Shown here: positions 1 through 64,000 of the stretch, one piece after another
Numbering within the stretch: the first letter of the stretch is position 1
Layout of the letters: each line of letters opens with the position of its first letter
Assembly: GCF_029531655.1 (NCBI RefSeq)
Contig: NZ_JANRMI010000007.1
Span: forward strand, 1-64,000
Length of the DNA: 64,000 nt
Direction: 5' to 3'
From: Bdellovibrio svalbardensis
GTDB lineage: Bacteria > Bdellovibrionota > Bdellovibrionia > Bdellovibrionales > Bdellovibrionaceae
Notes under the pieces: model-generated
What the model was told of the DNA's origin: nothing
The model's input: the letters and a program-made list of their open reading frames with translations, nothing else
Database searches by the model: none
Position numbers and translations under genes: made by a program

Positions 1-43
1 CAATTATGAGTTAATTACAGATGATGATGTGGACGATGTCTAA
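1..43 (+). CDS. 3' end of an unidentified CDS
   Basis: An open frame enters from the left edge and stops at 41-43 (TAA). The visible tail reads NYELITDDDVDDV, an acidic C-terminus. It is too short to assign a family, and the reading frame is inferred only from being open to the edge. Confidence 0.3.
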   Translation, partial: NYELITDDDVDDV

Positions 44-148
44 GCCACAAAATACGGCCGAAAATTGTCTTTATCTTGAGTTGAATCCAATGTTTTTAAC
101 TCAGAACGCATATATTTGACCCCAGACTTCTAATACAAAAGGTTGGCG

Positions 149-202
149 ATATGCCCTGCGGGCATATGTAGAGCGGGCCGCAGGTGGTCGCAGCGCACCT
201 GC
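149..202. repeat. Two adjacent hairpins downstream of the toxin-antitoxin pair
   Basis: The first hairpin has arms ATATGCCC (149-156) and GGGCATAT (160-167). The second has arms GCAGGTG (180-186) and CACCTGC (196-202). They lie just past the brnA stop codon on the minus strand and could end its transcript, although neither is followed by a clear U-run. The rest of 44-223 holds nothing else I can support. Confidence 0.45.
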
Positions 203-223
203 TTCAGGGGATTTGACGATGGA

Positions 224-457
224 CTAAGAGGCTTTTAACTTCCTGAGACCATCCGCAATAAGAAGCCTCATCAGCACCTGATAAGGTATCCCTTTGCTCG
301 CTGCAATCTCCTTGAGTTCCTTTAACATCTCTTCTTCCAAGGCAATGCTAGTAGGCTTACGGCGCGCACCCTTGAGACGACTAAGACCAGCAAGGATCTC
401 TTTAGTATCAAACTCAATTCGATCATATGTTTTTAAGCGCTTTACTGATTTCTTCAT
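224..457 (-). CDS. brnA: BrnA-like antitoxin (ribbon-helix-helix)
   Basis: This is a small basic protein of 77 residues starting MKKSVKRLKTYDR. The segment KPTSIALEEEMLKELKEIA followed by KGIPYQVLMRLLIADGL is the strand-helix-helix pattern of CopG/BrnA DNA-binding antitoxins. Such antitoxins neutralise BrnT and repress their own operon. An upstream in-frame ATG at 517 exists, but 457 gives a normal family length and overlaps the toxin gene by about 35 bases, as expected for translational coupling. The toxin-first order is typical of brnTA. The family call is by motif reading, not a database search. Confidence 0.75.
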   Translation of the reverse strand: MKKSVKRLKTYDRIEFDTKEILAGLSRLKGARRKPTSIALEEEMLKELKEIAASKGIPYQVLMRLLIADGLRKLKAS

Positions 458-776
458 ATAAACCTCTCTCTTTCCGACTAGCAGGACGGCCACTGATTGG
501 TCGCACACGACCTTCACGCAAAGTAAAAACTACCGAAAGCATTCGACCTGTTTTACTTGGACCAATAATACATAGTCGCTCCTCAACTACGGCTGGAGTT
601 ACCTGCCTACCCAGCGGAACTGCCATCTTCAACTCAAACAAAGATTCAATTTCATCCGTTCCAACATCATGCTTTCGGGAACTTTTCTGACTATTGCCTG
701 AATCCCACTCAAACTCAAAGCCGGATGACTGTTGATACCAATAAGCTAGCCAAAGTAAGAACTTAAACTGTGCCAT
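423..776 (-). CDS. brnT: BrnT-like type II toxin
   Basis: The protein has 117 residues. Its core contains FEFEWDSGN, then KHDV, then a C-terminal half with VVFTLREGRVRPISGR, matching the BrnT family (FEWD...N..KHGV; RPISAR). BrnT is an RNase-like growth inhibitor paired with BrnA. I chose ATG 776 because GAAGG lies 6 bases upstream; ATG 815 is possible but sits almost inside the putative promoter and operator. The roughly 20-residue hydrophobic leader (MAQFKFLLWLAYWYQQ) before the FEWD motif is unusual, since most BrnT proteins begin a few residues before it. Confidence 0.75.
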   Translation of the reverse strand: MAQFKFLLWLAYWYQQSSGFEFEWDSGNSQKSSRKHDVGTDEIESLFELKMAVPLGRQVTPAVVEERLCIIGPSKTGRMLSVVFTLREGRVRPISGRPASRKERGLYEEISKALKNI

Positions 777-824
777 TGTAAGCCTTCGCACCAGCAGCCG
801 CCTGACAACGCACATGTATTACAC

Positions 825-838
825 TATAGTACACTATA
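825..838 (-). promoter_or_regulatory. Operator-like palindrome upstream of brnT
   Basis: TATAGT (825-830), a 2-base centre, then ACTATA (833-838) form a perfect inverted repeat. The same stretch can be read as two tandem copies of TACACTATA spaced 10 bases apart. TATAGT also resembles a -10 box on the minus strand. An autoregulatory site for the ribbon-helix-helix antitoxin is inferred. Confidence 0.5.
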
Positions 839-1090
839 CTAACGCAAATGACAATCATGATAACCTTAAGAAATATGATAAGATAATTGAATACCCTAAA
901 TCGTCGGGTGCCGAACGTACTGCAAGGTGGGGACCCTTGGGGTGGGCCCTTTTGCCTATTTTTTTGGTCATTTTTCGGACTGAAAATGATTACCGAGAGA
1001 AAACGTCAGAGCCGCCACAGGATTTCCCCCATAGACCTCTGAGATTCGCGCGTCTTCTAATTCAATTGCGCTAGCCTTTTTAATATTGCT
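839..1090. other. Intergenic stretch without a supported gene
   Basis: No convincing gene is seen. A plus-strand frame opens at 814 but its sequence is compositionally random and it has no ribosome binding site. A short hairpin, TCATTTT pairing with AAAATGA, lies near 967-990. Confidence 0.4.
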
Positions 1091-1119
1091 CAAGAGCTCT
1101 ATTCTAAAATGAGCTCTTG
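1091..1119 (-). terminator. Hairpin at the end of the GT17 gene
   Basis: CAAGAGCTC (1091-1099) pairs with GAGCTCTTG (1111-1119), a perfect 9-bp stem that includes the stop codon region. There is no strong U-run after it, so termination is only plausible. Confidence 0.4.
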
Positions 1120-1926
1120 ATACTTCTCTTTGTGATCTTGAAGATATTGAGGGAAGTCTTTTCCGATCTTTACGAACTCAGAATCCAGCTCTTGACCATA
1201 TAGACTTCCACCCTTGCGAAGCACTTCTTCAATACGCTTTGGATCTTTGAAATCCACGACGTTGTGTTCTGTGTGCGCATAAGCTTCGATCTTTTCGATC
1301 ACCTTTTTCACTCCGCCAAGATAACTGAAATGCCAGCCACCTTCCGAGATGATAGTGACTTTTTTAGAGCCTTGGCGCTCTCCACGAAGAAGACGTGCTT
1401 TTTGCACTGTCTTTAAATCTTTATATTGCAACATCACCGTGCCCTGCCATGGCATATAGCCATTGTAGACTTCAATAGGCTCTGGATATTTTTTGATAAA
1501 GCAATTGAGGTAATAGTAATAAAGTCTTTGTTGGAAAACCTTGATGCCTGGTTTATCAGCATATTGTTTTACCAACTCAGGACGCGGGATTTCGTCCACA
1601 TCTGAAATAATGATGACATCGTCAGGCTTGCAGTTTTTCAGGCCGCGTTTGATTTGCTCTTTTTGATGATCGTCATAATCCCAAGTCGTCGGCACGCGAA
1701 ACTTGGCAAAGAATCCAGGGTATTCATCAACAACAATATGCTCAATTTTATGCAAGAAAGGCTTGAAACGCTCTTTGTTTTGCTCAAAAAACAACGGCTT
1801 TTCAGCTTTTTGGAAGGTGCGAGTGGCCTCGACCAGGACAAAGCGATCCACTACCGAATCCAAAGTATTCAGACGGATCTCTAAAAGATCGAGCTCATTA
1901 AAGAATGCAAAACAGTCGTAGATCAT
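1099..1926 (-). CDS. Glycosyltransferase family 17 protein
   Basis: This is a 275-residue protein without signal peptide or membrane segment. The N-terminus MIYDCFAFFNELDLLEIRLN, followed by VDRFVLVEATRTF, is the hallmark of GT17 enzymes. These are named after eukaryotic beta-1,4-GlcNAc transferase III; bacterial members act on cell-surface glycans. VIIISDVDEIPRP (about residues 103-115) holds a DxD-type metal and nucleotide-sugar motif. GAGG lies 5 bases before the ATG. It is divergent from a GT9 gene only 23 bases away, which suggests a shared envelope-polysaccharide role. The acceptor cannot be read from sequence. Confidence 0.85.
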   Translation of the reverse strand: MIYDCFAFFNELDLLEIRLNTLDSVVDRFVLVEATRTFQKAEKPLFFEQNKERFKPFLHKIEHIVVDEYPGFFAKFRVPTTWDYDDHQKEQIKRGLKNCKPDDVIIISDVDEIPRPELVKQYADKPGIKVFQQRLYYYYLNCFIKKYPEPIEVYNGYMPWQGTVMLQYKDLKTVQKARLLRGERQGSKKVTIISEGGWHFSYLGGVKKVIEKIEAYAHTEHNVVDFKDPKRIEEVLRKGGSLYGQELDSEFVKIGKDFPQYLQDHKEKYQELILE

Positions 1927-1949
1927 GCTATCCTCGTATGCGTATGACT

Positions 1950-2981
1950 ATGCCTTACCAAAAAATCCTTGTCATTAAAACTCGCGCAATTGGAGACACC
2001 GTTATTTGGACCTCCGCCCTTGCTAAGCTGCGTAAGGCGTATCCCCATGCCGAGATTCACGCCCTGACCTATGGCATGAACAAGGACATCTTGCTCAATA
2101 GTCAGCTCATCAACAAGCTCCATTTGGTCGACGCGAAATCAAAATCGGATTTTGTTAAAAAGCTTTGGCAGTTGCGTAAAGAAAAATTTGATCTTCTTCT
2201 GGGCTTTCACGTTTCTGGAAGCCTTTGTAAGTTTGCCTGGCTTACGGGCGCCAAAGAGATCGTCTTGCACCACCACAGCTTGCATAGAACCCCCTTCCTT
2301 TCGAGCAAAAAGGTGCCCCATGCTGGCGACCTTGAAGACGCCATTACGCGTGACTACCGGGTTCTGGAAGCGATTGGCCTCGATCCTGAACACGAACTGA
2401 CTAAAATTGATCTTTCACCAGAGGAAGCTGAGTTCGCTCAGAGTTTAACCCACGAAAAAATCGTGGCAGCCGGTGGCGATCCCGACAAGAAAAGATTCAT
2501 CTTTCTTCCCGGGGCCTCTTATTCATTGAAGATTTACCCAAAAGATCTTTGGGTCGAGGTCGTTAAAAAAATCAAATCCGAAGGCCACTATCAGCCTCTG
2601 ATTTTATGCGATCAGAAAATTTCAAAAGAATGGAACCTGCCAGAACTTGCTAAAGAACTCGGCGTCCCCTTGATTGATGATGTCAGCCTTCGTAAATTCA
2701 TTGCGCTAATTTCTACAGGTTCGGTGACTTTATCAAACGACTCCAGCCCTGGTCATATCTCTGTGGCTCTTGGCGTGCGCACGCACTTCTTGTTTGGCCC
2801 TGCCTGTATTGGAGACTGGTTCTGCTATGACAAGAACTTGCACACCTATCACCGCGTGGATGTCCCGTGCCGCATTCAAGGCCCGCGCGACCGCGAGCAA
2901 TTCCAGTTCTGCACGGTCACAGAATGCAGCCATCACAGCTGCATGAGAAAAATTAAACTATTGGATATTCAAAACTGGTAA
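1950..2981 (+). CDS. Glycosyltransferase family 9 (heptosyltransferase-like)
   Basis: The N-terminus KILVIKTRAIGDTVIWTSAL is the GT9 (ADP-heptose:LPS heptosyltransferase) signature. SNDSSPGHISVALGVRTHFLFGP near residue 270 matches the conserved donor-site segment (normally TNDSGPMHLAAAL.. TVALFGP). GT9 enzymes extend the LPS inner core on the cytoplasmic face of the inner membrane. I chose ATG 1950 because GT9 proteins start a few residues before KILVI; in-frame ATGs at 1905, 1938 and 1944 are also possible and none has a clear ribosome binding site. The C-terminal tail is Cys/His rich (CTVTECSHHSCM), as in several LPS heptosyltransferases. Confidence 0.85.
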   Translation: MPYQKILVIKTRAIGDTVIWTSALAKLRKAYPHAEIHALTYGMNKDILLNSQLINKLHLVDAKSKSDFVKKLWQLRKEKFDLLLGFHVSGSLCKFAWLTGAKEIVLHHHSLHRTPFLSSKKVPHAGDLEDAITRDYRVLEAIGLDPEHELTKIDLSPEEAEFAQSLTHEKIVAAGGDPDKKRFIFLPGASYSLKIYPKDLWVEVVKKIKSEGHYQPLILCDQKISKEWNLPELAKELGVPLIDDVSLRKFIALISTGSVTLSNDSSPGHISVALGVRTHFLFGPACIGDWFCYDKNLHTYHRVDVPCRIQGPRDREQFQFCTVTECSHHSCMRKIKLLDIQNW

Positions 2982-2987
2982 ACCGCG

Positions 2988-3074
2988 AAGGTACCTGCTT
3001 CCTATTTGTTCAAAATAGAAAGCAATGACCGCAAAAAGATGTACTTATTTAAACCAATAGGAAGCAGGTACCTT
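2988..3074. repeat. Long inverted repeat between convergent GT9 and feoB
   Basis: The 19-bp arms at 2988-3006 and 3056-3074 are perfect reverse complements (core GGTACCTGCTTCC). A further 3 bp pair after one mismatch, and the loop is about 43 bases. The element fills the space between the GT9 stop and the feoB stop. It may be a bidirectional terminator or a mobile palindromic repeat; no U-run is present. Confidence 0.8.
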
Positions 3075-5000
3075 TTAGGCGATGCCCATCGCGCGAAGGC
3101 CTTGTACCAAGCCTACCGCCAAGAAGTAGGCGACCACGTTGAAAAGTATCAACTGTGTCAGCGCCATCTTTAGCGAGCCGCTTTCGCGGACTTGTACGGC
3201 AAACGTGGACATGCACTGAAGTGCAATCATAAAGAAGACAATAAGCCCCAGAACACTGCTGACTGTGAAGATCTTTTGGCCCTGGGTATTCACCGCATCC
3301 GCCATGGTTTTCAACATGGATTCCTGCTGAGTGTCTTCGTTTTTGTCGGTGACATTAAAGACAATAGCCATCGAAGAAACAAACACCTCACGCGCTGCAA
3401 ATGCAGAGAGCAAGCCCACACCAACACGCCAGTCTACACCCATCGGCGACATGACGGGCTCCATAACATGGCCCATTTGTCCCGCGTAGCTAGTTTGCAA
3501 TCTTTGAGAGTCTTCCGCCTGATAGTTCGGGAAATTGGTTCCGGCCCAGATCAAGATCGCGAAAATAAAGATCGGCGGCCCCGCGCGTTTCACGTAAGAC
3601 ATCGTGCGAGTCAAAGACTGACGAAGCAAGACACGGAATTTAGGTTTGCGATAAATCGGCAGTTCCATCATAAAAAACGACGTGTCTGTTTTCGGCAAAA
3701 ATCTATTTACAATTCCAGCCGCAATTCCACCGATAACCAAAGCCCCTAGATACAAGAATGCGAGTGCAAATCCCGCCTGCCATGCCGGCTTCCCGTGAAA
3801 CAAGAAGGCCAACAACAAGGCATAGATCGGCAAGCGCGCAGAACAAGTCATCAAAGGGATCACAAAGGATGTGATCCAACGATCACGGCTTGAAGAGATA
3901 TTGCGAGTTGCAATGATCGCAGGAACCGCACAGGCAAACCCAGACAACACCGGAACAAACGAACGTCCGCTCATCCCCAGCGCCGAAAAAGGTCGGTCAA
4001 TCAAAGTCGCGGCACGCGCCAAGTAGCCCGAACTTTCCAAAAGTCCGATACCAAAGAAAAGAATAAAGATCTGCGGTACGAAAACCATCGCCGCACCCAT
4101 GCTGGCAATGATTCCATTCGCTAAGAAATTCGACCACAATGAATCAGGAGCCATATGCAAGACCGCTTGATTCATAAAACTAAACGCCTGATCCACCCAA
4201 TCCATCAAAGGAGCTGCGGCCCAGAAGATAGAAGAGAACAACAGCCCCATGATACCGATGAACATCACCAAACCAAACCATGGATGCAACAGGATGCGAT
4301 CGATCGTTTCGGTATTCTTAACGATATGATTCAAACGATCTTCCGCATGATCCGTTTTGTGCGTCAAAGCCTCGCCGGCGATTTTCTCGCACTCTTTAAG
4401 CTTTTCATCCAAGACTTCAAAACCCCAATAGACGGGCTTCACCACCGAGGACTCTTTGGGAATCTTCTTTGCTTCTGCAACGATTTCCAAAAGTCCACCA
4501 GCCAGCAATCCATCAAATTGCAAAACCGGGCACCCCAAAGTTTTACGTAGATAGTCCATGTCGATCTCAATGCCTTCTCTGCGAAGAAGATCGGCCATCG
4601 TCACAACCACGATCATCGGGAAGCCAGTCTCTTTCACCTGCAAAGCCAATTGCAAATGGCGAGACATTTGAGTTCCATCAATTACGACGATGATGCCATT
4701 TACTTTCCCAAATTCAGGACTGTTGTAAATCGCTTTCAACGTCACTTCTTCATCCGCACTCTTAGGATGCAAAGAGTATGTTCCCGGCGTATCCATCGCA
4801 GAAAAGCCCTCACCAAGATGAGAAGCCAATTTACCGACAGAGTACTCAACCGTTGCTCCAGGATAATTCACCGTTTTAAAACGTGATCCGGTCAGCCAGT
4901 TGTAGAGAGTTGTTTTTCCAGAATTAGGGGCACCGACAAGAGCAATTGCCAATTCAGAAGATTGAGTTTGATCGTTTACTTGAGTGTGATTGTCGCGCAT
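3075..5000 (-). CDS. feoB: Ferrous iron transporter FeoB
   Basis: FeoB imports Fe2+ across the inner membrane and couples a cytoplasmic G domain to a helical pore. The P-loop GAPNSGKT is at residues 23-30 and the G3 motif DTPGT at 70-74. At the G4 position the sequence is TMAD (134-137) rather than the usual NxxD. The C-terminal part has two gate-type repeats with SGRSFVPVLSGFACAVPAI and conserved Cys, and many hydrophobic helices. At 641 residues it is shorter than the 773-residue E. coli protein, as in many bacteria. It overlaps feoA by 25 bases, and GAGGAAG precedes the start. Confidence 0.95.
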   Translation of the reverse strand: MRDNHTQVNDQTQSSELAIALVGAPNSGKTTLYNWLTGSRFKTVNYPGATVEYSVGKLASHLGEGFSAMDTPGTYSLHPKSADEEVTLKAIYNSPEFGKVNGIIVVIDGTQMSRHLQLALQVKETGFPMIVVVTMADLLRREGIEIDMDYLRKTLGCPVLQFDGLLAGGLLEIVAEAKKIPKESSVVKPVYWGFEVLDEKLKECEKIAGEALTHKTDHAEDRLNHIVKNTETIDRILLHPWFGLVMFIGIMGLLFSSIFWAAAPLMDWVDQAFSFMNQAVLHMAPDSLWSNFLANGIIASMGAAMVFVPQIFILFFGIGLLESSGYLARAATLIDRPFSALGMSGRSFVPVLSGFACAVPAIIATRNISSSRDRWITSFVIPLMTCSARLPIYALLLAFLFHGKPAWQAGFALAFLYLGALVIGGIAAGIVNRFLPKTDTSFFMMELPIYRKPKFRVLLRQSLTRTMSYVKRAGPPIFIFAILIWAGTNFPNYQAEDSQRLQTSYAGQMGHVMEPVMSPMGVDWRVGVGLLSAFAAREVFVSSMAIVFNVTDKNEDTQQESMLKTMADAVNTQGQKIFTVSSVLGLIVFFMIALQCMSTFAVQVRESGSLKMALTQLILFNVVAYFLAVGLVQGLRAMGIA

Positions 5001-5206
5001 TGCGCTTCCTCATTTCGAAGAGCCAAGAAGCTGGTTTTAAAGCGCACCAAAAGAGGTCCGCCGAACGGGGCTCTTCCTAAGATTGTAACCAACATACCTG
5101 CATGCAAACCCATCTCATGAAGACGTTCACGGATGAGATCCTCACCACCCAAACTTTGGATTTTTACGGTTTGCCCTGGTTTTAAAGATAAATCGAGTAA
5201 GGTCAT
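4976..5206 (-). CDS. feoA: Ferrous iron transport accessory protein FeoA
   Basis: This 76-residue SH3-like domain protein begins MTLLDLSLKPGQTVKI and contains RERLHEMGLHAGMLVTI and FGGPLLVRF, the FeoA pattern. It binds FeoB and is needed for Fe2+ uptake. It is the first gene of feoAB and its end overlaps the feoB start. AAGGA precedes the ATG. I found no convincing Fur box in the upstream 200 bases. Confidence 0.93.
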   Translation of the reverse strand: MTLLDLSLKPGQTVKIQSLGGEDLIRERLHEMGLHAGMLVTILGRAPFGGPLLVRFKTSFLALRNEEAQCATITLK

Positions 5207-5383
5207 GGGTTTCCTTAAGAAATTAGATACTTAGTTAAGATTATAAGGGCATAAAGGGAAGTTCTTTGGCCTCGCAAAACCCACTTGAAAACAAGTTGAT
5301 AATCTCCCCCTCCCCCCTATGCCAAGGTTTAGAAAAATAACCCTGGACTAAGACAAATAGACCACGTCGTTGGTCGTGTTTTT

Positions 5384-5410
5384 GTGGGGAATTATCAAGT
5401 TTGTCCCCAC
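5384..5410. other. Hairpin in the leader of the 5429 gene
   Basis: GTGGGGA (5384-5390) pairs with TCCCCAC (5404-5410). It lies 18 bases before the ATG at 5429 and could be in its 5' UTR. A second small palindrome, ACTTG-AAAA-CAAGT, is at 5283-5296. The function is unknown. Confidence 0.4.
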
Positions 5411-5428
5411 TAGACCGATCTGAAGTCT

Positions 5429-6490
5429 ATGGATAAACGTCTTAAGACCATCATCGGTGTTTGCAGCCTGATTCTAATGACGCACCTGCCCGCAAAGGCT
5501 TCAGAGGTGTTCTATTCGCCTGATCTTTGCGCACCCGAAGAGCTCAATCTGGTTTTAATCAACAACTCTGATCAGCCACTCAAAGCTTGGACCCAAGTAC
5601 GCTCAAAGATGGATATCGATGAGATTCAATTTGATATTCCCGCACAAACGAAATCTAAAATTTCTGGCGACGAGTTTTTGAAATCTCGCCAGGCTTTCAC
5701 CGTTAAAACGAACGACAACGATAAACTTCAAGTCATTCTTCAGTGCGCACATCGGCCAGAACTCTCTCTTGGCACCTTCACTTCTCCAGAAGTCACACAT
5801 CTTTTTTCAAAGCCAACTCAAAGCCTTAAGATTCATCTCTTAAATCTTTTCTTGAAATCTAACAGTGTGAAGATGAAAGCTTTGGGTTCATTGGGCGAAG
5901 TGATCGAAGAAAGATCCATCACTCTTGAGAACTATTATGATACGGAATCGCTAAAGTGGATTTTACCTCGTCCGGTCAGCCGACTTGAGATCTCTGGAAC
6001 GGATCGACTTCATTCAGAAGTTCTTTATGAATCTCAAGACGTTGAACTTCAAAGTAAGGGTTCTGCTTTAAAAAATGTGACTTTCAATGTGAATCCAGAA
6101 AAGACTTATTTCCTGGTTTCCACGAAAAACCAAAACCCCAGCGGGGCCTTTGTGATCGCCTTGGATGAAGCGCAAAAAATTGCCACGGCTCGCGAGCAAA
6201 TTGCCGATCCAGAACTTGAGAAAATTGTCGTAGCAACCGTGAGCCTGGGATCAGGGAATTTCAATCGTGCCTTTGCCAGCCCCGACAAATCACCCTACTC
6301 TTGGAGTGTTTCACAAGTCGATGCCTTTGCCGATTTTGCCCATATCGACTGCGATGGCAGCCCGGATTTGGTAGAAGAACGTTTGGAAAGAAAACTGCTC
6401 GAGGGAGGACGCATTTGCTTCTGGCGCTACCGAGTGGTGCGCGAGCTTTCCCCTCTGGAAGTTTCAACGGGATTACTTCTTAAGCCTTAG
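5429..6490 (+). CDS. Secreted protein of unknown function
   Basis: The 353-residue protein has a signal peptide (KRLKTIIGVCSLILMTHL, likely cleaved after PAKA). The mature part looks like beta-rich extracytoplasmic domains: VLINNSDQPLKAWTQVRS resembles an immunoglobulin-like strand pattern, and Cys residues are sparse but include HIDCDGS and GRICFW near the C-terminus. I recognise no family. The 3' end overlaps the convergent PTPS gene by 11 bases. No membrane anchor or lipobox is present, so periplasmic or secreted location is inferred. Confidence 0.7.
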   Translation: MDKRLKTIIGVCSLILMTHLPAKASEVFYSPDLCAPEELNLVLINNSDQPLKAWTQVRSKMDIDEIQFDIPAQTKSKISGDEFLKSRQAFTVKTNDNDKLQVILQCAHRPELSLGTFTSPEVTHLFSKPTQSLKIHLLNLFLKSNSVKMKALGSLGEVIEERSITLENYYDTESLKWILPRPVSRLEISGTDRLHSEVLYESQDVELQSKGSALKNVTFNVNPEKTYFLVSTKNQNPSGAFVIALDEAQKIATAREQIADPELEKIVVATVSLGSGNFNRAFASPDKSPYSWSVSQVDAFADFAHIDCDGSPDLVEERLERKLLEGGRICFWRYRVVRELSPLEVSTGLLLKP

Positions 6491-6977
6491 ATTTAGCGAC
6501 CACACTGGAAGCGCCCTGCCCGCGCGTTTCCTCAACCAAGACTTTAACTTTGCGAACGCCGTACTGTGCAAACTCCGCAAAGAATTCTTCCGCCAATAGA
6601 CGAGAGAGATTTTCAACGCTGGTATTGGTTACCGGCAGCAAAATGACTTCGTTTTTAGGGAACACGTAAAAGCGATCACGGAAAGTCACTTCCAGGGATT
6701 TCTCGTTGGACTTGAACTTCATGTCCGGGTGATCTTTCGGCAAAAGAACAATCTCATCCCAACTGTCTAGCTTGGCTTTGATGAACTTTTTGAAAACATT
6801 GAAATCAATGAAGTAGCCTTCAGAGTGAAGATCCTCTTCCGTCGGGGCCAAGATATCCACTTTGACCTGATAATTGTGCCCATGAAGACGTTCGGCATGT
6901 GTTTCGTCAAAAATCAGGAAGTGAGCCGCTGAAAATTTAAAATTTTGCTTAGCCAAATGCAATGTGGTCGTGGACAT
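6480..6977 (-). CDS. PTPS-fold enzyme with PTPS-III-like active site
   Basis: This 165-residue T-fold protein shows the Zn ligands of 6-pyruvoyl-tetrahydropterin synthases: FSAAH (H19) and HGH (H32, H34). The catalytic Cys four residues before HGH in QueD is Ala28, while Glu29 sits at -3, giving AERLHGH. The xExxHGH pattern is described for PTPS-III enzymes, which make 6-hydroxymethyl-dihydropterin in folate synthesis in place of FolB. The C-terminus contains TNTSVENLSRLLAEE and VLVEETRG, conserved in the family. The gene is head to head with a second PTPS gene, 28 bases apart. The family is certain; the PTPS-III assignment is inferred from this motif alone. Confidence 0.85.
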   Translation of the reverse strand: MSTTTLHLAKQNFKFSAAHFLIFDETHAERLHGHNYQVKVDILAPTEEDLHSEGYFIDFNVFKKFIKAKLDSWDEIVLLPKDHPDMKFKSNEKSLEVTFRDRFYVFPKNEVILLPVTNTSVENLSRLLAEEFFAEFAQYGVRKVKVLVEETRGQGASSVVAKSKA

Positions 6978-7005
6978 AAGAACCCCTAATGGTTATATCT
7001 GTAGC

Positions 7006-7365
7006 ATGAAATTCGAACTGAAGCAGCATTTTCAAATTGAATCAGCCCGTTTCCTCCCCCATCTGCCGCCAAGCCATCCTTGCTCTCGCATGCATGGCCA
7101 CAGCTTTAAGATTGTCCTGACCCTTGTAGGCGATCTTGACCCTAAGATTGGCTGGGTGATTGATTACAATGATATTCAGGCGCATATGAAGCCGCTTTTG
7201 GCTCTTATTGATCACCGCGTTTTAAACGAGGTTGAAGGGCTCGAGAATCCCACTTCTGAGCTTCTAGCAAAGTGGATTTTTGACAAGGCTCGCGCAAGTC
7301 TTCCGATGCTCACGCGAGTGAGTGTGGCCGAGACTCCGCTTACGGAGTGCTCTTACCCGGCTTAA
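7006..7365 (+). CDS. queD: 6-carboxytetrahydropterin synthase QueD-like
   Basis: The 119-residue protein contains CSRMHGH with the catalytic Cys26 four residues before HGH. This is the PTPS-II/QueD pattern for making 6-carboxy-tetrahydropterin, an early queuosine precursor. The first Zn ligand, normally His in FxAAH, reads ESAR here (Arg15), so metal binding may differ. GWVIDYNDIQ and DHRVLNE match QueD. ATG 7006 is preferred over 6964 because it begins directly with the first strand. A QueG gene lies at 42887, consistent with de novo queuosine synthesis. Confidence 0.85.
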   Translation: MKFELKQHFQIESARFLPHLPPSHPCSRMHGHSFKIVLTLVGDLDPKIGWVIDYNDIQAHMKPLLALIDHRVLNEVEGLENPTSELLAKWIFDKARASLPMLTRVSVAETPLTECSYPA

Positions 7366-7384
7366 AGAATCTTCAGGATTCTTT
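7364..7384. terminator. Small hairpin between convergent genes
   Basis: AAAGAATC (7364-7371) pairs with GATTCTTT (7377-7384), at the very end of queD and just before the stop of the 7390 gene. It is short but could serve both directions. Confidence 0.4.
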
Positions 7385-7389
7385 ATGGA

Positions 7390-7854
7390 CTACTGCCATT
7401 CGCAATAGACTTCTTTACCATCCACGATATGAGAATAAGAATCGTCGTTGTTGTGACCAATAACGGCGCCAGTTTTCGGGCTGTAGATTGTGCCCACTGG
7501 GTTATCCCCTGGATAACTCAATACTTCGATATGAACTTCTCCGGTTGCTTTTGATGTGCGGATTTTCAAATAGAAGTCGTTGTATTCTTCGTTAGCCTTC
7601 AAGGTCGCTTGAATTTCTTTAAGCGATGTTGCCTTTTCAAGATAGCCACCACCGACAAGATACTCATTCACCAATTTCAAATAGAATGGGGAAAGAGTTC
7701 TCGTTTTCTTGATGTCGATCGTGACTGTATTGAAGAAAGGATCCACCTCGCCCTCATAAGACACCATCTTCTTACAGAATTCAGGTTCCTGAGTGGCTGC
7801 GGATGCAGCATTAAAAGAAAGTACAATGAGAAGGGTCGCAAGAATATTTTTCAC
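7390..7854 (-). CDS. Small secreted protein of unknown function
   Basis: A 154-residue protein with signal peptide KNILATLLIVLSFNAASA. The start is GTG at 7854, supported by AGGAG six bases upstream. The mature part carries two Cys, one near each end (EFCKK and VYCEW), that may form a disulfide. TGAVIGHNNDDSYSH suggests a small beta domain. No family recognised; periplasmic location inferred. Confidence 0.65.
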   Translation of the reverse strand: MKNILATLLIVLSFNAASAATQEPEFCKKMVSYEGEVDPFFNTVTIDIKKTRTLSPFYLKLVNEYLVGGGYLEKATSLKEIQATLKANEEYNDFYLKIRTSKATGEVHIEVLSYPGDNPVGTIYSPKTGAVIGHNNDDSYSHIVDGKEVYCEWQ

Positions 7855-7922
7855 CGGTATCTCCTGGAAAGCGTTCGTTATGGAATGAACAGGCTTATAG
7901 GAGACTTGCTGTCATAAAGGCA

Positions 7923-7949
7923 GTGCATGTTTTTAAACTAAACATGCAC
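7923..7949 (-). terminator. Hairpin downstream of psd
   Basis: GTGCATGTTT (7923-7932) pairs perfectly with AAACATGCAC (7940-7949). It lies 20 bases past the psd stop codon on the minus strand. The stem ends without a long U-run, so it is a weak intrinsic terminator candidate. Confidence 0.5.
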
Positions 7950-7969
7950 CAAATACATAGTACCGGGCA

Positions 7970-8797
7970 CTACTTGATCAGCGGACCATTGACCTTCACA
8001 GAAGGCCCCAGGTTCAAATGACCTTCGAACTTCTGACGGAAGCTCGGTGGATAAAGCATCACGATCGTCGAGCCCATGCGGAACATTCCGAGCTCGGCAC
8101 CCTTGTGAGTCGGAATCTCTGGCGAGTAGAACTTATGCTGGAAGATATGGGGACCTTTTTGATTGCCTTGAATCTGCTCATCAAAGCTCAGGCAGATATG
8201 ACCCACATTAGTCGCACCCACAAAGACCACGCCCACCGGGCCCAAATCAGTATCGATCTCCACCAAAACACGTTCATTTACAGAGAACAAATTTTTGATA
8301 TTTGTCGTGCTCCACTCATTCACTGGCCACAACTCGCCCGGCATATAACGAACTGAAGTGATATCCCCATCGACTGGAGAGTGCACGCGGTGATAATCCG
8401 TTGGGCAAAGATAATATGTGAGGAAAAAGCCACCGGCCCATTTTTTATCGCAATCTGGGTCTTGAGTGAACTCACTCAATTTATAGGTGATCCCTTTTGC
8501 CTGAATCAAAGTCCCATCATCAATCGGCGCGGATTGTGTGATTTTGCTATCCGCTGGATGAACGGCCCAGGTATTTGCCACGGGACGAGTGCCTAACTTC
8601 AAACGACGGATGAAGAAATCGCCGATGGAGGGGTACTCTGTGTAGGGTTTTTCAGCCTCTTCGAGGTTGATGTTATAAAACCACGCGAAAGATTTCACGG
8701 TGGCGCGGGCCCAAAATTTAGGTCCACGGTAGTGCATAAATTTCCCGACCCAGCGACTGAGGCGGCGTTTTGGAAGAATTCTTGTAATTGCTGACAT
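7970..8797 (-). CDS. psd: Phosphatidylserine decarboxylase proenzyme
   Basis: Psd converts phosphatidylserine to phosphatidylethanolamine at the inner membrane and self-cleaves to form a pyruvoyl group. The 275-residue protein has FFLTYYLCPTDYHRVHSPVDG (catalytic Asp/His region). Near the C-terminus it has MGSTIVML, the LGST-type cleavage site where Ser becomes pyruvoyl. IGDFFIRRLK is also a family segment. The length is typical of proteobacterial Psd. It stands alone, divergent from the FAD dehydrogenase gene. Confidence 0.95.
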   Translation of the reverse strand: MSAITRILPKRRLSRWVGKFMHYRGPKFWARATVKSFAWFYNINLEEAEKPYTEYPSIGDFFIRRLKLGTRPVANTWAVHPADSKITQSAPIDDGTLIQAKGITYKLSEFTQDPDCDKKWAGGFFLTYYLCPTDYHRVHSPVDGDITSVRYMPGELWPVNEWSTTNIKNLFSVNERVLVEIDTDLGPVGVVFVGATNVGHICLSFDEQIQGNQKGPHIFQHKFYSPEIPTHKGAELGMFRMGSTIVMLYPPSFRQKFEGHLNLGPSVKVNGPLIK

Positions 8798-8862
8798 ATT
8801 ATTTACTTACCCCAGCCTTCCCCCTTTGTCACTCACAGCCTTTTTGGTATAAAAGAGACCTA

Positions 8863-8879
8863 CTCCGGCGATTCCGGAG
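8863..8879. repeat. CTCCGG hairpin in the leader of the 8935 gene
   Basis: CTCCGG (8863-8868) and CCGGAG (8874-8879) form a short stem. Similar ACTCCGGC/GCCGGAGT hairpins stand before htpG (56854) and, as ACTCCGAC/GTCGGAGT, at 37990. Confidence 0.5.
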
Positions 8880-8934
8880 GCTAGCTGAACAAAGCAACCC
8901 CTATTGGCACATAACAAGGCCCAGAAGGATCCCC

Positions 8935-10479
8935 ATGTCGAAGATATTCAACAATATCGAAATCCCTATTGACCAAGACCTCGAAGAAAAACTTCAATAC
9001 TTGATGCCTGAGCACGGCCCTTACCGCATTCTTCGCCAAAGCGTGGATGCTCGCCGCGCTCACTCTCCGCATTTTGTCTATTCGGTGGAAGTAGCGGCCA
9101 AGGGCGAAACCTTAAGCAATCCACAATTTGATCTTGAGAAAATCAAAACTCCCTCCGAGAAGCCTTTGATCGTGGGAACAGGCCCTGCCGGACTTTTCGC
9201 AGCCTTGCGCTTTGTTGAGCGCGGAGTTCCATGTGTGTTGTTTGAGCGTGGTTCTGACAGTGGCGAGCGCATGAAGGGCATCAATCAATTCTGGCGCTAT
9301 GGCAAACTCGATACTCGCAACAACGTGTGCTTCGGTGAAGGTGGCGCAGGTCTTTACTCTGATGGTAAATTGATCACGCGTATTAAGTCTCCGCACATCC
9401 CTTACGTGATGAATCGCTTGGTGAAATTTGGCGCGCCCGAAGAGATTCAATGGCTTTCAAATCCCCATGTGGGATCCGACCGCATTCGCCGTGTGATTCC
9501 CAAACTTCGTGAGTTCTTAAAAGCCAATGGTTGCGAGATTCATTTCAATACACAAGTGACTGAGATTCTGACTGAAGGCAAACAGGTCGTCGGCGTGCGT
9601 ACTGAGCATGGCACCGAATTTAAATCTCCACATGTGATTCTGGCGACGGGCCATTCTGCCGAAGATATGATCAATCACCTGCATGAATTGGGCGTCCACC
9701 TTGACGGCAAATCATTCGCCATGGGCCTGCGTATTGAGCACTCGCAAGCCGATATCAATAAGATTCAATATCGTCAGTTCTCGGAGCATCCCAAATTAGG
9801 TGCTGCCAATTATAAGCTTGCCGACCATGACGACGAAACTGGTATTGGAGTTTACTCATTCTGTATGTGCCCGGGAGGCTATGTTCTGTCTGCCGGCACG
9901 GAAGCTGACGGCTTGGTTTGCAACGGCATGAGCAACTACAATCGCAATTCGCCCTATGCGAATGCCGCGATCGTTGTCAGCATTGATCACAATAAACTAT
10001 TCGGCAATGACACTTTCGGTGGCATGAAACTTCGCCGTGAATTGGAAACGAACGCCTTCAAAGCGGTTCAATCAGCCGGTGGAACACGCGAGCTGCCAGC
10101 ACAAAATTTGATGGACTTCCTGGGCGGCACTTCAAAAAAAGGCCCTCGTGCTTTGCGACCGGGATCATCTCCATCTGGAGCTCTGAACATTCGCCTGGAC
10201 GAACTTCTTCCCAAGCATATGACGACGCGAATTCGCGAAGGTCTTGAGAAATTCAATCGCAACATGAAAGGCTTCGTCGTCGAAGACGCCCAAGTCTATG
10301 GCATCGAGTCCCGCACCAGTTGCCCTGTTCGCGTAACCCGCGACAACGAAACTTTAGAAAGCATCTCGCACCCCGGCCTTTACCCCGCCGGCGAAGGTGC
10401 AGGCTATGCCGGCGGAATCACCTCCGCCGCTTGCGACGGAATCAAGATCGCCGAAAAAATCATCGCAAAATTGTCTTAG
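8935..10479 (+). CDS. FAD-dependent dehydrogenase (COG2509-like)
   Basis: This 514-residue flavoprotein has VGTGPAGLFAALRFVERGVPCVLFERG (about residues 79-105), a Rossmann FAD site with its GxGxxG motif, and a second conserved segment HVILATGHSAEDM. CFGEGGAGLYSDGKL and the C-terminal GLYPAGEGAGYAGGITSAACDG close the FAD site, as in uncharacterised COG2509 dehydrogenases. The substrate is unknown. ATG 8935 is chosen because AGAAGGA precedes it; the frame is open back to 8788. A strong terminator follows. Confidence 0.88.
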   Translation: MSKIFNNIEIPIDQDLEEKLQYLMPEHGPYRILRQSVDARRAHSPHFVYSVEVAAKGETLSNPQFDLEKIKTPSEKPLIVGTGPAGLFAALRFVERGVPCVLFERGSDSGERMKGINQFWRYGKLDTRNNVCFGEGGAGLYSDGKLITRIKSPHIPYVMNRLVKFGAPEEIQWLSNPHVGSDRIRRVIPKLREFLKANGCEIHFNTQVTEILTEGKQVVGVRTEHGTEFKSPHVILATGHSAEDMINHLHELGVHLDGKSFAMGLRIEHSQADINKIQYRQFSEHPKLGAANYKLADHDDETGIGVYSFCMCPGGYVLSAGTEADGLVCNGMSNYNRNSPYANAAIVVSIDHNKLFGNDTFGGMKLRRELETNAFKAVQSAGGTRELPAQNLMDFLGGTSKKGPRALRPGSSPSGALNIRLDELLPKHMTTRIREGLEKFNRNMKGFVVEDAQVYGIESRTSCPVRVTRDNETLESISHPGLYPAGEGAGYAGGITSAACDGIKIAEKIIAKLS

Positions 10480-10483
10480 AAAT

Positions 10484-10518
10484 AAAAAGGGAAGTTCAAA
10501 TGAACTTCCCTTTTTTTT
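10484..10518 (+). terminator. Intrinsic terminator after the FAD dehydrogenase
   Basis: A GGGAAGTTCA stem (left arm 10484-10498, right arm 10501-10515) is flanked by A5 on one side and T8 on the other. The symmetrical A and T runs would also allow minus-strand use. Confidence 0.9.
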
Positions 10519-10670
10519 ATACGTTGAGCCTCAAAGGCTACTCGAAACCCACCTTTGGTGGTCTCGCCGTACATTTTTGACATGCATTGCGACACCAGCG
10601 CCGAAAGTAAGGGTTATCGACTTCCTGAAATCTACATCGCAAATACTACTATTAAGATTCTGGTGTTGAA

Positions 10671-10706
10671 AATTAAAAGGGAGCTCTGTTGAGCTCCCTT
10701 TTAATT
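10671..10706 (-). terminator. Terminator after icmF
   Basis: A perfect 16-bp stem: arms 10671-10686 and 10691-10706 around TGTT, core AAAAGGGAGCTC. On the minus strand it ends the hbd-crotonase-icmF operon; TTTTAATT follows the GC part. Between here and 10520 are only two small hairpins (AGCCT/AGGCT near 10527 and CCACC/GGTGG near 10550). Confidence 0.85.
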
Positions 10707-10721
10707 GGATACTGCCATCCT

Positions 10722-13700
10722 TTAGAGATTGCGGCGGTATTGGCCGCCGACTTCGTAGAGGGCGGTTGTCATTTGATAGAGACTGCAATGTCTTGCTGCG
10801 CTCATCAGAGCTGCGAAGATATTGCCGCCATTCAAGACTGTTTCTTTTAGCTTTTTAAGTTCCAGTTCACCTTCAGACTGATGGTCTGTTTGGTATTTAT
10901 GAACATTATCCAGCTGTTGGTTCTTTTCTTCGTAAGAAGCACGAGCCAACTCGATCTTTGGTGGGACATAGTCCGCAGCCATTGTTTTAGGATCGATGAA
11001 AGTGTTCACGCCGATGATTGGCAAAGTGCCATCATGCTTCAAACGCTCATAGTACAATGATTCTTCCTGGATTTTTGAACGTTGGTATTGGGTTTCCATC
11101 GCACCCAAAACACCACCGCGTTCATTGATCTTTTTGAATTCATTCAGAACCGCTTCTTCAACCAGATCGGTCAGCTCGTCCATGAAGTAAGAACCCTGCA
11201 TTGGGTTTTCATTCATGGTCATGCCGAACTCACGGTTGATGATCATTTGAATTGCCATCGCACGACGAACAGATTCCTCTGTTGGAGTCGTGATAGCCTC
11301 GTCATAGGCATTCGTATGCAAGCTATTGCAGTTATCGTAGATAGCTAGCAAGGCCTGCAAAGTGGTGCGGATGTCATTGAAGTCAATTTCTTGAGCATGC
11401 AATGAGCGGCCTGAGGTTTGAATATGGTATTTCAACTTTTGCGAGCGATCATTCGCCTTATAAAGATCACGCATCGCGACCGCCCAGATACGGCGAGCCA
11501 CACGGCCTAATACAGAGTACTCAGGATCCAGACCGTTGCTGAAGAAGAACGACAAATTCGGTGCAAAGTCGTCCACTTTCAAACCGCGAGACAAATAGTA
11601 TTCAACGAAAGTGAATCCATTCGACAAGGTGAAGGCCAATTGAGAAATCGGATTCGCTCCGGCTTCAGCAATATGATAGCCCGAAATACTGACAGAGTAG
11701 AAGTTGCGGATTTTCTGTTTAACAAAGTATTCCGCGATATCGCCCATCATCTTCAACGCGAAGTTGATAGAGAAGATACAAGTGTTCTGCCCTTGGTCCT
11801 CTTTAAGGATATCGGCCTGCACTGTCCCGCGCACCTGTTGCAGAGTCCAAATTGCGACATCGGTGTACTCTTGTGGAGTCACTTTACGACCCAGCTCTTT
11901 TTCTTTCTTTTCAACCTGCTGATCGATCGCTGTATTGAAGTAGAAAGCCAGGATCATTGGCGCTGGACCATTGATCGTCATACTGACTGAAGTATTTGGA
12001 TTGATCAAATCAAAGCCCGCAAAGAGCTTTTTCATATCATTCAAAGTACAGATGCTCACACCTGATTCTCCGACTTTACCGAAGATATCCGGGCGCTGGT
12101 CAGGATCTTGTCCGTACAAAGTAACGGAGTCAAAGGCCGTCGACAAACGGTGAGCTGTCTCACCCTTCGTCAAATAATGGAATCGACGATTGGTTCTTTC
12201 CGGAGTTCCCTCCCCCGCAAACATACGCTTGGGATCTTCATCGGCGCGTTTCAGTGGGAACACCCCTGCTGTGAACGGGAATTCACCGGGAACATTCTCA
12301 AGCTTCAAGTATCTGAAGCGATCGCCCCAGTCCTTCATTTTAGGGACAACAACCCTGCGGATTTTTGTTCCGCTTAAAGATTCACGAGTCAAAGTCTGGC
12401 GAAGTTCTTTATCACGAACCTGGAAAACCAATTCATCGCCAGAATATCTTTCGATCAATTTGTCGAAGCCCTTTAAAGATTCTAATTCCTCAGCTGTGAA
12501 TTCCGCTTCCAGCTGACTTTGCACTTTTTGCACTTGTTCCGCAGGAGTTCCCAACAAGGGAGCCAGCTTTTGAAGACTTCCAAGTTTTGAAGCCTCTTCG
12601 GCCAGCACTTCCGTGCGTTTTTTATATTTATGAATTGTTGAAACAATCTCAGCCAGGTAGTTCTGACGATCTGCGGAGATGATTCCATGTTCTTCTGCTG
12701 AAAGGATGTTCGCTTTGTGGTTTGCATCCACAACCCAACGACCTTTCTGTCTTTCTTCCAACATATCAGCGAGCTTAAAGAACAACTTATTCACGCCACC
12801 GTCGTTGAACTGAGAAGCTTGAGTCAGATAAACTGGAACTTCCACTTTTTCGTCAAAGATCTTGCGAGAGCGCTTGTACTGTTTCGTCACATCGCGAAGA
12901 GCATCCAATGCCCCGCGACGGTCCGCTTTATTGACCGCAATCAAATCCGCGAAGTCGATCATATCGATTTTCTCAAGCTGCGACTGTGCGCCGAAGTCAG
13001 AAGTCATCACGTACATCGACATATCACTGACTTCAGTAATGGCCATGTTTCCTTGACCAATCCCTGAGGTTTCCGCGATCACAAAATCGAAATCAAGTTG
13101 ACGGATGAATTTCAAAATCTCCGGCAAAGAAGAAGCAATCTCTCGGCCTGAACCACGGGAAGCCACGGAGCGCATATACACTTTTGTGCGCGACAAAGAA
13201 TTCATACGAATACGGTCACCCAGCAAAGAACCGCCGGTTTTGCGCTTGGACGGATCCACGCACACAACTGCGATTTTCTTATCCGGATAAGCATTCAAAT
13301 AACGCTGAACAAGTTCGTCGATCAATGACGACTTACCCGCCCCACCGGTTCCGGTAATACCCAAAACCAAAGGAGGATTTTTTGCTTTGAATGAATCCAA
13401 ACCAAAGTTGCTGAGTGAAACATCTTTGTTTCCGTTTTCAATCGCAGTCAATGCCACACCCAGTTCCACAGAAGGAACGGTGTCGCCCTGAAATATATTC
13501 TTCTTAGTTTTAAACTCTTTTTGTTTTTCCAGAAGGTCGAAGTCACAGCCGCGAACGACCATTTCGATCATACCTTCAAGACCCAAACGACGACCGTCTT
13601 CAGGATGGAAGATCTGAGCGATGCCATAGGCCTCGAGCTCTTTCTTTTCATCATAGACGATCACGCCTCCGCCACCACCATAGATTTGCACATAGCCAGC

Positions 13701-13961
13701 ACCTGCTTCGTTCAAAAGATCACGCATGTACTTGAAGTACTCCATGTGACCACCTTGATATGAACTGATGCAAACCCCTTGGGCGCCCTCTTGAAGAACG
13801 GCCTTCACAACGTCGCTCACGGAGCGGTTGTGGCCCAAATGGATCACTTCAGCGCCCATATCCTGAAGAATACGGCGCATGATATTGATACTTGCATCGT
13901 GCCCATCGAAAAGAGCCGCTGCTGTGACAATTCTAACTGGATGCTTGGGAGAGTATGCCAT
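10722..13961 (-). CDS. icmF: Fused isobutyryl-CoA mutase IcmF
   Basis: This 1079-residue fusion carries three modules. The first is a B12-binding domain with DGHD at 19-22. The second is a MeaB-like GTPase chaperone with P-loop GTGGAGKSS at 204-212 and NKAD. The third is a C-terminal acyl-CoA mutase barrel (GYHIAEAGANPISQLAFTLS). IcmF interconverts isobutyryl-CoA and n-butyryl-CoA, and in some species pivalyl-CoA, using adenosylcobalamin. The start follows the crotonase stop by 3 bases and its ribosome binding site (AAAGGTG) lies in the crotonase 3' end, so translation is probably coupled. With crotonase and Hbd it would channel branched C4 acyl-CoA into beta-oxidation. Confidence 0.95.
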   Translation of the reverse strand: MAYSPKHPVRIVTAAALFDGHDASINIMRRILQDMGAEVIHLGHNRSVSDVVKAVLQEGAQGVCISSYQGGHMEYFKYMRDLLNEAGAGYVQIYGGGGGVIVYDEKKELEAYGIAQIFHPEDGRRLGLEGMIEMVVRGCDFDLLEKQKEFKTKKNIFQGDTVPSVELGVALTAIENGNKDVSLSNFGLDSFKAKNPPLVLGITGTGGAGKSSLIDELVQRYLNAYPDKKIAVVCVDPSKRKTGGSLLGDRIRMNSLSRTKVYMRSVASRGSGREIASSLPEILKFIRQLDFDFVIAETSGIGQGNMAITEVSDMSMYVMTSDFGAQSQLEKIDMIDFADLIAVNKADRRGALDALRDVTKQYKRSRKIFDEKVEVPVYLTQASQFNDGGVNKLFFKLADMLEERQKGRWVVDANHKANILSAEEHGIISADRQNYLAEIVSTIHKYKKRTEVLAEEASKLGSLQKLAPLLGTPAEQVQKVQSQLEAEFTAEELESLKGFDKLIERYSGDELVFQVRDKELRQTLTRESLSGTKIRRVVVPKMKDWGDRFRYLKLENVPGEFPFTAGVFPLKRADEDPKRMFAGEGTPERTNRRFHYLTKGETAHRLSTAFDSVTLYGQDPDQRPDIFGKVGESGVSICTLNDMKKLFAGFDLINPNTSVSMTINGPAPMILAFYFNTAIDQQVEKKEKELGRKVTPQEYTDVAIWTLQQVRGTVQADILKEDQGQNTCIFSINFALKMMGDIAEYFVKQKIRNFYSVSISGYHIAEAGANPISQLAFTLSNGFTFVEYYLSRGLKVDDFAPNLSFFFSNGLDPEYSVLGRVARRIWAVAMRDLYKANDRSQKLKYHIQTSGRSLHAQEIDFNDIRTTLQALLAIYDNCNSLHTNAYDEAITTPTEESVRRAMAIQMIINREFGMTMNENPMQGSYFMDELTDLVEEAVLNEFKKINERGGVLGAMETQYQRSKIQEESLYYERLKHDGTLPIIGVNTFIDPKTMAADYVPPKIELARASYEEKNQQLDNVHKYQTDHQSEGELELKKLKETVLNGGNIFAALMSAARHCSLYQMTTALYEVGGQYRRNL

Positions 13962-13964
13962 TAA

Positions 13965-14762
13965 CTATTCACCTTTAAAATTTGCTTTGCGCTTTTCAAT
14001 GAAAGCGCCGGTGCCTTCTTTGACGTCTGCTGTATGGAAAAGTTCAGAGAAGATTTTCGCTTCATTTTTCTGAGCCTCTTCAACATCCATATCCCAGGCT
14101 TGATTGATAGAGAACTTCGCAGCCCCCACCGCAACAGGCGCTTTAGATAAGATTGCATCTACGGTCTTCATCACCGTGGTCATCAATTCCGCTTGCGGAA
14201 CAACCTTGTTCACCAAACCATAGGTCAAGGCTTCTGCAGCTGTGATCATACCACCCGTGTAGGTCAGCTCGCGAGCTTTACGCTGCCCCACCGCACGAGC
14301 CATACGAACAGTACCACCAAAGCCTGGAATCAAACCCAGGCTGACTTCTGGCAAACCGAATTTTGCATTTTCAGAAGCATAAATAAAATCACAACCAAGA
14401 GCGAGTTCACAACCACCGCCAAGTGCAAAACCATTGACCGCTGCGATCACTGGAATTTTCAACAATGTGAACTCGTGGAAAATACTTTGACCACGCTGTG
14501 CGAAGGTCAAAGCTTTCTCTTCATCAAGTTCGTGAATTTCCTTGATATCCGCGCCCGCGACGAATGCTTTTTCACCCGCGCCAGTAATGATCAAAACGCG
14601 AGCATCAACATAAGACATTTCGCCAATCTGACGAAGCACTTCACCCATTTCGCTAAGAACGGTCGAATTCAAGGCATTCAAAGCCTCTGGACGGTTGATC
14701 GTAAGGATCCACACGCCATTTGGTTTTTGCTCAAGAAGAAGAGTTTTATATGAAACATCCAT
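13965..14762 (-). CDS. Enoyl-CoA hydratase (crotonase)
   Basis: The 265-residue protein is a stand-alone crotonase. AGEKAFVAGADIKEI is the CoA oxyanion-hole segment, and NGFALGGGCELALGCD and FGLPEVSLGLIPGFGGT carry the two catalytic Glu residues. It would hydrate crotonyl-CoA to 3-hydroxybutyryl-CoA. It lies between hbd and icmF, 18 and 3 bases apart, so a single operon is very likely. AAGGA precedes the ATG. Confidence 0.92.
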   Translation of the reverse strand: MDVSYKTLLLEQKPNGVWILTINRPEALNALNSTVLSEMGEVLRQIGEMSYVDARVLIITGAGEKAFVAGADIKEIHELDEEKALTFAQRGQSIFHEFTLLKIPVIAAVNGFALGGGCELALGCDFIYASENAKFGLPEVSLGLIPGFGGTVRMARAVGQRKARELTYTGGMITAAEALTYGLVNKVVPQAELMTTVMKTVDAILSKAPVAVGAAKFSINQAWDMDVEEAQKNEAKIFSELFHTADVKEGTGAFIEKRKANFKGE

Positions 14763-14780
14763 GACAACAAATCCTTATGC

Positions 14781-15641
14781 TTATTTCTGAGAATAGTCGT
14801 AGAAACCACGACCTGACTTACGACCCAACCAACCCGCTTCAACATATTTCACAAGAAGTGGACATGGGCGGTATTTAGAGTCACCCAAACCATCATGAAG
14901 GACGTTCATGATCGCAAGGCAAGTGTCCAAACCGATAAAGTCAGCCAAAGTCAAAGGACCCATAGGTTGATTAGTTCCCAATTTCATAGCACTGTCGATA
15001 GATTCTACGGAAGCAATGCCTTCATGAAGAGTGTAGACAGCTTCGTTGATCATCGGCATCAAGATGCGATTCACGATAAATCCTGGCATGTCTTTCACAG
15101 ACTCAACGAAAACCTTATCCATTTTTTCCGCCAAAGCGCGAACCGCTTTGAAAGTTTCATCTGAAGTTTGCAAGCCACGGATACCTTCAACAAGCTTCAT
15201 CAAAGGAACTGGATTCATGAAATGCATACCAGCCACTTTGTCTGGACGCTTCGTCACCGCAGCGATTTTAGTGATTGAGATGGAAGACGTATTGGAAACC
15301 AACAACGCGCCAGCTTTTACATGGGCATCAAGGTCTTTGAAGATTTTAAGTTTCAAATCAACATTTTCAGTCGCAGCTTCAATCACGATATCGCAATCTT
15401 TCAAGCCTGCCGCCTCATGGGTTGTTTTGATGCGACCAAGAAGAGTGGCTTTATCAGCCTCCGTCATCGCGCCTTTTTTGATGATGCGATCACAGCTTCC
15501 AGAAATCGTCGCGATGCCTTTTTCAAGCGCTGTTCCGTTCACGTCCATCATGATGACGTTGAAACCAAAGTTTGCTGCTACTTGTGCGATCCCGTTTCCC
15601 ATTTGTCCTGCGCCAACAACGCCGATCAATTTAATTTCCAT
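14781..15641 (-). CDS. hbd: 3-hydroxybutyryl-CoA dehydrogenase
   Basis: This NAD-dependent enzyme oxidises 3-hydroxybutyryl-CoA to acetoacetyl-CoA. The N-terminus [20 protein letters not shown] is the dinucleotide-binding fold. [12 protein letters not shown] and [16 protein letters not shown] are the HAD-family signatures, and the C-terminal helical domain ends [15 protein letters not shown] 15641 gives 286 residues, the usual length, and has AAGGGG six bases before it; the frame is open to 15698. It is first in the operon with crotonase and icmF. Confidence 0.94.
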
Positions 15642-15821
15642 GTCATTCCCCTTCGTGTAACTCTGCGCATCATTTTGCACGTCATTTACTGTGTTCATGC
15701 GCGCTTTTTATGCTTTTTAAAATAGAGTTTTTATTAAACTCGATACCTCTACCTTACCTTAGGCCTGAGGTCAAAAGTTCTGGTCTTGAGAGCACCTTGG
15801 CGAAGCCCCCAAAATAGAGAA

Positions 15822-17240
15822 ATGCGTTCTATTCTCATGCGCGTTTCTACATTGCTCCTTTTAAGCCCTCCAGCGTTTGTCGCGCTAAGCACCGCCGCGC
15901 TCAGTACAGTCGCGCAAGCGGCTCTCAGTACGGATGCGACCTCAGCCCTCTCCTTCTATCGTTCCAGACAGAGCGTTTTCCCGTCTGGCCAGGCGAGTCG
16001 AACCGAGCTTGAAAACAAGATCACCCACACCGAGCTGGAACTTTCTTACAGCGTCTCCTGGGACCATAAAACTTATGCCCTGGATAGCGACCAGATCCTG
16101 CGCGATATCCAGACGGCCCGCTATGTCGACACCAAATCCAGCTGCGAACTTTTAAGCCAAAATCTAAGAGATGCGCGCGCTCTGAAGGTGCTTCCAGCCA
16201 AGGCCACCTTGGAAGTTCTCGAAACGGACCCTTACTGGGCTCGCGTCAAAGAGAAAAACGGCAAACTCGAAGGCTGGCTGCCTTTGCATCTACTACAGGC
16301 AAAGCACGAAGACACCGGAGTTTACGTCAACTTGATCGACACCTATCTGCGCAAGGGCCCTGAAATTCCGTCTGGCATCGTGACCACCATTCCCCGCCTG
16401 CGCCGAGTTCTTCCTTTGGCAATTGAGAATGGCTTTTTAAAAATTCAATACGAAAACAAAATTGGTTATGCCGACATCAACAATTTTGTTTCCCGCGCCG
16501 ACTTCGCAAACCTCGCGTACTCACCCAAAGGGAACTGGATGACGATCAGTCATCGCAACGGCGCCTTTTTGGTTACTAAAGCCGGAACGCAGGTTCCCGT
16601 AAAAGATATTCTGGGTTACGTCACCAACAGCCATCGTGGTGTTGTGGTTCGCCCTTCCGGATCCTCAGGTCCACAGCTCCTTTCCCGCGTTGAAATTTTA
16701 AAACCCACTGCCAATGTGTGGGCCAGCAGCAAGCTCGAAGGTCACGGCGAAGTTTGGTGGAAAAAAAGCAATTTACTCATCGAAGATGAGGTGAAATCTT
16801 CAACAACGATTACGACTGACGAGCTGATGAAGAGAGAAATCTATTCGATCGCTTTTGAGAGTAAAGATTCCTTGCGTGGAATTGTTTCCTCAGAAGGTGT
16901 TTATCGCACGGAAGATGGTCTCAAATGGACTTTGATTCCTTTGTTTGGAAAACAAAACTACCCGGTCAATATTCATCCCAACGGAAACTGGTTTGTGGGT
17001 TCCTATAAGAGCGTCAATGAAGGCAAAAGCTTCGAGCCCTTCATTCGCTGGGATCAGATCGCCCAAGCCATTGAAAGCGCACTTCATCGCAATCCTAAGG
17101 TTTTGCGACTGACCCAAATCGAATCTTTGCCAAATTCACAGGTACAGATTTATGTCGATACAGGCGTGAACAAAATCAAACTGCGCAGCTCACTTTCAAG
17201 CTTCAGTTCAAATCTCAATTGGAGCGTTATTAAGAACTAG
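15822..17240 (+). CDS. Secreted protein with SH3-like domains
   Basis: The N-terminus RVSTLLLLSPPAFVALS is a signal peptide, followed by a repetitive run of ALST units. LKVLPAKATLEVLETDPYWARVKEKNGKLEGWLPLHLL (about residues 125-165) and YLRKGPEIPSGIVTTIPRLRRV have the pattern of bacterial SH3 domains, which bind cell wall. The C-terminal half has a bipartite strand pattern with SEGVYRTEDGLKWTLIPLFG, reminiscent of BNR/sortilin-type blades. Function is unknown; a periplasmic or surface envelope role is inferred. In-frame ATGs exist at 15786, 15822 and 15837. Confidence 0.65.
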   Translation: MRSILMRVSTLLLLSPPAFVALSTAALSTVAQAALSTDATSALSFYRSRQSVFPSGQASRTELENKITHTELELSYSVSWDHKTYALDSDQILRDIQTARYVDTKSSCELLSQNLRDARALKVLPAKATLEVLETDPYWARVKEKNGKLEGWLPLHLLQAKHEDTGVYVNLIDTYLRKGPEIPSGIVTTIPRLRRVLPLAIENGFLKIQYENKIGYADINNFVSRADFANLAYSPKGNWMTISHRNGAFLVTKAGTQVPVKDILGYVTNSHRGVVVRPSGSSGPQLLSRVEILKPTANVWASSKLEGHGEVWWKKSNLLIEDEVKSSTTITTDELMKREIYSIAFESKDSLRGIVSSEGVYRTEDGLKWTLIPLFGKQNYPVNIHPNGNWFVGSYKSVNEGKSFEPFIRWDQIAQAIESALHRNPKVLRLTQIESLPNSQVQIYVDTGVNKIKLRSSLSSFSSNLNWSVIKN

Positions 17241-17255
17241 CACCCCGCTAGTTCT
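17233..17255. terminator. Bidirectional hairpin over two convergent stops
   Basis: AGAACTAGC (17233-17241) pairs with GCTAGTTCT (17247-17255). The stem covers the stop codons of both converging genes. No U-run follows, so strength is uncertain. Confidence 0.5.
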
Positions 17256-17547
17256 ACTTCCAAAGTTTCCCCATCAACATCAGATAAAACATCTTAAAGT
17301 CCCCGCGCAAACTCCATAGAGGATGTTTAAAGGTCGCTGGACGATTTCTCTCAACGATAAAGTGCCCCACCCAAGCAAAGCCATACCCCACGATAGGCAG
17401 CGCCCAGGCGAACGCCCATTGCTTGGTCACAAGCAAACTGATGAAAATGATGTGCACCAACAAGGTTCCGACAAAATGCAAACGGCGATTGGTGAGGTTG
17501 GAGTGTTCTGACAAATAAAAAGGCCAAAACTCTTTAAATGTTTTCAT
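17254..17547 (-). CDS. DUF962/Mpo1-like membrane protein
   Basis: The 97-residue protein begins MKTFKEFWPFYLSEHSN and contains NRRLHFVGTLL, GYGFAWVGHFIVERNRPATF and PLWSLRGDFKMF, the DUF962 (Mpo1-like) signature with its conserved His residues. Yeast Mpo1 is an Fe-dependent alpha-oxidising dioxygenase of 2-hydroxy fatty acids; bacterial roles are unproven. Two hydrophobic helices lie in the middle. It is 13 bases downstream of plsC and belongs to that operon. ATG 17547 is preferred because the longer frame upstream runs through plsC in another frame. Confidence 0.85.
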   Translation of the reverse strand: MKTFKEFWPFYLSEHSNLTNRRLHFVGTLLVHIIFISLLVTKQWAFAWALPIVGYGFAWVGHFIVERNRPATFKHPLWSLRGDFKMFYLMLMGKLWK

Positions 17548-17560
17548 AGTCACTCCGTAA

Positions 17561-18298
17561 TTAGAAATCATCTCCATGGAAATATGGCGCCATGATCTGA
17601 CGAACTTTCTCCTGAAGCAAAGGTCTTTGATCAATAGTGTAAGGAGTCGTATCCACAGCCGGCAAAACTTCCAAGGTGATTGTGCGCTTCCAGACACCCC
17701 AATTCGGAATATAATGACCCTTTGGTAAAATTGCGGCGGCCCCTTTGACAATCACGGGAACAATGGGCGCTTTGGCATTGATCGCAAAAACAAACGGACC
17801 GGATTTAAATGGCCCCAGGCTTTCAACTTCTTGGCGCGTTCCTTCGGGAGCGAGGGCAAAACGTTCACCGGCTTTGATGCGCGCTTCAGCAGCTTGATAA
17901 ACCTTGAATACTTCCTCGCGGCGACTGCGCGCAATGGGAAGAATGCCCGCTCTTCTCATTCCTGCACCAAACACAGGAATTTTAAAAAGTTCGATTTTGG
18001 CTCCGAAACGAAAGCTTCCCAGCCAGCCATTCATGGCGAAAATATCAAAGAAGCTTGTGTGATTAAAGACATACAAGAAACCACCCTCCGGGCGATTTTC
18101 CAAACCCTTTACAACAACATTCACACCAAACAGTCGGCAGGAATTGCGAGTCCAAAACTCCACGATATGATCTTCGATTTTGCGATTGTTAAAAAGGATA
18201 TTAACAATGACCAAAGAGCCCGCACTGGCCGCAGTCAAAAAGATAAAGATAATAACACCAATCAAAGATCGAGGATAAGAAAGCAATTTTAAAAACAT
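17561..18298 (-). CDS. plsC: 1-acyl-sn-glycerol-3-phosphate acyltransferase
   Basis: PlsC acylates lysophosphatidic acid to phosphatidic acid at the membrane. The 245-residue protein starts with a hydrophobic helix. It has NHTSFFD (HX4D catalytic motif), APEGTRQ (EGTR substrate motif) and a VPVIVKGA block typical of the family. It starts 2 bases after the stop of the upstream gene (18301), so the two are translationally coupled; a DUF962 gene follows. Confidence 0.92.
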   Translation of the reverse strand: MFLKLLSYPRSLIGVIIFIFLTAASAGSLVIVNILFNNRKIEDHIVEFWTRNSCRLFGVNVVVKGLENRPEGGFLYVFNHTSFFDIFAMNGWLGSFRFGAKIELFKIPVFGAGMRRAGILPIARSRREEVFKVYQAAEARIKAGERFALAPEGTRQEVESLGPFKSGPFVFAINAKAPIVPVIVKGAAAILPKGHYIPNWGVWKRTITLEVLPAVDTTPYTIDQRPLLQEKVRQIMAPYFHGDDF

Positions 18299-18300
18299 GA

Positions 18301-19398
18301 TTAACTCAATTCAGGAAATAAACGTTTGCGCGCCGCAATTCTTTGTCTTTCCTTGTAAGCTTGATGCTCTGAGGGGCCAGACAAAATACGCTGATGCGCC
18401 GATTGATCCATAATCTGAACTTCAAAAGGATAGAAGAAACTAAATGCCTCTTTGCTGCCTTGAGGTTTGATATGAATCAACTTACGGGAAATAAATTTAA
18501 TAAAACGATAGTCTTCGCCAGAGAAAAAATTCTCCTTGCGCAGGAATTTTACCCCATCACCCATCTCTGCCAATTTCTGATCAAAAGCATCTTGAATGCT
18601 CTTCTCATCCAAAGTATCCAAACGATGGGAAAGATCATCGCAGACCTGCATGAAAACTTCGACTGGATAGAGGTTGTTCGAGCTTTGATCCGGCATGATG
18701 TGCGGAAAGCTGATAACATTCTGCTTGATCAAAAAACGTACGACTTGGAAAGTATCAAACAGATTGCGCGTGATAAAACGCACACCCAGTTTATCAAAGA
18801 TCTTCATTGCCAAAGCGTCGGGCTTGGCCAAAAGCTTTATCACCGTGCTGGATGAAGTCTTAAATGGCTTCACTTCGAATCCAAGCAGCTCAATGGAATC
18901 CAGCTCTCCTGCAGGATCTTTCAAAACGGTTCTATGGGTGTTTCCATCATGCAGAATGCAGTCTTGAAACGGAGTCAAAATCTGCGACTGGATCTCTTCT
19001 GAAAATGAACTGAATAAATCATTTTCCGCATGCACAAAAACGTGCATACAACGAATGATCGCACAGGCCCAGCGCTGCATTTGAACTTGATCTGAATCTT
19101 GAGTGCTTGCGTAAATTAAAAGATTGCGAATATCCCCAAGCTGCTTGAGGTCTCTGAAAATATCAGGGATCTCAGCCTCATTGAATCCAAGCTTTTCAAT
19201 CATCAAAACCAAAGCACGACGGTGGTAATAGCTTAGTTTTTCGACGTCACTTTTTTCATTGATATCAAAACCGTAGGAAAGAAGAAAAGCGCTGGCTGCG
19301 TCCAAAGTATGAATATTCAGCTTAGGAATATCGATGGCCGAATGACCACCTACGACTGAACTCAGAATAGAAGAATCGAATATGAAACGCTGAGGCAT
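18301..19398 (-). CDS. Unknown protein with RelA/SpoT-like core
   Basis: The 365-residue protein resembles the TIGR04552 type of hypothetical proteins from deltaproteobacteria-like predators; this name is from memory. Residues 180-224 read K-TSSSTVIKLL...IFDKLGVRFITRN..DTFQVVRFL. This follows the RelA/SpoT synthetase pattern (K..S..xK...D..GvR....D.y.v...L) with D202. PFEVQIMD at 325-331 matches the E-x-Q-I motif with catalytic-type E327. The synthetase YxSxH segment is not clearly present. It leads an operon with plsC and the DUF962 gene. An alarmone synthetase-like or inactive nucleotidyltransferase fold is inferred; the biochemical role is unknown. Confidence 0.65.
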   Translation of the reverse strand: MPQRFIFDSSILSSVVGGHSAIDIPKLNIHTLDAASAFLLSYGFDINEKSDVEKLSYYHRRALVLMIEKLGFNEAEIPDIFRDLKQLGDIRNLLIYASTQDSDQVQMQRWACAIIRCMHVFVHAENDLFSSFSEEIQSQILTPFQDCILHDGNTHRTVLKDPAGELDSIELLGFEVKPFKTSSSTVIKLLAKPDALAMKIFDKLGVRFITRNLFDTFQVVRFLIKQNVISFPHIMPDQSSNNLYPVEVFMQVCDDLSHRLDTLDEKSIQDAFDQKLAEMGDGVKFLRKENFFSGEDYRFIKFISRKLIHIKPQGSKEAFSFFYPFEVQIMDQSAHQRILSGPSEHQAYKERQRIAARKRLFPELS

Positions 19399-19444
19399 GC
19401 CCTTATCTTTGAGCGCGATAAGGGCTGAAGCAAGACGCGGTGCT

Positions 19445-20074
19445 TTACTTGATTAGAACCGCAGTAGGGATCGTAAATGTGCCTAAAGTTCCGCCAACTG
19501 GAGAGTATCCAGCAACAGCGACGTTATTTTGGAAATAAACTGAACCCGTTGCATTTGCACCATTCACTTGGCCGCTGATAACAAAGCTTCCATATGAGTC
19601 CGCGAATGTCACCTGGAATGAACCCGTATTGCGATTGTACATTCCACTCACCGCATTGGCGAATTGGATTTCATAAGCCTGGATTGTTTTGCCTTGGTAA
19701 ACCTGACCCACCAAAGCATCGACAATTTGAATCAAGATGGATGATCCTGAGCTGACAACGTTACCGCTGCTATCAAACTTCAACGAAGCACTGAAATTCT
19801 TTTTGCAAATTCCTTGGAAGCTTTCCGGGCTGATCGTCGCAGAAACCAAAGCCAAGATTGCCTCATTAGTGGCTTGCAAAGTTCCGGTACCAGTTTGACC
19901 GTTACTGCAAGTTGCAGTGTTCTCTGGAGTTACTGAGCCACCACCAGAAGTGACTGCGCCACCACGACCCGCGACTCGAACTGTTGAGTCGTCCTTCTTC
20001 GCACATGCAGTCATTCCAAGGGAACCCGCAAGTAGCGCGCCTAGGATCATTTTAGAAAGGATTGATTGTTTCAT
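19445..20074 (-). CDS. Lipoprotein of unknown function
   Basis: The 209-residue protein has a lipoprotein signal (KQSILSKMILGALLAGS, lipobox LGMTAC, lipidated Cys expected near residue 24). A Gly/Ser-rich linker (GGAVTSGGGSV) follows, then a beta-rich domain with the phrase GSFQVTFADSYGSFVISG. A very good ribosome binding site (GGAGG) fixes ATG 20074. No family recognised. Envelope location is well supported. Confidence 0.75.
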   Translation of the reverse strand: MKQSILSKMILGALLAGSLGMTACAKKDDSTVRVAGRGGAVTSGGGSVTPENTATCSNGQTGTGTLQATNEAILALVSATISPESFQGICKKNFSASLKFDSSGNVVSSGSSILIQIVDALVGQVYQGKTIQAYEIQFANAVSGMYNRNTGSFQVTFADSYGSFVISGQVNGANATGSVYFQNNVAVAGYSPVGGTLGTFTIPTAVLIK

Positions 20075-20231
20075 GGTAGCCTCCTGCCAAAGTACTAAGG
20101 CAAGGCTTGGACCACGGGAAACCCAGTATATTGGAGATGGCACTGGAAAAGTGTTTCACCCTGAGACAAAGCGGCCTCAGGTGCCGCTTTCAGTACGCGA
20201 CTGTCTAAATTCTTCGCAAAAGGTGCTCGCC

Positions 20232-20256
20232 GCAAAAGGTGCCAGGCACCTTTTGC
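20232..20256. repeat. Perfect 25-bp palindrome
   Basis: GCAAAAGGTGCC (20232-20243), one base, GGCACCTTTTGC (20245-20256). A partial copy, GCAAAAGGTGC, lies at 20216-20226. On the minus strand it follows the metalloprotease gene and ends in U4, so it may act as its terminator. It resembles short palindromic intergenic repeats. Confidence 0.75.
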
Positions 20257-20277
20257 TTCACTCGGCGCGTATAACCA

Positions 20278-22959
20278 CTACTTCACTTGATCGAAGGCAG
20301 CAAGAACAGTGAGTTCTGAAGTCAGCCAGTAGCTGCCTTTAGCATCGATCAAACCTTTCGCCAACAAATCAGCTGGCAGGGTTTTTCTTTGCTCTGCTGG
20401 AAGCAAACTTAGATCTGCAACGCCCGCCTGCTTCAAGAAGTCATTCACAACAGCCGTCAATGAGGCTTTCACATTGGCTTTATTCAACTCCTGACCAAAG
20501 TTCAAACCTTGAGTCGAAAGAAGCTTTAATGAAGCCAGTCTTTCCTCTATCGTCAAGAAGCGCACCGGTAAGGTGACTGGAGTTTTTGCCTCGCCAACAA
20601 CCGCCGTCAAAGTTTGACCGGCATTTTCAAGAAGCAAATCCAAAGACAACTGAGTCAAAGTCGCCGCTTCCTCGCTATTCACAAGTCCGTATGGCAAGAC
20701 TGCTGTTACTTTAGTTTTCGAACCATCCTGCATTTCCACAACTTCGTTGTTCTTAGGCAGAAGAGCCTGTACTCCGGCGTAGACTACTTTCTCGTTCGCT
20801 TTAACCAAAGACTGGAAGAATGAGATCACCTTCGCGCGTTGTTCCGTGGTTAGAACATACTCACGACCTGAAAGGGTTTTCCCTTTATCCAAGTAACCAC
20901 TTGCGATCAACGCATCGACTTGACGCTGAATCCACGTCGTATCAATAGTGCCATCGGTATTTCTTAGAAGGCCATTCAAGAGAGCTGCATATCCACCAGC
21001 AGCTTCCAGATCTTTATCACGTTGCTCTTTGAGGGCTGCATCCTGGCCATAACGAGAGTAAAGAACTTTACCTGCCTTGACATAGTCAAGTGACGCAAAC
21101 GTGGCCGCTGGATTGCCATCTTTAGAATAGTCGAACAAAACCTGACTCACAAAACCCAACGGAGTCATGTCCGCTTTTGCCCATTTCACCGTGTCTTTCA
21201 GAACAGATTCCAAGTTATTTACCACATCAGGTCGATCCCCTGGATACATGCGACCGATAATAGATGCGAACAGAACATTGACGAGATTCTCTTTCTCATC
21301 TTTTGCATCCAGGTATTTTCTGAGCATTGGATTATTGCCGGCATCAAAACGTTCACAACCGTAAACGCTCAACCCCTGACTGTTGCCCAAGGCGATATCA
21401 TCATCTGTGCAGTATTTTGAAACCGCTTCGCTCAAAGCACTGTTATCACCAGAGTAAGCCCAGTCCATCGCCATCTTATCGTAAGACAAAGCTGAATATT
21501 TAGTGCGCGCTGAAGACAGGATGTTATCGATACCGCTTACATAGTCCATAATGGACGTCGTCGTCTCAAGACCTGGATGCTCTTTGTCTTTCAAGTAAGT
21601 CTTAGCGGCTTCTTTAATCTGCTCTACAGAAACCTTGGAAGAGAAAGAACCCGCAAAATTATGGCGAAGACCGAAAGCATGTCCCAGCTCATGAGCCACC
21701 GTTGCACGAACGCTATCTTGAGCCAAACGAAGTCTTTGGGAGTCTGTGGCTTCACGAGCCAATTTATTGAGGTCCTTAAAAGTTTGTGAGAAATCACAAG
21801 CCACGGCTCCATTGACCACCACCGGAGCTTTGTCATTCAGATCAACGAGATCGGCGGAACCCACCTTCGTAAATACGGAGGGCATAAACACTTGCGCACG
21901 AAGAATCTCTCCCGTTAACGGATCCGATTGGCTGATCGCATAAGCTGCTCCTGCATCCAACCAGTCAATCCAACGAATCATGATGCTACGATCTTCAGGG
22001 TTGGCATCTTTGATCTGCACACCCGGCTCAACTTTAACAATCTCACGTCCAAAGACATGGTTCCAGTAAAGAGCGCCTTCAGTCACTGCCTGAACATAGT
22101 CTGCGGGAACGGAGGCCGAGATTCTGATTCTCACTGGTCCCTTGGAAGGGCTGAGATCCCATTTGGAAATAAGATTGGAGATCTCTTTGCTGTAGCCCTT
22201 CTTTGCGATCTTCGTCACAAAGAAACCCACGCGGCGAGAGGCATCGTATTCTTTGGGCTTGAATTCAGGATCCAGATTGTAGGAACGAATTTGCACGTTC
22301 ATCAACAAGGTTTCCTCACGCGTATCAACGCCCAATTTTGATTTATCAGAACCGGCCTTAATAACGGTGCTTGGAACTTTGGAGATCTGCTCGAGCTCAA
22401 TATTTTTATCGTCGAATTTAATATTACGAATAAAGGAGTCTGACACTGGGATTGTGCTGTAAGAGCTCTCCGTGAGATCGTTATTCATTCCGCGCACTGC
22501 ATCGACATCATAGGAATTTTGCGCGATAAAACTTTTAAAGCCATCGCCCAAGTCAAAAGTGATAGACGTTTCATCTTCGCTGAGAATCGCAAAGCTTTGT
22601 ATCAAATTGACCGTTTGAATCTCTTCGTAAATGCTGTTGTAGTTTTGCCCCAACAAACCAATCTTGGATCCGGATTTTTCAAAACTCACAACTTGAGGTT
22701 TTAGATCGTACCATTGCGGTGTCGATCCTCCGGTCTTCCCGGAAGCGATCAACAAAAAGATTTTACCTAAGGAAGATTTACTGATGGTAATGCAAGAAGC
22801 CTGGGTGCAATCCTGTGCTTTGGCTTTCGTGAAGTTCATGCTCATCTGAGCCGGCGCTTGCTTAGCTTCGACGATTTTAGTTTTTTCCTGCGTGCATCCT
22901 GTGAAAATCAATGCTGTAGACAAGGCGCTCAATACAAGGACGTGCTTATTTAATGCCAC
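20278..22959 (-). CDS. Zinc metalloprotease lipoprotein
   Basis: This is an 893-residue exported protease. The start is GTG 22959, supported by GGAGGG just upstream. The signal segment LVLSALSTALIF leads to lipobox FTGC (lipidated Cys about residue 22). HELGHAFGLRH at about 423-433 is an extended HExxHxxGxxH zinc site, and TSIMDY at about 468-473 fits a metzincin-type Met-turn. It resembles large bacterial zinc-dependent metalloproteases of the DUF5117-related kind; family naming is tentative. The long N-terminal region and C-terminal helices are of unknown role. Prey-protein digestion or envelope processing is plausible. Confidence 0.82.
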   Translation of the reverse strand: MALNKHVLVLSALSTALIFTGCTQEKTKIVEAKQAPAQMSMNFTKAKAQDCTQASCITISKSSLGKIFLLIASGKTGGSTPQWYDLKPQVVSFEKSGSKIGLLGQNYNSIYEEIQTVNLIQSFAILSEDETSITFDLGDGFKSFIAQNSYDVDAVRGMNNDLTESSYSTIPVSDSFIRNIKFDDKNIELEQISKVPSTVIKAGSDKSKLGVDTREETLLMNVQIRSYNLDPEFKPKEYDASRRVGFFVTKIAKKGYSKEISNLISKWDLSPSKGPVRIRISASVPADYVQAVTEGALYWNHVFGREIVKVEPGVQIKDANPEDRSIMIRWIDWLDAGAAYAISQSDPLTGEILRAQVFMPSVFTKVGSADLVDLNDKAPVVVNGAVACDFSQTFKDLNKLAREATDSQRLRLAQDSVRATVAHELGHAFGLRHNFAGSFSSKVSVEQIKEAAKTYLKDKEHPGLETTTSIMDYVSGIDNILSSARTKYSALSYDKMAMDWAYSGDNSALSEAVSKYCTDDDIALGNSQGLSVYGCERFDAGNNPMLRKYLDAKDEKENLVNVLFASIIGRMYPGDRPDVVNNLESVLKDTVKWAKADMTPLGFVSQVLFDYSKDGNPAATFASLDYVKAGKVLYSRYGQDAALKEQRDKDLEAAGGYAALLNGLLRNTDGTIDTTWIQRQVDALIASGYLDKGKTLSGREYVLTTEQRAKVISFFQSLVKANEKVVYAGVQALLPKNNEVVEMQDGSKTKVTAVLPYGLVNSEEAATLTQLSLDLLLENAGQTLTAVVGEAKTPVTLPVRFLTIEERLASLKLLSTQGLNFGQELNKANVKASLTAVVNDFLKQAGVADLSLLPAEQRKTLPADLLAKGLIDAKGSYWLTSELTVLAAFDQVK

Positions 22960-23065
22960 GATAGTCCCTCCACTTTTCAAGTGACATTTATGCCAAAGAT
23001 TGTCCAAGATCTAAAGGGCCCTGAAAATAAGTTAAATTACTATAAAGAAACTCGACAGGAGAAGC

Positions 23066-24430
23066 ATGGCACAGGCAACAGCGGAGAAGACTTTCTTTGG
23101 TCACCCTCGTCCACTTTTTACCCTCTTTCTAACTGAAATGTGGGAGAGATTCTCGTATTACGGCATGAGAGCCCTCCTGGTGCTTTACATGACTAAGTAC
23201 CTTTTTATTGAAGCTCAAAATGGCCGACATATCTGGGGATTTGAAACTATTCAGTCCATGATTGTGAGTATGTTTGGCCCCATGAGCACCCAGGCACTTT
23301 CTTCTCAAGTGTACGGCCTTTATACAGGCTTGGTTTATTTCACCCCCTTTATTGGCGGGATGATTGCGGACAGATATTGGGGACAAAGACGTGCCGTTTA
23401 TGTAGGTGGTATTTTAATGGCCATCGGTCACTTCCTGATGGCCGTCGAAAGCCTCTTCTTCCCCGCTTTGATGTTTCTTATTCTTGGCAATGGCTTCTTT
23501 AAGCCCAATATCTCCACACAGGTGGGTGGACTCTACCCTCAAGGGGATAAACGCCGTGATGGTGCCTATACGTTGTTTTACATGGGCATCAACTTGGGTG
23601 CGATCTTTTCTCCTTTGGTGTGCGGAACCTTGGGACAAAAAGTGGGATGGCACTGGGGCTTTGGGGCTGCGGGCGTCGGCATGATCATCGGCTTGCTAAC
23701 TTATCATTTTGGCGGAAAAAATCTTCCTGAAGTGATGAATAAGAAAAGCATCCAGGAGATTGAAGCAAAGGCCCATCAGCCATTAACCAAATCAGAATGG
23801 ACCCGCACCTGGGCTTTGACATTCTTGTGCTTGGTAACGATTTTCTTCTGGGGTGTTTATGAACAACAAGGAAATACCCTGCAGCTCTGGGCTGACCAAA
23901 GCACGGATTGGAACTTCTTTGGCTTTAATATCCCGTCCACTTGGTACCAAAGCTTCAATCCGTTGGTGATTGTGTTCTTTGCGCCGGTATTGGATCGCGT
24001 TTGGGCTTGGCAATCCCGCCGCAACCAAGAGCCCTCCACGGCGATGAAAATGGCCATCGGCTGTTTCCTGGGAACCGCGGCACTGTTGATCATGTATCTA
24101 GCGGCAAAAGCTGTTGGTGGAGGTCAAGGCAGCGTTCTATGGTTGCTGGGTTCGACGTTTATGCTCACCATTGGCGAACTTTACATCTCTCCTATTGGTT
24201 TGTCGTTGGTTACAAAAGTTGCTCCGGCAAAGATTGTTTCAATGATGATGGGAGTTTGGTTCTTGGCAACTTTCTTTGGAAACTATGTTGCCGGTTGGAT
24301 TGGCTCTTATTACGAGAAAATGCCAAAAAACGAGTTCTTCCTATTCTTAGCCGTGTTGGCCTTGGTTCCGGGAATTCTGTTTGTGCTTTCTCACAAGGGA
24401 CTTAATAAATCCCTCGGTAAAGACATCTAA
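23066..24430 (+). CDS. Proton-dependent oligopeptide transporter (POT)
   Basis: The 454-residue membrane protein starts with FFGHPRPLFTLFLTEMWERFSYYGMRALLVLYM. It contains the ExxER-type motif of POT/PTR2 transporters (EMWERFSYYG), then FTPFIGGMIADRYWGQRR and FYMGINLGAIFSPL. These MFS proteins import di- and tripeptides with protons. Twelve to fourteen hydrophobic helices are visible. AGGAG precedes the start. It is divergent from the metalloprotease, so peptide release and uptake may be linked. Confidence 0.94.
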   Translation: MAQATAEKTFFGHPRPLFTLFLTEMWERFSYYGMRALLVLYMTKYLFIEAQNGRHIWGFETIQSMIVSMFGPMSTQALSSQVYGLYTGLVYFTPFIGGMIADRYWGQRRAVYVGGILMAIGHFLMAVESLFFPALMFLILGNGFFKPNISTQVGGLYPQGDKRRDGAYTLFYMGINLGAIFSPLVCGTLGQKVGWHWGFGAAGVGMIIGLLTYHFGGKNLPEVMNKKSIQEIEAKAHQPLTKSEWTRTWALTFLCLVTIFFWGVYEQQGNTLQLWADQSTDWNFFGFNIPSTWYQSFNPLVIVFFAPVLDRVWAWQSRRNQEPSTAMKMAIGCFLGTAALLIMYLAAKAVGGGQGSVLWLLGSTFMLTIGELYISPIGLSLVTKVAPAKIVSMMMGVWFLATFFGNYVAGWIGSYYEKMPKNEFFLFLAVLALVPGILFVLSHKGLNKSLGKDI

Positions 24431-24453
24431 TTAAGACGATTTATAGCAAAAAT

Positions 24454-24483
24454 ATTCGCGTCGAATCCATCATCGGCGCGAAT
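24454..24483 (+). terminator. Hairpin after the peptide transporter
   Basis: ATTCGCG (24454-24460) pairs with CGCGAAT (24477-24483) over a 16-base loop. It is 24 bases after the stop codon; no U-run follows. Confidence 0.35.
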
Positions 24484-24602
24484 GATCCCCACCTCGAAAC
24501 TCAGGGCACACATTGCAATATTAAAATTGTAAATTTCTTCCAGCCCAGTTCATTCATCGCTAAAGTTTTCCTTCCCCCAACAACTTCAAGAAGGAATTCG
24601 TC

Positions 24603-25043
24603 ATGCGACCTGCACTTTTTGCCGCACCTATTTTCTCAATTTTAATCTTTTCATTGACTGCAAAAGCCCAACCTCTCGCTATCACAGATCTTCTGAAAAA
24701 GACCGACATGGTCGCAGTCTGCAAAACCGACAATGAAAATTTAGACCTCATTAAATTCTATGTGCACAAAACAAATCCCATGATCGTCGCACAGCTCAAA
24801 AACGACAATCAGGACAACTTCTATTCACTCACTCTAGAAGAGTCCAAAGACCTCATCACACTCACAACAGACAAAGAAATTCTCGCTATTGATTTCGATC
24901 TTTGGTTTAAAACGCCCGACTCCAAATTCACTGCACATTTCGACAAAGAAACCATCTACAACCCGGAAAGAAAGCACTTCTTCTCAACTCTCCATTTCGA
25001 AAACGGAACCACAATCGACCTTGCCTGCAAACGTGTGGAATAA
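24603..25043 (+). CDS. Small secreted protein of unknown function
   Basis: A 146-residue protein with signal peptide RPALFAAPIFSILIFSLTAKA. The mature part has two Cys (VAVCKTDN and LACKRVE) near its ends and an alternating strand pattern, so a small disulfide-linked beta domain is likely. AAGAAGGA precedes the ATG. A strong terminator follows the stop directly. No family recognised. Confidence 0.65.
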   Translation: MRPALFAAPIFSILIFSLTAKAQPLAITDLLKKTDMVAVCKTDNENLDLIKFYVHKTNPMIVAQLKNDNQDNFYSLTLEESKDLITLTTDKEILAIDFDLWFKTPDSKFTAHFDKETIYNPERKHFFSTLHFENGTTIDLACKRVE

Positions 25044-25050
25044 AAAAAAA

Positions 25051-25080
25051 AGCCGAAGAGAAAACTCTTCGGCTTTTTTA
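25051..25080 (+). terminator. Strong bidirectional terminator
   Basis: AGCCGAAGAG (25051-25060), AAAA, CTCTTCGGCT (25065-25074), then T5. A9 precedes the stem, giving a U-run on the minus strand, so it can also stop transcripts from fadJ. Confidence 0.93.
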
Positions 25081-25090
25081 TTTACGCTGC

Positions 25091-25128
25091 GGCGAGCCTC
25101 AAAAAGGTACGGCGTACCTGTGAGCGCC
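25091..25128. repeat. Nested palindrome downstream of fadJ
   Basis: The inner stem is AGGTACG (25105-25111), G, CGTACCT (25113-25119). The outer stems CTCA/TGAG (25098-25101, 25121-25124) and GGCG/CGCC (25091-25094, 25125-25128) extend it. It touches the fadJ stop codon. Confidence 0.6.
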
Positions 25129-27279
25129 CTACTTGTAGAACTTGGTGTTGGCTTTGGCCAAGTTTGTTAGAGGGGTTGCTGGTTTTAGGCGGGCGGCCTT
25201 GCGGCTGACTGCGTAGGTTGCCAGTTGATCTGCGACGTACTGAGTGCCTACTGAGTCTGCGTATCTTAGCAAGCCTCCGCGGAATGGTGGGAAACCTGTA
25301 CCCATGATCATTGCGAGGTCTACTTCGTGAGGTGTTTCAACGATATGATCTTCCAACAAGGCTAGAGAACATTCGTTAATCATCGCGAAGACACCGCGTT
25401 CGATACACTCTTTTGAGTCATAAGGATTGGTTGCCGCGCCCAAACCTAGAGCTGCATAGACAGTTTGATCCACATCGCCGCGCTTACCGTCAGAACTGTA
25501 TTGGTAGAAACCTTTTCCATTCTTTTTACCCAAGCGTCCAGAGCTGCCGAGTTGTTCCATCAAAGGAGCCAATTCGATTCTATCGCCGAAAGATTTTTTG
25601 AAGATCTTCAAAACTTTGATACAAACATCAAGACCGACTTCGTCCATCAACTCAAAGGGCCCCATTGGCATTCCGAACTCTTTGACGTAAGCCTTATCGA
25701 CCGCTTCAATGCTCATACCTTCTTGCATCAAGAACGCCGCCTCGCCCATATAAGGAAGAAGCAAACGATTGACCAGGAAGCCTGGTCCGTCTTTCACCAC
25801 GACAGGCATTTTACCCATACGTTTTGTTAACTCGAAGATCGTCGCGATTGTTTCGTCAGAAGTTTTTTCGCCACGGATTACTTCCACCAACGGCATTTTA
25901 TTCACCGGATTGAAGAAGTGCATACCTGCAAAATATTCTGGACGAGGATGACCTTTGGACATTTCAGTCACTGACAAAGAACTGGTGTTCGTTGCGATGA
26001 TCGCGTCTGGGCGCATTTGACCTGCACACTCACCGATGACCTTTTGTTTGATACCCATATCTTCAACGATTGCTTCAACGACGACATCCAGATTTTTGAA
26101 TCCAGAGTAATCCGTTGAAACTGAAACCATGTCCATTTTTTGTTGGAACTGATATTTGTCGATAGATTTGCGTTTCAAAAGCTTCATCCACAAATCGCTT
26201 GCATGCTTCAAGCCCTTACCCAAAGCATCAGAACTCAAGTCCTTCATGCGAACCTGGATTCCTTTATCGGCAGCGACATAAGCAATACCACCACCCATGG
26301 TGCCTGCACCCAAGATACCGATTGCTTTAACATCCTTCGGTTTCACTTGAACGCCCGTCACACCCGTTTGCTTTTTAACCATTTCAGTCAAATAGAAAAC
26401 GCTGATCAGGTTTTTAGAGATATCCGTCACGCCAAGCTTACAGAAACCTTCGCGCTCAATACGCATACCTGCTTCACGATCCGACATGCCATAAGTTTTT
26501 TGGATCACTGCCAAAGCTTCAAGCGGAGCTGGGTAATGACCTTTCGTTGCCTTGATCACACCTTCGCGAGCCTTTTTAAAGACAATTCCGCGTCCCACGC
26601 CTTCAAGAACTTTATTAACAAGGCCTTTCGCCGCGAATTTCTTACGACGTTTTTTAGCACCGCCAGCGATAATCTCTTTAGCCCATTTCATGGCTTGTTC
26701 ATCCAAAAGATTTGGATGAACAACTTTATCGACAAGACCGATTTTTAACGCCTTCTTTGCATTCACTGCTTTGCCAGCAAGAATGATATCCAATGCCGCC
26801 TGCAAGCCGATCATGCGAGGCATGCGTTGAGTTCCGCCAAAACCTGGCAAGATACCCAATTGGATTTCTGGAAGACCGATCTTTGTTGAAGAGTCTTCTG
26901 AAGCAATACGATAGTCACAAGACATGATGAACTCACAACCACCCCCCATACACGCACCGTTAACAGACGCGATAGTAGGGATTTGAAGATCTTCCACCAT
27001 ATTCATGATTTCCTGACCACCTTTAACAGCCGCTTCAAACTGTTCTTTTGTGGTCATACTTTTAATTTCTTCGATATCTGCGCCAGCAATAAAAATCTTT
27101 GGCTTATTAGACTTGAAGATCACAGCTTTGTAAGAAGACTTTTTCAGCTCTTCCAAAACTTCTTTAAGTCTTGTCATCACAGGAGTGGAAAATTTATTAA
27201 CTTTCTCACCCACGAGATCAAACTCAACAACCGCAACATCCCCTTGAGGTACAATCTTAATACTTTCTTGAATAGACAT
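25129..27279 (-). CDS. fadJ: Fatty acid oxidation multifunctional protein (FadJ/FadB type)
   Basis: The 716-residue protein fuses an enoyl-CoA hydratase with a 3-hydroxyacyl-CoA dehydrogenase. The crotonase part has IFIAGADIEEI (63-73), GGGCEF with E116, and GLPEIQLGILPGFGGT with E138. The dehydrogenase part starts with AIGILGAGTMGGGIAYVA near residue 325 and continues with TNTSSLSVTEM and GMHFFNPVNKMPLVEV. It performs two steps of beta-oxidation in complex with the FadI thiolase encoded upstream. AGGAG precedes the ATG. The fadJ versus fadB name is by partner type and overall length. Confidence 0.93.
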   Translation of the reverse strand: MSIQESIKIVPQGDVAVVEFDLVGEKVNKFSTPVMTRLKEVLEELKKSSYKAVIFKSNKPKIFIAGADIEEIKSMTTKEQFEAAVKGGQEIMNMVEDLQIPTIASVNGACMGGGCEFIMSCDYRIASEDSSTKIGLPEIQLGILPGFGGTQRMPRMIGLQAALDIILAGKAVNAKKALKIGLVDKVVHPNLLDEQAMKWAKEIIAGGAKKRRKKFAAKGLVNKVLEGVGRGIVFKKAREGVIKATKGHYPAPLEALAVIQKTYGMSDREAGMRIEREGFCKLGVTDISKNLISVFYLTEMVKKQTGVTGVQVKPKDVKAIGILGAGTMGGGIAYVAADKGIQVRMKDLSSDALGKGLKHASDLWMKLLKRKSIDKYQFQQKMDMVSVSTDYSGFKNLDVVVEAIVEDMGIKQKVIGECAGQMRPDAIIATNTSSLSVTEMSKGHPRPEYFAGMHFFNPVNKMPLVEVIRGEKTSDETIATIFELTKRMGKMPVVVKDGPGFLVNRLLLPYMGEAAFLMQEGMSIEAVDKAYVKEFGMPMGPFELMDEVGLDVCIKVLKIFKKSFGDRIELAPLMEQLGSSGRLGKKNGKGFYQYSSDGKRGDVDQTVYAALGLGAATNPYDSKECIERGVFAMINECSLALLEDHIVETPHEVDLAMIMGTGFPPFRGGLLRYADSVGTQYVADQLATYAVSRKAARLKPATPLTNLAKANTKFYK

Positions 27280-27333
27280 TATGAAACTCCTAAAGCTGCA
27301 AAAATAAAAAAACTAAAAAATCCCCGCATAACG

Positions 27334-27458
27334 GAACCGATCAAAACGGTCCGAGCGCAAGGCGGAGGGTTCTTCGCGAAACGCTGGCGTGGCAGCGCCA
27401 CGTCGGAGTGAAGCGAAGGGCCCGACAACGCAGTCGATCGGGCCGTTTTCATCGGTTC
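27334..27458. repeat. Large structured inverted repeat between fadI and fadJ
   Basis: Arms 27334-27352 and 27440-27458 pair at 17 of 19 positions (GAACCGAT.AAAACGG.CC). Inside are nested stems CTTCGC/GCGAAG (27372-27377, 27413-27418) and CGTGGC/GCCACG (27388-27393, 27397-27402). The outer right arm reaches the fadI stop codon. In the fad transcript it would form a long hairpin between the two coding regions. Confidence 0.75.
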
Positions 27459-28801
27459 TACCCTTCATTCTCCAAAATCATAGATCCACCTTGACCGCCA
27501 CCGATACAAAGTGTCGCCAAGCCGAATTGAGTGTTTCTGCGTTTCATTTCTTTAGCCAATGTCAGAACAATACGAGTGCCTGTTGCACCCACTGGGTGAC
27601 CAAAGGCAATCGCGCCACCATTTACATTCAAGATATCATCACTGATCTCACCCACTTTGGAAGCGAGGCCCAGTTTTTCTTGAGCAAATTTGTCAGATGC
27701 CATAGCTTTTTGGCAGGCCATCACTTGCGCCGCAAAGGCTTCATTCAATTCCACAAGGCCGATATCCTTCAATGAAAGACCCGCACGTTTCAATGCCAAC
27801 GGCGTTGAGTACGCAGGACCCAGTCCCATGCGCTCTGGCTCAAGACCCGCGAAACCGTAGGAACGAATTGTCGCTAGTGGCTTGTAACCCAATGACTCTG
27901 CTTTTTCACGAGACATCAAAAGCACCATCGCGGCCCCATCCGTGATCGGGCACGAGTTGCCGGCAGTGATTGAGCCCGTGGCTTTATCAAAGAACGGTTT
28001 CAACTTCGTCAAAGCTTCAATAGTTTGTGATTCACGAGGACCAATGTCCTCTGAAATCACTTCTTTGTATTCCGGCGCCAGATAGACCGGAGTGATTTCT
28101 TCTTTTAAGCGACCTTCTTTCATCGCCTTTGCAGCTAGCAAGTGAGAACGCAATGCAAACTTATCCTGCATTTCACGAGACAAGCCCCATTCTTTAGCCA
28201 AGATCTCTGCTGTTTGCCCCATGTTAATACCGACAAAAGGATCTGTCAGTCCCAACATAACGGCGATCTGCGGGAAATACTCATCCTTCATGTTTCCCTG
28301 AAGCAGCGCTTTGATTTGTTTCACGTCCGCTTTAAAGAGCGACCACAGCAGAGGCAAAGCTTGCTTTGGACCTTTTGCTGCGAAAAGTTTTTCGTAAATT
28401 TCCTGGAACTTTTTCGGCTGAAGAGTCGGCATTTGCGACATGCTCTCTGTACCACCGGCAAGCACAACATCCATTGTTCCCGATTTGATCTTTTCAAAAC
28501 CATTCGAAATGGATTCCAATGCAGACGCACAGTTTCTATGAACTGTGTAAGCCGAAGTTTTCAACGGAATGCCCGCATTCAAAGCGACCACACGTGAGAT
28601 ATTCACGGCATCCGCAGGATTTCCCGTGTTGCCGATAATGACTTCATCAACTAGGTTCACATCTAAATTCGTTTGCGCAATCAATTGCTTCAAAGCAACT
28701 TTGCCCAAATCTGCGGGGTGTACTTTTTTAAGTTTTGTTCCAGCTTTTGCGAAGGGAGTGCGAACTCCTTCAACGAGAACCACATCGCGTGGTGACTTCA
28801 T
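27458..28801 (-). CDS. fadI: Acetyl-CoA acyltransferase (thiolase)
   Basis: The 447-residue thiolase cleaves 3-ketoacyl-CoA with CoA. The active-site Cys lies in HRNCASALESI (about residue 92). NEAFAAQVMA and CIGGGQGGSMIL carry the conserved Asn-Glu and second catalytic Cys, and GGAIAFGHPVGATGTRI holds the catalytic His. The length and the extra loop between residues 130 and 170 fit FadI-type thiolases rather than FadA. fadJ follows after 178 structured bases, and expression as one fad operon is likely. Confidence 0.94.
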   Translation of the reverse strand: MKSPRDVVLVEGVRTPFAKAGTKLKKVHPADLGKVALKQLIAQTNLDVNLVDEVIIGNTGNPADAVNISRVVALNAGIPLKTSAYTVHRNCASALESISNGFEKIKSGTMDVVLAGGTESMSQMPTLQPKKFQEIYEKLFAAKGPKQALPLLWSLFKADVKQIKALLQGNMKDEYFPQIAVMLGLTDPFVGINMGQTAEILAKEWGLSREMQDKFALRSHLLAAKAMKEGRLKEEITPVYLAPEYKEVISEDIGPRESQTIEALTKLKPFFDKATGSITAGNSCPITDGAAMVLLMSREKAESLGYKPLATIRSYGFAGLEPERMGLGPAYSTPLALKRAGLSLKDIGLVELNEAFAAQVMACQKAMASDKFAQEKLGLASKVGEISDDILNVNGGAIAFGHPVGATGTRIVLTLAKEMKRRNTQFGLATLCIGGGQGGSMILENEG

Positions 28802-28899
28802 AGAAACTCCTAGTTGCTAAATTGCACAAAGATTATGTAAACATTGAAAATCGTAGCACTTTTCGGCAGATCCACAAAAGAAAAGAGAGGCAGATATGA

Positions 28900-28941
28900 G
28901 AACCTGGTCTAGGTTACTCACAACCTCGGCGTGGTCTAGGT
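28900..28941 (-). promoter_or_regulatory. Tandem TGGTCTAGGT sites upstream of fadI
   Basis: TGGTCTAGGT occurs at 28905-28914 and again at 28932-28941, 27 bases apart. The first copy lies in a small palindrome (AACCT...AGGTT). The sites are 100-140 bases upstream of fadI. A regulator of fatty-acid degradation could bind here; this is inference. The remaining intergenic sequence to 29081 shows nothing else clear. Confidence 0.4.
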
Positions 28942-29081
28942 ATTCTATGTTATTAAAATTTCGACTGTAAACGCACGAAATAGAAACAGAACTCTATTTG
29001 TGAGCGTTCTTCGTTCTTAGGGGGGCGGTCTTTTTTTGGGAGTTTTCCACTCAGAGAGGAGGCGGTTTCAGCTCTGACTCA

Positions 29082-30308
29082 CTAGGGTTTGCAAGTCAGA
29101 TCACGAACTTCGATGCCCTTTGCGAAAACATCTTCGCCAAGATCGACCTTCAACATGTATTCAGGGCGACCTTGAATGTAAGCCAAAGAGTCCCCCTTCC
29201 ACAGCAAACCACCGTCCGCCTTGGCGGTAAAGAAGTAGTATTCGATCCCAGGGAAAGTTCTCGCCAGTTTAATAGTTTCACCGGCTTCAACTTGCACCCA
29301 TTGAGCAGACTGAATCCATTGATTCTCTGCTGATAAATAGCGAACTGCCACTTTGGCTTTCGTCGCTTCCGGGCATGAGTTGCGAACATAGATCTCGACT
29401 GTTTCAGGGAGATTGTTCTCCAAAACTGCCGTCGTCGAATCCGCTTGATCATTGAGCCAGTTTTTTAGCTGTGCAAAAACCTCAGATGTGATGGCCACGC
29501 CACCATTGTAATTTTCCATTCCTGGTTTATCTTCCTGACCCCAATCCAAAACACCAACAATGATGCTTCCTGAATTGTCAGCTTTGGGAACGCGCAGGGC
29601 ACTGCCCGACATCCCATGAAACGAATCGCATTGAAATTGCCACTGCGAACCTCGACGCTCCATAGGACAGTTCACATCCCAGAGAGTGCCGCGATCCTTA
29701 TCCCCCGGATATCCCGAGATCGACACCGCCGAGTAGGCATTTACTTGTGCATCCACCGTCGAAAAACCCAGCCACCCCAAACGCTCACCGACCTTATCTT
29801 TCAAGACGATAATCGCATAGTCATAGGCGTAAGCTTCTGGCGCTTTTGATTTTTGAGCGAACTCTAAATATCTCTGAGGAACATAGACCCGCTCCCAATC
29901 TACCGGATCAAAAGTCATAATGTTCTGTCCCGTCTGACCGGGAATGAACTTTAAATCATTGATCCACATTTTCGTTTCAAGATTATAAACACAATGAGCG
30001 GCCGTCAGCACATAACGATCCCCTACCAAGGTTCCCGTACAGCTGCCGAGCTTTCTGCCCGAAGTTTCTATATGTCCGATTGTTCTTAGGGGAAATCCCG
30101 TTGAATCCTGAATTTGTTTGCGAAGAAATTTCCCTGGAAGAGCCTGTCTTTGACCGGGCTTTGCGAAACGCCCCAAACTGCCTACAAAAGAGGCCGTTTG
30201 TTCTTGAGCAAGAGCTGACTCCATAGCAATCGTTTGCCACAAAATAGCCAGCAAACAAACCACAATGAAGGCACGACAAATTCTCATAAGTTGCTCCACA
30301 ATTGTCAT
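29082..30308 (-). CDS. Secreted trypsin-like serine protease
   Basis: The protein has about 408 residues with a signal peptide (RICRAFIVVCLLAILWQTIA). The S1 catalytic triad is visible: TAAHC (His), AYDYAIIVL (Asp) and FHGMSGSAL (Ser). GTLVGDRYVLTAAHC and the disulfide-type Cys pattern fit an S1B/V8-like fold. A C-terminal domain of about 120 residues, with NSCPEATKAKVAVRYLSAENQW, follows and may bind substrate or surface. Starts at 30308 and 30287 both have GGAG-type sites. Extracellular prey-protein hydrolysis is inferred. Confidence 0.88.
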   Translation of the reverse strand: MTIVEQLMRICRAFIVVCLLAILWQTIAMESALAQEQTASFVGSLGRFAKPGQRQALPGKFLRKQIQDSTGFPLRTIGHIETSGRKLGSCTGTLVGDRYVLTAAHCVYNLETKMWINDLKFIPGQTGQNIMTFDPVDWERVYVPQRYLEFAQKSKAPEAYAYDYAIIVLKDKVGERLGWLGFSTVDAQVNAYSAVSISGYPGDKDRGTLWDVNCPMERRGSQWQFQCDSFHGMSGSALRVPKADNSGSIIVGVLDWGQEDKPGMENYNGGVAITSEVFAQLKNWLNDQADSTTAVLENNLPETVEIYVRNSCPEATKAKVAVRYLSAENQWIQSAQWVQVEAGETIKLARTFPGIEYYFFTAKADGGLLWKGDSLAYIQGRPEYMLKVDLGEDVFAKGIEVRDLTCKP

Positions 30309-30521
30309 GGATGTCTCCCAAAGACGAAACCAGAGGTGACACCCAGAAAACACCGAATATAAAGCATGCCCGCTCCATTCTAAAGAGCCACTCTTCGACC
30401 CTCCATATTCTTCCTGATTGTCGAGATTTTGGACGCCTCCCCAGAAGGTCTAAGGCCTGAAGTGTGGTTAAATTGCCTCACAGCATCACCCTTTACCCCC
30501 CGCGCCAACAGCCCCCATTCA

Positions 30522-30551
30522 TTGACCCCCTTGACCCCCATCCGTTAGAGT
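30522..30551 (+). promoter_or_regulatory. Sigma-70-like promoter for maeB
   Basis: TTGACC (30522-30527) and TAGAGT (30546-30551) are separated by 18 bases. The -35 lies in a tandem TTGACCCCC repeat. It is about 100 bases upstream of the maeB start. Other parts of 30309-30647 show no gene. Confidence 0.45.
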
Positions 30552-30647
30552 AAGAGCACTTGTTACCGAAACCCTTCTAAGCCCCCAAAAGGCTTGATGA
30601 AAATTCTCAGCAGGGCTTCGTTAAAGTAATGAGGTAAAGGAGAATCC

Positions 30648-32993
30648 TTGGACAAGAACACGGACATCAAGAACGACATCAAAACTGGCGCTACCAACAA
30701 CTTCGACCAAGAGGCTCTTGAATACCATTCACGCGGCAAACCAGGAAAAATTGAAGTCATTTCTTCCAAGCCCTGCGTTTCTGAAAAAGATCTTTCTCTT
30801 GCTTACTCTCCGGGTGTTGCAGCTCCATGCAAAGTGATCGCTAAAGACGCCTCAAAAGTTTACGACTATACGGCAAAAGGAAACTTGGTCGGCGTTATCT
30901 CCAACGGAACTGCGGTTCTGGGCTTGGGCAACATCGGGCCTCACGCTTCCAAGCCGGTGATGGAAGGCAAAGGGATTCTTTTCAAACAATTCTCTGGCAT
31001 TGACGTTTTCGACATCGAAGTCGCTGCGAATGACGTCGACACTTTCTGTAACGCGGTGAAAGTTTTGGAACCTACCTTTGGTGGTATCAATCTGGAAGAT
31101 ATCAAAGCTCCAGAGTGTTTTGAAATTGAAGAGCGTTTGAAAAAAGAAATGAAAATTCCGGTGTTCCATGATGATCAGCATGGAACAGCCATTGTTTCTG
31201 GCGCAGCTCTTTTGAATGCAGCGGCTGTTACCAATCGCAAAATGGATCAGATCCGCATCGTCGTTAACGGCGCCGGAGCTTCTGCAAATTCTTGCGCGAA
31301 GATTTTCATTTCACTGGGTGTTCGTCGCGAAAATATCATCATGTGCGATTCTCAAGGCGTGATCTACAAAGGTCGTACTGCGGGAATGAATAAGTACAAA
31401 GAGTACTTCGCCTCTGAAACTGAAGCGCGCACTCTCATCGAAGCACTTCGCGGTGCTGACGTTTTTGTGGGTCTTTCTGTAGCCGGCGCCCTCACTCCGG
31501 AAATGCTAAAAGATATGGCGAAAGATCCTATTATTTTTGCCATGGCAAATCCTGAACCAGAAATCACTCCAGACAAAGCCCGCGCAGCTCGTCCGGATGC
31601 GATTATTGCCACCGGCCGTTCTGACTATCCGAACCAAGTAAACAATGTGCTTGGATTCCCTTCGATCTTCCGCGGCGCCCTGGATACTCGCGCCACACAG
31701 ATCAACGAAGAAATGAAACTCGCGGCTGTTCAAGCCTTGGCAAAATTGGCTCGTGAAGACGTTCCCGACAGAGTCTCTGCAACTTATGGCGGCAAGAGCT
31801 TTAAGTTTGGTCGCGAATATTTGATTCCAAAACCATTCGATACCCGCGTTTTGATGTGGGTGGCTCCGGCTGTTGCAAAAGCAGCAATGGATTCTGGTGT
31901 TGCAGGTCGTCCAATTGAAGACTGGGATCACTACCGCGAATCTTTGGAAGCACTTCAAGGCCCTTCAAAAGTATTCATCCGTTCAGCGATCAACCGCGTT
32001 CACCAAAACTCACAAGCCAATGGCGGTCAACTTCCACGCATCGTGTTCCCTGAGGGAACCAGCTCAAAAGTATTGAAAGCTTTGGCGACTTTGGTGGAAG
32101 AAAAGATCTGCCAGCCTATTTTGCTGGGTTACCCAGATCGCGTAAAAGAAAAAATTGCGGCACTTGATATTCCTTCATTGAAAGATGTGCCGATCATCCA
32201 CCCTGCTCAGTATCCAAAATATTTCAGCTATGTGGAAAAACTCTACACTCTTCGTCAACGCAAAGGCATCAATATGCGTGAGGCGGAACGCCTTATGGCG
32301 GATCCTAATTACTTTGCAGCGATGATGGTCACCATGGGGGATGCCGACGGCGTGGTCAACGGAGCTTCCATCAATTATGCAGACGCCGTGAAACCTATTT
32401 TGCAAACTGTGGGCGTCTATGAAGGCGGCGTACCTGCGGGCTTGAACATTATTCTTCTTGAAGACAAGTTCTTGATCCTTGCGGACACCACGGTGAATTT
32501 CAACCCTACAGCAGAACAGTGCGCACAAATTGCTTTGCAAGCGGCTAACATCGTTGAGTACTTCGGCATTGAACCTAAAGTAGCCATGCTCAGTTACTCC
32601 AACTTTAGCGGTAGCGAAGGCACGCCATCCAAAATGAAGAAAGCGGCTGAGTTGCTGAAAAAACTACGCCCTGGAATCATGGCCGATGGTGATATGCAGG
32701 CGGACACAGCAGTGAACCCAGAAATCATGGAAAGACTCTTCCCGTTCTCTGACCTTAAAGGCGGAGCCAACGTACTGATCTTCCCTAATTTGGAATCTGC
32801 CAATATCGCCTACAAGCTGATCCAACAAGTTGGAAAAGTGGAAGTGATTGGACCATTCCTTTCCGGAGTTAGAAGATCATCAAATGTTCTGCAAAGAACA
32901 ACAACTGTGGATGGCATCGTGAACTCGGTTGTCTTCACAGCCCTGGAAGCACAGTACATCACTGAGGTTTTGAAATCTCGCGCTAAAAAATAG
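30648..32993 (+). CDS. maeB: NADP-dependent malic enzyme (MaeB type)
   Basis: This 781-residue enzyme decarboxylates malate to pyruvate with reduction of NADP. The N-terminal malic domain has SLAYSPGVAAPC, GNLVGVISNGTAVLGLGNIG and FHDDQHGTAIV, and its Rossmann part has VVNGAGASANSCA. From about residue 440 there is a phosphate-acetyltransferase-like domain (IVFPEG, DGDMQADTAVNPEI), which in MaeB is regulatory. The start is TTG, with AAAGGAGA six bases upstream. It would supply pyruvate and NADPH from carbon entering through fatty or amino acids. Confidence 0.95.
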   Translation: MDKNTDIKNDIKTGATNNFDQEALEYHSRGKPGKIEVISSKPCVSEKDLSLAYSPGVAAPCKVIAKDASKVYDYTAKGNLVGVISNGTAVLGLGNIGPHASKPVMEGKGILFKQFSGIDVFDIEVAANDVDTFCNAVKVLEPTFGGINLEDIKAPECFEIEERLKKEMKIPVFHDDQHGTAIVSGAALLNAAAVTNRKMDQIRIVVNGAGASANSCAKIFISLGVRRENIIMCDSQGVIYKGRTAGMNKYKEYFASETEARTLIEALRGADVFVGLSVAGALTPEMLKDMAKDPIIFAMANPEPEITPDKARAARPDAIIATGRSDYPNQVNNVLGFPSIFRGALDTRATQINEEMKLAAVQALAKLAREDVPDRVSATYGGKSFKFGREYLIPKPFDTRVLMWVAPAVAKAAMDSGVAGRPIEDWDHYRESLEALQGPSKVFIRSAINRVHQNSQANGGQLPRIVFPEGTSSKVLKALATLVEEKICQPILLGYPDRVKEKIAALDIPSLKDVPIIHPAQYPKYFSYVEKLYTLRQRKGINMREAERLMADPNYFAAMMVTMGDADGVVNGASINYADAVKPILQTVGVYEGGVPAGLNIILLEDKFLILADTTVNFNPTAEQCAQIALQAANIVEYFGIEPKVAMLSYSNFSGSEGTPSKMKKAAELLKKLRPGIMADGDMQADTAVNPEIMERLFPFSDLKGGANVLIFPNLESANIAYKLIQQVGKVEVIGPFLSGVRRSSNVLQRTTTVDGIVNSVVFTALEAQYITEVLKSRAKK

Positions 32994-33017
32994 CCCGACT
33001 TCGAATTTAATTTAGTC

Positions 33018-33048
33018 AAAGGACTGCCCTCCGGCGGTCCTTTTTTTT
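33018..33048 (+). terminator. Intrinsic terminator after maeB
   Basis: GGACTGC (33021-33027) pairs with GCGGTCC (33034-33040), one G-U pair, followed by T8. Confidence 0.92.
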
Positions 33049-33141
33049 ATGCAAATTTGAGAAAATAATTAACCGTTTTTTCACCATTCGACCTGCTCTC
33101 TTCGAGGGCCAAAACAGGCCAATTCAAATGAAAATTTAACT

Positions 33142-33169
33142 TTGACGAACGCCGCAGCGGTGCTACCAT
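33142..33169 (+). promoter_or_regulatory. Sigma-70-like promoter for hflX
   Basis: TTGACG (33142-33147), a 16-base spacer and TACCAT (33164-33169). The expected start point is about 20 bases before the hflX start codon. Confidence 0.5.
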
Positions 33170-33194
33170 TAAGACTAATGGAGGGTTGCTAGAT

Positions 33195-34466
33195 TTGACT
33201 AATCAAACTCAAGCTAAGGTCCAAGCCCACGATAGAGCCATTGTCATTGGTGTCGGATTGAAGTCCGAACCTCTCACCGAAATCAAAGAAAACTTGTTGG
33301 AATTAGAAGAACTTGTCGTCGCCGCTGGCGGAGAAGTTGTTGGTTCTATTATTCAAGTTCTTCCTTCCTGGAATCCTGCCACCCTCATCGGATCCGGCAA
33401 GGTCGAAGAAGTTGCCGAGATGGTTCGCGATAGCAAAGCCAATTTAATCGTGATGGACCACCAACTTTCCGGAGTTCAGCAGCGTAACTTAGAACAGATT
33501 GTTAAGGCTCGAGTGATTGACCGCAATCAATTGATCTTGGATATCTTCGCGCAAAGAGCTCAAACATTTGAAGGAAAACTTCAAGTGGAGTTGGCCCAGC
33601 TTTTGGATCAAATGCCCCGCATGGTTGGCGCCTGGCTGGAATCACTTTCCCGCCAAGGTGGTGGTATCGGCACCCGCGGCCCTGGTGAGACGGCTCTTGA
33701 GAACGATCGTCGCCGCATCCGTGAGCGCGTGGCCATCATTAAAGAAAAACTTGAAGGTGTTCGTAAAAATCGCGCGCAACACAGACAATCCCGTCGTCGC
33801 CATGAAATCCCTTCCTTTGCTTTGATTGGTTATACCAACTCAGGGAAAAGCTCCCTGCTGAATAAACTCACTGGCGCCCAGGTGATGGCGAAGAATCAAG
33901 TCTTCGCCACCCTTGATCCAACGACCCGCAAAATCTTTTTGAATGACGGACCTCCGGCGGTTGTCACCGACACGGTTGGATTCATTCGCAAGCTACCAAC
34001 TCAATTGATCGAGGCCTTTAAAGCAACACTTGAAGAATCTGCAGAAGCAGATGTCCTTTTGCATGTGGTGGATTTGTCTTCTCCAAATATGGAAAGACAG
34101 GTTGAAGTCGTTGAAGAACTTATTAAAGAGTTCAATTGGGCCGACAAAAAGATCATCCATGTCTTCAATAAAAGTGATATCGCACCTTTAGAACGACAAT
34201 TTAGAGTGAAGCAATACCCACGCGTTTTCGTCAGCGCTCTGACCGGACAAGGTATTGAACAACTCAAACGTTTGATGGCTCAGATGGTTTCTGAAATGCA
34301 GCAGGATGTGCAGCTCTATTTCCCACGCGCTGAAGAATATAAAATCTTCGACCTGGGACGCGAGGCACAGATTCTACGCAAAGAATCCGCAACTGAAGGC
34401 ACCGTTTGTTACACGCAAATGACTCCGTCGCTTTTAAATCGCTGGAAAGAATATTTGGTTAAATAG
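33195..34466 (+). CDS. hflX: GTPase HflX (ribosome-splitting)
   Basis: HflX binds the 50S subunit and rescues stalled ribosomes under stress. The N-terminal domain has LIGSGKVEEV and VMDHQLSGVQQRNLE, then the conserved segment GGGIGTRGPGETALENDRR-type linker. The G domain has GYTNSGKSSLLN (P-loop), DTVGFI (G3) and NKSD (G4). Starting at TTG 33195 puts GGAGGG nine bases upstream; TTG 33186 abuts the ribosome binding site and is less likely. The length (423) is typical. Confidence 0.95.
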   Translation: MTNQTQAKVQAHDRAIVIGVGLKSEPLTEIKENLLELEELVVAAGGEVVGSIIQVLPSWNPATLIGSGKVEEVAEMVRDSKANLIVMDHQLSGVQQRNLEQIVKARVIDRNQLILDIFAQRAQTFEGKLQVELAQLLDQMPRMVGAWLESLSRQGGGIGTRGPGETALENDRRRIRERVAIIKEKLEGVRKNRAQHRQSRRRHEIPSFALIGYTNSGKSSLLNKLTGAQVMAKNQVFATLDPTTRKIFLNDGPPAVVTDTVGFIRKLPTQLIEAFKATLEESAEADVLLHVVDLSSPNMERQVEVVEELIKEFNWADKKIIHVFNKSDIAPLERQFRVKQYPRVFVSALTGQGIEQLKRLMAQMVSEMQQDVQLYFPRAEEYKIFDLGREAQILRKESATEGTVCYTQMTPSLLNRWKEYLVK

Positions 34467-34485
34467 TGTCGCCGTCACGTAGATT

Positions 34486-34520
34486 TCAATCCAGAACGCA
34501 GGGATAACGTTCTGGATTGA
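34486..34520 (+). terminator. Perfect hairpin after hflX
   Basis: A 13-bp stem, TCAATCCAGAACG (34486-34498) with CGTTCTGGATTGA (34508-34520), lies 20 bases after the stop codon. It lacks a U-run, so factor-independent termination is uncertain. Confidence 0.55.
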
Positions 34521-34607
34521 GATTTAACCTGTGACTCAACCAGACCTTCACCTAGATTGCTCCCAGATATTTTAAGCGCCACAAAACAAAGTCCGATAGA
34601 TCCACTG

Positions 34608-35762
34608 ATGCGGACTTACGTACTAATTCTTTTATCATTGGTCTTATTGAAGGCAAACCACTCGTTTGCAGCCAATACCTGCGCCAACGATCCACAAGGC
34701 ACTCGCGGCCTGGGTAAGAATCAAAGCATCAACAACGCCCTTAAGACAGCTAACGACCCGCTTACCAAAGCATTCTTGGCCTCTATAGGAAAGACTGATT
34801 GCCCTCCGCCGAGCACTCCCATTAAGACTGCAAATGACATTAACAAGGTCGTTCGATCTGCACTTCCGAGTGGCAGAATTAAAGCCGAGTGCATTCAGGC
34901 CTCCATGCAACGTGAAGTGGGAAATTTAGGCTACTCTTGCAAAAAGGGACAACCCACTGCCTTTGAAAACTTCAAAGAATCTGTTCCATGCATTGATCAG
35001 AAGACCTTCAATTTTGTTCAATACTCAGTCAATCAGGCTTTGAAGTGCATGTCACCCGCCGAGGATCCCATCGATCCCCGTGTGATTCTGCGAAAGATTA
35101 ATAACGAAACTGGTTTTAACTTTTACATTGGCTATTCAGGCGGCGTAGGCATCGGTCAACTTACTTCCGATCCGGTCAATGAAATTGCCGGATGGTGGAG
35201 TACAAGTAAAGTGCGCGACCCCAAGAGCAAACGCGTGATCAAACAAAACAAGTATACCCCTGGCAATGCTCATTCAATTCTTGAAACTTTAGCAGCCAAT
35301 CCCAACCCCGCTTGCGCCCCTTTTAAGAAAATTATTGAAAAGGAATTAACAACTCCTCCTCCTTCACCGGGCTCCAAGAAGAACTATTGTTCATGGTTAA
35401 GTGTTGGCGAAGGATTGGGACGAAGCCTGGTTTACGGGTTAGGATATTATGTCTATGCTCGCGATCATTTTATCAAAGAAGCTTTGGCGGATCGCGCCCC
35501 GGCACTGCTCAAATACAATGATGTGGTAAATACACTGACTTTGGTGGCCTATGGACCAGGTGGCCCTGCTCAGGCCAAATCCCTGATTCGCACTTTGCGC
35601 CTCAACAATCGCTCGAAACCCTTTGAGGTTATCAAACAAGTCACACAAAAAAGCGACTATGTCAGTCAGACCAATGATAAGATGAAGGAACTCATGACCA
35701 ACATGAACAAGACTTCACCCACACCAGAAGACCTGCGAGGTGACACATGCGTCGCTCCGTAA
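34608..35762 (+). CDS. Secreted lytic-transglycosylase-like protein
   Basis: The 384-residue protein has a signal peptide (RTYVLILLSLVLLKANHSFAA). At residues 164-191 it reads NNETGFN, then GGVGIGQLTSDPVN. This follows the SLT lysozyme-like motif (ESgFnp...GaxGlmQltpxT), with E167 as candidate catalytic acid. Later, LTLVAYGPGGPAQAK resembles the AYNAGPG motif. Eight or more Cys suggest disulfides in the periplasm. The next gene overlaps by 16 bases. Peptidoglycan cleavage of self or prey is inferred; the sequence is divergent. Confidence 0.68.
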   Translation: MRTYVLILLSLVLLKANHSFAANTCANDPQGTRGLGKNQSINNALKTANDPLTKAFLASIGKTDCPPPSTPIKTANDINKVVRSALPSGRIKAECIQASMQREVGNLGYSCKKGQPTAFENFKESVPCIDQKTFNFVQYSVNQALKCMSPAEDPIDPRVILRKINNETGFNFYIGYSGGVGIGQLTSDPVNEIAGWWSTSKVRDPKSKRVIKQNKYTPGNAHSILETLAANPNPACAPFKKIIEKELTTPPPSPGSKKNYCSWLSVGEGLGRSLVYGLGYYVYARDHFIKEALADRAPALLKYNDVVNTLTLVAYGPGGPAQAKSLIRTLRLNNRSKPFEVIKQVTQKSDYVSQTNDKMKELMTNMNKTSPTPEDLRGDTCVAP

Positions 35763-36220
35763 TGATTTTTACTTCACTCATTCTTCTTTCGAACTCAGTA
35801 GCCTTAGCTGTAAAACTTAAAGTGGTTTCTGATCTTTACAAGGAATCAGAGTCCCTTCGTTCAATCGCCCAGAAAGAGTCCCCTTTAAAATTCGAAAAAA
35901 TTAAAGACTTAGAGAAGTCCTTTAAGAGTGCTTTAGATCAATATGAAAAAGAGAACCCCAAAGCTGGCGACAAAGCTGAGCAAGAAGTCTCTCTTTTATT
36001 TTATACTTTAGAACCTGTCTTCAAGCTTGCGAACAGCAAAGAGATTAAGACATCCGACTGTTTAAAGGTTCGCCAGGAAGTAAAAACCGGTGACAGTATG
36101 GGACGCCCCGAGGGAAGTCTCGCAAGCAAACAAGCCGACGAAGCTTACAAATGGCTGGATATCCTATGTCCCGAAGACGTTGGCAAAGACACTGTTGAAA
36201 AGGACCCTACCGCAAATTGA
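35747..36220 (+). CDS. Small secreted partner protein, unknown
   Basis: The 157-residue protein has a signal peptide (RRSVMIFTSLILLSNSVALA) followed by a Lys/Glu-rich, probably helical region and two Cys (TSDCLK and DILCPED). GAGGTG precedes the ATG, and the start overlaps the 3' end of the transglycosylase-like gene by 16 bases, so coupled expression and a functional link are likely. No family recognised. It ends 14 bases inside the convergent gene. Confidence 0.65.
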   Translation: MRRSVMIFTSLILLSNSVALAVKLKVVSDLYKESESLRSIAQKESPLKFEKIKDLEKSFKSALDQYEKENPKAGDKAEQEVSLLFYTLEPVFKLANSKEIKTSDCLKVRQEVKTGDSMGRPEGSLASKQADEAYKWLDILCPEDVGKDTVEKDPTAN

Positions 36221-37232
36221 ACTGCCTGGAGATTCCAATTCTCCCCATGTCCCTGTCATTGTTCTTCTTAAACGAGGCGATCCTGTTAAAGTTCGCATAG
36301 ATTTTCCAATTCTTCCCTATGGAACGCTCCACTTGAATTGTGATCAAACCATCCAACTCGGGCTCACCGGAATCCCTGCGATTCACGGCAACGTACGGCC
36401 CAACACCGGCACTGGCACTCCACTTGTCATTGAGGGGTTGCACAAACCAACCTTGAACCGCCACTCCATTTCTATCTACCCGACTTTTATCATCACCTTC
36501 CACAATGGCGGAAATTGAAGTCGCCCACTGAGGCTCAAAGTATTTTTTAACTTCAATGGCCGTCCCGACAGCAGCAGCCGTCCCGCCGTGGTTCGTTTTT
36601 GAATCTCCGACCATCACGCCATACCAGGTTGAATCAGCATAAGAATCTGCTCTTCCGCGAGAATAAACAGGATCAAAATCTTTACCTATTCCAACCAAAA
36701 AAGCGTTGGATGAAGCAGCTCCAGGCATAGTTACATGATTCACCGCAAATCGCATGTGCAACCCTGGCGAAAGGCGATCCATATTCGCTAGAATTGCCAT
36801 TGTCACCATCGCTCCCAATCGAGGATCATCATACTCGACACTATCAATTATCGTCGTATTCATACTAAAATAGGGACCCACTCCGGCTTCGGCACTCACA
36901 ATTGAATTGATATCTTTTCTGGCCACTGCTTGAAAACCAAATCCGTCTCTGTGATTGTTTTCGGGATGACCTTCATTGAAATGAAAGGCATCAAACCGAA
37001 GTTCAGCGCCATCCTGAGAGCGCTCCCACTCCTTACCAAACCGTACTTCAAAGGTTTTCCACTGCATGGAATTTTCGCCAGTAATGGAAGGACCATAAGC
37101 TGAGCCATTTCCAAAGGTCGCAGATGAATAAGCGCCCCCTTCACGACCCCATTCAGATTGAGCTTGCGCCAAAGGGGTATGCGAAAAAGTTAAAAGACAA
37201 ACAATACACAATGTAAGATCGTGCGACGACAT
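36207..37232 (-). CDS. Predicted outer-membrane beta-barrel protein
   Basis: The 341-residue protein has a signal peptide (HDLTLCIVCLLTFSHTPLAQA). The mature part alternates polar and aromatic residues in amphipathic strands (TFEVRFGKEW, DGFGFQAVARK, HMRFAVNHVTM, KIYANFNRIASF) and ends RIGISRQFNLR. It is Gly and aromatic rich with no inner-membrane helices. An outer-membrane barrel is inferred; the acyloxyacyl hydrolase/PagL family is a possibility I cannot confirm. GGAGG precedes the ATG. Confidence 0.65.
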   Translation of the reverse strand: MSSHDLTLCIVCLLTFSHTPLAQAQSEWGREGGAYSSATFGNGSAYGPSITGENSMQWKTFEVRFGKEWERSQDGAELRFDAFHFNEGHPENNHRDGFGFQAVARKDINSIVSAEAGVGPYFSMNTTIIDSVEYDDPRLGAMVTMAILANMDRLSPGLHMRFAVNHVTMPGAASSNAFLVGIGKDFDPVYSRGRADSYADSTWYGVMVGDSKTNHGGTAAAVGTAIEVKKYFEPQWATSISAIVEGDDKSRVDRNGVAVQGWFVQPLNDKWSASAGVGPYVAVNRRDSGEPELDGLITIQVERSIGKNWKIYANFNRIASFKKNNDRDMGRIGISRQFNLR

Positions 37233-37462
37233 GAGTCCTCCAGAATTAATATCACAATCTGGATGCCAACTTCATGCCTAAATAACAAACAATTTACAGA
37301 TAGATCCCCATAAAATGCCGCCTACACACTCAACAGCACGCCGAAGAATGGCGCACTTTTACGGCGCAGTAATCTTTAAATTTCAAATATGCAATTCAAG
37401 ATCGCACCGAGCGAGGGAATCGCTTGGCCTACGAACTCAAGAAAGGTTTTTCACTCTGGAAT

Positions 37463-37960
37463 TTAAGTTTTAGAATCGTTCGATCTGGGCCTGTTACGCA
37501 GGCGATTTGCACGACGTTCTTTAGCTTCAGAGAAGCGACGTTTATCATCTTCTGTTTCCAAAATTAACTCAGGAACGTCTGCTGGTTTTCCGTTGGAGCC
37601 TAAAGCCACAAAAGTTGTATAGGCTGAAGCCGTATGGAACATCTCTCCGGTCTTTGGGTTTTCAGCGTCAACACGAACTCCAACTTCCATCGAGGTTCTG
37701 GAAGTGAAATTTACGCTCGCATGAAGATTCACCACCCAGCCCTTATAAACCGGAGCGACGAAATCAAGACGATCAATACTGGCTGTTACAACTTCTTTGT
37801 TCGAATGTCTTTGTGCTGCGATTGCTGCCGCGATATCAATCCACGACATAATCGTGCCACCAAAAACAGAGCCCAGAGCATTGGTATGAGATGGCAAAAC
37901 GAGTTGAGTCATAATGACTTGAGAGGAAGCAACGGACTTGGCATTCTTCGGAGCGGCCAT
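37463..37960 (-). CDS. Acyl-CoA thioesterase (YciA-type hotdog)
   Basis: The 165-residue single-hotdog protein has LVLPSHTNALGSVFGGTIMSWIDIAAAIAAQRHS, in which the Asn and the GG-x-[IL] helix start are characteristic of YciA/BACH thioesterases. RLDFVAPVYKGWVV and ASAYTTFVAL follow as in the family. It hydrolyses acyl-CoA to fatty acid and CoA. The C-terminal tail is rich in Arg (KERRANRLRNRPRS). With the fad genes it may balance the CoA pool. Confidence 0.92.
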   Translation of the reverse strand: MAAPKNAKSVASSQVIMTQLVLPSHTNALGSVFGGTIMSWIDIAAAIAAQRHSNKEVVTASIDRLDFVAPVYKGWVVNLHASVNFTSRTSMEVGVRVDAENPKTGEMFHTASAYTTFVALGSNGKPADVPELILETEDDKRRFSEAKERRANRLRNRPRSNDSKT

Positions 37961-37989
37961 GGGGACCTACTTTCAGCTAGCTTACTTAC

Positions 37990-38008
37990 ACTCCGACTTT
38001 GTCGGAGT
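37990..38008. repeat. ACTCCGAC hairpin
   Basis: ACTCCGAC (37990-37997), TTT, GTCGGAGT (38001-38008), followed by A10. The stem resembles those at 8863 and 56854. Confidence 0.6.
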
Positions 38009-38050
38009 AAAAAAAAAACAAAAGGCACAGCTTATTCAGCCGTGCCTTTA
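38009..38050 (-). terminator. Terminator after the LuxR-type gene
   Basis: On the minus strand GGCACGGCT (38038-38046) pairs with AGCTGTGCC (38024-38032), and a run of U with one G follows (38009-38021). Confidence 0.85.
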
Positions 38051-38094
38051 TTTAACTCTTTAAGAGAGTATCTAGTCAACGCTAGGAGCGCAGA

Positions 38095-38487
38095 TTAGAT
38101 GCCACCCATACCGATGTCTGAATTACCATTACGGTTCATTCCGCCACCTGGAAGAGTTGTAGCGCCCGCAACAGTCGCAGATCCCGCAGGGATTGTTTGA
38201 GTTGCGTTGTTATTGAATGCAGTCGTAGTTGCTGCACTTTGATTGTTGTTTTCAGCGCGAATTTCGCTTTCAACAAAACCAAGGTGAGGCAAGCACCATA
38301 CGATCAACTGTGCACGCGACTTCACATTCATTTTTTTATAAATATTAGTGAGGTGAAATTTAACTGTTTTTTCAGTTACAAAAAGCTGGTTCGCAACTTC
38401 CTTGTTGGACAAGCCTTTAGACACAAGTTCAGCAACTTCTGCCTCTCTATTTGAAAGACCTTTTTGAATGAGGACATCTCTGAGCAT
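38095..38487 (-). CDS. Orphan LuxR-type HTH regulator
   Basis: The 130-residue protein begins with a LuxR/GerE DNA-binding domain (residues 9-64): LSNREAEVAELVSKGLSN, then KEVANQLFVTEKTVKFHLTNIYKKM. No receiver domain is present. The C-terminal half is low complexity, rich in Asn, Thr, Ala and Gly (ATTTAFNNNATQT, ending IGMGGI). It sits next to the cheY operon, with divergent promoters between. A role in motility or life-cycle control is inferred from position. Confidence 0.85.
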   Translation of the reverse strand: MLRDVLIQKGLSNREAEVAELVSKGLSNKEVANQLFVTEKTVKFHLTNIYKKMNVKSRAQLIVWCLPHLGFVESEIRAENNNQSAATTTAFNNNATQTIPAGSATVAGATTLPGGGMNRNGNSDIGMGGI

Positions 38488-38622
38488 CCTTGCTCCCTCC
38501 CGCTAAATTGTTTTAGTTTTAAAATCCTAAACCTTACGCTACCCAGGACTCATGTCCAAAAGTAGCTCGACCACCTGTAATAAAGTCTGACATAAATTCC
38601 CAGTTTCGCAATAGCTTTGGAC

Positions 38623-38649
38623 TCTAGTTTTAAAAAACTAGACCGATAA
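38623..38649 (+). promoter_or_regulatory. Sigma-28 (FliA)-like promoter for cheY
   Basis: TCTAGTTT (38623-38630), 11 bases, ACCGATAA (38642-38649). This matches the FliA consensus TAAAGTTT-N11-GCCGATAA at 6 of 8 and 7 of 8 positions with exact spacing. It lies 41 bases before the cheY start. The same stretch is also a 9-bp palindrome (TCTAGTTTT/AAAACTAGA). Confidence 0.65.
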
Positions 38650-38690
38650 GCATGAGGATTTTACAAAAAGCCAAATATCCAGGAGATATT

Positions 38691-39110
38691 ATGTTTCCAA
38701 ATACAACAAAGTTTTTAGTGGTGGATGACTTCGCAACTATGCGAAAGATCATCAAAAAAGTCCTAACTGAGCTTGGTTATACCAATGTCGAGGAAGCGGA
38801 TGACGGCAAAACAGCCCTTCCGATGATCCAGGCAGCTCATGACGCAGGTAAGCCTTATGAATTCATCATTTCTGACTGGAATATGCCAGGAATGCAGGGA
38901 ATTGACCTTCTTAAGGCCTGCAAGGCAGACCCTCGCTTCAAATCAACACCTTTTATGTTGGTTACCGCAGAGTCTGAGCAAAAACATATTTTAGAAGCCG
39001 CGAAGGCTGGAGTTTCTGACTACGTTGTTAAGCCTTTCAACTCCCAAACTTTGAAGGGCAAGATGGAAAGAGTGTACGCGAAGCACTATCCATCAGCGAA
39101 AGCGTCTTAA
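38691..39110 (+). CDS. cheY: CheY-type response regulator
   Basis: This is a 139-residue single receiver domain: FLVVDDFATMRKIIKKVL (acidic pocket D12, D13), phospho-acceptor D62 in IISDWNMPGM, T92 and K114 in VVKPF. The sequence is close to chemotaxis CheY rather than a transcriptional regulator, and no output domain follows. GGAG precedes ATG 38691; the frame is open from 38652. cheX and an HD-GYP protein follow. Phosphorylated CheY would bind the flagellar switch. Confidence 0.93.
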   Translation: MFPNTTKFLVVDDFATMRKIIKKVLTELGYTNVEEADDGKTALPMIQAAHDAGKPYEFIISDWNMPGMQGIDLLKACKADPRFKSTPFMLVTAESEQKHILEAAKAGVSDYVVKPFNSQTLKGKMERVYAKHYPSAKAS

Positions 39111-39143
39111 TTACGACCGGATTAATAACTTAGGAGAAACTCA

Positions 39144-39644
39144 ATGTCTGCTGCACCCAAAGTGGAAGCACTCAACCCTCTATTCGATAAAAGGCTGATT
39201 AACGCCTTTGTTGACGGAGTTTTAAAAACCTTAAAAACAATCGCCTCGACCGATGCGAGCCCGGGAAAACCCTTCATCGAACCACAGTTCGTTTTGAAGG
39301 GTGAAATCGCCGGCATGGTCGGCATGGTCGCCCCTCCCCTCAAAGGCACTCTTTTGATCTCTTATGGCAAAGACAGCATCTTCCACATCCTGGAGAATAT
39401 GCTGGGCGAAAAATACTCTGAGATCAACGGCGAGGTCTCTGATGCCGTGGGCGAAATGACAAATATGATTTATGGGTCTGCTAAAACAACCCTGAATCAA
39501 CTTGGTTATAATTTCGAGATGGCGATTCCAACTGTTATCTCTGGTGACTTTAAAATTTCTCATGCTGATAAGGGCGCCACTCTGGTTATCCCCTTCAACT
39601 TGACCAACGGATCCACTTTTTATGTGGAGATCACGGTGCAATAA
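39144..39644 (+). CDS. cheX: CheX-like CheY phosphatase
   Basis: The 166-residue protein has the CheC/CheX fold. FILKGEIAGMVGM-like and DAVGEMTNMIYGSAKTTL (about residues 97-114) hold the conserved E...N of the CheX active site, and GTLLISYGKDSIFHILENML is the preceding helix. CheX dephosphorylates CheY-P. It is 33 bases after cheY, and its stop overlaps the next start (TAATG), so the three genes form an operon. AGGAG precedes the ATG. Confidence 0.88.
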   Translation: MSAAPKVEALNPLFDKRLINAFVDGVLKTLKTIASTDASPGKPFIEPQFVLKGEIAGMVGMVAPPLKGTLLISYGKDSIFHILENMLGEKYSEINGEVSDAVGEMTNMIYGSAKTTLNQLGYNFEMAIPTVISGDFKISHADKGATLVIPFNLTNGSTFYVEITVQ

Positions 39645-41023
39645 TGTCCGAGAACTCGGGAAAGACTGTTGATGTGATCGTAGGAAGCTCTCGCAAAGGC
39701 TTCCTTGAAACCATCAAGTCTATCCTGAGTGGATTCTACCCGTACAAGTTACAGTTTTTTTCTTCCGTCGACGAATTGCTCGACCACAATCCCGAAGGCT
39801 TTAAACCAATTCTGGCTATCATTGACGGTCAGGACGGAACTCAGAAAACCAATGAATGGGTGCAGTCTGCCAAGATGAATAATCCAGACTGCCCTTTGAT
39901 TGTTTTGCACTCCGCTGAAGCTTCTTTGGACTTTAATGTTGTTAAAAAAAATGGCGCCTCTGAAGTGATGCATATCAACTTCGACCGCGAATTCATCACC
40001 GATATGGTCCTGCAACTTGCGCCCATCGAGATGGATGGGGATCACATTCCCATCACCGCTTTGATGCCCGTGGATTTGCGCGATATCGAAGCCGGGGTGA
40101 ACATCAACTTTGATGTTTATGTTCATCTTCCTGCGAACTGCAAATCCATCATCATGCGCCGGGCTGGTGATGTTATTGACCAACGCCATGTTGATAAATT
40201 CAAAGCGATGCGCCAACAGATGTATATCAAAAAAACTCAGACGAAAGAGTTCTTTGAATACGCCCGCACCATCATGAGCATGCGTAACATCCCTCTCCCG
40301 ATTTCCATGACAGAGAAGTTTCATCGTTCGATGAAAACAATCTATGACTTCATGGGACAGTTTTTAAATGGCGCCGCTACGGACTATGCTGAAGGGAAAA
40401 TCATTTACGATAAGTGTAAATCGATCGTTCTTGATCTGGAACTCAACAAAACTATGAGTCCCTCTGAAATCTATGACGAAGTCTGTCGCTATGCAGGCAA
40501 CAATCGCACCTACTATCACGACTGTATTTGTGTCGCAGCTTATGCTGCCTATTTTGCACAGCTTCTGGACTGGAGCCCCGAAAAGCGCGAATCCGCTGCT
40601 ATCGCAGGCCTTCTCCACAACATTGGCTTGGCGCAACTCCCCGCCACCATCGCCGTCAAACCCATGGCACAAATGAATGCGGAAGAGTTGAAAGAATATC
40701 AGCGCTATCCCGATCGTTCGATCGTTATGGTGAAGAGCAAAAAAGTTCCCATTTCTCAAGAAATCTCGGATGCCATCGGGCAACACCGTGAAACCATCCG
40801 CGGCAAAGGTTTCCCAAAGGGCCTTAAAAGCGAAGACATTACCGATTTTGGAAAGCTTTTAGGAATTGCCTATCAATTCCATGAAATGACTGCCCTCCAA
40901 GAAGGCAAAGGTGCCGTTACGCCAGTTCAGGCCCTCACAAACCTCAAGGAAAATGCATTGACCGGCGAGGCCGAAGTGGATTTGATTCTAAGCACACAAA
41001 TCTTCAAAAGATTTAAAGCCTGA
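39644..41023 (+). CDS. Degenerate HD-GYP protein with receiver-like N-terminus
   Basis: The 459-residue protein starts with a receiver-like domain (1-125; ILAIIDGQD puts D61 at the acceptor position). A middle domain (about 152-210) follows, then an HD-GYP-like domain. There, GLLHNIGLAQLP has HN (H325, N326) instead of HD. The next metal His is replaced (YQRYPDRS), but QHRETIRGKGFPKGL keeps H381 and a GFP variant. It probably lacks c-di-GMP phosphodiesterase activity and may act as a binding or scaffold protein. It is coupled to cheX. Its stop is directly adjacent to the stop of the opposite gene (TGATCA). Confidence 0.85.
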   Translation: MSENSGKTVDVIVGSSRKGFLETIKSILSGFYPYKLQFFSSVDELLDHNPEGFKPILAIIDGQDGTQKTNEWVQSAKMNNPDCPLIVLHSAEASLDFNVVKKNGASEVMHINFDREFITDMVLQLAPIEMDGDHIPITALMPVDLRDIEAGVNINFDVYVHLPANCKSIIMRRAGDVIDQRHVDKFKAMRQQMYIKKTQTKEFFEYARTIMSMRNIPLPISMTEKFHRSMKTIYDFMGQFLNGAATDYAEGKIIYDKCKSIVLDLELNKTMSPSEIYDEVCRYAGNNRTYYHDCICVAAYAAYFAQLLDWSPEKRESAAIAGLLHNIGLAQLPATIAVKPMAQMNAEELKEYQRYPDRSIVMVKSKKVPISQEISDAIGQHRETIRGKGFPKGLKSEDITDFGKLLGIAYQFHEMTALQEGKGAVTPVQALTNLKENALTGEAEVDLILSTQIFKRFKA

Positions 41024-41632
41024 TCAATCTTCACCATCTTCAGCGACATCGACCATTTCAGTGACATTCAACAATGAACGAAGCTCCACACGCTTGCTCG
41101 CCCAATCAATTTGGCCTAATACCGACGAGGAGTAGACAACCCCCTCATAAACATAAGATAGAACCAAAAAGACTCCTAAGATCCAGCGAATCTGCGGGCG
41201 TCTTGGCCGAGGCGTGAACTGAATGACTCTGGTTTCCGCCACCCAGTCAGCAACATGGGTGCGATCATATTTGAAAAAAGCGAAGGCATAGATCGCCCAG
41301 GCAAAAAAGAAGCTCAAGCGGCTCACCAAGGGCCGCAAGATGCACTGAGCACTCTGCAATTCAGCATAGGCATTATGCGCAGGAACGACCTTCAATCCCA
41401 ACAACCACTTTCCCGGAGTTGCCTGAAGAATCATCAAGAAAACAAACTCATACAAAGCAGGAACCAGGAACATCACCAGAAGCTTCCCCAAAGAGACATA
41501 CACATCTTCATCGGTGAAAAACAGCTGCACGAAAGTTTTTGCGAATGGAAAATAGAACAACAAAATGAATATTTGATCTATCCCAAAGGCAAAAAGTCTT
41601 TTCCAGGTACTGGGTACGTAGACATCTTCCAT
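41024..41632 (-). CDS. RDD family membrane protein
   Basis: The 202-residue protein contains WKRLFAFGIDQIFILLFYFPF, the R..A..ID signature of the RDD family. A second helix (LLVMFLVPALYEFVFLMIL) is followed by TPGKWLLGLKVV, then more helices. RDD proteins are small transport-related membrane proteins; substrates vary (some Na+/H+ exchangers). The C-terminus is acidic. It starts one base after the stop of the cca gene and forms an operon with it. Confidence 0.88.
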   Translation of the reverse strand: MEDVYVPSTWKRLFAFGIDQIFILLFYFPFAKTFVQLFFTDEDVYVSLGKLLVMFLVPALYEFVFLMILQATPGKWLLGLKVVPAHNAYAELQSAQCILRPLVSRLSFFFAWAIYAFAFFKYDRTHVADWVAETRVIQFTPRPRRPQIRWILGVFLVLSYVYEGVVYSSSVLGQIDWASKRVELRSLLNVTEMVDVAEDGED

Positions 41633-42838
41633 TTAAGAACCTTTTTCCAAATGTTTTTTCAACCACAACAGAGCTTCTTCGCGACTTCCCAATTGTCTTT
41701 CCAGTTGCAGCCAATACACCTCTTGCAAACATCGGCCAATCGCCTCGCCCTGCAAAAGGCCCTTTACATCATCACCACTCAAAAAGGCTTTCGGCAATGA
41801 ATCTCCCCACGCAGCTTTTTGCTTTCGAACAGCTTCGATCTCTGGCACAAACTTCTTCTCTTGAAGCAGCACTTGAAGAGCCCAATCGACGCCGCTTTTC
41901 AACAATAGCTGAAGTTTGGATCCTGTGCGCTTTGTAAAAAACGCTTCTGGCTGCTGCCACAATTCCCAGGACTCTTCGATGGCCTTACGATCTTTGGCAG
42001 AAAGCCTCAACAACCCCAGACCTTTTGCAAGATCTGGCGGGGAAGCCTCTCGAAAAAACAAACTCAAATTTTGCCAAAGTTCTTGAGCCCCCATGGCAGA
42101 CCAATCGGTTTTGCCTTGCCGCCACGGGAATAGCACTTTCATCAGACCACTCTGATTCATCACCTCAAGACCTAAAGAAACATTTTTTGATTTGAGGAGC
42201 TTGCCCATCTCATCACGAATGCGTTCCCCACTGACATTCTTCACTGCCGAAGCCATTTCCGTCATAGCCAATAAAGTCTGCTCTTCAACAGCAAAACTGA
42301 GCTGCGCGGCAAAGCGGGCGGCTCGCAAGAGTCTCAACTGATCCTCTTGGAAGCGAAATCGAGCCTGCCCCACGGTTTTGATGATTTTTTGCTCAAGATC
42401 TATCTGACCATCCACAAAATCCAGCACTTGCTCTGACTGAAGATCAAAAAACAAAGCATTGATAGTAAAATCACGTCTTTTTGCATCCTCTTCCGGAGAG
42501 GAAAAAACCACTGAGTCAGGCCGGCGGCCATCCTTATAGTCTCCGTCCGTACGGAAGGTCGCCACCTCAATATCGGCCCCGTCGACAATGACTCGCATAA
42601 CACCGAAGCTTTTGCCGACATTCACGGTTTTTTCAAAAAGACTTTCAATTTGATCCGGGGTCGCATCTGTGGCGATATCCAAATCATGAGCCACCAAACC
42701 CAGAAGAGCATCACGCACACAGCCGCCTGCCAAAAAGGCACAGTAGCCATTAGCAACCAATCTATGATAGATTGCTTGCACAGCACCCCAATGTGGGTGG
42801 GCGTGGATAAGTTGTCGAACTGACTGCGCTGAACTCAT
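41633..42838 (-). CDS. cca: CCA-adding/poly(A) polymerase family nucleotidyltransferase
   Basis: The 401-residue class II enzyme has AFLAGGCVRDALLGLVAHDLDIATDATPDQI (about residues 33-63), the GG-VRD motif and metal-binding DxD. RRDFTINALFFD and RFRFQEDQLRLLRAARFAAQLSF follow (arginine and nucleotide selection regions). It adds CCA or A tails to RNA. No HD domain is visible. ATG 42838 is chosen because the longer frame (to 42961) would overlap the divergent queG start. CCA versus poly(A) activity cannot be separated by reading. Confidence 0.9.
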   Translation of the reverse strand: MSSAQSVRQLIHAHPHWGAVQAIYHRLVANGYCAFLAGGCVRDALLGLVAHDLDIATDATPDQIESLFEKTVNVGKSFGVMRVIVDGADIEVATFRTDGDYKDGRRPDSVVFSSPEEDAKRRDFTINALFFDLQSEQVLDFVDGQIDLEQKIIKTVGQARFRFQEDQLRLLRAARFAAQLSFAVEEQTLLAMTEMASAVKNVSGERIRDEMGKLLKSKNVSLGLEVMNQSGLMKVLFPWRQGKTDWSAMGAQELWQNLSLFFREASPPDLAKGLGLLRLSAKDRKAIEESWELWQQPEAFFTKRTGSKLQLLLKSGVDWALQVLLQEKKFVPEIEAVRKQKAAWGDSLPKAFLSGDDVKGLLQGEAIGRCLQEVYWLQLERQLGSREEALLWLKKHLEKGS

Positions 42839-42886
42839 AGCAAATAGTTTAGATAAAGACTGGACTGAAAGAAAGAATTTGTTCTT

Positions 42887-43966
42887 GTGACGCCTCAGGA
42901 GATGACCGCACTTATCACTAAACTTATCAAAGATGAATTGCCCGAATTGGGATTCTCTCATTTCGGCTTCTCGGCGTTGTCAAAACCCCTGAGCTTTGAG
43001 TTCTATCAGGGGTGGCTGAACGAAGGCCTGCATGGGGATATGAAATATCTCGAAGATCACGCCCCGATCAAAGAAACTCCGCAAGCGAAGTGGCCCCGGG
43101 CTCAATCCGCCTTGGTCTTTGCTATTCCCTATTTTCCACACCCCGAAGGCAAAGCCGACTTTCCACTAAAGGCTGCTCGAGTCAGCCTTTACGCTCAGGG
43201 AATGGACTATCACTTCTGGTTTCGCGAACGCATGCAGAAACTATGCACCAGCTTACAAGAGAAATTTCCTGACGAAGAGTTTTTATCTTTCACTGACAGC
43301 AGTCCAATTCTGGAGCGCGACCTGGCAAAGCGTGCCGGCTTGGGGTGGGTAGGAAAAAACACCTGCCTGATTCACCCCAAGAAAGGCAGCTTGTTTTTCA
43401 TCGGCGAAATCTATACCTCGCTAAAAATGACGACGGAGTTCGAGCCAGTCCCTGACTTCTGCGGCACCTGCACTCGCTGCATTGACATCTGCCCCACAGG
43501 AGCCCTGCTCGAACCTCGCAAAATGGATGCACGCAAATGCATCTCTTATCTGACCATTGAATCTCGCACTCTTCCTCCTGAGGAATTGCGCGAAAAAATT
43601 GGCGACTGGTTTTTTGGATGTGATCTTTGCCAGACCGTCTGCCCTTGGAACCAGAAAGTTTTCAAGGGACAACTTTCCATCGAAACAAATCTAACGCTGA
43701 ATGAAGAACAAACGCAGAGTCTAACGGAAGATCTACGTTATATTCTGTCCGCATCAGGTAAAAAACTTGAAAAAGATTTTTGGGGAACGCCTTTGGCGCG
43801 GGCGGGATCTTTTGGTCTTAAAAAGAATGCGCTCATAGTGGCGGGGAATAAAAAGCTTTTGCCCCTCAAAGAAGAAGTTCAAAAGCTCACTCACCATGAA
43901 AAACTTGGACCTCTGGCCCTCTGGACTCTGAAAAAGCTGGCTTCTGTAGAACCTGAGAAATCTTAA
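42887..43966 (+). CDS. queG: Epoxyqueuosine reductase QueG
   Basis: QueG reduces epoxyqueuosine to queuosine in tRNA using cobalamin and two [4Fe-4S] clusters. RAGLGWVGKNTCLI is the B12-domain signature. CGTCTRCIDICPTGAL and FFGCDLCQTVCPWN are the two ferredoxin-type cluster motifs, and a C-terminal HEAT-like helical region follows. The start is GTG 42887 or ATG 42902. Its 3' end overlaps the convergent gene by 4 bases. Together with queD (7006) it indicates de novo queuosine. Confidence 0.95.
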   Translation: MTPQEMTALITKLIKDELPELGFSHFGFSALSKPLSFEFYQGWLNEGLHGDMKYLEDHAPIKETPQAKWPRAQSALVFAIPYFPHPEGKADFPLKAARVSLYAQGMDYHFWFRERMQKLCTSLQEKFPDEEFLSFTDSSPILERDLAKRAGLGWVGKNTCLIHPKKGSLFFIGEIYTSLKMTTEFEPVPDFCGTCTRCIDICPTGALLEPRKMDARKCISYLTIESRTLPPEELREKIGDWFFGCDLCQTVCPWNQKVFKGQLSIETNLTLNEEQTQSLTEDLRYILSASGKKLEKDFWGTPLARAGSFGLKKNALIVAGNKKLLPLKEEVQKLTHHEKLGPLALWTLKKLASVEPEKS

Positions 43967-44478
43967 AGACCCAGCTTCTTGAGAAGATCATCGATCTCTG
44001 ACTGCTTCATCTTCTTCTCTGCTTGGCCCGTATTCACACTCATACTGTATTCCTCAGAGAACTGCTGCGAAACCCATCGCAAACGTTCGATAAAGGCTTC
44101 TGGGATCGTATTGCGCAAGACATCTGCCGCATCATAGATATGCTCCAATAAAACTTCCAAAGTCTCTGTCGCATCCAACAAAAGTGCTAGGCATATATTA
44201 AAGAACTGTTCATTGTCTTTGATTTGTGAGGCTTTATAACCTACGGCTTTGCACAGGGCTGCGTAATCAGAAATTAATGGTAATGCGTGGTTGTCATCAC
44301 CCATCAACGCCAGATTCTTCGCACCACCCATGATGCGATCCACGTTATTGCCATAATTCGCCAACTCTTGAACGCGAGAAAAATCACCTTCAATACTTTC
44401 GAGAAGGTCTATCAACTCTGCAATTAAGGTCTTTGACTCGGCTACAAAATCTTCTACAATTTCTTTATCAATCGACAT
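43963..44478 (-). CDS. Degenerate Hpt protein with CheZ-like C-terminal peptide
   Basis: This 171-residue helical protein aligns with a CheA Hpt domain (1-125). Around NNVDRIMGGAKNLALMG the phosphorylatable His is Asp47 and the usual Lys is Met50, so phosphotransfer is unlikely. The last 12 residues, SEIDDLLKKLGL, resemble the C-terminal CheY-P-binding peptide of CheZ (VDDLLDSLGF in E. coli) and the N-terminal motif of FliM. It is separated from the next HD-GYP gene by only 35 bases, divergently. A CheY-P-binding or phosphatase-like role is inferred. ATG 44478 is preferred; the frame is open to 44514. Confidence 0.7.
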   Translation of the reverse strand: MSIDKEIVEDFVAESKTLIAELIDLLESIEGDFSRVQELANYGNNVDRIMGGAKNLALMGDDNHALPLISDYAALCKAVGYKASQIKDNEQFFNICLALLLDATETLEVLLEHIYDAADVLRNTIPEAFIERLRWVSQQFSEEYSMSVNTGQAEKKMKQSEIDDLLKKLGL

Positions 44479-44513
44479 CCGCTTAACGATAGCAACCGAA
44501 GGAATTCTAGGCA

Positions 44514-45440
44514 ATGGATTATGTCTCTATTCGCGTAAGTACATTACGCGGCGATCAGAAGATCGACTTTAACGCCTATATAAAGATCAATGAAAAAATG
44601 ATTCTCTACCTTCGTCGTGGCGATAGTTTCGAAGGCGATCGCTTACAACGCCTCAAAGAAAAGAAACTGAAAAAAATGTACATCCTGACGGATGAGGAAA
44701 TCACCTATCGCAACTATCTGCAAAAGAACATTGAAGTTGCCTACGATAACACCTCAAACAAAGACATTCAGACTCGCGCTGAAATCATCCAAGGTGCGCA
44801 ACAAAATAACACCGAAGAAGTCTTTGAGAACCCTGAGAATGTTGAGTCCTACAATTACGCGAAAGATGCGGCTGGAAAATACGTTAGCTTTATCATGAGC
44901 AACGCCCAGGCTCTTACGTCTGTCATGAAACTCGAAAACACCGATAAGAATATTGCCCATCACGGTGTGACGGTTTCCACCTTGGCAATTGCACTCGCTC
45001 AGAAGCTTGGAATCAGTGATCCTAAAAAAACGCAGCTCCTCACTCTGGGCGCACTCCTTCACGACTATGGACACCATCATTCGAGTTTGAATTTAAGCCA
45101 GCCACTTGACAAAATGAACCCGCAAGATTTGGCAAATTGGAAGAAGCATCCTCAAACCGGCGCTGAAAAAGTTCAGGATAAAAAGCATTTCGACCAGGCT
45201 GTTATCAATATCATCGCTCAGCATGAAGAGACCTCCAACGGCACCGGCCCATTGGGATTGCGTGAAAAAGACACCGACCCATTGGCAGTTATTGTGTCCT
45301 CTGCCAACGCCATGGACCGCCTCATCACTTTTGAAGGTGTTCCTCAAGCTGAGGCTGCAAAGAAACTGATGATTGAGCATGTCGGCAAACATCCTCTTCA
45401 ACATATTCAATTTTTGAACGAGATCATGAAGGGGCTGTAA
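44514..45440 (+). CDS. HD-GYP-type metal-dependent phosphohydrolase
   Basis: The 308-residue protein has an N-terminal domain (about 17-75: IDFNAYIKINEKMILYLRRGDSF) similar to the middle domain of the 39644 gene. Then comes a complete HD set: H149/H150, LLHDYGHHHSSL (H183, D184), KKHPQTGAE (H212) and QHEETSNGTGPLG (H237). The final GYP reads GTGP. It probably hydrolyses cyclic dinucleotides, and its output may tune motility. Its end shows a duplicated stop region. Confidence 0.85.
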   Translation: MDYVSIRVSTLRGDQKIDFNAYIKINEKMILYLRRGDSFEGDRLQRLKEKKLKKMYILTDEEITYRNYLQKNIEVAYDNTSNKDIQTRAEIIQGAQQNNTEEVFENPENVESYNYAKDAAGKYVSFIMSNAQALTSVMKLENTDKNIAHHGVTVSTLAIALAQKLGISDPKKTQLLTLGALLHDYGHHHSSLNLSQPLDKMNPQDLANWKKHPQTGAEKVQDKKHFDQAVINIIAQHEETSNGTGPLGLREKDTDPLAVIVSSANAMDRLITFEGVPQAEAAKKLMIEHVGKHPLQHIQFLNEIMKGL

Positions 45441-45505
45441 CAGCACCTTCAGTATTTACGGGGTTGTAACAGCACCTTCATTATTCACGGGGCTGTGACA
45501 GCCCC
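45431..45505 (+). repeat. 29-bp tandem repeat over the gene end
   Basis: Units begin at 45431, 45460 and 45489. The first two are 29 bases with 3 differences (core GGGGCTGTAACAGCACCTTC, third unit GGGGCTGTGACAGCCCC). The first includes the stop codon of the HD-GYP gene; the third carries the terminator. Confidence 0.9.
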
Positions 45506-45514
45506 ATTTTTTTT
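45489..45514 (+). terminator. Intrinsic terminator after the HD-GYP gene
   Basis: GGGGCTGT (45489-45496), G, ACAGCCCC (45498-45505), A, then T8 (45507-45514). Confidence 0.92.
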
Positions 45515-45578
45515 AGTCAAAACACATGATGTGCTGGAATTCAGACCCCGCTAAAATAAACTCAACTGCGGAGTCCTC

Positions 45579-46457
45579 ATGCTGTTTTGGCTGCTTCTAC
45601 TCATCACATCTTCACATCCTGCCAACGCAAAAGAGCGCATTATCTGGTATAAACCCAGTTGGCCTCCATATTTTGAAGCCACCGGACCCAGAACAGGCCA
45701 GGGCTTTATTGATCAGCTTTTAAACTACTTACAAGACGAAATACAAAGCGAACACCCCGAAGTGCAGTTTGAGTCGACTTATTATGCTTTAGGCACTTTG
45801 GAACAAATGCGCCTTCAAAAACCAAACACCTGCAATGTTTCCCATTTGCGCACTCCCGACCGCGAAAAAATCGCCTATTTCACAGCCCTCTATATTCAAC
45901 CTCCCCCTCAGTTGGTTTTTCGGGAAGCTGACTGGAAAACAAAGCTGTTTGAGGCGAAAGTCATCTCCCTTTCCCGACTGCTTGATGAAAAAAATCTGCA
46001 TGGTGGATTCTCCACCGCACGCTCCTATGGAACAGCTTTGGATGCGATTATCGCAAGTCGCAAAAAAAATTCCACAGTCGAAATTATTCCCGGCTCTCCG
46101 GAGTCCTCCAGCCTGCTCAACATGCTGTCCGCGCAAAAGTTTGACTTCACCCTCGAATATGAAGAGGTCGTCAACTATCTCGAAAGCAACAAAATGGTCT
46201 TAGGCCGCTTTGCTTTGGCGGAGGCGGAAGAACAGCGCTCGGCCGTGGTTGTACACATCGCCTGCAGTAAAACTGAATGGGGTCGCAAAACAATTCTGCT
46301 GTTAGATTCGACACTGCAACGATTGGCAAACACTGTAAAATTCAAACGGCTTATGGAAAATTGGCACTCACCCGCCCTTCGCAATACTTTCCGAAAAGAT
46401 TTCGATGAGTTTTACAAAACTCGCGCAGGCGCATGGACCAATGCCACGACACCTTAA
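45579..46457 (+). CDS. Periplasmic substrate-binding-like protein
   Basis: The 292-residue protein has a signal peptide (FWLLLLITSSHPANA). It has the fold pattern of type 2 solute-binding proteins (SBP_bac_3 or the TIGR02285-like group): IIWYKPSWPPYFEATG, GFIDQLLNYLQ and TALDAIIASRK, then FDFTLEYEEVVNYL. No ABC permease or ATPase genes are adjacent, so it may be an orphan or a sensor. The ligand is unknown. Confidence 0.72.
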   Translation: MLFWLLLLITSSHPANAKERIIWYKPSWPPYFEATGPRTGQGFIDQLLNYLQDEIQSEHPEVQFESTYYALGTLEQMRLQKPNTCNVSHLRTPDREKIAYFTALYIQPPPQLVFREADWKTKLFEAKVISLSRLLDEKNLHGGFSTARSYGTALDAIIASRKKNSTVEIIPGSPESSSLLNMLSAQKFDFTLEYEEVVNYLESNKMVLGRFALAEAEEQRSAVVVHIACSKTEWGRKTILLLDSTLQRLANTVKFKRLMENWHSPALRNTFRKDFDEFYKTRAGAWTNATTP

Positions 46458-46523
46458 AATTCACCCCAAGAGAGACTTAGAAAGTGCTTTGCAATTCAAC
46501 AATCAGGGAGTATTTCTAGAAGG

Positions 46524-47876
46524 ATGACAACACCTTCATGGCGATCCAAACTTCAGCACTATCTCAATAAATTTGAATATGAAAAATCTCTTCGCCTGGT
46601 TCCATTTCTCGTGGCAAGTCTTGCGGCAGCTGGCACTGCCATTATTTATTCGAAAGTTTTCTTCCAGGCGGAAGAAGGGGCGCTTTGGCTTATCAATAAC
46701 ACTCACTGGAGCCTCTCTTTAACGGCCACCTTACTTACGATATTCTTAAGCTGGTTTATCCCTTACAGAATTGCCCGCCAAGCCGGAGGCAGCGGCATCC
46801 CGCAAATGCTCATCGCCAACGAACTTGATCCCGCAAAAGACAAATCATTGATCCGCTCCCTCATTGGAATCCGCGTTATTGCCACAAAAATTCTCGCCTC
46901 CTTAATTTGCGTTCTGGGGGGAGGAGCCGTAGGACAAGAAGGTCCGACTTTACAAATTGCCTCTGGGATATTCTATCGCATTGGTGAAAAATCCACGCAC
47001 TGGATTCAACAAATTTCATCAAGAACTTTTATACTCGCGGGGGGAGCTTCAGGTCTTGCGGCTGCATTCAACACTCCACTCGGAGGCATTGCTTACGCAC
47101 TCGAAGAACTTAGCAAAGATACTTTCAATAATTTCAAAACTTACGTTCTGTGGTCCGTTATTACAACAGGCATTTTGGTTCAAACCTTCATGGGGGGATA
47201 CCTTTATCTTGGTTTTCCCACTCTTGAATCAGTCAGTATCACGACCTATATTAACGTTATCGGAATCTCATTATTGGCCGGAGCTATTGGTTCATACTTT
47301 GGCTCTATTCTTTATGGCATTGCAGAATTTCGCAAAAAATTCACAGGCGCAAAACAACTCATTGCTCTCAATCTTGCTTGCGGATTTCTCTTTTGGCTTG
47401 GAATCTACTTTCTCAGCCGAACTGGCGTTGGCGGCGGCAAGTTATTAATTCTTGACCTGCTCTTCAACGGACAGTGGGCAACCCCCTCTGATATCTTAGT
47501 GCGCATCGCGGGGCCATTGCTCATGTCTTTGGCTGGCGTGGCCGGCGGACTTTTCGCTCCATCGCTGGCAATTGGCGCCGCAATGGGCTCACTCTTTTCA
47601 CAAATTTTCTGGCCCCACAATCACCATCTTCTGATTATGGCGGGAATGATCGCTTTCCTGACAGGGTTTATGCGAACACCGTTTACAGCTTTCATTTTGA
47701 TATTTGAAATGACCGATCGTCACTCTGCCCTCTTTCCTATGATGATCAGTGCAGCAGTTGCAGCGGGAATCTCAAGATCTTTTCAAAAGCATTCTTTTTA
47801 CGATCGCATCAAAGACGACTTCCTCGACGCTCGAAAGATTAACTCCCCAGAATCAGGATCTCCGCCGCCAACATAG
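46524..47876 (+). CDS. ClC-family chloride/proton antiporter
   Basis: The 450-residue protein has the ClC signature motifs: GGSGIPQ (Ser and selectivity), GGGAVGQEGPTLQ with the gating Glu, GGLAAAFNTPLGG, and GGLFAPSLAIGAA. ALEEL carries the internal proton Glu typical of antiporters. Many transmembrane helices are visible and no CBS domain. It exchanges Cl- for H+. It overlaps the convergent gene by 38 bases at its 3' end. Confidence 0.93.
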   Translation: MTTPSWRSKLQHYLNKFEYEKSLRLVPFLVASLAAAGTAIIYSKVFFQAEEGALWLINNTHWSLSLTATLLTIFLSWFIPYRIARQAGGSGIPQMLIANELDPAKDKSLIRSLIGIRVIATKILASLICVLGGGAVGQEGPTLQIASGIFYRIGEKSTHWIQQISSRTFILAGGASGLAAAFNTPLGGIAYALEELSKDTFNNFKTYVLWSVITTGILVQTFMGGYLYLGFPTLESVSITTYINVIGISLLAGAIGSYFGSILYGIAEFRKKFTGAKQLIALNLACGFLFWLGIYFLSRTGVGGGKLLILDLLFNGQWATPSDILVRIAGPLLMSLAGVAGGLFAPSLAIGAAMGSLFSQIFWPHNHHLLIMAGMIAFLTGFMRTPFTAFILIFEMTDRHSALFPMMISAAVAAGISRSFQKHSFYDRIKDDFLDARKINSPESGSPPPT

Positions 47877-48690
47877 ACTGCAGGGTCTTTTGCCACTCAT
47901 CCTTAGACAGTTGTGCATTTGCATCTTCGCTTAAGAGCGCCATATCTATGATTTGTGTTTCGCTGTACTTGCGATCCTCCTGAAGTAGATCCAGAATGAA
48001 CGCTTCCGCCGCTTGTAAAGGTCTTTCCACGACGCGATTTTCTTTCGCACTAAAGATGAAAGAATACATTCCCTGCTCTTTATCAAGGACCCTGTTGGGT
48101 TCCAACAGAGGAACGATTTGCAGGGTGGGATTAACAGTAAGAATCCCCGGCTCTGATTTCACATTCAAATCAAAAGGCTGCATCTCAAGCCACGCATGCA
48201 CCCACTCCCAAAAAGCCAAATCAACAATTTGCTTTTGTTGAGGGAAACGCTGACGAAGAAAGCCCACAAAGTAGCGCCAATGATCCTGCAATAGCCAACT
48301 GCTCCACTCCATCTCCTGCAAGTAAGTATCGCGCACTTTGGCGGCAGAAAAACCGAAAGCCTTTTCAGTGAGTGGGAAAATTTTCGAGAATATTTTCTGC
48401 TGTTCGCTATGCAGATCGATTTTTTCAGAGGCTTGAATTTTTACAGGTCGAAGCCATTGCAAAGTCCGTAGCATTTCCTCGTCATAAATCGGTCGCACGG
48501 CATCTGGAATTTGCGACTCATGAGTTTGCAAAATCACGTGTTTGCTCTTCTGCAAAGATTCAATTTGCTGGCGGCGCTTCGCTCCCACTCCAACAACCTC
48601 AATGTCACGCAGAATAACAGTCTCTGCCAAAGGGGGCAAAACTCCATTCCACGGAAAAGCAATCTGACAGGTTTCGTTATTCGTAGACAT
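47839..48690 (-). CDS. Protein of unknown function
   Basis: The 283-residue protein has no signal peptide or membrane segment. The central part is Trp-rich and helical (WSSWLLQDHWRYFVGFLRQR, WEWVHAWLEMQPFDL). The C-terminal 60 residues (AAEAFILDLLQEDRKYSE to LSKDEWQKTLQSMLA) look like a winged-helix type module. I do not recognise a family. It is transcribed divergently from the creatininase-like gene, 102 bases apart. The overlap with ClC covers its last 12 codons. Confidence 0.6.
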   Translation of the reverse strand: MSTNNETCQIAFPWNGVLPPLAETVILRDIEVVGVGAKRRQQIESLQKSKHVILQTHESQIPDAVRPIYDEEMLRTLQWLRPVKIQASEKIDLHSEQQKIFSKIFPLTEKAFGFSAAKVRDTYLQEMEWSSWLLQDHWRYFVGFLRQRFPQQKQIVDLAFWEWVHAWLEMQPFDLNVKSEPGILTVNPTLQIVPLLEPNRVLDKEQGMYSFIFSAKENRVVERPLQAAEAFILDLLQEDRKYSETQIIDMALLSEDANAQLSKDEWQKTLQSMLAAEILILGS

Positions 48691-48792
48691 TTGCGTCTAT
48701 TTTAGGTCTGCTCTATATACAGGAGCAAGAGATTTAGATTGGCATCTGACATAAGAGCTGATTTTAAGTCCATTCCCTCTCAGGAGTTTAAT

Positions 48793-49512
48793 ATGTCGAT
48801 GAATCTAGCAGAAAAAACTTGGCCTCAGATCGAAGAATATCTAAAAAGCAGTAAGCACATTATCGTCCCGGTCGGATCCACAGAACAACACGGGCCTACG
48901 GGTTTGATTGGTATTGATTTTCTATCTGCCTGGGAAATTGCGAAGGTGGTTGGAGAGAAAACCAACACCCTGGTCGCCCCGCCATTGTGTTTCGGTATGG
49001 CTGTGCATCATATGGCTTTCCCTGGCACGATCACCCTCAGTCCTCTTACATATGTTCAGGTCGTCACTGAAATCATCCAAAGCTTAGCTAAGAATGGCTT
49101 CAGGAAGTTCACCTTTATTAACGGCCACGGCGGCAATATCGCGCCTCTGACGACGGCCTTCTGCCAAGCTCAGCAAAATGACGAAAATTACGACATCAAG
49201 CTTTTCAACTGGTGGCATCTTCCGGAAGTAACAGCTTATGAAAGTAAAAACTTCGGCAACGAGAATGGCTTCCACGCGACTTGCGGAGAAATTTCAGTGA
49301 CCATGTTCACACATCCCGACGCGTATAAAAATGTCCCCAAAATGGATTTTAAGCCCACTCCGGAACGCCCTCATTGGCCGATGTCGCCCAAAGAGTTTCG
49401 TTTGACATTCTCGGATGGAAGGATGGGATCAAATCCTGCTCTTTGCTCTGAAGAACATGGGAAAATGCTGTTTAATTTAGCAGTTGACTCAATTTGTCAA
49501 AAGTTAGAGTAG
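48793..49512 (+). CDS. Creatininase-fold metallohydrolase
   Basis: The 239-residue protein has IIVPVGSTEQHGPTGLIGID (Glu, His and Asp metal ligands) and FINGHGGN, the creatininase family signatures. Members hydrolyse creatinine, formamides (ArfB) or amides in cofactor pathways. ATG 48793 has AGGAG seven bases upstream. It starts a same-strand cluster ending with kynA. An arylformamidase role would complete tryptophan degradation, but this is inference from position. Confidence 0.88.
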   Translation: MSMNLAEKTWPQIEEYLKSSKHIIVPVGSTEQHGPTGLIGIDFLSAWEIAKVVGEKTNTLVAPPLCFGMAVHHMAFPGTITLSPLTYVQVVTEIIQSLAKNGFRKFTFINGHGGNIAPLTTAFCQAQQNDENYDIKLFNWWHLPEVTAYESKNFGNENGFHATCGEISVTMFTHPDAYKNVPKMDFKPTPERPHWPMSPKEFRLTFSDGRMGSNPALCSEEHGKMLFNLAVDSICQKLE

Positions 49513-49556
49513 CTTTACTATTGACCGGGTTTCGGAGCCATGAAACAAGGTGACCC

Positions 49557-50150
49557 ATGCGATTATTACTTTTCGTCCTCACCTTTGTTTCATCAACATT
49601 GGCCGTTGCAGTGCAACCGGTTTCAGGCACTATCGAAAGAAAAGGCCAAGACATCCTCTTGCAGTCTAACGATGCATGCTCTTACTATCGCATCGAAACA
49701 AAAAATAGCGACGCTCAAGCAGCTCTAGAAAAACTTTCTCCCGGTGATTCTCTCACAGCCTCAGGCCTCATTGATAAAGTAGCTTGTGTTGCCGTTGTTG
49801 AAAGCGTCGACTATGTGGGCTTGAAGAGAATGCTTGGCACCTGGCTCAGCAAAGAAGGCTTGATCGCCGTTCACGACTTCAACACATTATTCTTCTATCC
49901 GCAGACAAAAACAGACTTCAAACGCGTTTTTGAAAAGCCCGCTGATTTTACTATCGGCAAATCTATTCGCTACAAATACAGCGTCACGCCTTCTGAAGGA
50001 AAAGAATGGGTGATGTTCCTTTCTGATGCGAAAAGCACGACATTTGCGACTATCCAGTTCAGCAAAGAAGTGGCCATCATGAAGCTCTACGACTCTGATA
50101 GCGGTGCTGTGACTAAGACATTGATTCTTACTCGCAACAGGAGCCTCTAA
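49557..50150 (+). CDS. Secreted protein of unknown function
   Basis: The 197-residue protein has a signal peptide (RLLLFVLTFVSSTLAVA) and two Cys (NDACSYY and DKVACVAVV). The N-terminal half, SGTIERKGQDILLQSNDACSYYR..DSLTASGLID, resembles an OB-fold. AAGGTG precedes the ATG. It lies between the creatininase-like and ureohydrolase genes with only 4 bases to the latter. No family recognised. Confidence 0.65.
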   Translation: MRLLLFVLTFVSSTLAVAVQPVSGTIERKGQDILLQSNDACSYYRIETKNSDAQAALEKLSPGDSLTASGLIDKVACVAVVESVDYVGLKRMLGTWLSKEGLIAVHDFNTLFFYPQTKTDFKRVFEKPADFTIGKSIRYKYSVTPSEGKEWVMFLSDAKSTTFATIQFSKEVAIMKLYDSDSGAVTKTLILTRNRSL

Positions 50151-50154
50151 AGTA

Positions 50155-51117
50155 ATGAGCTGGCTACATCCCATCGACAAGCATCTTCTTTTCACCAAAA
50201 ACGATAAAGAAGATCCTCGACTTGGTGAATGCGTACAGCTTCTTGCTCAAGGCGACCTAGATCCTTCCAACAAACAATTCGCTGACATTGATTTTGCTAT
50301 TCTGGGATATCCAGATGATGAAGGCATCGCTCTCAATGGCGGTCGCGTGGGTGCCCAGGTGGCTCCCAAAGAGATCCGTACTTATCTTTATAAAATGACT
50401 CCGCATCTTGAGAGCACTCGTTTGCCGAAGATTCTGGATTTGGGTGACCTGGATAAAGAAAATCCCCTGGCCGAGCGCCATGAAAAAGGTCGCGAACTCA
50501 TTCGTCACCTGGCCAAGAACAACAAGCATTGGGTTTCGTTTGGTGGCGGTCATGATTATGGCTACTGCGATAGCACGGGCTTTCTAGACGCCCATCCCCA
50601 TGACGCCGTGGTGATTAATTTCGACGCCCATATGGATGTACGCCCGACAGACAAAGGCTTCAACTCTGGAACCCCTTTTCACCGCCTGCTCACTGAATTT
50701 TCCGATAAAGTCGATTTCGCTGAAGTTGGCATTCAAAATCAATGCAACAGTCGTTATCACATCGAATGGGCAAAGAAACATCGCGCTTCGGTATTCACTT
50801 TAGATCAAGTGAATGAGCAAGGTCTCCAATCATTGCTGCAAAACTATCTCAAGGGTAAAGAGAAAAAGAAGATCTTCCTGAGTGTCGATATTGATGCCTT
50901 CACTTCGAATGAAGCCCCCGGTTGCAGTCAATCCTGGACTACAGGCCTTTTCACCAAAGAGTTCCTCAACAGCCTGCATTGGTTGATTCAAAATTTCAAC
51001 GTGCGTGGCCTTGGTATCTACGAAGTCTCTCCTCCTTTGGATCAAGACAAACGCACTTGCAAATTAGCAGCCTTACTCGCTCACAATTTTATCTTCGCCA
51101 CTCTTAACAAGGCCTAA
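50155..51117 (+). CDS. Arginase/formimidoylglutamase-family ureohydrolase
   Basis: The 320-residue protein has the three binuclear Mn motifs: GGGHDYGY (H133, D134), NFDAHMDVR (D157, H159, D161) and SVDIDAF (D245, D247). FNSGTPFHRL resembles formimidoylglutamase (HutG) more than arginase. Substrates of the superfamily include arginine, agmatine and formimidoylglutamate. No hut genes are in this window. It is 2 bases ahead of the PLP lyase gene and part of the kynA cluster. Confidence 0.9.
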   Translation: MSWLHPIDKHLLFTKNDKEDPRLGECVQLLAQGDLDPSNKQFADIDFAILGYPDDEGIALNGGRVGAQVAPKEIRTYLYKMTPHLESTRLPKILDLGDLDKENPLAERHEKGRELIRHLAKNNKHWVSFGGGHDYGYCDSTGFLDAHPHDAVVINFDAHMDVRPTDKGFNSGTPFHRLLTEFSDKVDFAEVGIQNQCNSRYHIEWAKKHRASVFTLDQVNEQGLQSLLQNYLKGKEKKKIFLSVDIDAFTSNEAPGCSQSWTTGLFTKEFLNSLHWLIQNFNVRGLGIYEVSPPLDQDKRTCKLAALLAHNFIFATLNKA

Positions 51118-51119
51118 TT

Positions 51120-52163
51120 ATGAAACGCGGTTTCGGCAGCGACAACCATGCGGGTGTCCATCCCAAAATCCTGGAGTCCATTGCTCTGGCCAATATCGAA
51201 CATGCACCCTCTTACGGGACTGATGATTGGACCGAGGCTGCAATCAAGGAGTTTCGCAAACAATTCGGTACTGAGGCTCAGGTCTTTTTTGTATTCAATG
51301 GCACTGCCGCGAACGTTACGGCTTTGCGAGCTCTCACTCGCCCTTATCAATCTGTCTTTTGTTCTGATGTTGCCCATATCAATGTTGACGAATGTGGCGC
51401 TCCCGAACAAATGGCCGGATGCAAACTGATCCCGCTGCCTTCTCGAAATGGGAAGATCTCCGTGGAGGAGCTGGAAAAGGCTTTTATCCGCAGAGGCGAT
51501 CAGCACTATTCACAAACTCAAGTTCTGAGCCTCACTCAACCCACCGAACTTGGTACGACTTACTCCATAGAAGAACTCACAGGCTTAATCACTTGGGCAA
51601 AGAGCAAAAAACTCTATGTCCATATTGATGGATCACGCCTGGCTAACGCTGCTATTCACTTAAACAAATCTTTCAAGGAATTCACCACTGATTTAGGTGT
51701 GGATGTCGTCTCTTTCGGTGGCACCAAGAATGGTCTTTTAATGGGTGAGGCTGTGATCTTTTTAAACAAATCCCTGGCCCACGACTTTAAATACATCCGC
51801 AAACAAAGCAGTCAACTTCCCTCGAAGTCACGCTTCATTGCCTGTCAGTTCACGGCTTATTTCCAGAATGATCTTTGGAAAGAAATTGCCGGAAACTCTC
51901 TACAGCGTGCGCAGGAATTGTATGAAGCCGTTCGCGAAATCCCTCAGATCACCGTCAGAGAAAAACCTCAAAGCAACGCTGTCTTCGCTAAGATTCCCTC
52001 AGCATGGGTGAAAAGCCTGCGTGAAAAGTACTTCTTTTATGTTTGGGATGAAAACACCTTTGAATGCCGCTGGATGACCTCTTGGGACACCAAGAGTGAA
52101 GACATCCAGGGCTTCGCACAAGCTCTTAAAGAACATGTCCACCCTCCGGCTTCGCCGAAATAG
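51120..52163 (+). CDS. PLP-dependent beta-eliminating lyase (threonine-aldolase type)
   Basis: The 347-residue fold-type I PLP enzyme starts FGSDNHAGVHPKILESI, the low-specificity threonine aldolase N-terminus. VFNGTAANV binds the phosphate, HIDGSRLANA has the PLP-contacting D170 and R173, and SFGGTKNG contains the Schiff-base K203. It would cleave beta-hydroxy amino acids to glycine and aldehyde. Its place directly ahead of kynA raises the possibility of another beta-lyase substrate. AAGG precedes the ATG. Confidence 0.9.
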   Translation: MKRGFGSDNHAGVHPKILESIALANIEHAPSYGTDDWTEAAIKEFRKQFGTEAQVFFVFNGTAANVTALRALTRPYQSVFCSDVAHINVDECGAPEQMAGCKLIPLPSRNGKISVEELEKAFIRRGDQHYSQTQVLSLTQPTELGTTYSIEELTGLITWAKSKKLYVHIDGSRLANAAIHLNKSFKEFTTDLGVDVVSFGGTKNGLLMGEAVIFLNKSLAHDFKYIRKQSSQLPSKSRFIACQFTAYFQNDLWKEIAGNSLQRAQELYEAVREIPQITVREKPQSNAVFAKIPSAWVKSLREKYFFYVWDENTFECRWMTSWDTKSEDIQGFAQALKEHVHPPASPK

Positions 52164-52172
52164 GAGATCACG

Positions 52173-53252
52173 ATGAAATATCCTCCAGTCCACTATCACA
52201 ACTATCTGGATATCGAAAAGCTGCTCAACGCTCAACACCCTAAAAGTGTTGAGTACCAAAAACCAGCCCACGACGAATTGCTTTTCATCATCGTTCACCA
52301 GACTTATGAGTTGTGGTTTAAGCAGATTCTTTTTGAATTGGATTCTGTTCTAAAAACTTTCCAGCAACCACAAATCGAAGAAGAACAAATGGGCAGAGCC
52401 AGTGCTCGCCTTGAGCGCATCGTTAGCATTCTCAAGCTTATCATCGGACAAGTGGATGTTCTGGAAACCATGACACCTCTGGATTTCCTAGATTTCCGCG
52501 ACATGCTTTACCCTGCCTCGGGATTCCAAAGCTTTCAGTGGCGTCTGATTGAAACGAAGCTGGGTCTGCGTGTTGAGGATCGTCTGGCCTACAACCAGTC
52601 ACCGTTTTACAAATCACTCATGGAAGACCAACAAAAGGAGATGAACGAAGTCCTCAATCAGCAGTCCCTTTTTGATGCTGTGGAAAAATGGCTAGAGCGC
52701 ACTCCGTTCTTACAAGGTGAAAACTTCAACTTCTGGGATACCTACAAACAAGCTGTCAATCAGATGTTCCAGGACGACATCAACACCGTGAACGTCAACA
52801 CTCGCCTGAACGAAGAAGAAAAAGCCAAGAATGTTAAAGGACTTCAAGAATCATTAAAAACCTTCGATGCTTTGTTTGATGAAAAAGCCTTCAACGAACT
52901 GCGCGCGCAAGGGCATTTCCGTTTAAGCTACAAAGGTCTACATGCAGCCCTGCTGATCCAGCTCTATCGCGACCAACCGATTCTGCAAACTCCATTCAGA
53001 ATCATCCGTGCTTTGCTGGATATCGACGAGACCATGACCACATGGCGCTATCGTCACGCCTTGATGGCCTACAGAATGCTGGGACAAAAAATTGGAACGG
53101 GTGGATCGAGCGGACATAAATATTTGGCGGATGCCACTTCGAAGCATAAGATCTTCACAGACTTCTTCAATTTAACGACATTCTTTATTCCACGTTCAAA
53201 AGTTCCCACTCTTCCGAAATCAATTTCGGATCGCATGAGTTTTCACTACTAA
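52173..53252 (+). CDS. kynA: Tryptophan 2,3-dioxygenase
   Basis: KynA oxidises L-tryptophan to N-formylkynurenine with haem and O2. The 359-residue protein shows DELLFIIVHQTYELWFKQIL (substrate helix with His), FRDMLYPASGFQSFQWR, and GTGGSSGHKYL, all diagnostic of TDO. AGGAG lies before the ATG. It ends the same-strand cluster and is followed by a strong terminator. No kynB or kynU is recognised in the window. Confidence 0.95.
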   Translation: MKYPPVHYHNYLDIEKLLNAQHPKSVEYQKPAHDELLFIIVHQTYELWFKQILFELDSVLKTFQQPQIEEEQMGRASARLERIVSILKLIIGQVDVLETMTPLDFLDFRDMLYPASGFQSFQWRLIETKLGLRVEDRLAYNQSPFYKSLMEDQQKEMNEVLNQQSLFDAVEKWLERTPFLQGENFNFWDTYKQAVNQMFQDDINTVNVNTRLNEEEKAKNVKGLQESLKTFDALFDEKAFNELRAQGHFRLSYKGLHAALLIQLYRDQPILQTPFRIIRALLDIDETMTTWRYRHALMAYRMLGQKIGTGGSSGHKYLADATSKHKIFTDFFNLTTFFIPRSKVPTLPKSISDRMSFHY

Positions 53253-53265
53253 ATGAATCAATCTA

Positions 53266-53300
53266 AAACGACTCTCTTCGCAAAGAAGAGAGTCGTTTTA
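53266..53300. terminator. Bidirectional terminator between kynA and ppk2
   Basis: AAAACGACTCTCTT (53266-53279) pairs with AAGAGAGTCGTTTT (53287-53300). The A and T ends give short U-runs in both directions between convergent genes. Confidence 0.88.
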
Positions 53301-53301
53301 A

Positions 53302-54270
53302 TTAATACGCGTCTGGAACAAGTTTAAACTTGCTCTCATCCCCCACGCGATTCTTGATCTTTCTTTTTGGAAGCCTTATTTCCTCTTGCGGAACTTTTTT
53401 ATAGGGAATCTGCTCAAGAATATGTTTGAGCACATTCAATCGCACGCGCATCTTATCTTCGGAAACAGCAACATACCAGGGGGCCCAGGACGTATCTGAG
53501 GCTGCAAGCATCTCATCCCGGGCTTTCGTAAACTCATCCCACAATTTAAATGATTTCACATCCATGGGGGAAAGTTTCCAGATTTTGCGCCCATCATGAA
53601 TGCGATCTTCAAGTCTTCGTTCCTGTTCTTCCGGACTAACCTCCAGCCAGTACTTCAAAAGAATAATTCCGGAATCCACCATGGCTCGTTCCACGAGTGG
53701 AGCCATCTTAAGAAAATGCTCCACTTGTTCTTTCGTACAAAAACCCATCACCCTATCCACGCCAGCCCGATTGTACCAGCTGCGATCAAAAATCACGACT
53801 TCCCCAGCGGATGGAAGATGAGAGACATAGCGCTGAAGATACATCTGACTTTTTTCCCTTTCTGTAGGGGCCGGAAGGGCCACCACACGAAACACTCGGG
53901 GACTGACTCGCTCGGTAAGAGCCTTAATGGTTCCTCCTTTGCCGGCGCCATCTCTTCCCTCAAAAAGAATGCAAACTTTCAAACCTTTATATACAACCCA
54001 TTGCTGGAGCTTAACCAATTCAACATGGAGCTTCCTTATTTCCTTTTCATAAATCTTATTGCTGATTTTTTCTTTTTCAGTTTCCTTAACAGATTCTTTC
54101 GCATCTCTTTTAGCCGTGTCCTGCGAGGAGGTTTTTTTCTTTTCTCTCACAGTCTTTTTCAAAACCTTTTTTGTTTTGGATGTTCGGTCATTACTCATAT
54201 CGATATTCATATCCATCCCCATGCTATGATCTTTCGAATCTAACTCTTCTATTTTAGACGCTACGGCCAT
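53302..54270 (-). CDS. ppk2: Polyphosphate kinase 2
   Basis: PPK2 transfers phosphate between polyphosphate and nucleotides. The 322-residue protein has the Walker A motif EGRDGAGKGG, the lid block SPRVFRVVALPAPTEREK, and Walker B FDRSWYNRAGVDRVMGF, the class I PPK2 pattern. The first 85 residues are an unusual extension that is very Lys/Glu-rich (KKVLKKTVREKKK). PPK2 may regenerate GTP or ATP or store phosphate during non-growing stages. Confidence 0.93.
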   Translation of the reverse strand: MAVASKIEELDSKDHSMGMDMNIDMSNDRTSKTKKVLKKTVREKKKTSSQDTAKRDAKESVKETEKEKISNKIYEKEIRKLHVELVKLQQWVVYKGLKVCILFEGRDGAGKGGTIKALTERVSPRVFRVVALPAPTEREKSQMYLQRYVSHLPSAGEVVIFDRSWYNRAGVDRVMGFCTKEQVEHFLKMAPLVERAMVDSGIILLKYWLEVSPEEQERRLEDRIHDGRKIWKLSPMDVKSFKLWDEFTKARDEMLAASDTSWAPWYVAVSEDKMRVRLNVLKHILEQIPYKKVPQEEIRLPKRKIKNRVGDESKFKLVPDAY

Positions 54271-54384
54271 ACTTCAGTAACCAAGATGCTCCATCATATG
54301 CCATCTTACAGCTCACTTACCGCGGTCAAAATGCACAAGCCCGACACTTTCAAATATTCAGCAGCCTGTAGTACCTTAAATTCT

Positions 54385-56079
54385 ATGGCTCAAATAACGG
54401 CATCCTCGAAAAAGCAAAGTTTGCGGCAGGACATATTTGCCGGATTGACCGCTGCTACGGTCATCATCCCCAAGGCCATGGCCTATGCCACTGTGGCAGG
54501 ACTTACAGTCTCTGTCGGTCTCTATACAGCTCTCGTTCCGTTGTTGGTCTATGCAGTTTTGGGAACCTCCCGAGTTCTCAGCGTCACCTCTACAACAACG
54601 CTCGGCATTCTGACTGCGGCCGAGGTCACACAACTTGTTCCCGATGGAGATTTAAGCAAGGTCTTTGCGGTTGCGACGACCCTCACGATTCTCGTCGGAG
54701 TCTTTTTGTTGATAGCCGCAATATTGCGCTTTGGATTCATCGCCAATTTTATTTCGACCCCGGTTCTTATTGGTTTCAAGGCAGGCATTGGTCTTGTCAT
54801 TGTTCTGGATCAAGCTCCGAAACTTCTAGGGCTCCACATTGCCAAGCAAGGCTTCTTTCAAGATGCGGCAAGTCTGGTAACACATTTGCCGGATTATTCC
54901 TTGATGAGCCTTCTCGTGGCGTCAGGGACATTTTTATTATTTTTTCTTCTGAAGAAATTTGCTCCGCAATCACCCGTATCACTCATTGTGGTGGCAAGTA
55001 GCATTTTAGCTTCGTGGCTTTTAAATCTACAAAGTTCAGGCGTCGCCATCGTAGGCCAAATCCCTCAAGGACTGCCGCCGCTCACCCTGCCGGATCTTTC
55101 CTTGATCCAAAGCCTTATTCCGGGTGCCTTGGGAATCGCGCTTATGAGTTTCACCGAAAGCATCGCCGTGGCCCGCGCTTTTCACAAAACGGGAGAGCCA
55201 CCCATCAATTCCAATCGCGAGCTGATCGCCACTGGAGCCGCCAATGCCATCGGCGGCCTCTTTGGGGCCATGCCTTGCGGTGGTGGCACTTCTCAAACCG
55301 CAGTTGTCAGAGCGGCCGGGGGCAGCTCGCAAAAAACCAGCATCGTGGTCGCCCTTGCCTCTGCGGCAACCATGCTCTTGCTTGCCCCAGCTCTAGCTGT
55401 TATGCCTTACCCGACCCTCGCTGCCATTGTAATCATTTTTTCCGTTGGACTCATTGAAGTGAAAGAATTTAAGGAGGTTCGTAAAATTCGCAATATGGAA
55501 TTTCGTTGGGCCCTGGGGGCATGCCTTGGCGTGCTCTTGTTTGGCACCCTCAAAGGAATAGTGATCGCCATTATCATGTCCCTTGTAGGGCTATCCAGCC
55601 AAACCGCGAATCTGCGAGTCTCAGTATTAGCCAGAAAGCGTGGAACAAATATTCTTCGCCCCTATGATCCCGAAAAACACCCTGATGATCAACTCTTTGA
55701 AAGACTCTTAATACTTCGACCCGAAGGGCGAGTTTTCTTTCTGAACGCACAAAACATCTCTGTTCAAATAACCAACCTTCTTGCCCAATACAAACCTGAT
55801 ATTTTATTGATGGACATGAGTCGCGTCCCTGATCTCGAATACTCTGCTCTGAAAATGTTTATAGACGGAGATCAGCGTTTGACCTCGCAGGGGGGTATTC
55901 AATGGTTGGCGGCGCTAAATCCCAATGTTCTGGAAGTCGTCCGCAAATCCGGCTGGGATAAAACTTTGGGTTCCCGATTGTTCTTTAATGCAGAAGTTGC
56001 CATTGATCACTATTTCAAAGTAATCAAACCCAAAGTAAATACTCCCCCATATCAAGCCCGCTCAGAACTAAACCCATAG
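54385..56079 (+). CDS. SulP-family anion transporter with STAS domain
   Basis: The protein has about 564 residues and starts MAQITASSKKQSLRQDIFAG, then LTAATVIIPKAMAYATVAGL, the SulP N-terminal signature. About 10-12 hydrophobic helices follow, with GAMPCGGGTSQTAVVRAAGG. A C-terminal STAS domain (ILLMDMSRVPDLEYSALKMF) completes the family. SulP proteins carry sulfate, bicarbonate or other anions. The frame is open to ATG 54286, which has no better ribosome binding site. The exact ion cannot be read. Confidence 0.92.
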   Translation: MAQITASSKKQSLRQDIFAGLTAATVIIPKAMAYATVAGLTVSVGLYTALVPLLVYAVLGTSRVLSVTSTTTLGILTAAEVTQLVPDGDLSKVFAVATTLTILVGVFLLIAAILRFGFIANFISTPVLIGFKAGIGLVIVLDQAPKLLGLHIAKQGFFQDAASLVTHLPDYSLMSLLVASGTFLLFFLLKKFAPQSPVSLIVVASSILASWLLNLQSSGVAIVGQIPQGLPPLTLPDLSLIQSLIPGALGIALMSFTESIAVARAFHKTGEPPINSNRELIATGAANAIGGLFGAMPCGGGTSQTAVVRAAGGSSQKTSIVVALASAATMLLLAPALAVMPYPTLAAIVIIFSVGLIEVKEFKEVRKIRNMEFRWALGACLGVLLFGTLKGIVIAIIMSLVGLSSQTANLRVSVLARKRGTNILRPYDPEKHPDDQLFERLLILRPEGRVFFLNAQNISVQITNLLAQYKPDILLMDMSRVPDLEYSALKMFIDGDQRLTSQGGIQWLAALNPNVLEVVRKSGWDKTLGSRLFFNAEVAIDHYFKVIKPKVNTPPYQARSELNP

Positions 56080-56095
56080 CTTGCCTGCGGCCTCA

Positions 56096-56674
56096 TTAGG
56101 TGGTTACCACCGCAGTTAAAAGATTTGGCGTAAAGTCTTTGCAGCCAATTTTGAAATTCTTCTCGGCAAGAAGTTTTTCGAATTCCTCTTCCGTATAAAA
56201 CTGCGTCGTAAGAGTCTTCCCGTCACTTGTCGCCTCTGTCTTAACGCCTTCACCTCTGGGAACTGCCAAAAGAAAAGGGGCCTTGTCTGGCAAAATCAAA
56301 TGAATGATCCCCAGGATATGGGTTAAATCAACTTCATCTATATGATTGAATGCCACGCCAGCCCAAACACCACTAATATCCTTGGGAATCTTTAATGAGG
56401 CGACATTCTTGATAGAGCCCTCTATGACATCAAATCCCCGGTCATGACTTTGCTTACAAAGAGCGGCATCCTCTTCCAGACCCACTCCTTGGTATCCATG
56501 ATTTTTAATCTTTTCCAAAAGATCGCCGTTACCACTGCCGACCACCAAAATGGGCTTCCTGGCATCTATTAAGGAAAAAAAATACTGCAAACTCGATCCC
56601 TGCCCGCTCGATTGACTGACCGGTTGATTCTCTGGCCCACCTTCGACCTTCTCGACATTTTGCTCTGGTGACAT
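56096..56674 (-). CDS. Class I SAM-dependent methyltransferase-like protein
   Basis: The 192-residue protein has PILVVGSGNGDLLEKIKNHG, a motif I for SAM binding, then GVGLEEDAALCK (acidic residue at the end of strand 2) and GVWAGVAFNHID (motif IV region). The N-terminus is disordered and Gln/Ser rich. AAGGGG precedes the ATG. The methyl acceptor is unknown. It is divergent from htpG. Confidence 0.8.
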   Translation of the reverse strand: MSPEQNVEKVEGGPENQPVSQSSGQGSSLQYFFSLIDARKPILVVGSGNGDLLEKIKNHGYQGVGLEEDAALCKQSHDRGFDVIEGSIKNVASLKIPKDISGVWAGVAFNHIDEVDLTHILGIIHLILPDKAPFLLAVPRGEGVKTEATSDGKTLTTQFYTEEEFEKLLAEKNFKIGCKDFTPNLLTAVVTT

Positions 56675-56801
56675 ACTCGCCCCTTTGCGAAAATATTCCG
56701 CCCTCTAGAAGGCTATTCTCGATGTAAGATACCGTCTATTTGTGTTTTACCCTGAGTGAAGCTCCACCTCGCCTCAAATTTAAAAAAAATACCGGTGCGA
56801 C

Positions 56802-56829
56802 CTTGCCAAAATCCTCTTTAATCCCATAT
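56802..56829 (+). promoter_or_regulatory. Sigma-32-like heat-shock promoter for htpG
   Basis: CTTGCCA (56802-56808), a 14-base spacer and CCCATAT (56823-56829). The -10 matches the CCCATnT heat-shock consensus exactly and the -35 keeps CTTG..A. It is 60 bases before the htpG start. Confidence 0.75.
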
Positions 56830-56853
56830 TGATAGGGATATTTTTAAAGCCCT

Positions 56854-56872
56854 ACTCCGGCGAAGCCGGAGT
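56854..56872. repeat. ACTCCGGC hairpin in the htpG leader
   Basis: ACTCCGGC (56854-56861), GAA, GCCGGAGT (56865-56872) is a perfect 8-bp stem directly ahead of the AGGAG ribosome binding site. Related stems stand at 8863 and 37990. Confidence 0.8.
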
Positions 56873-56888
56873 GTAGACAGGAGATTAT

Positions 56889-58763
56889 ATGGCTAAGCAG
56901 GTCCAAAGCTTTAACGCAGAGATTAAACAGCTTCTAGATATCGTGATCCACTCTTTGTACTCTCACAAAGAAATCTTCCTTAGAGAGCTTGTATCCAATG
57001 GCTCCGATGCGATTGATAAACTCAAATTTCAATCACTGACTCACCCCTCCCTTTTGCCGGATAACTGGCAACCCACGCTTCGCCTGGAGCCTAATAAAGA
57101 AGCACGCACACTGAAGATCATCGATAATGGTATTGGGATGACCCAGGAAGAGGTTACACAATTTATCGGCACAATCGCGCGTTCTGGTGCGAAAGCTTTC
57201 GCACAGATGAACGAAGAAATGAAAAACAAACCGGAGCTCATCGGTCAGTTCGGTGTGGGTTTCTATTCAGCCTTTATGGTTGCCGACAAAGTTACGCTGC
57301 ACACACAAAAAGCGGGAACCAATGATGGAACAGTGTGGGATTCCAACGGCGATGGCACTTATTCTATCGACAGCGTTCCTCGCCCAGATGGCACAGGCAC
57401 AACCATCACCCTGCACCTGAAAGAATTTAAAGCAGAAGATGAAGTTCAAGATTTCACCGACGCTTGGGTTTTGAAATCCTTGATTAAGAAATATTCTGAC
57501 TTTATTGCTCACCCCATCAAAATGAAGGGTGAAAAAGATGATGAAACCCTCAACTCACAAAAAGCGATCTGGTTGAAATCTCCGTCCGAAGTCACTCAAG
57601 AGGAATACAAAGAGTTCTATCAGCACCTTTCACATGATTGGAATGAACCGCTTAAAACAGTTCACTACAAAGCGGAAGGTACGATGGAGTTTAATGCTTT
57701 GATGTACATTCCAAGCAAAAAACCATTTAACTTTAATACCCAGGATTCAGCTTTCGGTCTTAGCCTTTATATCAAACGTGTTTTCATCATGGCGGACTGC
57801 AAAGAGTTGATCCCGACTTACTTGCGCTTTGTAAAAGGTCTTGTGGACAGCAGCGATCTTTCCTTGAACGTTTCCCGCGAAATCTTGCAACAAGATCGTC
57901 AGGTTACCCAGATTCGCAAAAACGTTACCAACAAGATCCTTGGCAGCCTTAAAGAGCTTCTCACGAAGGATCGCACTTCTTATGAGAATTTCTGGAATGA
58001 ATTTGGTGCGACTCTTAAAGAAGGCATCCCCAGCGATCCTGCAAACAAAGAAAAGCTTCAAGACCTCACGCTGTTCCACTCAACTTCTTCTGACAAGATG
58101 ACGACATTGGAAGAGTATGTCGGCCGCATGAAGGAAGGTCAAAAAGACATCTACTACATCACTGGTGACAGCCTCAATCAGGTCAGCCACAGTCCTTACC
58201 TGGAAAAACTCAAGGAAAAAGGCTACGAAGTTCTTTTGCTAGTTGATGCTGTCGACGAATGGGTTGTTGATGCAGTTAAAGACTACAAAGACAAAAAACT
58301 TCAATCCATCATGAAAGAAGGATTGGACATCGACACGGAAGAAGAGAAGAAACAAAAAGAGGAAGAGCTCAAACAAGCGGAAACTATTTTGCGTCCAGTT
58401 ATGGACACAATGAAGAAGACTTTGGAAAACGATGTCAAAGATGTCGTTTTATCAGAGCGCCTCACCAACACACCGGTCTGCTTGGTTTCTGCAACTCAAG
58501 ACCCTTCAGCGCATATGCAAAAGCTTTTGTCGCAAATGGGCCGCGAGTACAGCACCCCAGTAAAACGCATCATGGAAATCAATCCTAAGCATCCACTTTT
58601 CGAAAAGATGTTGAAGGCGACTCCAGAGCAACAGACAAAATGGTCTGAAATCCTTTTTGCACAGGCCCTCTTGAACGAAGGAAGCAATATCCCTGACCCA
58701 GTGAAGTTCTCGCAACAAATTGCTGAACTCATGGTACAGGCTGCAGAATCCACAAAACACTAA
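56889..58763 (+). CDS. htpG: Hsp90 chaperone HtpG
   Basis: The 624-residue protein begins with the GHKL ATPase domain: SHKEIFLRELVSNGSDAIDKL, DNGIGMTQEE and GQFGVGFYSAFMVAD. The middle domain has NVSREILQQDRQ and RVFIMADCKELIPTYLRF, both Hsp90 signatures, and a C-terminal dimerisation domain follows. HtpG refolds client proteins in the cytosol. The sigma-32-like promoter upstream and the AGGAG site before the ATG support heat-shock control. Confidence 0.97.
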   Translation: MAKQVQSFNAEIKQLLDIVIHSLYSHKEIFLRELVSNGSDAIDKLKFQSLTHPSLLPDNWQPTLRLEPNKEARTLKIIDNGIGMTQEEVTQFIGTIARSGAKAFAQMNEEMKNKPELIGQFGVGFYSAFMVADKVTLHTQKAGTNDGTVWDSNGDGTYSIDSVPRPDGTGTTITLHLKEFKAEDEVQDFTDAWVLKSLIKKYSDFIAHPIKMKGEKDDETLNSQKAIWLKSPSEVTQEEYKEFYQHLSHDWNEPLKTVHYKAEGTMEFNALMYIPSKKPFNFNTQDSAFGLSLYIKRVFIMADCKELIPTYLRFVKGLVDSSDLSLNVSREILQQDRQVTQIRKNVTNKILGSLKELLTKDRTSYENFWNEFGATLKEGIPSDPANKEKLQDLTLFHSTSSDKMTTLEEYVGRMKEGQKDIYYITGDSLNQVSHSPYLEKLKEKGYEVLLLVDAVDEWVVDAVKDYKDKKLQSIMKEGLDIDTEEEKKQKEEELKQAETILRPVMDTMKKTLENDVKDVVLSERLTNTPVCLVSATQDPSAHMQKLLSQMGREYSTPVKRIMEINPKHPLFEKMLKATPEQQTKWSEILFAQALLNEGSNIPDPVKFSQQIAELMVQAAESTKH

Positions 58764-58774
58764 TTAAACACTTA

Positions 58775-58804
58775 GGAGTTCCGAGAGTACTCTCTCGGAA
58801 CTCC
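58775..58804 (+). terminator. Hairpin after htpG
   Basis: GGAGTTCCGAGAG (58775-58787), TACT, CTCTCGGAACTCC (58792-58804) is a perfect 13-bp stem. No U-run follows. Confidence 0.55.
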
Positions 58805-58885
58805 CGCTTGAGCCATTACATTTCATAAAGAAAAAAAACTAATCGAAAGCGGAGTACACAAAACAAGCCCCTCCCCCGCCAAGAA

Positions 58886-59356
58886 TTAAAGCTCTTTCAA
58901 CTGATCCAGAATAAACTGCGCATGCCCCTGGGCCTTGATCTTACGATACTCCCCCACCAATTTGCCTTCTTCATCAATCACAAAGGTGCTGCGCTCAATT
59001 CCAAGAACCATTTTGCCATACATGTTCTTTTCTTTGATCACATCAAAAAGCTGACAGACGGATTCATCTTCATCTGACAAAAGTTCAAACTTAAAGTCAT
59101 ACTTGCAGATAAATTTATCATGCGACTTCAAACTGTCGCGTGAAATACCGTAAACTTCGGCATTCAATTTTTTAAATTTTGGAAGCAATTCATTAAATTC
59201 AATTCCTTCCGTCGTACATCCCGGAGTGCTGTCTTTAGGATAGAAATAAAGAATGATCTTCTTCCCTTTTTTATCAGCAAGATTAAAAGTTTCTCCATTC
59301 GAAGAGGCAATTTTAAAAGCGGGAACTTTTTTACCTAATGAAACTTTAGCGGCCAT
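58886..59356 (-). CDS. bcp: Peroxiredoxin Bcp/PrxQ
   Basis: The 156-residue thiol peroxidase has the peroxidatic Cys in PKDSTPGCTTE (C47). The Cys five residues on (E. coli C50 position) is absent; instead C84 in SHDKFICKYDF sits where the alternative PrxQ group places its resolving Cys. FELLSDEDESVCQLF and RSTFVIDEEGKL complete the fold. It reduces hydroperoxides with thioredoxin. GGAG precedes the ATG. The next upstream gene ends 11 bases inside it. Confidence 0.94.
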   Translation of the reverse strand: MAAKVSLGKKVPAFKIASSNGETFNLADKKGKKIILYFYPKDSTPGCTTEGIEFNELLPKFKKLNAEVYGISRDSLKSHDKFICKYDFKFELLSDEDESVCQLFDVIKEKNMYGKMVLGIERSTFVIDEEGKLVGEYRKIKAQGHAQFILDQLKEL

Positions 59357-60530
59357 GAGGCGCTCCTTCTGAATGCGGTGCTTGAGGAATCGGTTGTGGT
59401 TGCGGCGCAGGACTCAAATTCATTTGCTGTTGCTGTTCAGGCGACAACATCTCAGGCGTAATCGCTTGCCCGTTCTCATCCACAGGCCATCCTTGATCCG
59501 CCGGAATCACATTCGCAGGCTCCATCTCTCCGGGCCCAACAACACCTTGAGGCTCTTGATTGAGCGGTGCTGTTTGCATGCGACCGCGAAGCAAATCCGG
59601 ATCCACGGCTGGCGTATCCGGGGCTCCAGCCGTCGCTGGAACTCCACTTTCAGCAGAACCTGGGGCCACGGCCGCGGCCGCCTTTCCCACAGGTTTTGCT
59701 GGGACTGGAGTTGGGGACGGTTTTTCTTCGACAGGTGCGTACAGCTCCGTCTCCGTCACTTCAATTTTTCCCTCAAGAGGCACATCCGCTTCAATCTTAC
59801 GAATGTCCGACAAGTTCTCATAGACCTTGCCGCGCAACTTAATCAAATTCTTACCCTCTTTTTGGTAGTCGTAGGTATCGAGACGGATCATTTGCTCTTT
59901 GGTGCGATCTTCACTCCAATTTTTACACTTCAGGGAACTCAACGCACCGCTATCACTCGCTTGCAAGGTGCATTCAATGTGCTTGTTTAAAATCGAAGGC
60001 CCTAAACCTAAAATCTCTTCCAGGTTTTCAGGATAGAACACCACCTGGACCTCGCCCTCTTTTGCCGCGCTGATATCCGCAATCTTTTTCCCAGCTTGTT
60101 TTTCGCTGCACTTTTCTAAAACTTCGGCCTTTTGAGGATAGCCCTTCGCCGCAAGAATCTCGCGCTTCACGACATAGCGATCACAACGAAAAATAGATTT
60201 ATTTGCCAGTTTAATATTTTCTGAGGACAGTAAAGCCCTCTCCACTTTTCCAAAGGGAGATTTTCCAGCAGGCTTCTTCTCAGATGTTAAGACCCACCAC
60301 GCTTCACGATGAATACCGTCGGCCTGAGCGAAAATTCGAGTCCAACTGGCGACAGTTTTATCTTTTGGAGCTACCTCCACTTTTTTCTTTTTACTCTGAA
60401 TGGATTCCACTGCGGCAGAGGTCGAGTCTACAGCGAGGGGTGTCTTTTCTTCTTTTGAAAAACAAGCCCCTAAAAAGAAGGCGGTCGATAGAATAATAGC
60501 ACTGCGCACTGCTGTGGTCGCCATAGTCAT
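59346..60530 (-). CDS. Lipoprotein with proline-rich C-terminus
   Basis: The protein has about 394 residues with a lipoprotein signal (MATTAVRSAIILSTAFF, lipobox FLGAC). The middle region (SKEEK to about residue 240) has paired Cys (KSIFRCDRYVV, EKCSEKQ, ECTL..SLKCKNW). The C-terminal third is Pro, Ala and Gln rich (PTPVPAKPVGKAAAA, QQQQMNLSPAPQPQ), likely extended through the envelope. No family recognised. It overlaps bcp, so the two may be expressed together. The start is uncertain: 60581, 60530 or 60524. Confidence 0.65.
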   Translation of the reverse strand: MTMATTAVRSAIILSTAFFLGACFSKEEKTPLAVDSTSAAVESIQSKKKKVEVAPKDKTVASWTRIFAQADGIHREAWWVLTSEKKPAGKSPFGKVERALLSSENIKLANKSIFRCDRYVVKREILAAKGYPQKAEVLEKCSEKQAGKKIADISAAKEGEVQVVFYPENLEEILGLGPSILNKHIECTLQASDSGALSSLKCKNWSEDRTKEQMIRLDTYDYQKEGKNLIKLRGKVYENLSDIRKIEADVPLEGKIEVTETELYAPVEEKPSPTPVPAKPVGKAAAAVAPGSAESGVPATAGAPDTPAVDPDLLRGRMQTAPLNQEPQGVVGPGEMEPANVIPADQGWPVDENGQAITPEMLSPEQQQQMNLSPAPQPQPIPQAPHSEGAPHGR

Positions 60531-60648
60531 ACACACAGTCTTGCAAAGACCTGGATTTAACTCAAGAATTTCCTTTACCATTCTCGAATAGTTACTCTAA
60601 AATTTAGAGGCACTCACATCAGCACGTCAGAAGACGTTGGGGGACATC

Positions 60649-62328
60649 ATGGAAAAAATTTGGCTCAAAAACTATCCCAAAGGTATAGGACACGAAATCG
60701 ACCTCAGCCAATACAGCTCCCTGATGGATATTTATGACGAGTCCATTAGAAAGTTCGCAAACAAAAAAGCTTTCACCAATATGAACGTCAGCCTCACCTT
60801 CAATCAACTGAATGAAAAGGTGAATCACTTCGCGTCTTTCTTGCAAAATGAATTGAAACTGAAAAAAGGCGACCGCATTGCCATTCAGATGCCGAACCTT
60901 CTGCAGTTCCCGGTCGTTGCTTTTGCGGCACTACGCAGCGGTCTGATCATTGTCAATACGAACCCACTTTATACGGCCACTGAAATGCGCCACCAGTTCA
61001 AAGACTCTGGTGCCAAGGCCATTGTTATCATGGCCAACTTTGCCCATCATCTGGAAGAAATTATCAAAGACACAGATATTGAAAGTGTTGTTGTCACCGA
61101 ACTCGCGGATCTCTTTCCGACACCAAAAAGAATTTTGGTCAATTCAGTTGTGAAGTACATTAAGAAGATGGTTCCTGCCTTCAATCTTCCGCAAGCCTAC
61201 ACCTTCAGACAAGCTCTGGAGCTGGGAGCCATGCGCCCTTGCCAAAATATCGCATCCACGCAAGAAGACATCGCCTTCCTTCAATACACAGGCGGCACGA
61301 CGGGAGTTGCCAAAGGAGCTATGCTCACTCATCGCAACGTCCTTGCGAATATGATGCAAATCCGCGTGTGGATGTCACCAAAGCTTGTCGAAGGCGAAGA
61401 AGTCGCTATCGCGGCACTTCCACTTTATCATATCTTCGCCCTGACATTGAACTGCCTGGCTTTCTTGAAGATGGGTGCTGAAAATGTTCTGATCACAAAT
61501 CCTAAAGACATTCCAGGCTTCGTCAAAGAGCTTAAAAAGATTCCATTCACAGCCATGGCAGGGGTAAACACCCTGTTCAACGCGTTGATGAACAACCCTG
61601 AGTTCGCGACAATCGACTTCAAGAAAGTCAAAGTCAGCGTTTCTGGCGCAATGACTTTACAAAAGCCCGTTGCTGAAAAATGGATGGCACTAACGAAGTC
61701 CGTCATTGTTGAAGGCTACGGCCTCACTGAAGCCTCCCCTGTGATCAGCTGCAATCCGATTGATGGCACTGACAAAGTGGGCACCGTCGGAATGCCGGTC
61801 CCTAGCACTGATGTCAAACTCATCGATGAAAATGATCAAGAAGTAAAACCTGGCGAAGCCGGTGAGCTTTGCGCCAAGGGTCCACAAGTTATGAAGGGTT
61901 ACTGGCACCGCGAAGACGAAACCGCAAAAGTAATGATGGCTGATGGCTGGCTGCGCACGGGCGATATCGCGACTGTTGATGAAGATGGGTTCTTCAAAAT
62001 CGTAGACCGCAAAAAAGATCTTATTATTGTTTCAGGATTTAATGTTTATCCAAATGAAATTGAAGAAGTTATAGCTTCTCATCCAGGCGTTTTGGAAGTA
62101 GCCGCGATTGGCGTCCCCGACACTCATTCTGGTGAAATCGTCAAAGTGGTCATCGTGAAGCGCGATCCAAATCTGACACCTGAAGATGTCATTGCTCACG
62201 CAAGAAAAAGTCTGACGAATTATAAAATCCCAAGACTTGTGGAATTCAGAACTGAGCTGCCAAAAACAAATGTTGGCAAAATCCTCAGAAGAGCTCTGCG
62301 AGATACTCCAGCAGAAGTAAAAAATTAA
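60649..62328 (+). CDS. fadD: Long-chain fatty acid-CoA ligase
   Basis: The 559-residue AMP-forming ligase activates fatty acids as acyl-CoA for beta-oxidation. YTGGTTGVAKGAMLTH is the P-loop motif, VEGYGLTEASPVISCNP is the A5 motif, and DGWLRTGDIATVDEDGFFKIVDRKKDLIIVSGFNVYP is the signature with the catalytic Asp-Arg. LPKTNVGKILRRALR ends with the conserved Lys. ATG 60649 follows GGGGG by five bases. It supplies substrate for FadI and FadJ. Confidence 0.94.
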   Translation: MEKIWLKNYPKGIGHEIDLSQYSSLMDIYDESIRKFANKKAFTNMNVSLTFNQLNEKVNHFASFLQNELKLKKGDRIAIQMPNLLQFPVVAFAALRSGLIIVNTNPLYTATEMRHQFKDSGAKAIVIMANFAHHLEEIIKDTDIESVVVTELADLFPTPKRILVNSVVKYIKKMVPAFNLPQAYTFRQALELGAMRPCQNIASTQEDIAFLQYTGGTTGVAKGAMLTHRNVLANMMQIRVWMSPKLVEGEEVAIAALPLYHIFALTLNCLAFLKMGAENVLITNPKDIPGFVKELKKIPFTAMAGVNTLFNALMNNPEFATIDFKKVKVSVSGAMTLQKPVAEKWMALTKSVIVEGYGLTEASPVISCNPIDGTDKVGTVGMPVPSTDVKLIDENDQEVKPGEAGELCAKGPQVMKGYWHREDETAKVMMADGWLRTGDIATVDEDGFFKIVDRKKDLIIVSGFNVYPNEIEEVIASHPGVLEVAAIGVPDTHSGEIVKVVIVKRDPNLTPEDVIAHARKSLTNYKIPRLVEFRTELPKTNVGKILRRALRDTPAEVKN

Positions 62329-62341
62329 ATTTAACTTCTAT

Positions 62342-62371
62342 GAGAGAGCCGAAAGGTTCTCTCTTTTTTTT
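62342..62371 (+). terminator. Intrinsic terminator after fadD
   Basis: GAGAGAGCC (62342-62350), GAAA loop, GGTTCTCTC (62355-62363), one G-U pair, then T8. Confidence 0.92.
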
Positions 62372-62436
62372 GCATAAAAAAAACGGAGTCGCTTTCAACA
62401 ACTCCGTTCATTTCTTCTAGAAATTAAAGCTCGAAA

Positions 62437-62817
62437 TTAAGCTTTTTTATTCCAAGATGCACACCAAGCGTTTGCGTAAACAAGTTTACCCGCAAAGATC
62501 GTGCAAGTTCCAACTTCTTTACCCGCTTTAACTTCTTTTTTCGCGTAGAAACCACAAGTTACACAGTGATTACCCTTTGATTCTGCAGATTTTTTGAAGT
62601 CTTCAACATACTTCACAGCTTTTGCAACTGCATCGTTAGGATCAACCATTGGCATTCCACCGCCAGCCGCTGCTGGAGCAGAACCACGTCTTTTCTCTTG
62701 AGCATTTGCTTCAGAAGAAAAAACTGCGTTCAAAGCTGCGGGAGCGATTGCCGCGATTCCTGCAATTTTTGCCACCGTAGTAAAGAAACCACGACGATTC
62801 ATTTTGTTATCCATCAT
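62437..62817 (-). CDS. High-potential iron-sulfur protein with Tat signal
   Basis: The 126-residue protein has a twin-arginine signal (NRRGFF) and hydrophobic stretch, then a HiPIP domain. Its four cluster Cys are in CVTCGFY, GTCTIF and WCASW. HiPIPs carry one [4Fe-4S] cluster and act as periplasmic electron carriers between cytochrome bc1 and terminal oxidases. ATG 62817 has GGAGG five bases before it. A Gly/Pro linker (APAAAGGGMPM) separates the signal from the domain. Confidence 0.92.
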   Translation of the reverse strand: MMDNKMNRRGFFTTVAKIAGIAAIAPAALNAVFSSEANAQEKRRGSAPAAAGGGMPMVDPNDAVAKAVKYVEDFKKSAESKGNHCVTCGFYAKKEVKAGKEVGTCTIFAGKLVYANAWCASWNKKA

Positions 62818-63048
62818 TGCTGCCTCCATGTCCGTTAATATGAAATCGATACTACGCCTTTTCATTTGGTTTTCAATTACAAATTTTGAAAAAACTACTC
62901 ATTTGTTCAAATAATTGCCGTCACTTTGCTATAAAACTCCCCGTCAGAAACAATTTGTTGCGGTTAGAGAATCCCATAGACAGGCACGAGCTTTGAAATA
63001 GCAGAAATGGCTTATCGACTCTGGGACTTCATCGGGGGGTGAAGAATT

Positions 63049-63816
63049 ATGAAACCACTATATTGTTTGGCGGCATTAGCCTTTGTCGCTCAGCCCGTCT
63101 ACGCGGGCTCATGGTATGAAAAGAAGGCCAAAGGCGCTCTTCTCTATGACACCTATAAAAAAGCAGGAGTTCCTGAACAAGCCGTACAAAGAACTTTTGA
63201 ATTTCTAGATATCAATGAAGAAAAAGAATTTAAAGTTCGCGCTGCAGATCGACTGGTCAGCAAAGAAATCACCAATAAGAACTACGCCATCGTCATCGAC
63301 TTTTCAAAACCTTCTTCAGAACGAAGACTTTATCTTTTGAATCTTAAAACTGGTGATGTCGAAAAATACTATGTCGCACATGGGGTCAACACTGGCGACG
63401 ATGAGGCTGAAAAATTCTCGAACACACCGGACTCAAAGAAGTCTTCTTTGGGGCTTTATTTGACGGGCTCCCCTTATGTTGGCAAACATGGTGAGTCACT
63501 TTATTTGTATGGACTTGAGAAATCCAACGACAGAGCTTTTGAAAGATCCATCGTGATGCATGGAGCTTCCTATGTTTCGACAGATTTCTTAGATAAGTAC
63601 GGAAGAATGGGGCGCAGCTGGGGGTGCCCTGCAGTTTCTCAAGCCATCATCAAAAAATTAATTCCAATAATTAAAGATGGTGCAGTGGTTTATGCTTACC
63701 ACAAAGATCTAATGCCGATGACACAAACAAGCCCGACGGTTCAAAACGTGAGCAACAACAAGACAAAGACTTCCAACAATAGTGAGGATATCGTGCCCGA
63801 AGAGATCGATCCCTGA
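63049..63816 (+). CDS. L,D-transpeptidase-like murein enzyme (YkuD_2 type)
   Basis: The 255-residue protein has a signal peptide (KPLYCLAALAFVAQPVYA). The YkuD_2-type catalytic region reads IVMHGASYVS (H171) then MGRSWGCPAVS (C193), the His and Cys of L,D-transpeptidases. These make or break meso-DAP crosslinks in the periplasm. The C-terminal 40 residues are low complexity and acidic. The gene end overlaps the opposite MerC-like gene by 108 bases. The terminator lies at 63865, inside that gene. Confidence 0.9.
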   Translation: MKPLYCLAALAFVAQPVYAGSWYEKKAKGALLYDTYKKAGVPEQAVQRTFEFLDINEEKEFKVRAADRLVSKEITNKNYAIVIDFSKPSSERRLYLLNLKTGDVEKYYVAHGVNTGDDEAEKFSNTPDSKKSSLGLYLTGSPYVGKHGESLYLYGLEKSNDRAFERSIVMHGASYVSTDFLDKYGRMGRSWGCPAVSQAIIKKLIPIIKDGAVVYAYHKDLMPMTQTSPTVQNVSNNKTKTSNNSEDIVPEEIDP

Positions 63817-64000
63817 AACTGGCGCCAACAATCCCGCACAAACCATAGCAAGACCTGCAACACCAAGGGCCGTCAGGCCCTTTTTTTTATGATGGAGAAA
63901 TCCAGAATAGAAAGCATACAAACCCACCGGCACAACAAATAAAGCCATTACAATATGAACCCATGGCTGCTCAAAAGCTTCTCCAAGAACTGGGACAGAA
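63709..64000 (-). CDS. MerC-like domain protein, 5' end outside window
   Basis: The visible part runs from the right edge: VPVLGEAFEQPWVHIVMALF, then VVPVGLYAFYSGFLHHKKKGL, ALGVAGLAMVCAGLLAPVSG, and a C-terminus with AHVLNRRACLCHRH. This is the MerC domain pattern: four helices, His and Cys ends, mercury transport family. Many bacterial MerC-domain proteins have no known role in mercury. An in-frame ATG at 63948 exists, but the upstream codons still match the family, so the gene extends past 64000. Its 3' part overlaps the opposite gene. Confidence 0.75.
   Translation of the reverse strand, partial: SVPVLGEAFEQPWVHIVMALFVVPVGLYAFYSGFLHHKKKGLTALGVAGLAMVCAGLLAPVSGIDLFGHDILTIVGSLCLVVAHVLNRRACLCHRH
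63865..63888 (+). terminator. Terminator of the transpeptidase gene inside the opposite ORF
   Basis: AAGGGCC (63865-63871), GTCA, GGCCCTT (63876-63882), within a T9 run that ends at 63889. On the minus strand this DNA codes for part of the MerC-like protein (the KKKGL segment). Confidence 0.88.

Follow-up and report, generated by a model that had tools for sequence, protein, structure and literature searches.

The systems closest to the gene analysed here are the small alarmone synthetases RelP/SAS2 and RelQ/SAS1, the long RSH proteins (Rel, RelA and SpoT) and the toxSAS toxins. Toxins of the FaRel2 and CapRel type have the synthetase (SYNTH) fold without an HD domain, tRNA-CCA-modifying toxSAS enzymes pyrophosphorylate an RNA end, and some RSH-type domains are regulatory. 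As set out in PMC5794853, the phosphate ligands of SaRelP are Lys80, Ser84, Lys88 and Arg91, Arg78 and Arg112 stack on the adenine, Asp107 and Glu174 bind Mg, and Tyr151 lies in the G-loop. The main text of an RSH survey does not name Bdellovibrio (PMC3153485).

We analysed a gene in the window, a 64,000-nucleotide stretch of Bdellovibrio svalbardensis DNA, whose product matches the NCBIfam family TIGR04552 at full length (residues 5-361; 394.5 bits against a cut-off of 125) and TIGR04562 nearly as well (393.6 bits against a cut-off of 140). The plus-strand frame across 18301-19398 is full of stops. A preliminary description of this DNA, made from its letters, had left the minus strand of the gene unmentioned and had called the gene unknown, which is right with respect to its function but overlooks its family; both NCBIfam entries carry the label "TIGR04552 family protein" alone, without a function, and we propose one here. 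With a probability of roughly 0.6, we consider that the gene encodes a divergent RelA/SpoT synthetase-fold enzyme making (p)ppGpp, (p)ppApp or a related 3'-pyrophosphorylated nucleotide, in which case a second, so far unrecognised enzyme of the ppGpp-synthetase type is probably present in these bacteria. No functional assignment for the family was found in the open-access literature searched, in whose accessible text only PMC9888234 names it.

Like RelP/SAS2 and RelQ/SAS1, the predicted protein combines a nucleotidyltransferase fold with the K-S-K, D, R and E residues at the same local spacing and has no HD domain, whereas its 365 residues include an extra N-terminal helical domain and a much longer acceptor loop. 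With the long RSH proteins it shares the E-Q-G-H-Y-K series at identical spacing, the D-xx-(A/G)-V-R motif and the highest score in structural alignment (VIA Z 10.8), but it has no HD hydrolase, TGS or ACT domain, and a canonical Rel is encoded separately in the genome. Because the protein falls under the Pfam RelA_SpoT cut-off, has K or Q in place of the SLHT His, lacks equivalents of the SaRelP residues Arg78 and Arg91 and is without HD, TGS and ACT domains, we did not file it in a named RSH subfamily. The features of the locus are collected in Table 1.

Table 1. Features of the TIGR04552 locus, in window coordinates; residue numbers are those of the 365-aa protein, and functional labels are predictions.
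Feature	Position	Strand	Basis or remark
TIGR04552 family gene, divergent RelA/SpoT-type synthetase-fold protein	18301..19398	minus	365 aa, ATG start
N-terminal helical domain, residues 1-146, family-specific	18961..19398	minus	alignment and separate model
RelA/SpoT-type synthetase (nucleotidyltransferase) domain, residues 121-352	18343..19038	minus	predicted fold, Foldseek, VIA
Putative ATP-phosphate motif K180-xxx-S184-xxx-K188	18835..18861	minus	spacing as Lys80/Ser84/Lys88 of SaRelP and as Rel
D202-xx-G205-V-R207, metal Asp and adenine-stacking Arg by analogy	18778..18795	minus	each 63/63; Asp107/Arg112 in SaRelP
Expanded acceptor-side region, residues 208-289, between R207 and N290	18532..18777	minus	N241 invariant
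N290...Y297-x(3)-K/Q301-F302-x-x-R305, likely G-loop/acceptor side	18484..18531	minus	family alignment
E326-V-Q328...G341...H345-x-x-Y348-K349, putative second metal ligand and C-terminal motif	18352..18423	minus	spacing = Rel
plsC-like acyltransferase	17561..18298	minus	PF01553 E 1.4e-25; AGP_acyltrn 89.9 bits, under cut-off 102.95; 2 nt past TIGR04552 stop
Mpo1-like (DUF962) gene, likely ATG at 17547	17254..17547, inside ORF 17254-17751	minus	PF06127 E 2.1e-39; domain from ORF residue 69
Lipoprotein-like ORF	19445..20143	minus	ends 46 nt upstream of TIGR04552 start; no Pfam match
909-aa protein, Met-zincin (DUF4953) metalloprotease match	20278-23007	minus	domain match

The family was found in 260 of 290 genomes of the phylum, 256 of them above the cut-off, and in 139 of 162 genera, and it was absent from the 14 control genomes. 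A gene hitherto without a functional name is thus present in about nine of ten genomes of the phylum, including that of the predator Bdellovibrio. Genomes without it (20 listed of 30) are mostly small, at 1.2-2.7 Mb with one of 3.8 Mb. Outside the phylum, it occurs in three of five genomes of another small phylum (that of G290), the sole other phylum covered. The window genome (3.9 Mb, 99.9% complete) carries one copy, on contig C7, and the closest relatives by name are Bdellovibrio. Searches of plasmids and of viral contigs gave no match to the family, and PHROGs and PADLOC gave none for the gene.

Kinship with RelA/SpoT is visible in the sequence, though faintly in the window protein itself. 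Residues 180-227 of the window protein match Pfam RelA_SpoT (PF04607) below threshold (E 0.021; 15.6 bits against a gathering cut-off of 27). When 63 family members were scanned singly, the same Pfam family appeared at E<=1 in 47, with a best E of 7.9e-9, while the next commonest Pfam family appeared in four; in whole-genome scans, two family genes reached the Pfam cut-off for RelA_SpoT (G024 with 27.1 bits, and G115 with 36.7 bits for its two pieces). The alarmone-synthetase pattern that the preliminary description had read at residues 180-224 is therefore a real signal. These 63 sequences, namely the window protein and those of 62 of 86 loci, with 28-87% identity to the window protein, also form our family alignment. 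The profile comparison proposed in the preliminary description yielded, beside this sub-threshold Pfam match, a weak and local hhalign alignment of the family with Rel (probability 41-51%, 30 well-aligned columns); in global hhalign against Rel, the domains did not align sensibly. A single-protein sequence search against the PDB found no relative, and a profile search, in which YwaC (6fgk) came first at 0.068 over residues 170-220 with glutamate-cysteine ligase and AAR2 at similar E-values, was not accepted as proof. We additionally searched 1,216,537 six-frame codons from the window and the family loci with a spaced motif (K...S...K, D....R, E.Q, G, H, [YF]K) that was composed after the family had been seen and that misses four of the 63 members as well as Rel, whose loop is shorter. 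All 83 hits fell at TIGR04552 genes, one per source.

The predicted fold gave a clearer answer. An AlphaFold2 model built on the family alignment reached a pLDDT of 90.0 and a pTM of 0.83, and in a Foldseek search of the PDB with this model, rows 1-40 were all alarmone synthetases or RSH proteins, headed by RelP (6ewz, E 9.7e-5). All eight hits at E<=0.001 were small alarmone synthetases, and the first unrelated fold, TdT, appeared at row 41 with an E of 0.15. Since the N-terminal domain and the insert find no match, TM-scores were modest; normalised by query length, most RSH rows had 0.23-0.31. VIA-align gave Z 10.8 for Mtb Rel (136 aligned, rmsd 3.9, model residues 124-347), 10.4 for S. aureus Rel and 9.4 for B. 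subtilis SAS2, in comparison to 7.4 for the best non-RSH row, DNA polymerase mu. The nucleotidyltransferase core on which the preliminary description depended is present in the model, in RSH-type form by both aligners. By sequence and predicted fold, residues 121-352 form a nucleotidyltransferase domain closest to the (p)ppGpp synthetases.

The ATP and metal side of this domain is strongly conserved. K177, K180, K188, D202, G205, R207, N290, E326, Q328, G341 and Y348 are invariant in 63 of 63 members, and S184 is kept in 60. For comparison we took the Rel synthetase domains of 14 out of 31 loci of this phylum, and observed identical spacings in K-S-K (+4, +4), in D-R (+5) and in E-Q-G-H-Y-K (+2, +15, +19, +22, +23); this C-terminal series is also spaced exactly as in the Rel of the window genome. 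Judged by spacing, K180, S184, K188, R207, D202 and E326 are the counterparts of the SaRelP ligands, and Y297 is probably that of its G-loop Tyr. SaRelP Arg78 and Arg91 have no conserved counterpart, the corresponding positions being P178 (P in 40/63) and A/H191; the residue next to the Arg78 position, K177, is invariant. The preliminary description had named D202 and E327 as the catalytic pair. D202 stands and the second residue is E326, residues 325-331 reading FEVQIMD, and with this correction both members of the pair are conserved in 63/63. The RelA/SpoT-like core that it had claimed is thus borne out by the predicted fold and the invariant catalytic residues. As read from alignment and model, a phylum-wide, unnamed family of RelA/SpoT-fold enzymes is real, with its core ATP/Mg site intact and alarmone-synthetase-like on the ATP side.

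By contrast, the acceptor side differs from that of Rel. The spacing from R207 to Y297 is 78-102 residues (median 90, 63 members) versus 39 in Rel (R90 to Y129), and that from Y297 to E326 is 27-68 versus 16. The acceptor loop is about twice the Rel length, or about 40-60 residues longer, and therefore the guanosine site cannot be assumed. Position 297 is Y in 47, F in 13 and H in 3 of 63 members, its equivalence to the G-loop Tyr coming from a reading of the motif and not from structure alignment. At position 301, the His of the Rel "YQSLH"/"SLHT" motif is replaced by K (32 of 63) or Q (31 of 63), and N241, F302 and R305 are invariant residues without a known counterpart. In sequence terms, the domain has an ATP/Mg half that largely resembles RSH proteins and a rebuilt acceptor half; we are therefore committed to pyrophosphate transfer from ATP, and not to GTP as the acceptor. 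The most likely chemistry, given sequence and model, is that ATP donates pyrophosphate and that a nucleotide or RNA accepts it on its 3'-OH. Together, the recognisable RelA/SpoT fold, the intact ATP/Mg site and the altered acceptor site pose a concrete biochemical question, namely which acceptor is used.

The same observations bear on an alternative in which fold and chemistry are retained but the acceptor is an RNA end, a non-purine or a lipid-linked molecule. The doubled R207-Y297 spacing and the loss of the Rel His beside an invariant ATP side speak for it, as do the extra invariant residues N241, F302 and R305, and the enlarged loop and the K/Q in place of the His would accommodate such an acceptor. 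However, the putative G-loop aromatic position is kept, and the gene is a near-universal, single-copy chromosomal gene without a PADLOC match, unlike the toxSAS toxins, whose fold without HD domain it shares; its presence in 260/290 genomes and its neighbours, plsC or other genes, also bear on that comparison, which was confined to the locus itself. We regard another acceptor as possible but on balance unlikely.

Under the reading that we prefer, ATP would be bound through K180, S184, K188 and R207, with Mg2+ held by D202 and E326. An acceptor nucleotide, stacked on Y297 within the enlarged loop, would then receive the beta,gamma-pyrophosphate on its 3'-OH, and the product would be (p)ppGpp, (p)ppApp or a related 3'-pyrophosphorylated nucleotide. 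As a sensor or regulator, the N-terminal helical domain, with H119, H123 and D127, may replace the HD and TGS/ACT parts that Rel has. In this domain Y42, G43 and H119 are invariant, H123 and W110 are each kept in 62/63 and D127 in 58/63. Modelled alone (pLDDT 83.4), it gave no Foldseek match at E<=0.001, and its best VIA match was RbcX (Z 5.2; 69 aligned, rmsd 3.1). Pfam detected no HD, TGS or ACT domain in the 365-aa protein, the sub-threshold RelA_SpoT match being its sole signal. The searches with the N-terminal model lend no support to an HD hydrolase domain, yet one may be present.

The window genome encodes one 738-aa Rel, which holds both the sole HD_4 match and the sole full RelA_SpoT match of the genome and would be the only hydrolase of its kind available to remove the product. 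A second RelA_SpoT-like place (C1:11312, 15.4 bits), in an ORF that we take to resemble a SpoVR-type protein, was dropped as chance. We counted as Rel any long ORF with a strong RelA_SpoT match, and one was present in 39 of 41 TIGR04552 carriers and in 18 of 20 non-carriers examined. Since Rel is present in carriers and non-carriers alike, the TIGR04552 gene is no substitute for it, and predator biology gains a candidate nucleotide-signalling enzyme beyond Rel.

Only gene order suggests a role near phospholipid synthesis. The preliminary description had placed the gene at the start of an operon with plsC and the DUF962 gene. Both do lie downstream on the same strand, but the plsC order is kept in the gene's own clade only. 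In all 21 close loci (L001-L021), plsC is the next gene downstream; among 12 further loci of the same order or class, nine have it there too, either adjacent or one gene away. This makes 30/33 loci of the clade, compared with 0/52 other loci, for which mostly 1.5 kb flanks were searched. DUF962 lies beside the gene in two loci only, the window and one close relative (L018); a tblastn "mpo1" match in L001 was dropped, as it lies inside plsC in another frame. That the gene starts the operon is not established, given the lipoprotein-like ORF upstream and a 46-nt gap in which a scan found no terminator-like or promoter-like site. This ORF, which is possibly in the same transcript, is found upstream of the gene in 16 of 21 close loci by tblastn, with a poorly conserved sequence. 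In L069, L077 and L082, a nucleosidase-like ORF lies between the TIGR04552 gene and plsC, and that of L077 (734-1486, minus strand) scores as PNP_UDP_1.

A divergent pgpA (PF04608) adjoins the gene in 29 of the 30 f17-family loci (L024-L053) and in six of the remaining 21 outgroup loci, but in 0/33 loci of the window's clade. The f17 loci also carry, in 30 of 30, an alpha/beta-hydrolase-like gene downstream on the opposite strand. Elsewhere, nine loci (L057-L062, L066, L067 and L076) have an ORF of about 400 aa with a Rossmann-like start directly downstream on the same strand; the examples from L060 and L061 had no Pfam match. That the gene adjoins one phospholipid gene in its own clade and another one elsewhere makes a membrane link suggestive; however, each is an inherited gene order within its clade.

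These arrangements can be taken further, to a product that is a dedicated membrane-lipid signal and an enzyme that works with PlsC in its own clade or is co-regulated with PgpA in others. The conserved plsC in close and same-order or same-class loci and the divergent pgpA elsewhere are what favours this. Against it, neither neighbour crosses into the other's clades in the flanks searched, the f17 loci are one family and hence not independent, and pgpA-recA neighbourhoods are a common gene order. Furthermore, the window genome has four acyltransferase-family genes, and while the plsC beside TIGR04552 is the best match, three lie elsewhere. We consider such a dedicated signal unlikely. A nucleotide-signal enzyme tied to membrane synthesis had been presented as new, whereas phospholipid synthesis in E. 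coli is under posttranslational control by ppGpp at moderate to high levels (PMC7439487), and a membrane link therefore has precedent. The most elaborate version would have the phylum's second alarmone-type enzyme make a product, a 3'-pyrophosphorylated nucleotide or RNA, that its rebuilt acceptor loop renders distinct from the (p)ppGpp of Rel and that either regulates the synthesis of phosphatidic acid and phosphatidylglycerol or is read by it, through PlsC in the Bdellovibrio clade and PgpA in others, so that membrane supply would be coupled to the growth phases of these bacteria; this version we hold to be quite unlikely.

It is improbable, in our view, that the protein is catalytically inactive, or nearly so, and serves as an ATP- or (p)ppGpp-binding regulator of the neighbouring lipid genes or of others. 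In favour of such a regulator, some RSH-type domains are regulatory, several SYNTH residues are changed, and a cell can tolerate loss of the gene. PMC9888234 describes six lines of Bdellovibrio NC01 that were evolved with Pseudomonas. In line B, which had a single prey strain, the TIGR04552 gene DOE51_RS08710 lost one nucleotide, and this deletion rose to over 75%; as three more mutations were at high frequency in that line, it may have hitchhiked. The orthology of DOE51_RS08710 to the window gene rests on the NCBI family label, and the family gene is not essential at least in that evolved line, where its loss was tolerated. On the other hand, the metal ligands and the phosphate-binding lysines are kept in 63/63 members, down to 28% identity, and dead enzymes usually lose them.

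That the match reflects chance, or a generic nucleotidyltransferase of the Pol beta-like superfamily without RSH kinship, is scarcely credible, for although DNA polymerases mu and lambda and TdT share the nucleotidyltransferase fold at a Z of about 7, RSH proteins stand clearly above them in both Foldseek and VIA, and the C-terminal E-Q-G-H-YK spacing is that of Rel. Some relatives have additional RelA_SpoT genes (G226:C1:616569, G182:C60:14393 and G071:C9:6883), which lie in ORFs 337-351 aa long and are distinct from both Rel and TIGR04552.

Follow-up and report, generated by a model that had tools for sequence, protein, structure and literature searches.

To our knowledge, the CheY-P phosphatases of known mechanism belong to few folds. 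The body of CheZ is a long hairpin, and in plants pseudo-HPts of the AHP6 type, in which Asn replaces the phospho-His, are thought to block the phosphorelay. The active site of CheY receives an amide and an acidic side chain both from CheZ and from CheX (PMC3035606; PMC3510030), and the two proteins coexist in Campylobacterota (PMC9321776). The P1 domain of CheA docks on CheY by helices A and B, which brings its His near the phospho-acceptor Asp (PMC2817712), and the Spo0E family is made up of small response-regulator phosphatases whose signature motif contains a conserved aspartate (PMC3035606).

The window (the whole 64,000-nucleotide stretch of Bdellovibrio svalbardensis DNA that was analysed; source genome of 3.9 Mb, with Bdellovibrio as close relatives) encodes a protein in which an Hpt-like domain precedes a peptide resembling those that bind CheY. 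Each half is of a known kind, and the combination was not found described: a literature search of partial coverage returned no published account of a pseudo-Hpt with a CheZ/FliM-type tail. At the coordinates given in the preliminary description, the open reading frame lies on the minus strand and runs from 44478 down to 43963; its translation ends in ...KKMKQSEIDDLLKKLGL. The gene and its parts are as follows.

43963..44478, minus strand: pseudo-Hpt gene (P0001), ATG start, 171 aa, stop included in the span (translation; orthologues and matches across the phylum)
44038..44478, minus strand: CheA-P1-like Hpt domain, residues 1-147, a helical bundle (AlphaFold, structural matches, Pfam Hpt in orthologues)
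44347..44349, minus strand: Asn44, the Asn/Gln three residues before the His position, a candidate catalytic amide with a putative role (conservation)
44338..44340, minus strand: Asp47 at the phospho-His position (profile alignments to CheA P1 and conservation)
44329..44331, minus strand: Met50 at the conserved Hpt Lys position (conservation; register from the T. maritima CheA P1 profile alignment)
44248..44250, minus strand: Lys77 at the Hpt Glu position, T. maritima CheA Glu67 (conservation; register from the profile alignment)
44005..44037, minus strand: linker, residues 148-158 (pLDDT < 50 at residues 147-158 of the model; length differs among orthologues)
43966..44004, minus strand: C-terminal CheZ/FliM-type peptide QSEIDDLLKKLGL, residues 159-171 (strict motif in orthologues; weak match to the Pfam CheZ end)
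44486..44514, minus strand: possible own promoter, TTGCCT-17 nt-TATCGT (similar boxes genus-wide, read by eye)

A longer N-terminus from an upstream TTG (183 aa) was ruled out, since what is conserved in the upstream frame is the antisense strand of the beginning of a divergent HD-domain gene. The starts of the two genes are 35 bases apart (44479-44514). Promoter-like boxes of the TTGCCT-17 nt-TATCGT type are kept across the genus and end about 7 bases before the ATG, and no Shine-Dalgarno sequence was evident upstream of the ATG in the genus comparison; the message may therefore be leaderless. The -35 box of the candidate promoter extends as far as the HD gene's start codon.

The AlphaFold model of the window protein (46 orthologues; pLDDT 87) is a helical bundle followed by a low-confidence linker and a short C-terminal helix at residues 160-168. 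Its best structural match was Salmonella CheA P1 (1i5n; Z 14.3, 125 residues, 2.5 A), narrowly ahead of other CheA P1 domains. An orthologue sharing 37% identity with the window protein was also modelled (pLDDT 84); its model matched T. maritima CheA P1 (1tqg) at Z 16.6 (1.8 A, 104 residues), and natural Hpt domains made up 18 of its best 24 Foldseek matches. The fold searches also returned designed helix bundles and bundles of the talin or FAT type, which we attribute to a common helical arrangement. Such an arrangement can by itself bring helical bundles to a Z near 13-14, so that independent sequence evidence matters. This evidence comes through orthologues and profiles, not from the window protein alone, for which Pfam and NCBIfam gave no meaningful match, neither Hpt nor CheZ being significant; a short and weak match to DUF6576 (E 0.11) was dismissed. 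The Pfam Hpt cut-off of 24.6 was passed by orthologues L083 (28.4 bits), L086 (27.4) and L090 (25.7), and profile A2 (48 members) aligned with T. maritima CheA P1 (E 0.0027) such that His45-Asp, Lys48-Met and Glu67-Lys are in register; the CheA-type kinases of relatives gave the same register at the His. The preliminary description had proposed a degenerate Hpt domain, and structure prediction for two distant orthologues returned the CheA-P1 (Hpt) fold, an unrelated fold not being seen. Most likely the protein is a free-standing pseudo-Hpt whose ancestor was the P1 (Hpt) domain of a kinase of the CheA type.

With CheA P1 the pseudo-Hpt shares the helical bundle, profile-level homology and the register around the phospho-His, whereas it differs in having Asp for His, Met for Lys and Lys for Glu, in standing free and in carrying a CheZ/FliM-type tail. 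Across the family alignment of 93 members, the phospho-His position (Asp47) is Asp in 92, Glu in 1 and His in 0, the Hpt Lys position (Met50) is Met in 88, and the position of the Glu that supports the His in Hpt domains (Lys77) is Lys in 92 and Arg in 1. None of the 93 members has the phosphorylatable His in an HxxKG motif that marks an Hpt domain. Alignment with CheA P1 thus bears out the Asp and Met replacements that had been named before, and the Glu to Lys77 replacement is an addition. Since the fold and ancestry are those of Hpt but the defining His and Lys are missing, we call the protein a pseudo-Hpt; judged by these residues, the domain is most likely no longer able to carry a phosphoryl group on histidine. 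At position 44, which precedes the His position by three residues, 90/93 members have Asn or Gln, paired with Asp/Glu at 47; the CheA P1 domains compared have Arg there. When invariance was scored on 74 representatives below 80% identity, Phe11, Arg132, Asp47, Lys77, Asp102, Arg48, Gly51, Trp135 and Tyr81 were nearly invariant. The phosphotransfer residues have been lost, yet the old active site is under strong constraint.

Behind a linker of variable length stands a conserved C-terminal helix, QxEIDDLLxxLG. The strict motif Q-x(1,2)-[IV]-D-x-[LF]-[LMIF] occurs within the last 16 residues of 56/79 family hits, as against 0/1023 other ORFs of the same loci. It is present in 49 of the 54 Bdellovibrionaceae members (of the other five, one is cut off by a contig end and the rest are near-variants), in 9/14 from other families of the order, in 11/11 of those that lie between cheY and cheX, and in 1/14 of the remainder. 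Most members of group f26 and several of group f12 keep Asp47 but have a changed or missing tail. A tail lacking conservation, which the preliminary description had set as a test of its proposal, was not found; the motif is kept in most orthologues. That description had called the tail CheZ-like. The resemblance to the CheZ end held, and the tails of several orthologues match the last residues of Pfam CheZ weakly, but it is not specific to CheZ: the N-terminus of the organism's own FliM, which starts MNQVLSQSEVDALL (QSEVDALL), is about as similar (MNQVLSQSEVDALLAAV in FliM, ...KMKQSEIDDLLKKLGL at the end of the pseudo-Hpt). We therefore use the term CheZ/FliM-type CheY-binding peptide and not merely CheZ-like. 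Unlike the FliM peptide, the pseudo-Hpt tail is C-terminal, sits on another protein and ends in L-x-x-L-G, an ending that FliM is without. Aligned with E. coli CheY, the window CheY keeps Ile95, Ala99, Tyr106, Val108, Phe111, Leu116 and Lys119, which we take to be the peptide-groove residues of the E. coli protein.

CheZ (PF04344) was found above cut-off in 0/369 Bdellovibrionota genomes. The pseudo-Hpt is like CheZ in its helical body, flexible linker, C-terminal Q-x-x-[IV]-D-D-L-L-x-x-L-G and the acid and amide on one helix; unlike CheZ, it has an Hpt bundle as its body, its 74 representatives have no conserved DxxxQ catalytic motif, and only its last residues match Pfam CheZ, weakly (best match among the 46 A1 members, E 0.031). 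A canonical CheZ identity was rejected on these grounds, the resemblance being confined to the tail. CheX and CheC have the same presumed substrate, and in one lineage CheX is encoded next to the pseudo-Hpt, but they have another fold and the ExxN motif, whereas the pseudo-Hpt model is helical and has no ExxN among its conserved residues; 1/46 family members matched Pfam CheX, at E 0.039. Plant pseudo-HPts share the Hpt fold and the replaced phospho-His, but they work in the plant phosphorelay and have no CheY-type tail. Spo0E shares the conserved aspartate and has another target; the QxxD spacing of the pseudo-Hpt presumably recalls the Spo0E motif, a remark for which the literature search gave no support.

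A pseudo-Hpt orthologue is present, one per genome, in 54 of the 66 Bdellovibrionaceae genomes searched, and the profile matched in 175 of the 369 Bdellovibrionota genomes; where a genome gave a second match, this is in some cases likely a CheA-type Hpt domain, two of which matched the pseudo-Hpt profile. A single scan of genome contigs yielded matches in close Bdellovibrio relatives only; the profile searches covered Bdellovibrionota. The gene is absent from 12 Bdellovibrionaceae genomes and from about half of the FliM carriers of the phylum. In genus g17 of the Bdellovibrionaceae (G043-G056), 11/14 genomes are without the gene, FliM is present in 14/14 and CheX in 9. FliM is present in 170 of the 175 carriers of the family, the five others (G019, G079, G092, G094 and G136) having a listed completeness of 66-88%. 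Among FliM carriers, a CheX match was found in 164/170 genomes with the family versus 77/149 without it, counts that ignore the kinship of the genomes and take in any CheX-domain gene.

The genes of the window that bear on the function of the pseudo-Hpt are the following.

38691..39110, plus strand: CheY, probable partner (structure-based alignments; active-site Asp, Thr and Lys present)
39144..39644, plus strand: CheX with the ExxN phosphatase motif (GEMTN), probable partner (Pfam CheX, 75 bits; aligned to CheX/CheC structures)
44514..45440, plus strand: HD-domain (HD-GYP-like) gene, divergent neighbour, kept in most loci (Pfam HD)

The window CheY aligned with the CheY homologue structure 3to5 at E 1.8e-41 and with E. 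coli CheY at 1.5e-37. In Bdellovibrionaceae the pseudo-Hpt gene is usually divergent from an HD-domain gene, with cheY-cheX a few kilobases away where the locus is intact. In 11 loci (11/11) of one lineage, f12, by comparison, cheY, the pseudo-Hpt gene and cheX follow one another in this order on the same strand, separated by 12-67 bases; the chemotaxis link, which the preliminary description had drawn from the presence of CheY and CheX in the locus, is thus stronger than could be seen from this window. In 53/74 entries, spread over several families of the phylum, the family gene has an HD-domain gene next to it. The HD protein at 44514-45440 has LLHDYGH, but it has QHEETSNGTGPLG where HD-GYP proteins carry the GYP motif.

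We infer that the pseudo-Hpt is a dedicated CheY-P binder in the CheY-CheX module of Bdellovibrionota and that it most likely dephosphorylates CheY-P via Asn/Gln44 and Asp47, a reading to which we assign a probability of roughly 0.45. The computational results on fold, homology, replaced residues, tail and gene linkage speak for it, as do the CheA-type kinase gene next to the family member in L094, the lack of CheZ in the genomes of the phylum that were searched and the co-occurrence with FliM and CheX. The tail would sit in the CheY-P groove that also accepts the N-terminal peptide of FliM, and helices A and B of the Hpt face would dock across the active site of CheY as those of CheA P1 do. 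Such docking would bring Asp47 and Asn/Gln44, which are a single helical turn from each other, to the phosphoryl group of CheY. Asn/Gln44 would then position a water molecule and Asp47 would serve as the acid contact for dephosphorylation, as with the amide/acid pairs of CheZ and CheX. It is this precedent, together with the docking geometry of CheA P1, that makes CheZ-like dephosphorylation appear the most likely activity. Against it, the order and spacing of residues 44-47 match neither CheZ (DxxxQ) nor CheX (ExxN), and a canonical orphan Hpt of the same genome (L125) also carries Gln at position 44. The window CheX keeps ExxN, so that a second phosphatase is not obviously needed, although two phosphatases side by side would have a precedent in the coexistence of CheZ and CheX in Campylobacterota. 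The CheY-P binder reading as a whole also has to contend with the altered or lost tail of some members that keep Asp47 and with the many FliM carriers from which the gene is missing. More tentatively, the family may represent a new class of CheY-P phosphatase, made of a dead CheA phosphotransfer domain and a CheY-binding peptide, that replaces CheZ in much of the phylum and works through an amide-then-acid pair (N/Q-x-x-D) at the old phospho-His site.

The replacement of the Hpt catalytic residues throughout the family and the closeness of the tail to the organism's own FliM N-terminus would also be consistent with a protein that binds CheY-P and does not hydrolyse it: the tail would compete with FliM and the dead Hpt face would cover the CheY active site, sequestering CheY-P or blocking phosphotransfer from CheA. 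The term pseudo-HPt is established in the literature for plant proteins. We consider such sequestration less likely than dephosphorylation but a serious rival; an amide/acid pair and a Lys77 that hardly vary hint at something beyond passive covering, although these residues may just fix the binding. A role as adaptor, conveying CheY-P to CheX or raising CheX activity in a way comparable to that of CheD with CheC, is less probable still, though it too is a serious rival. It would account for cheX being the next gene in all 11 loci of one lineage and for the rarity of the family without CheX among FliM carriers (6/170), but in Bdellovibrionaceae the two genes lie a few kilobases apart, contact with CheX would have to be supposed, and 77 FliM carriers have CheX without the family. 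It is least probable, in our estimate, that the pseudo-Hpt works for the neighbouring HD-domain protein (44514) or for a different receiver in place of the flagellar CheY, with the tail as a generic docking helix; the frequent adjacency of the HD gene in several families points in that direction, as do the degenerate tails in most f26 members and in f12 loci without an adjacent cheY, whereas the presence of FliM in nearly all carriers, the tight linkage to cheY and cheX in one lineage and the match of the tail to known CheY-binding peptides argue against it.

If the CheY-P binder reading is true, a phosphatase or trap for CheY-P would have evolved from the domain that phosphorylates CheY, a kinase part turned off-switch, and this would explain how predatory Bdellovibrionota without CheZ end the CheY signal; it offers a single gene for testing how that signal ends in the phylum.

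Two family members lie near kinase genes. In L094 a CheA-type kinase gene (3415-5961; REC-Hpt-HATPase-CheW) lies 13 bases upstream of the family member, and in L121 a REC-Hpt ORF of 333 aa (8068-9066), which may be the opening portion of a split kinase gene, is situated two genes upstream, with a 530-aa ORF between; the tails of both family members are degenerate.
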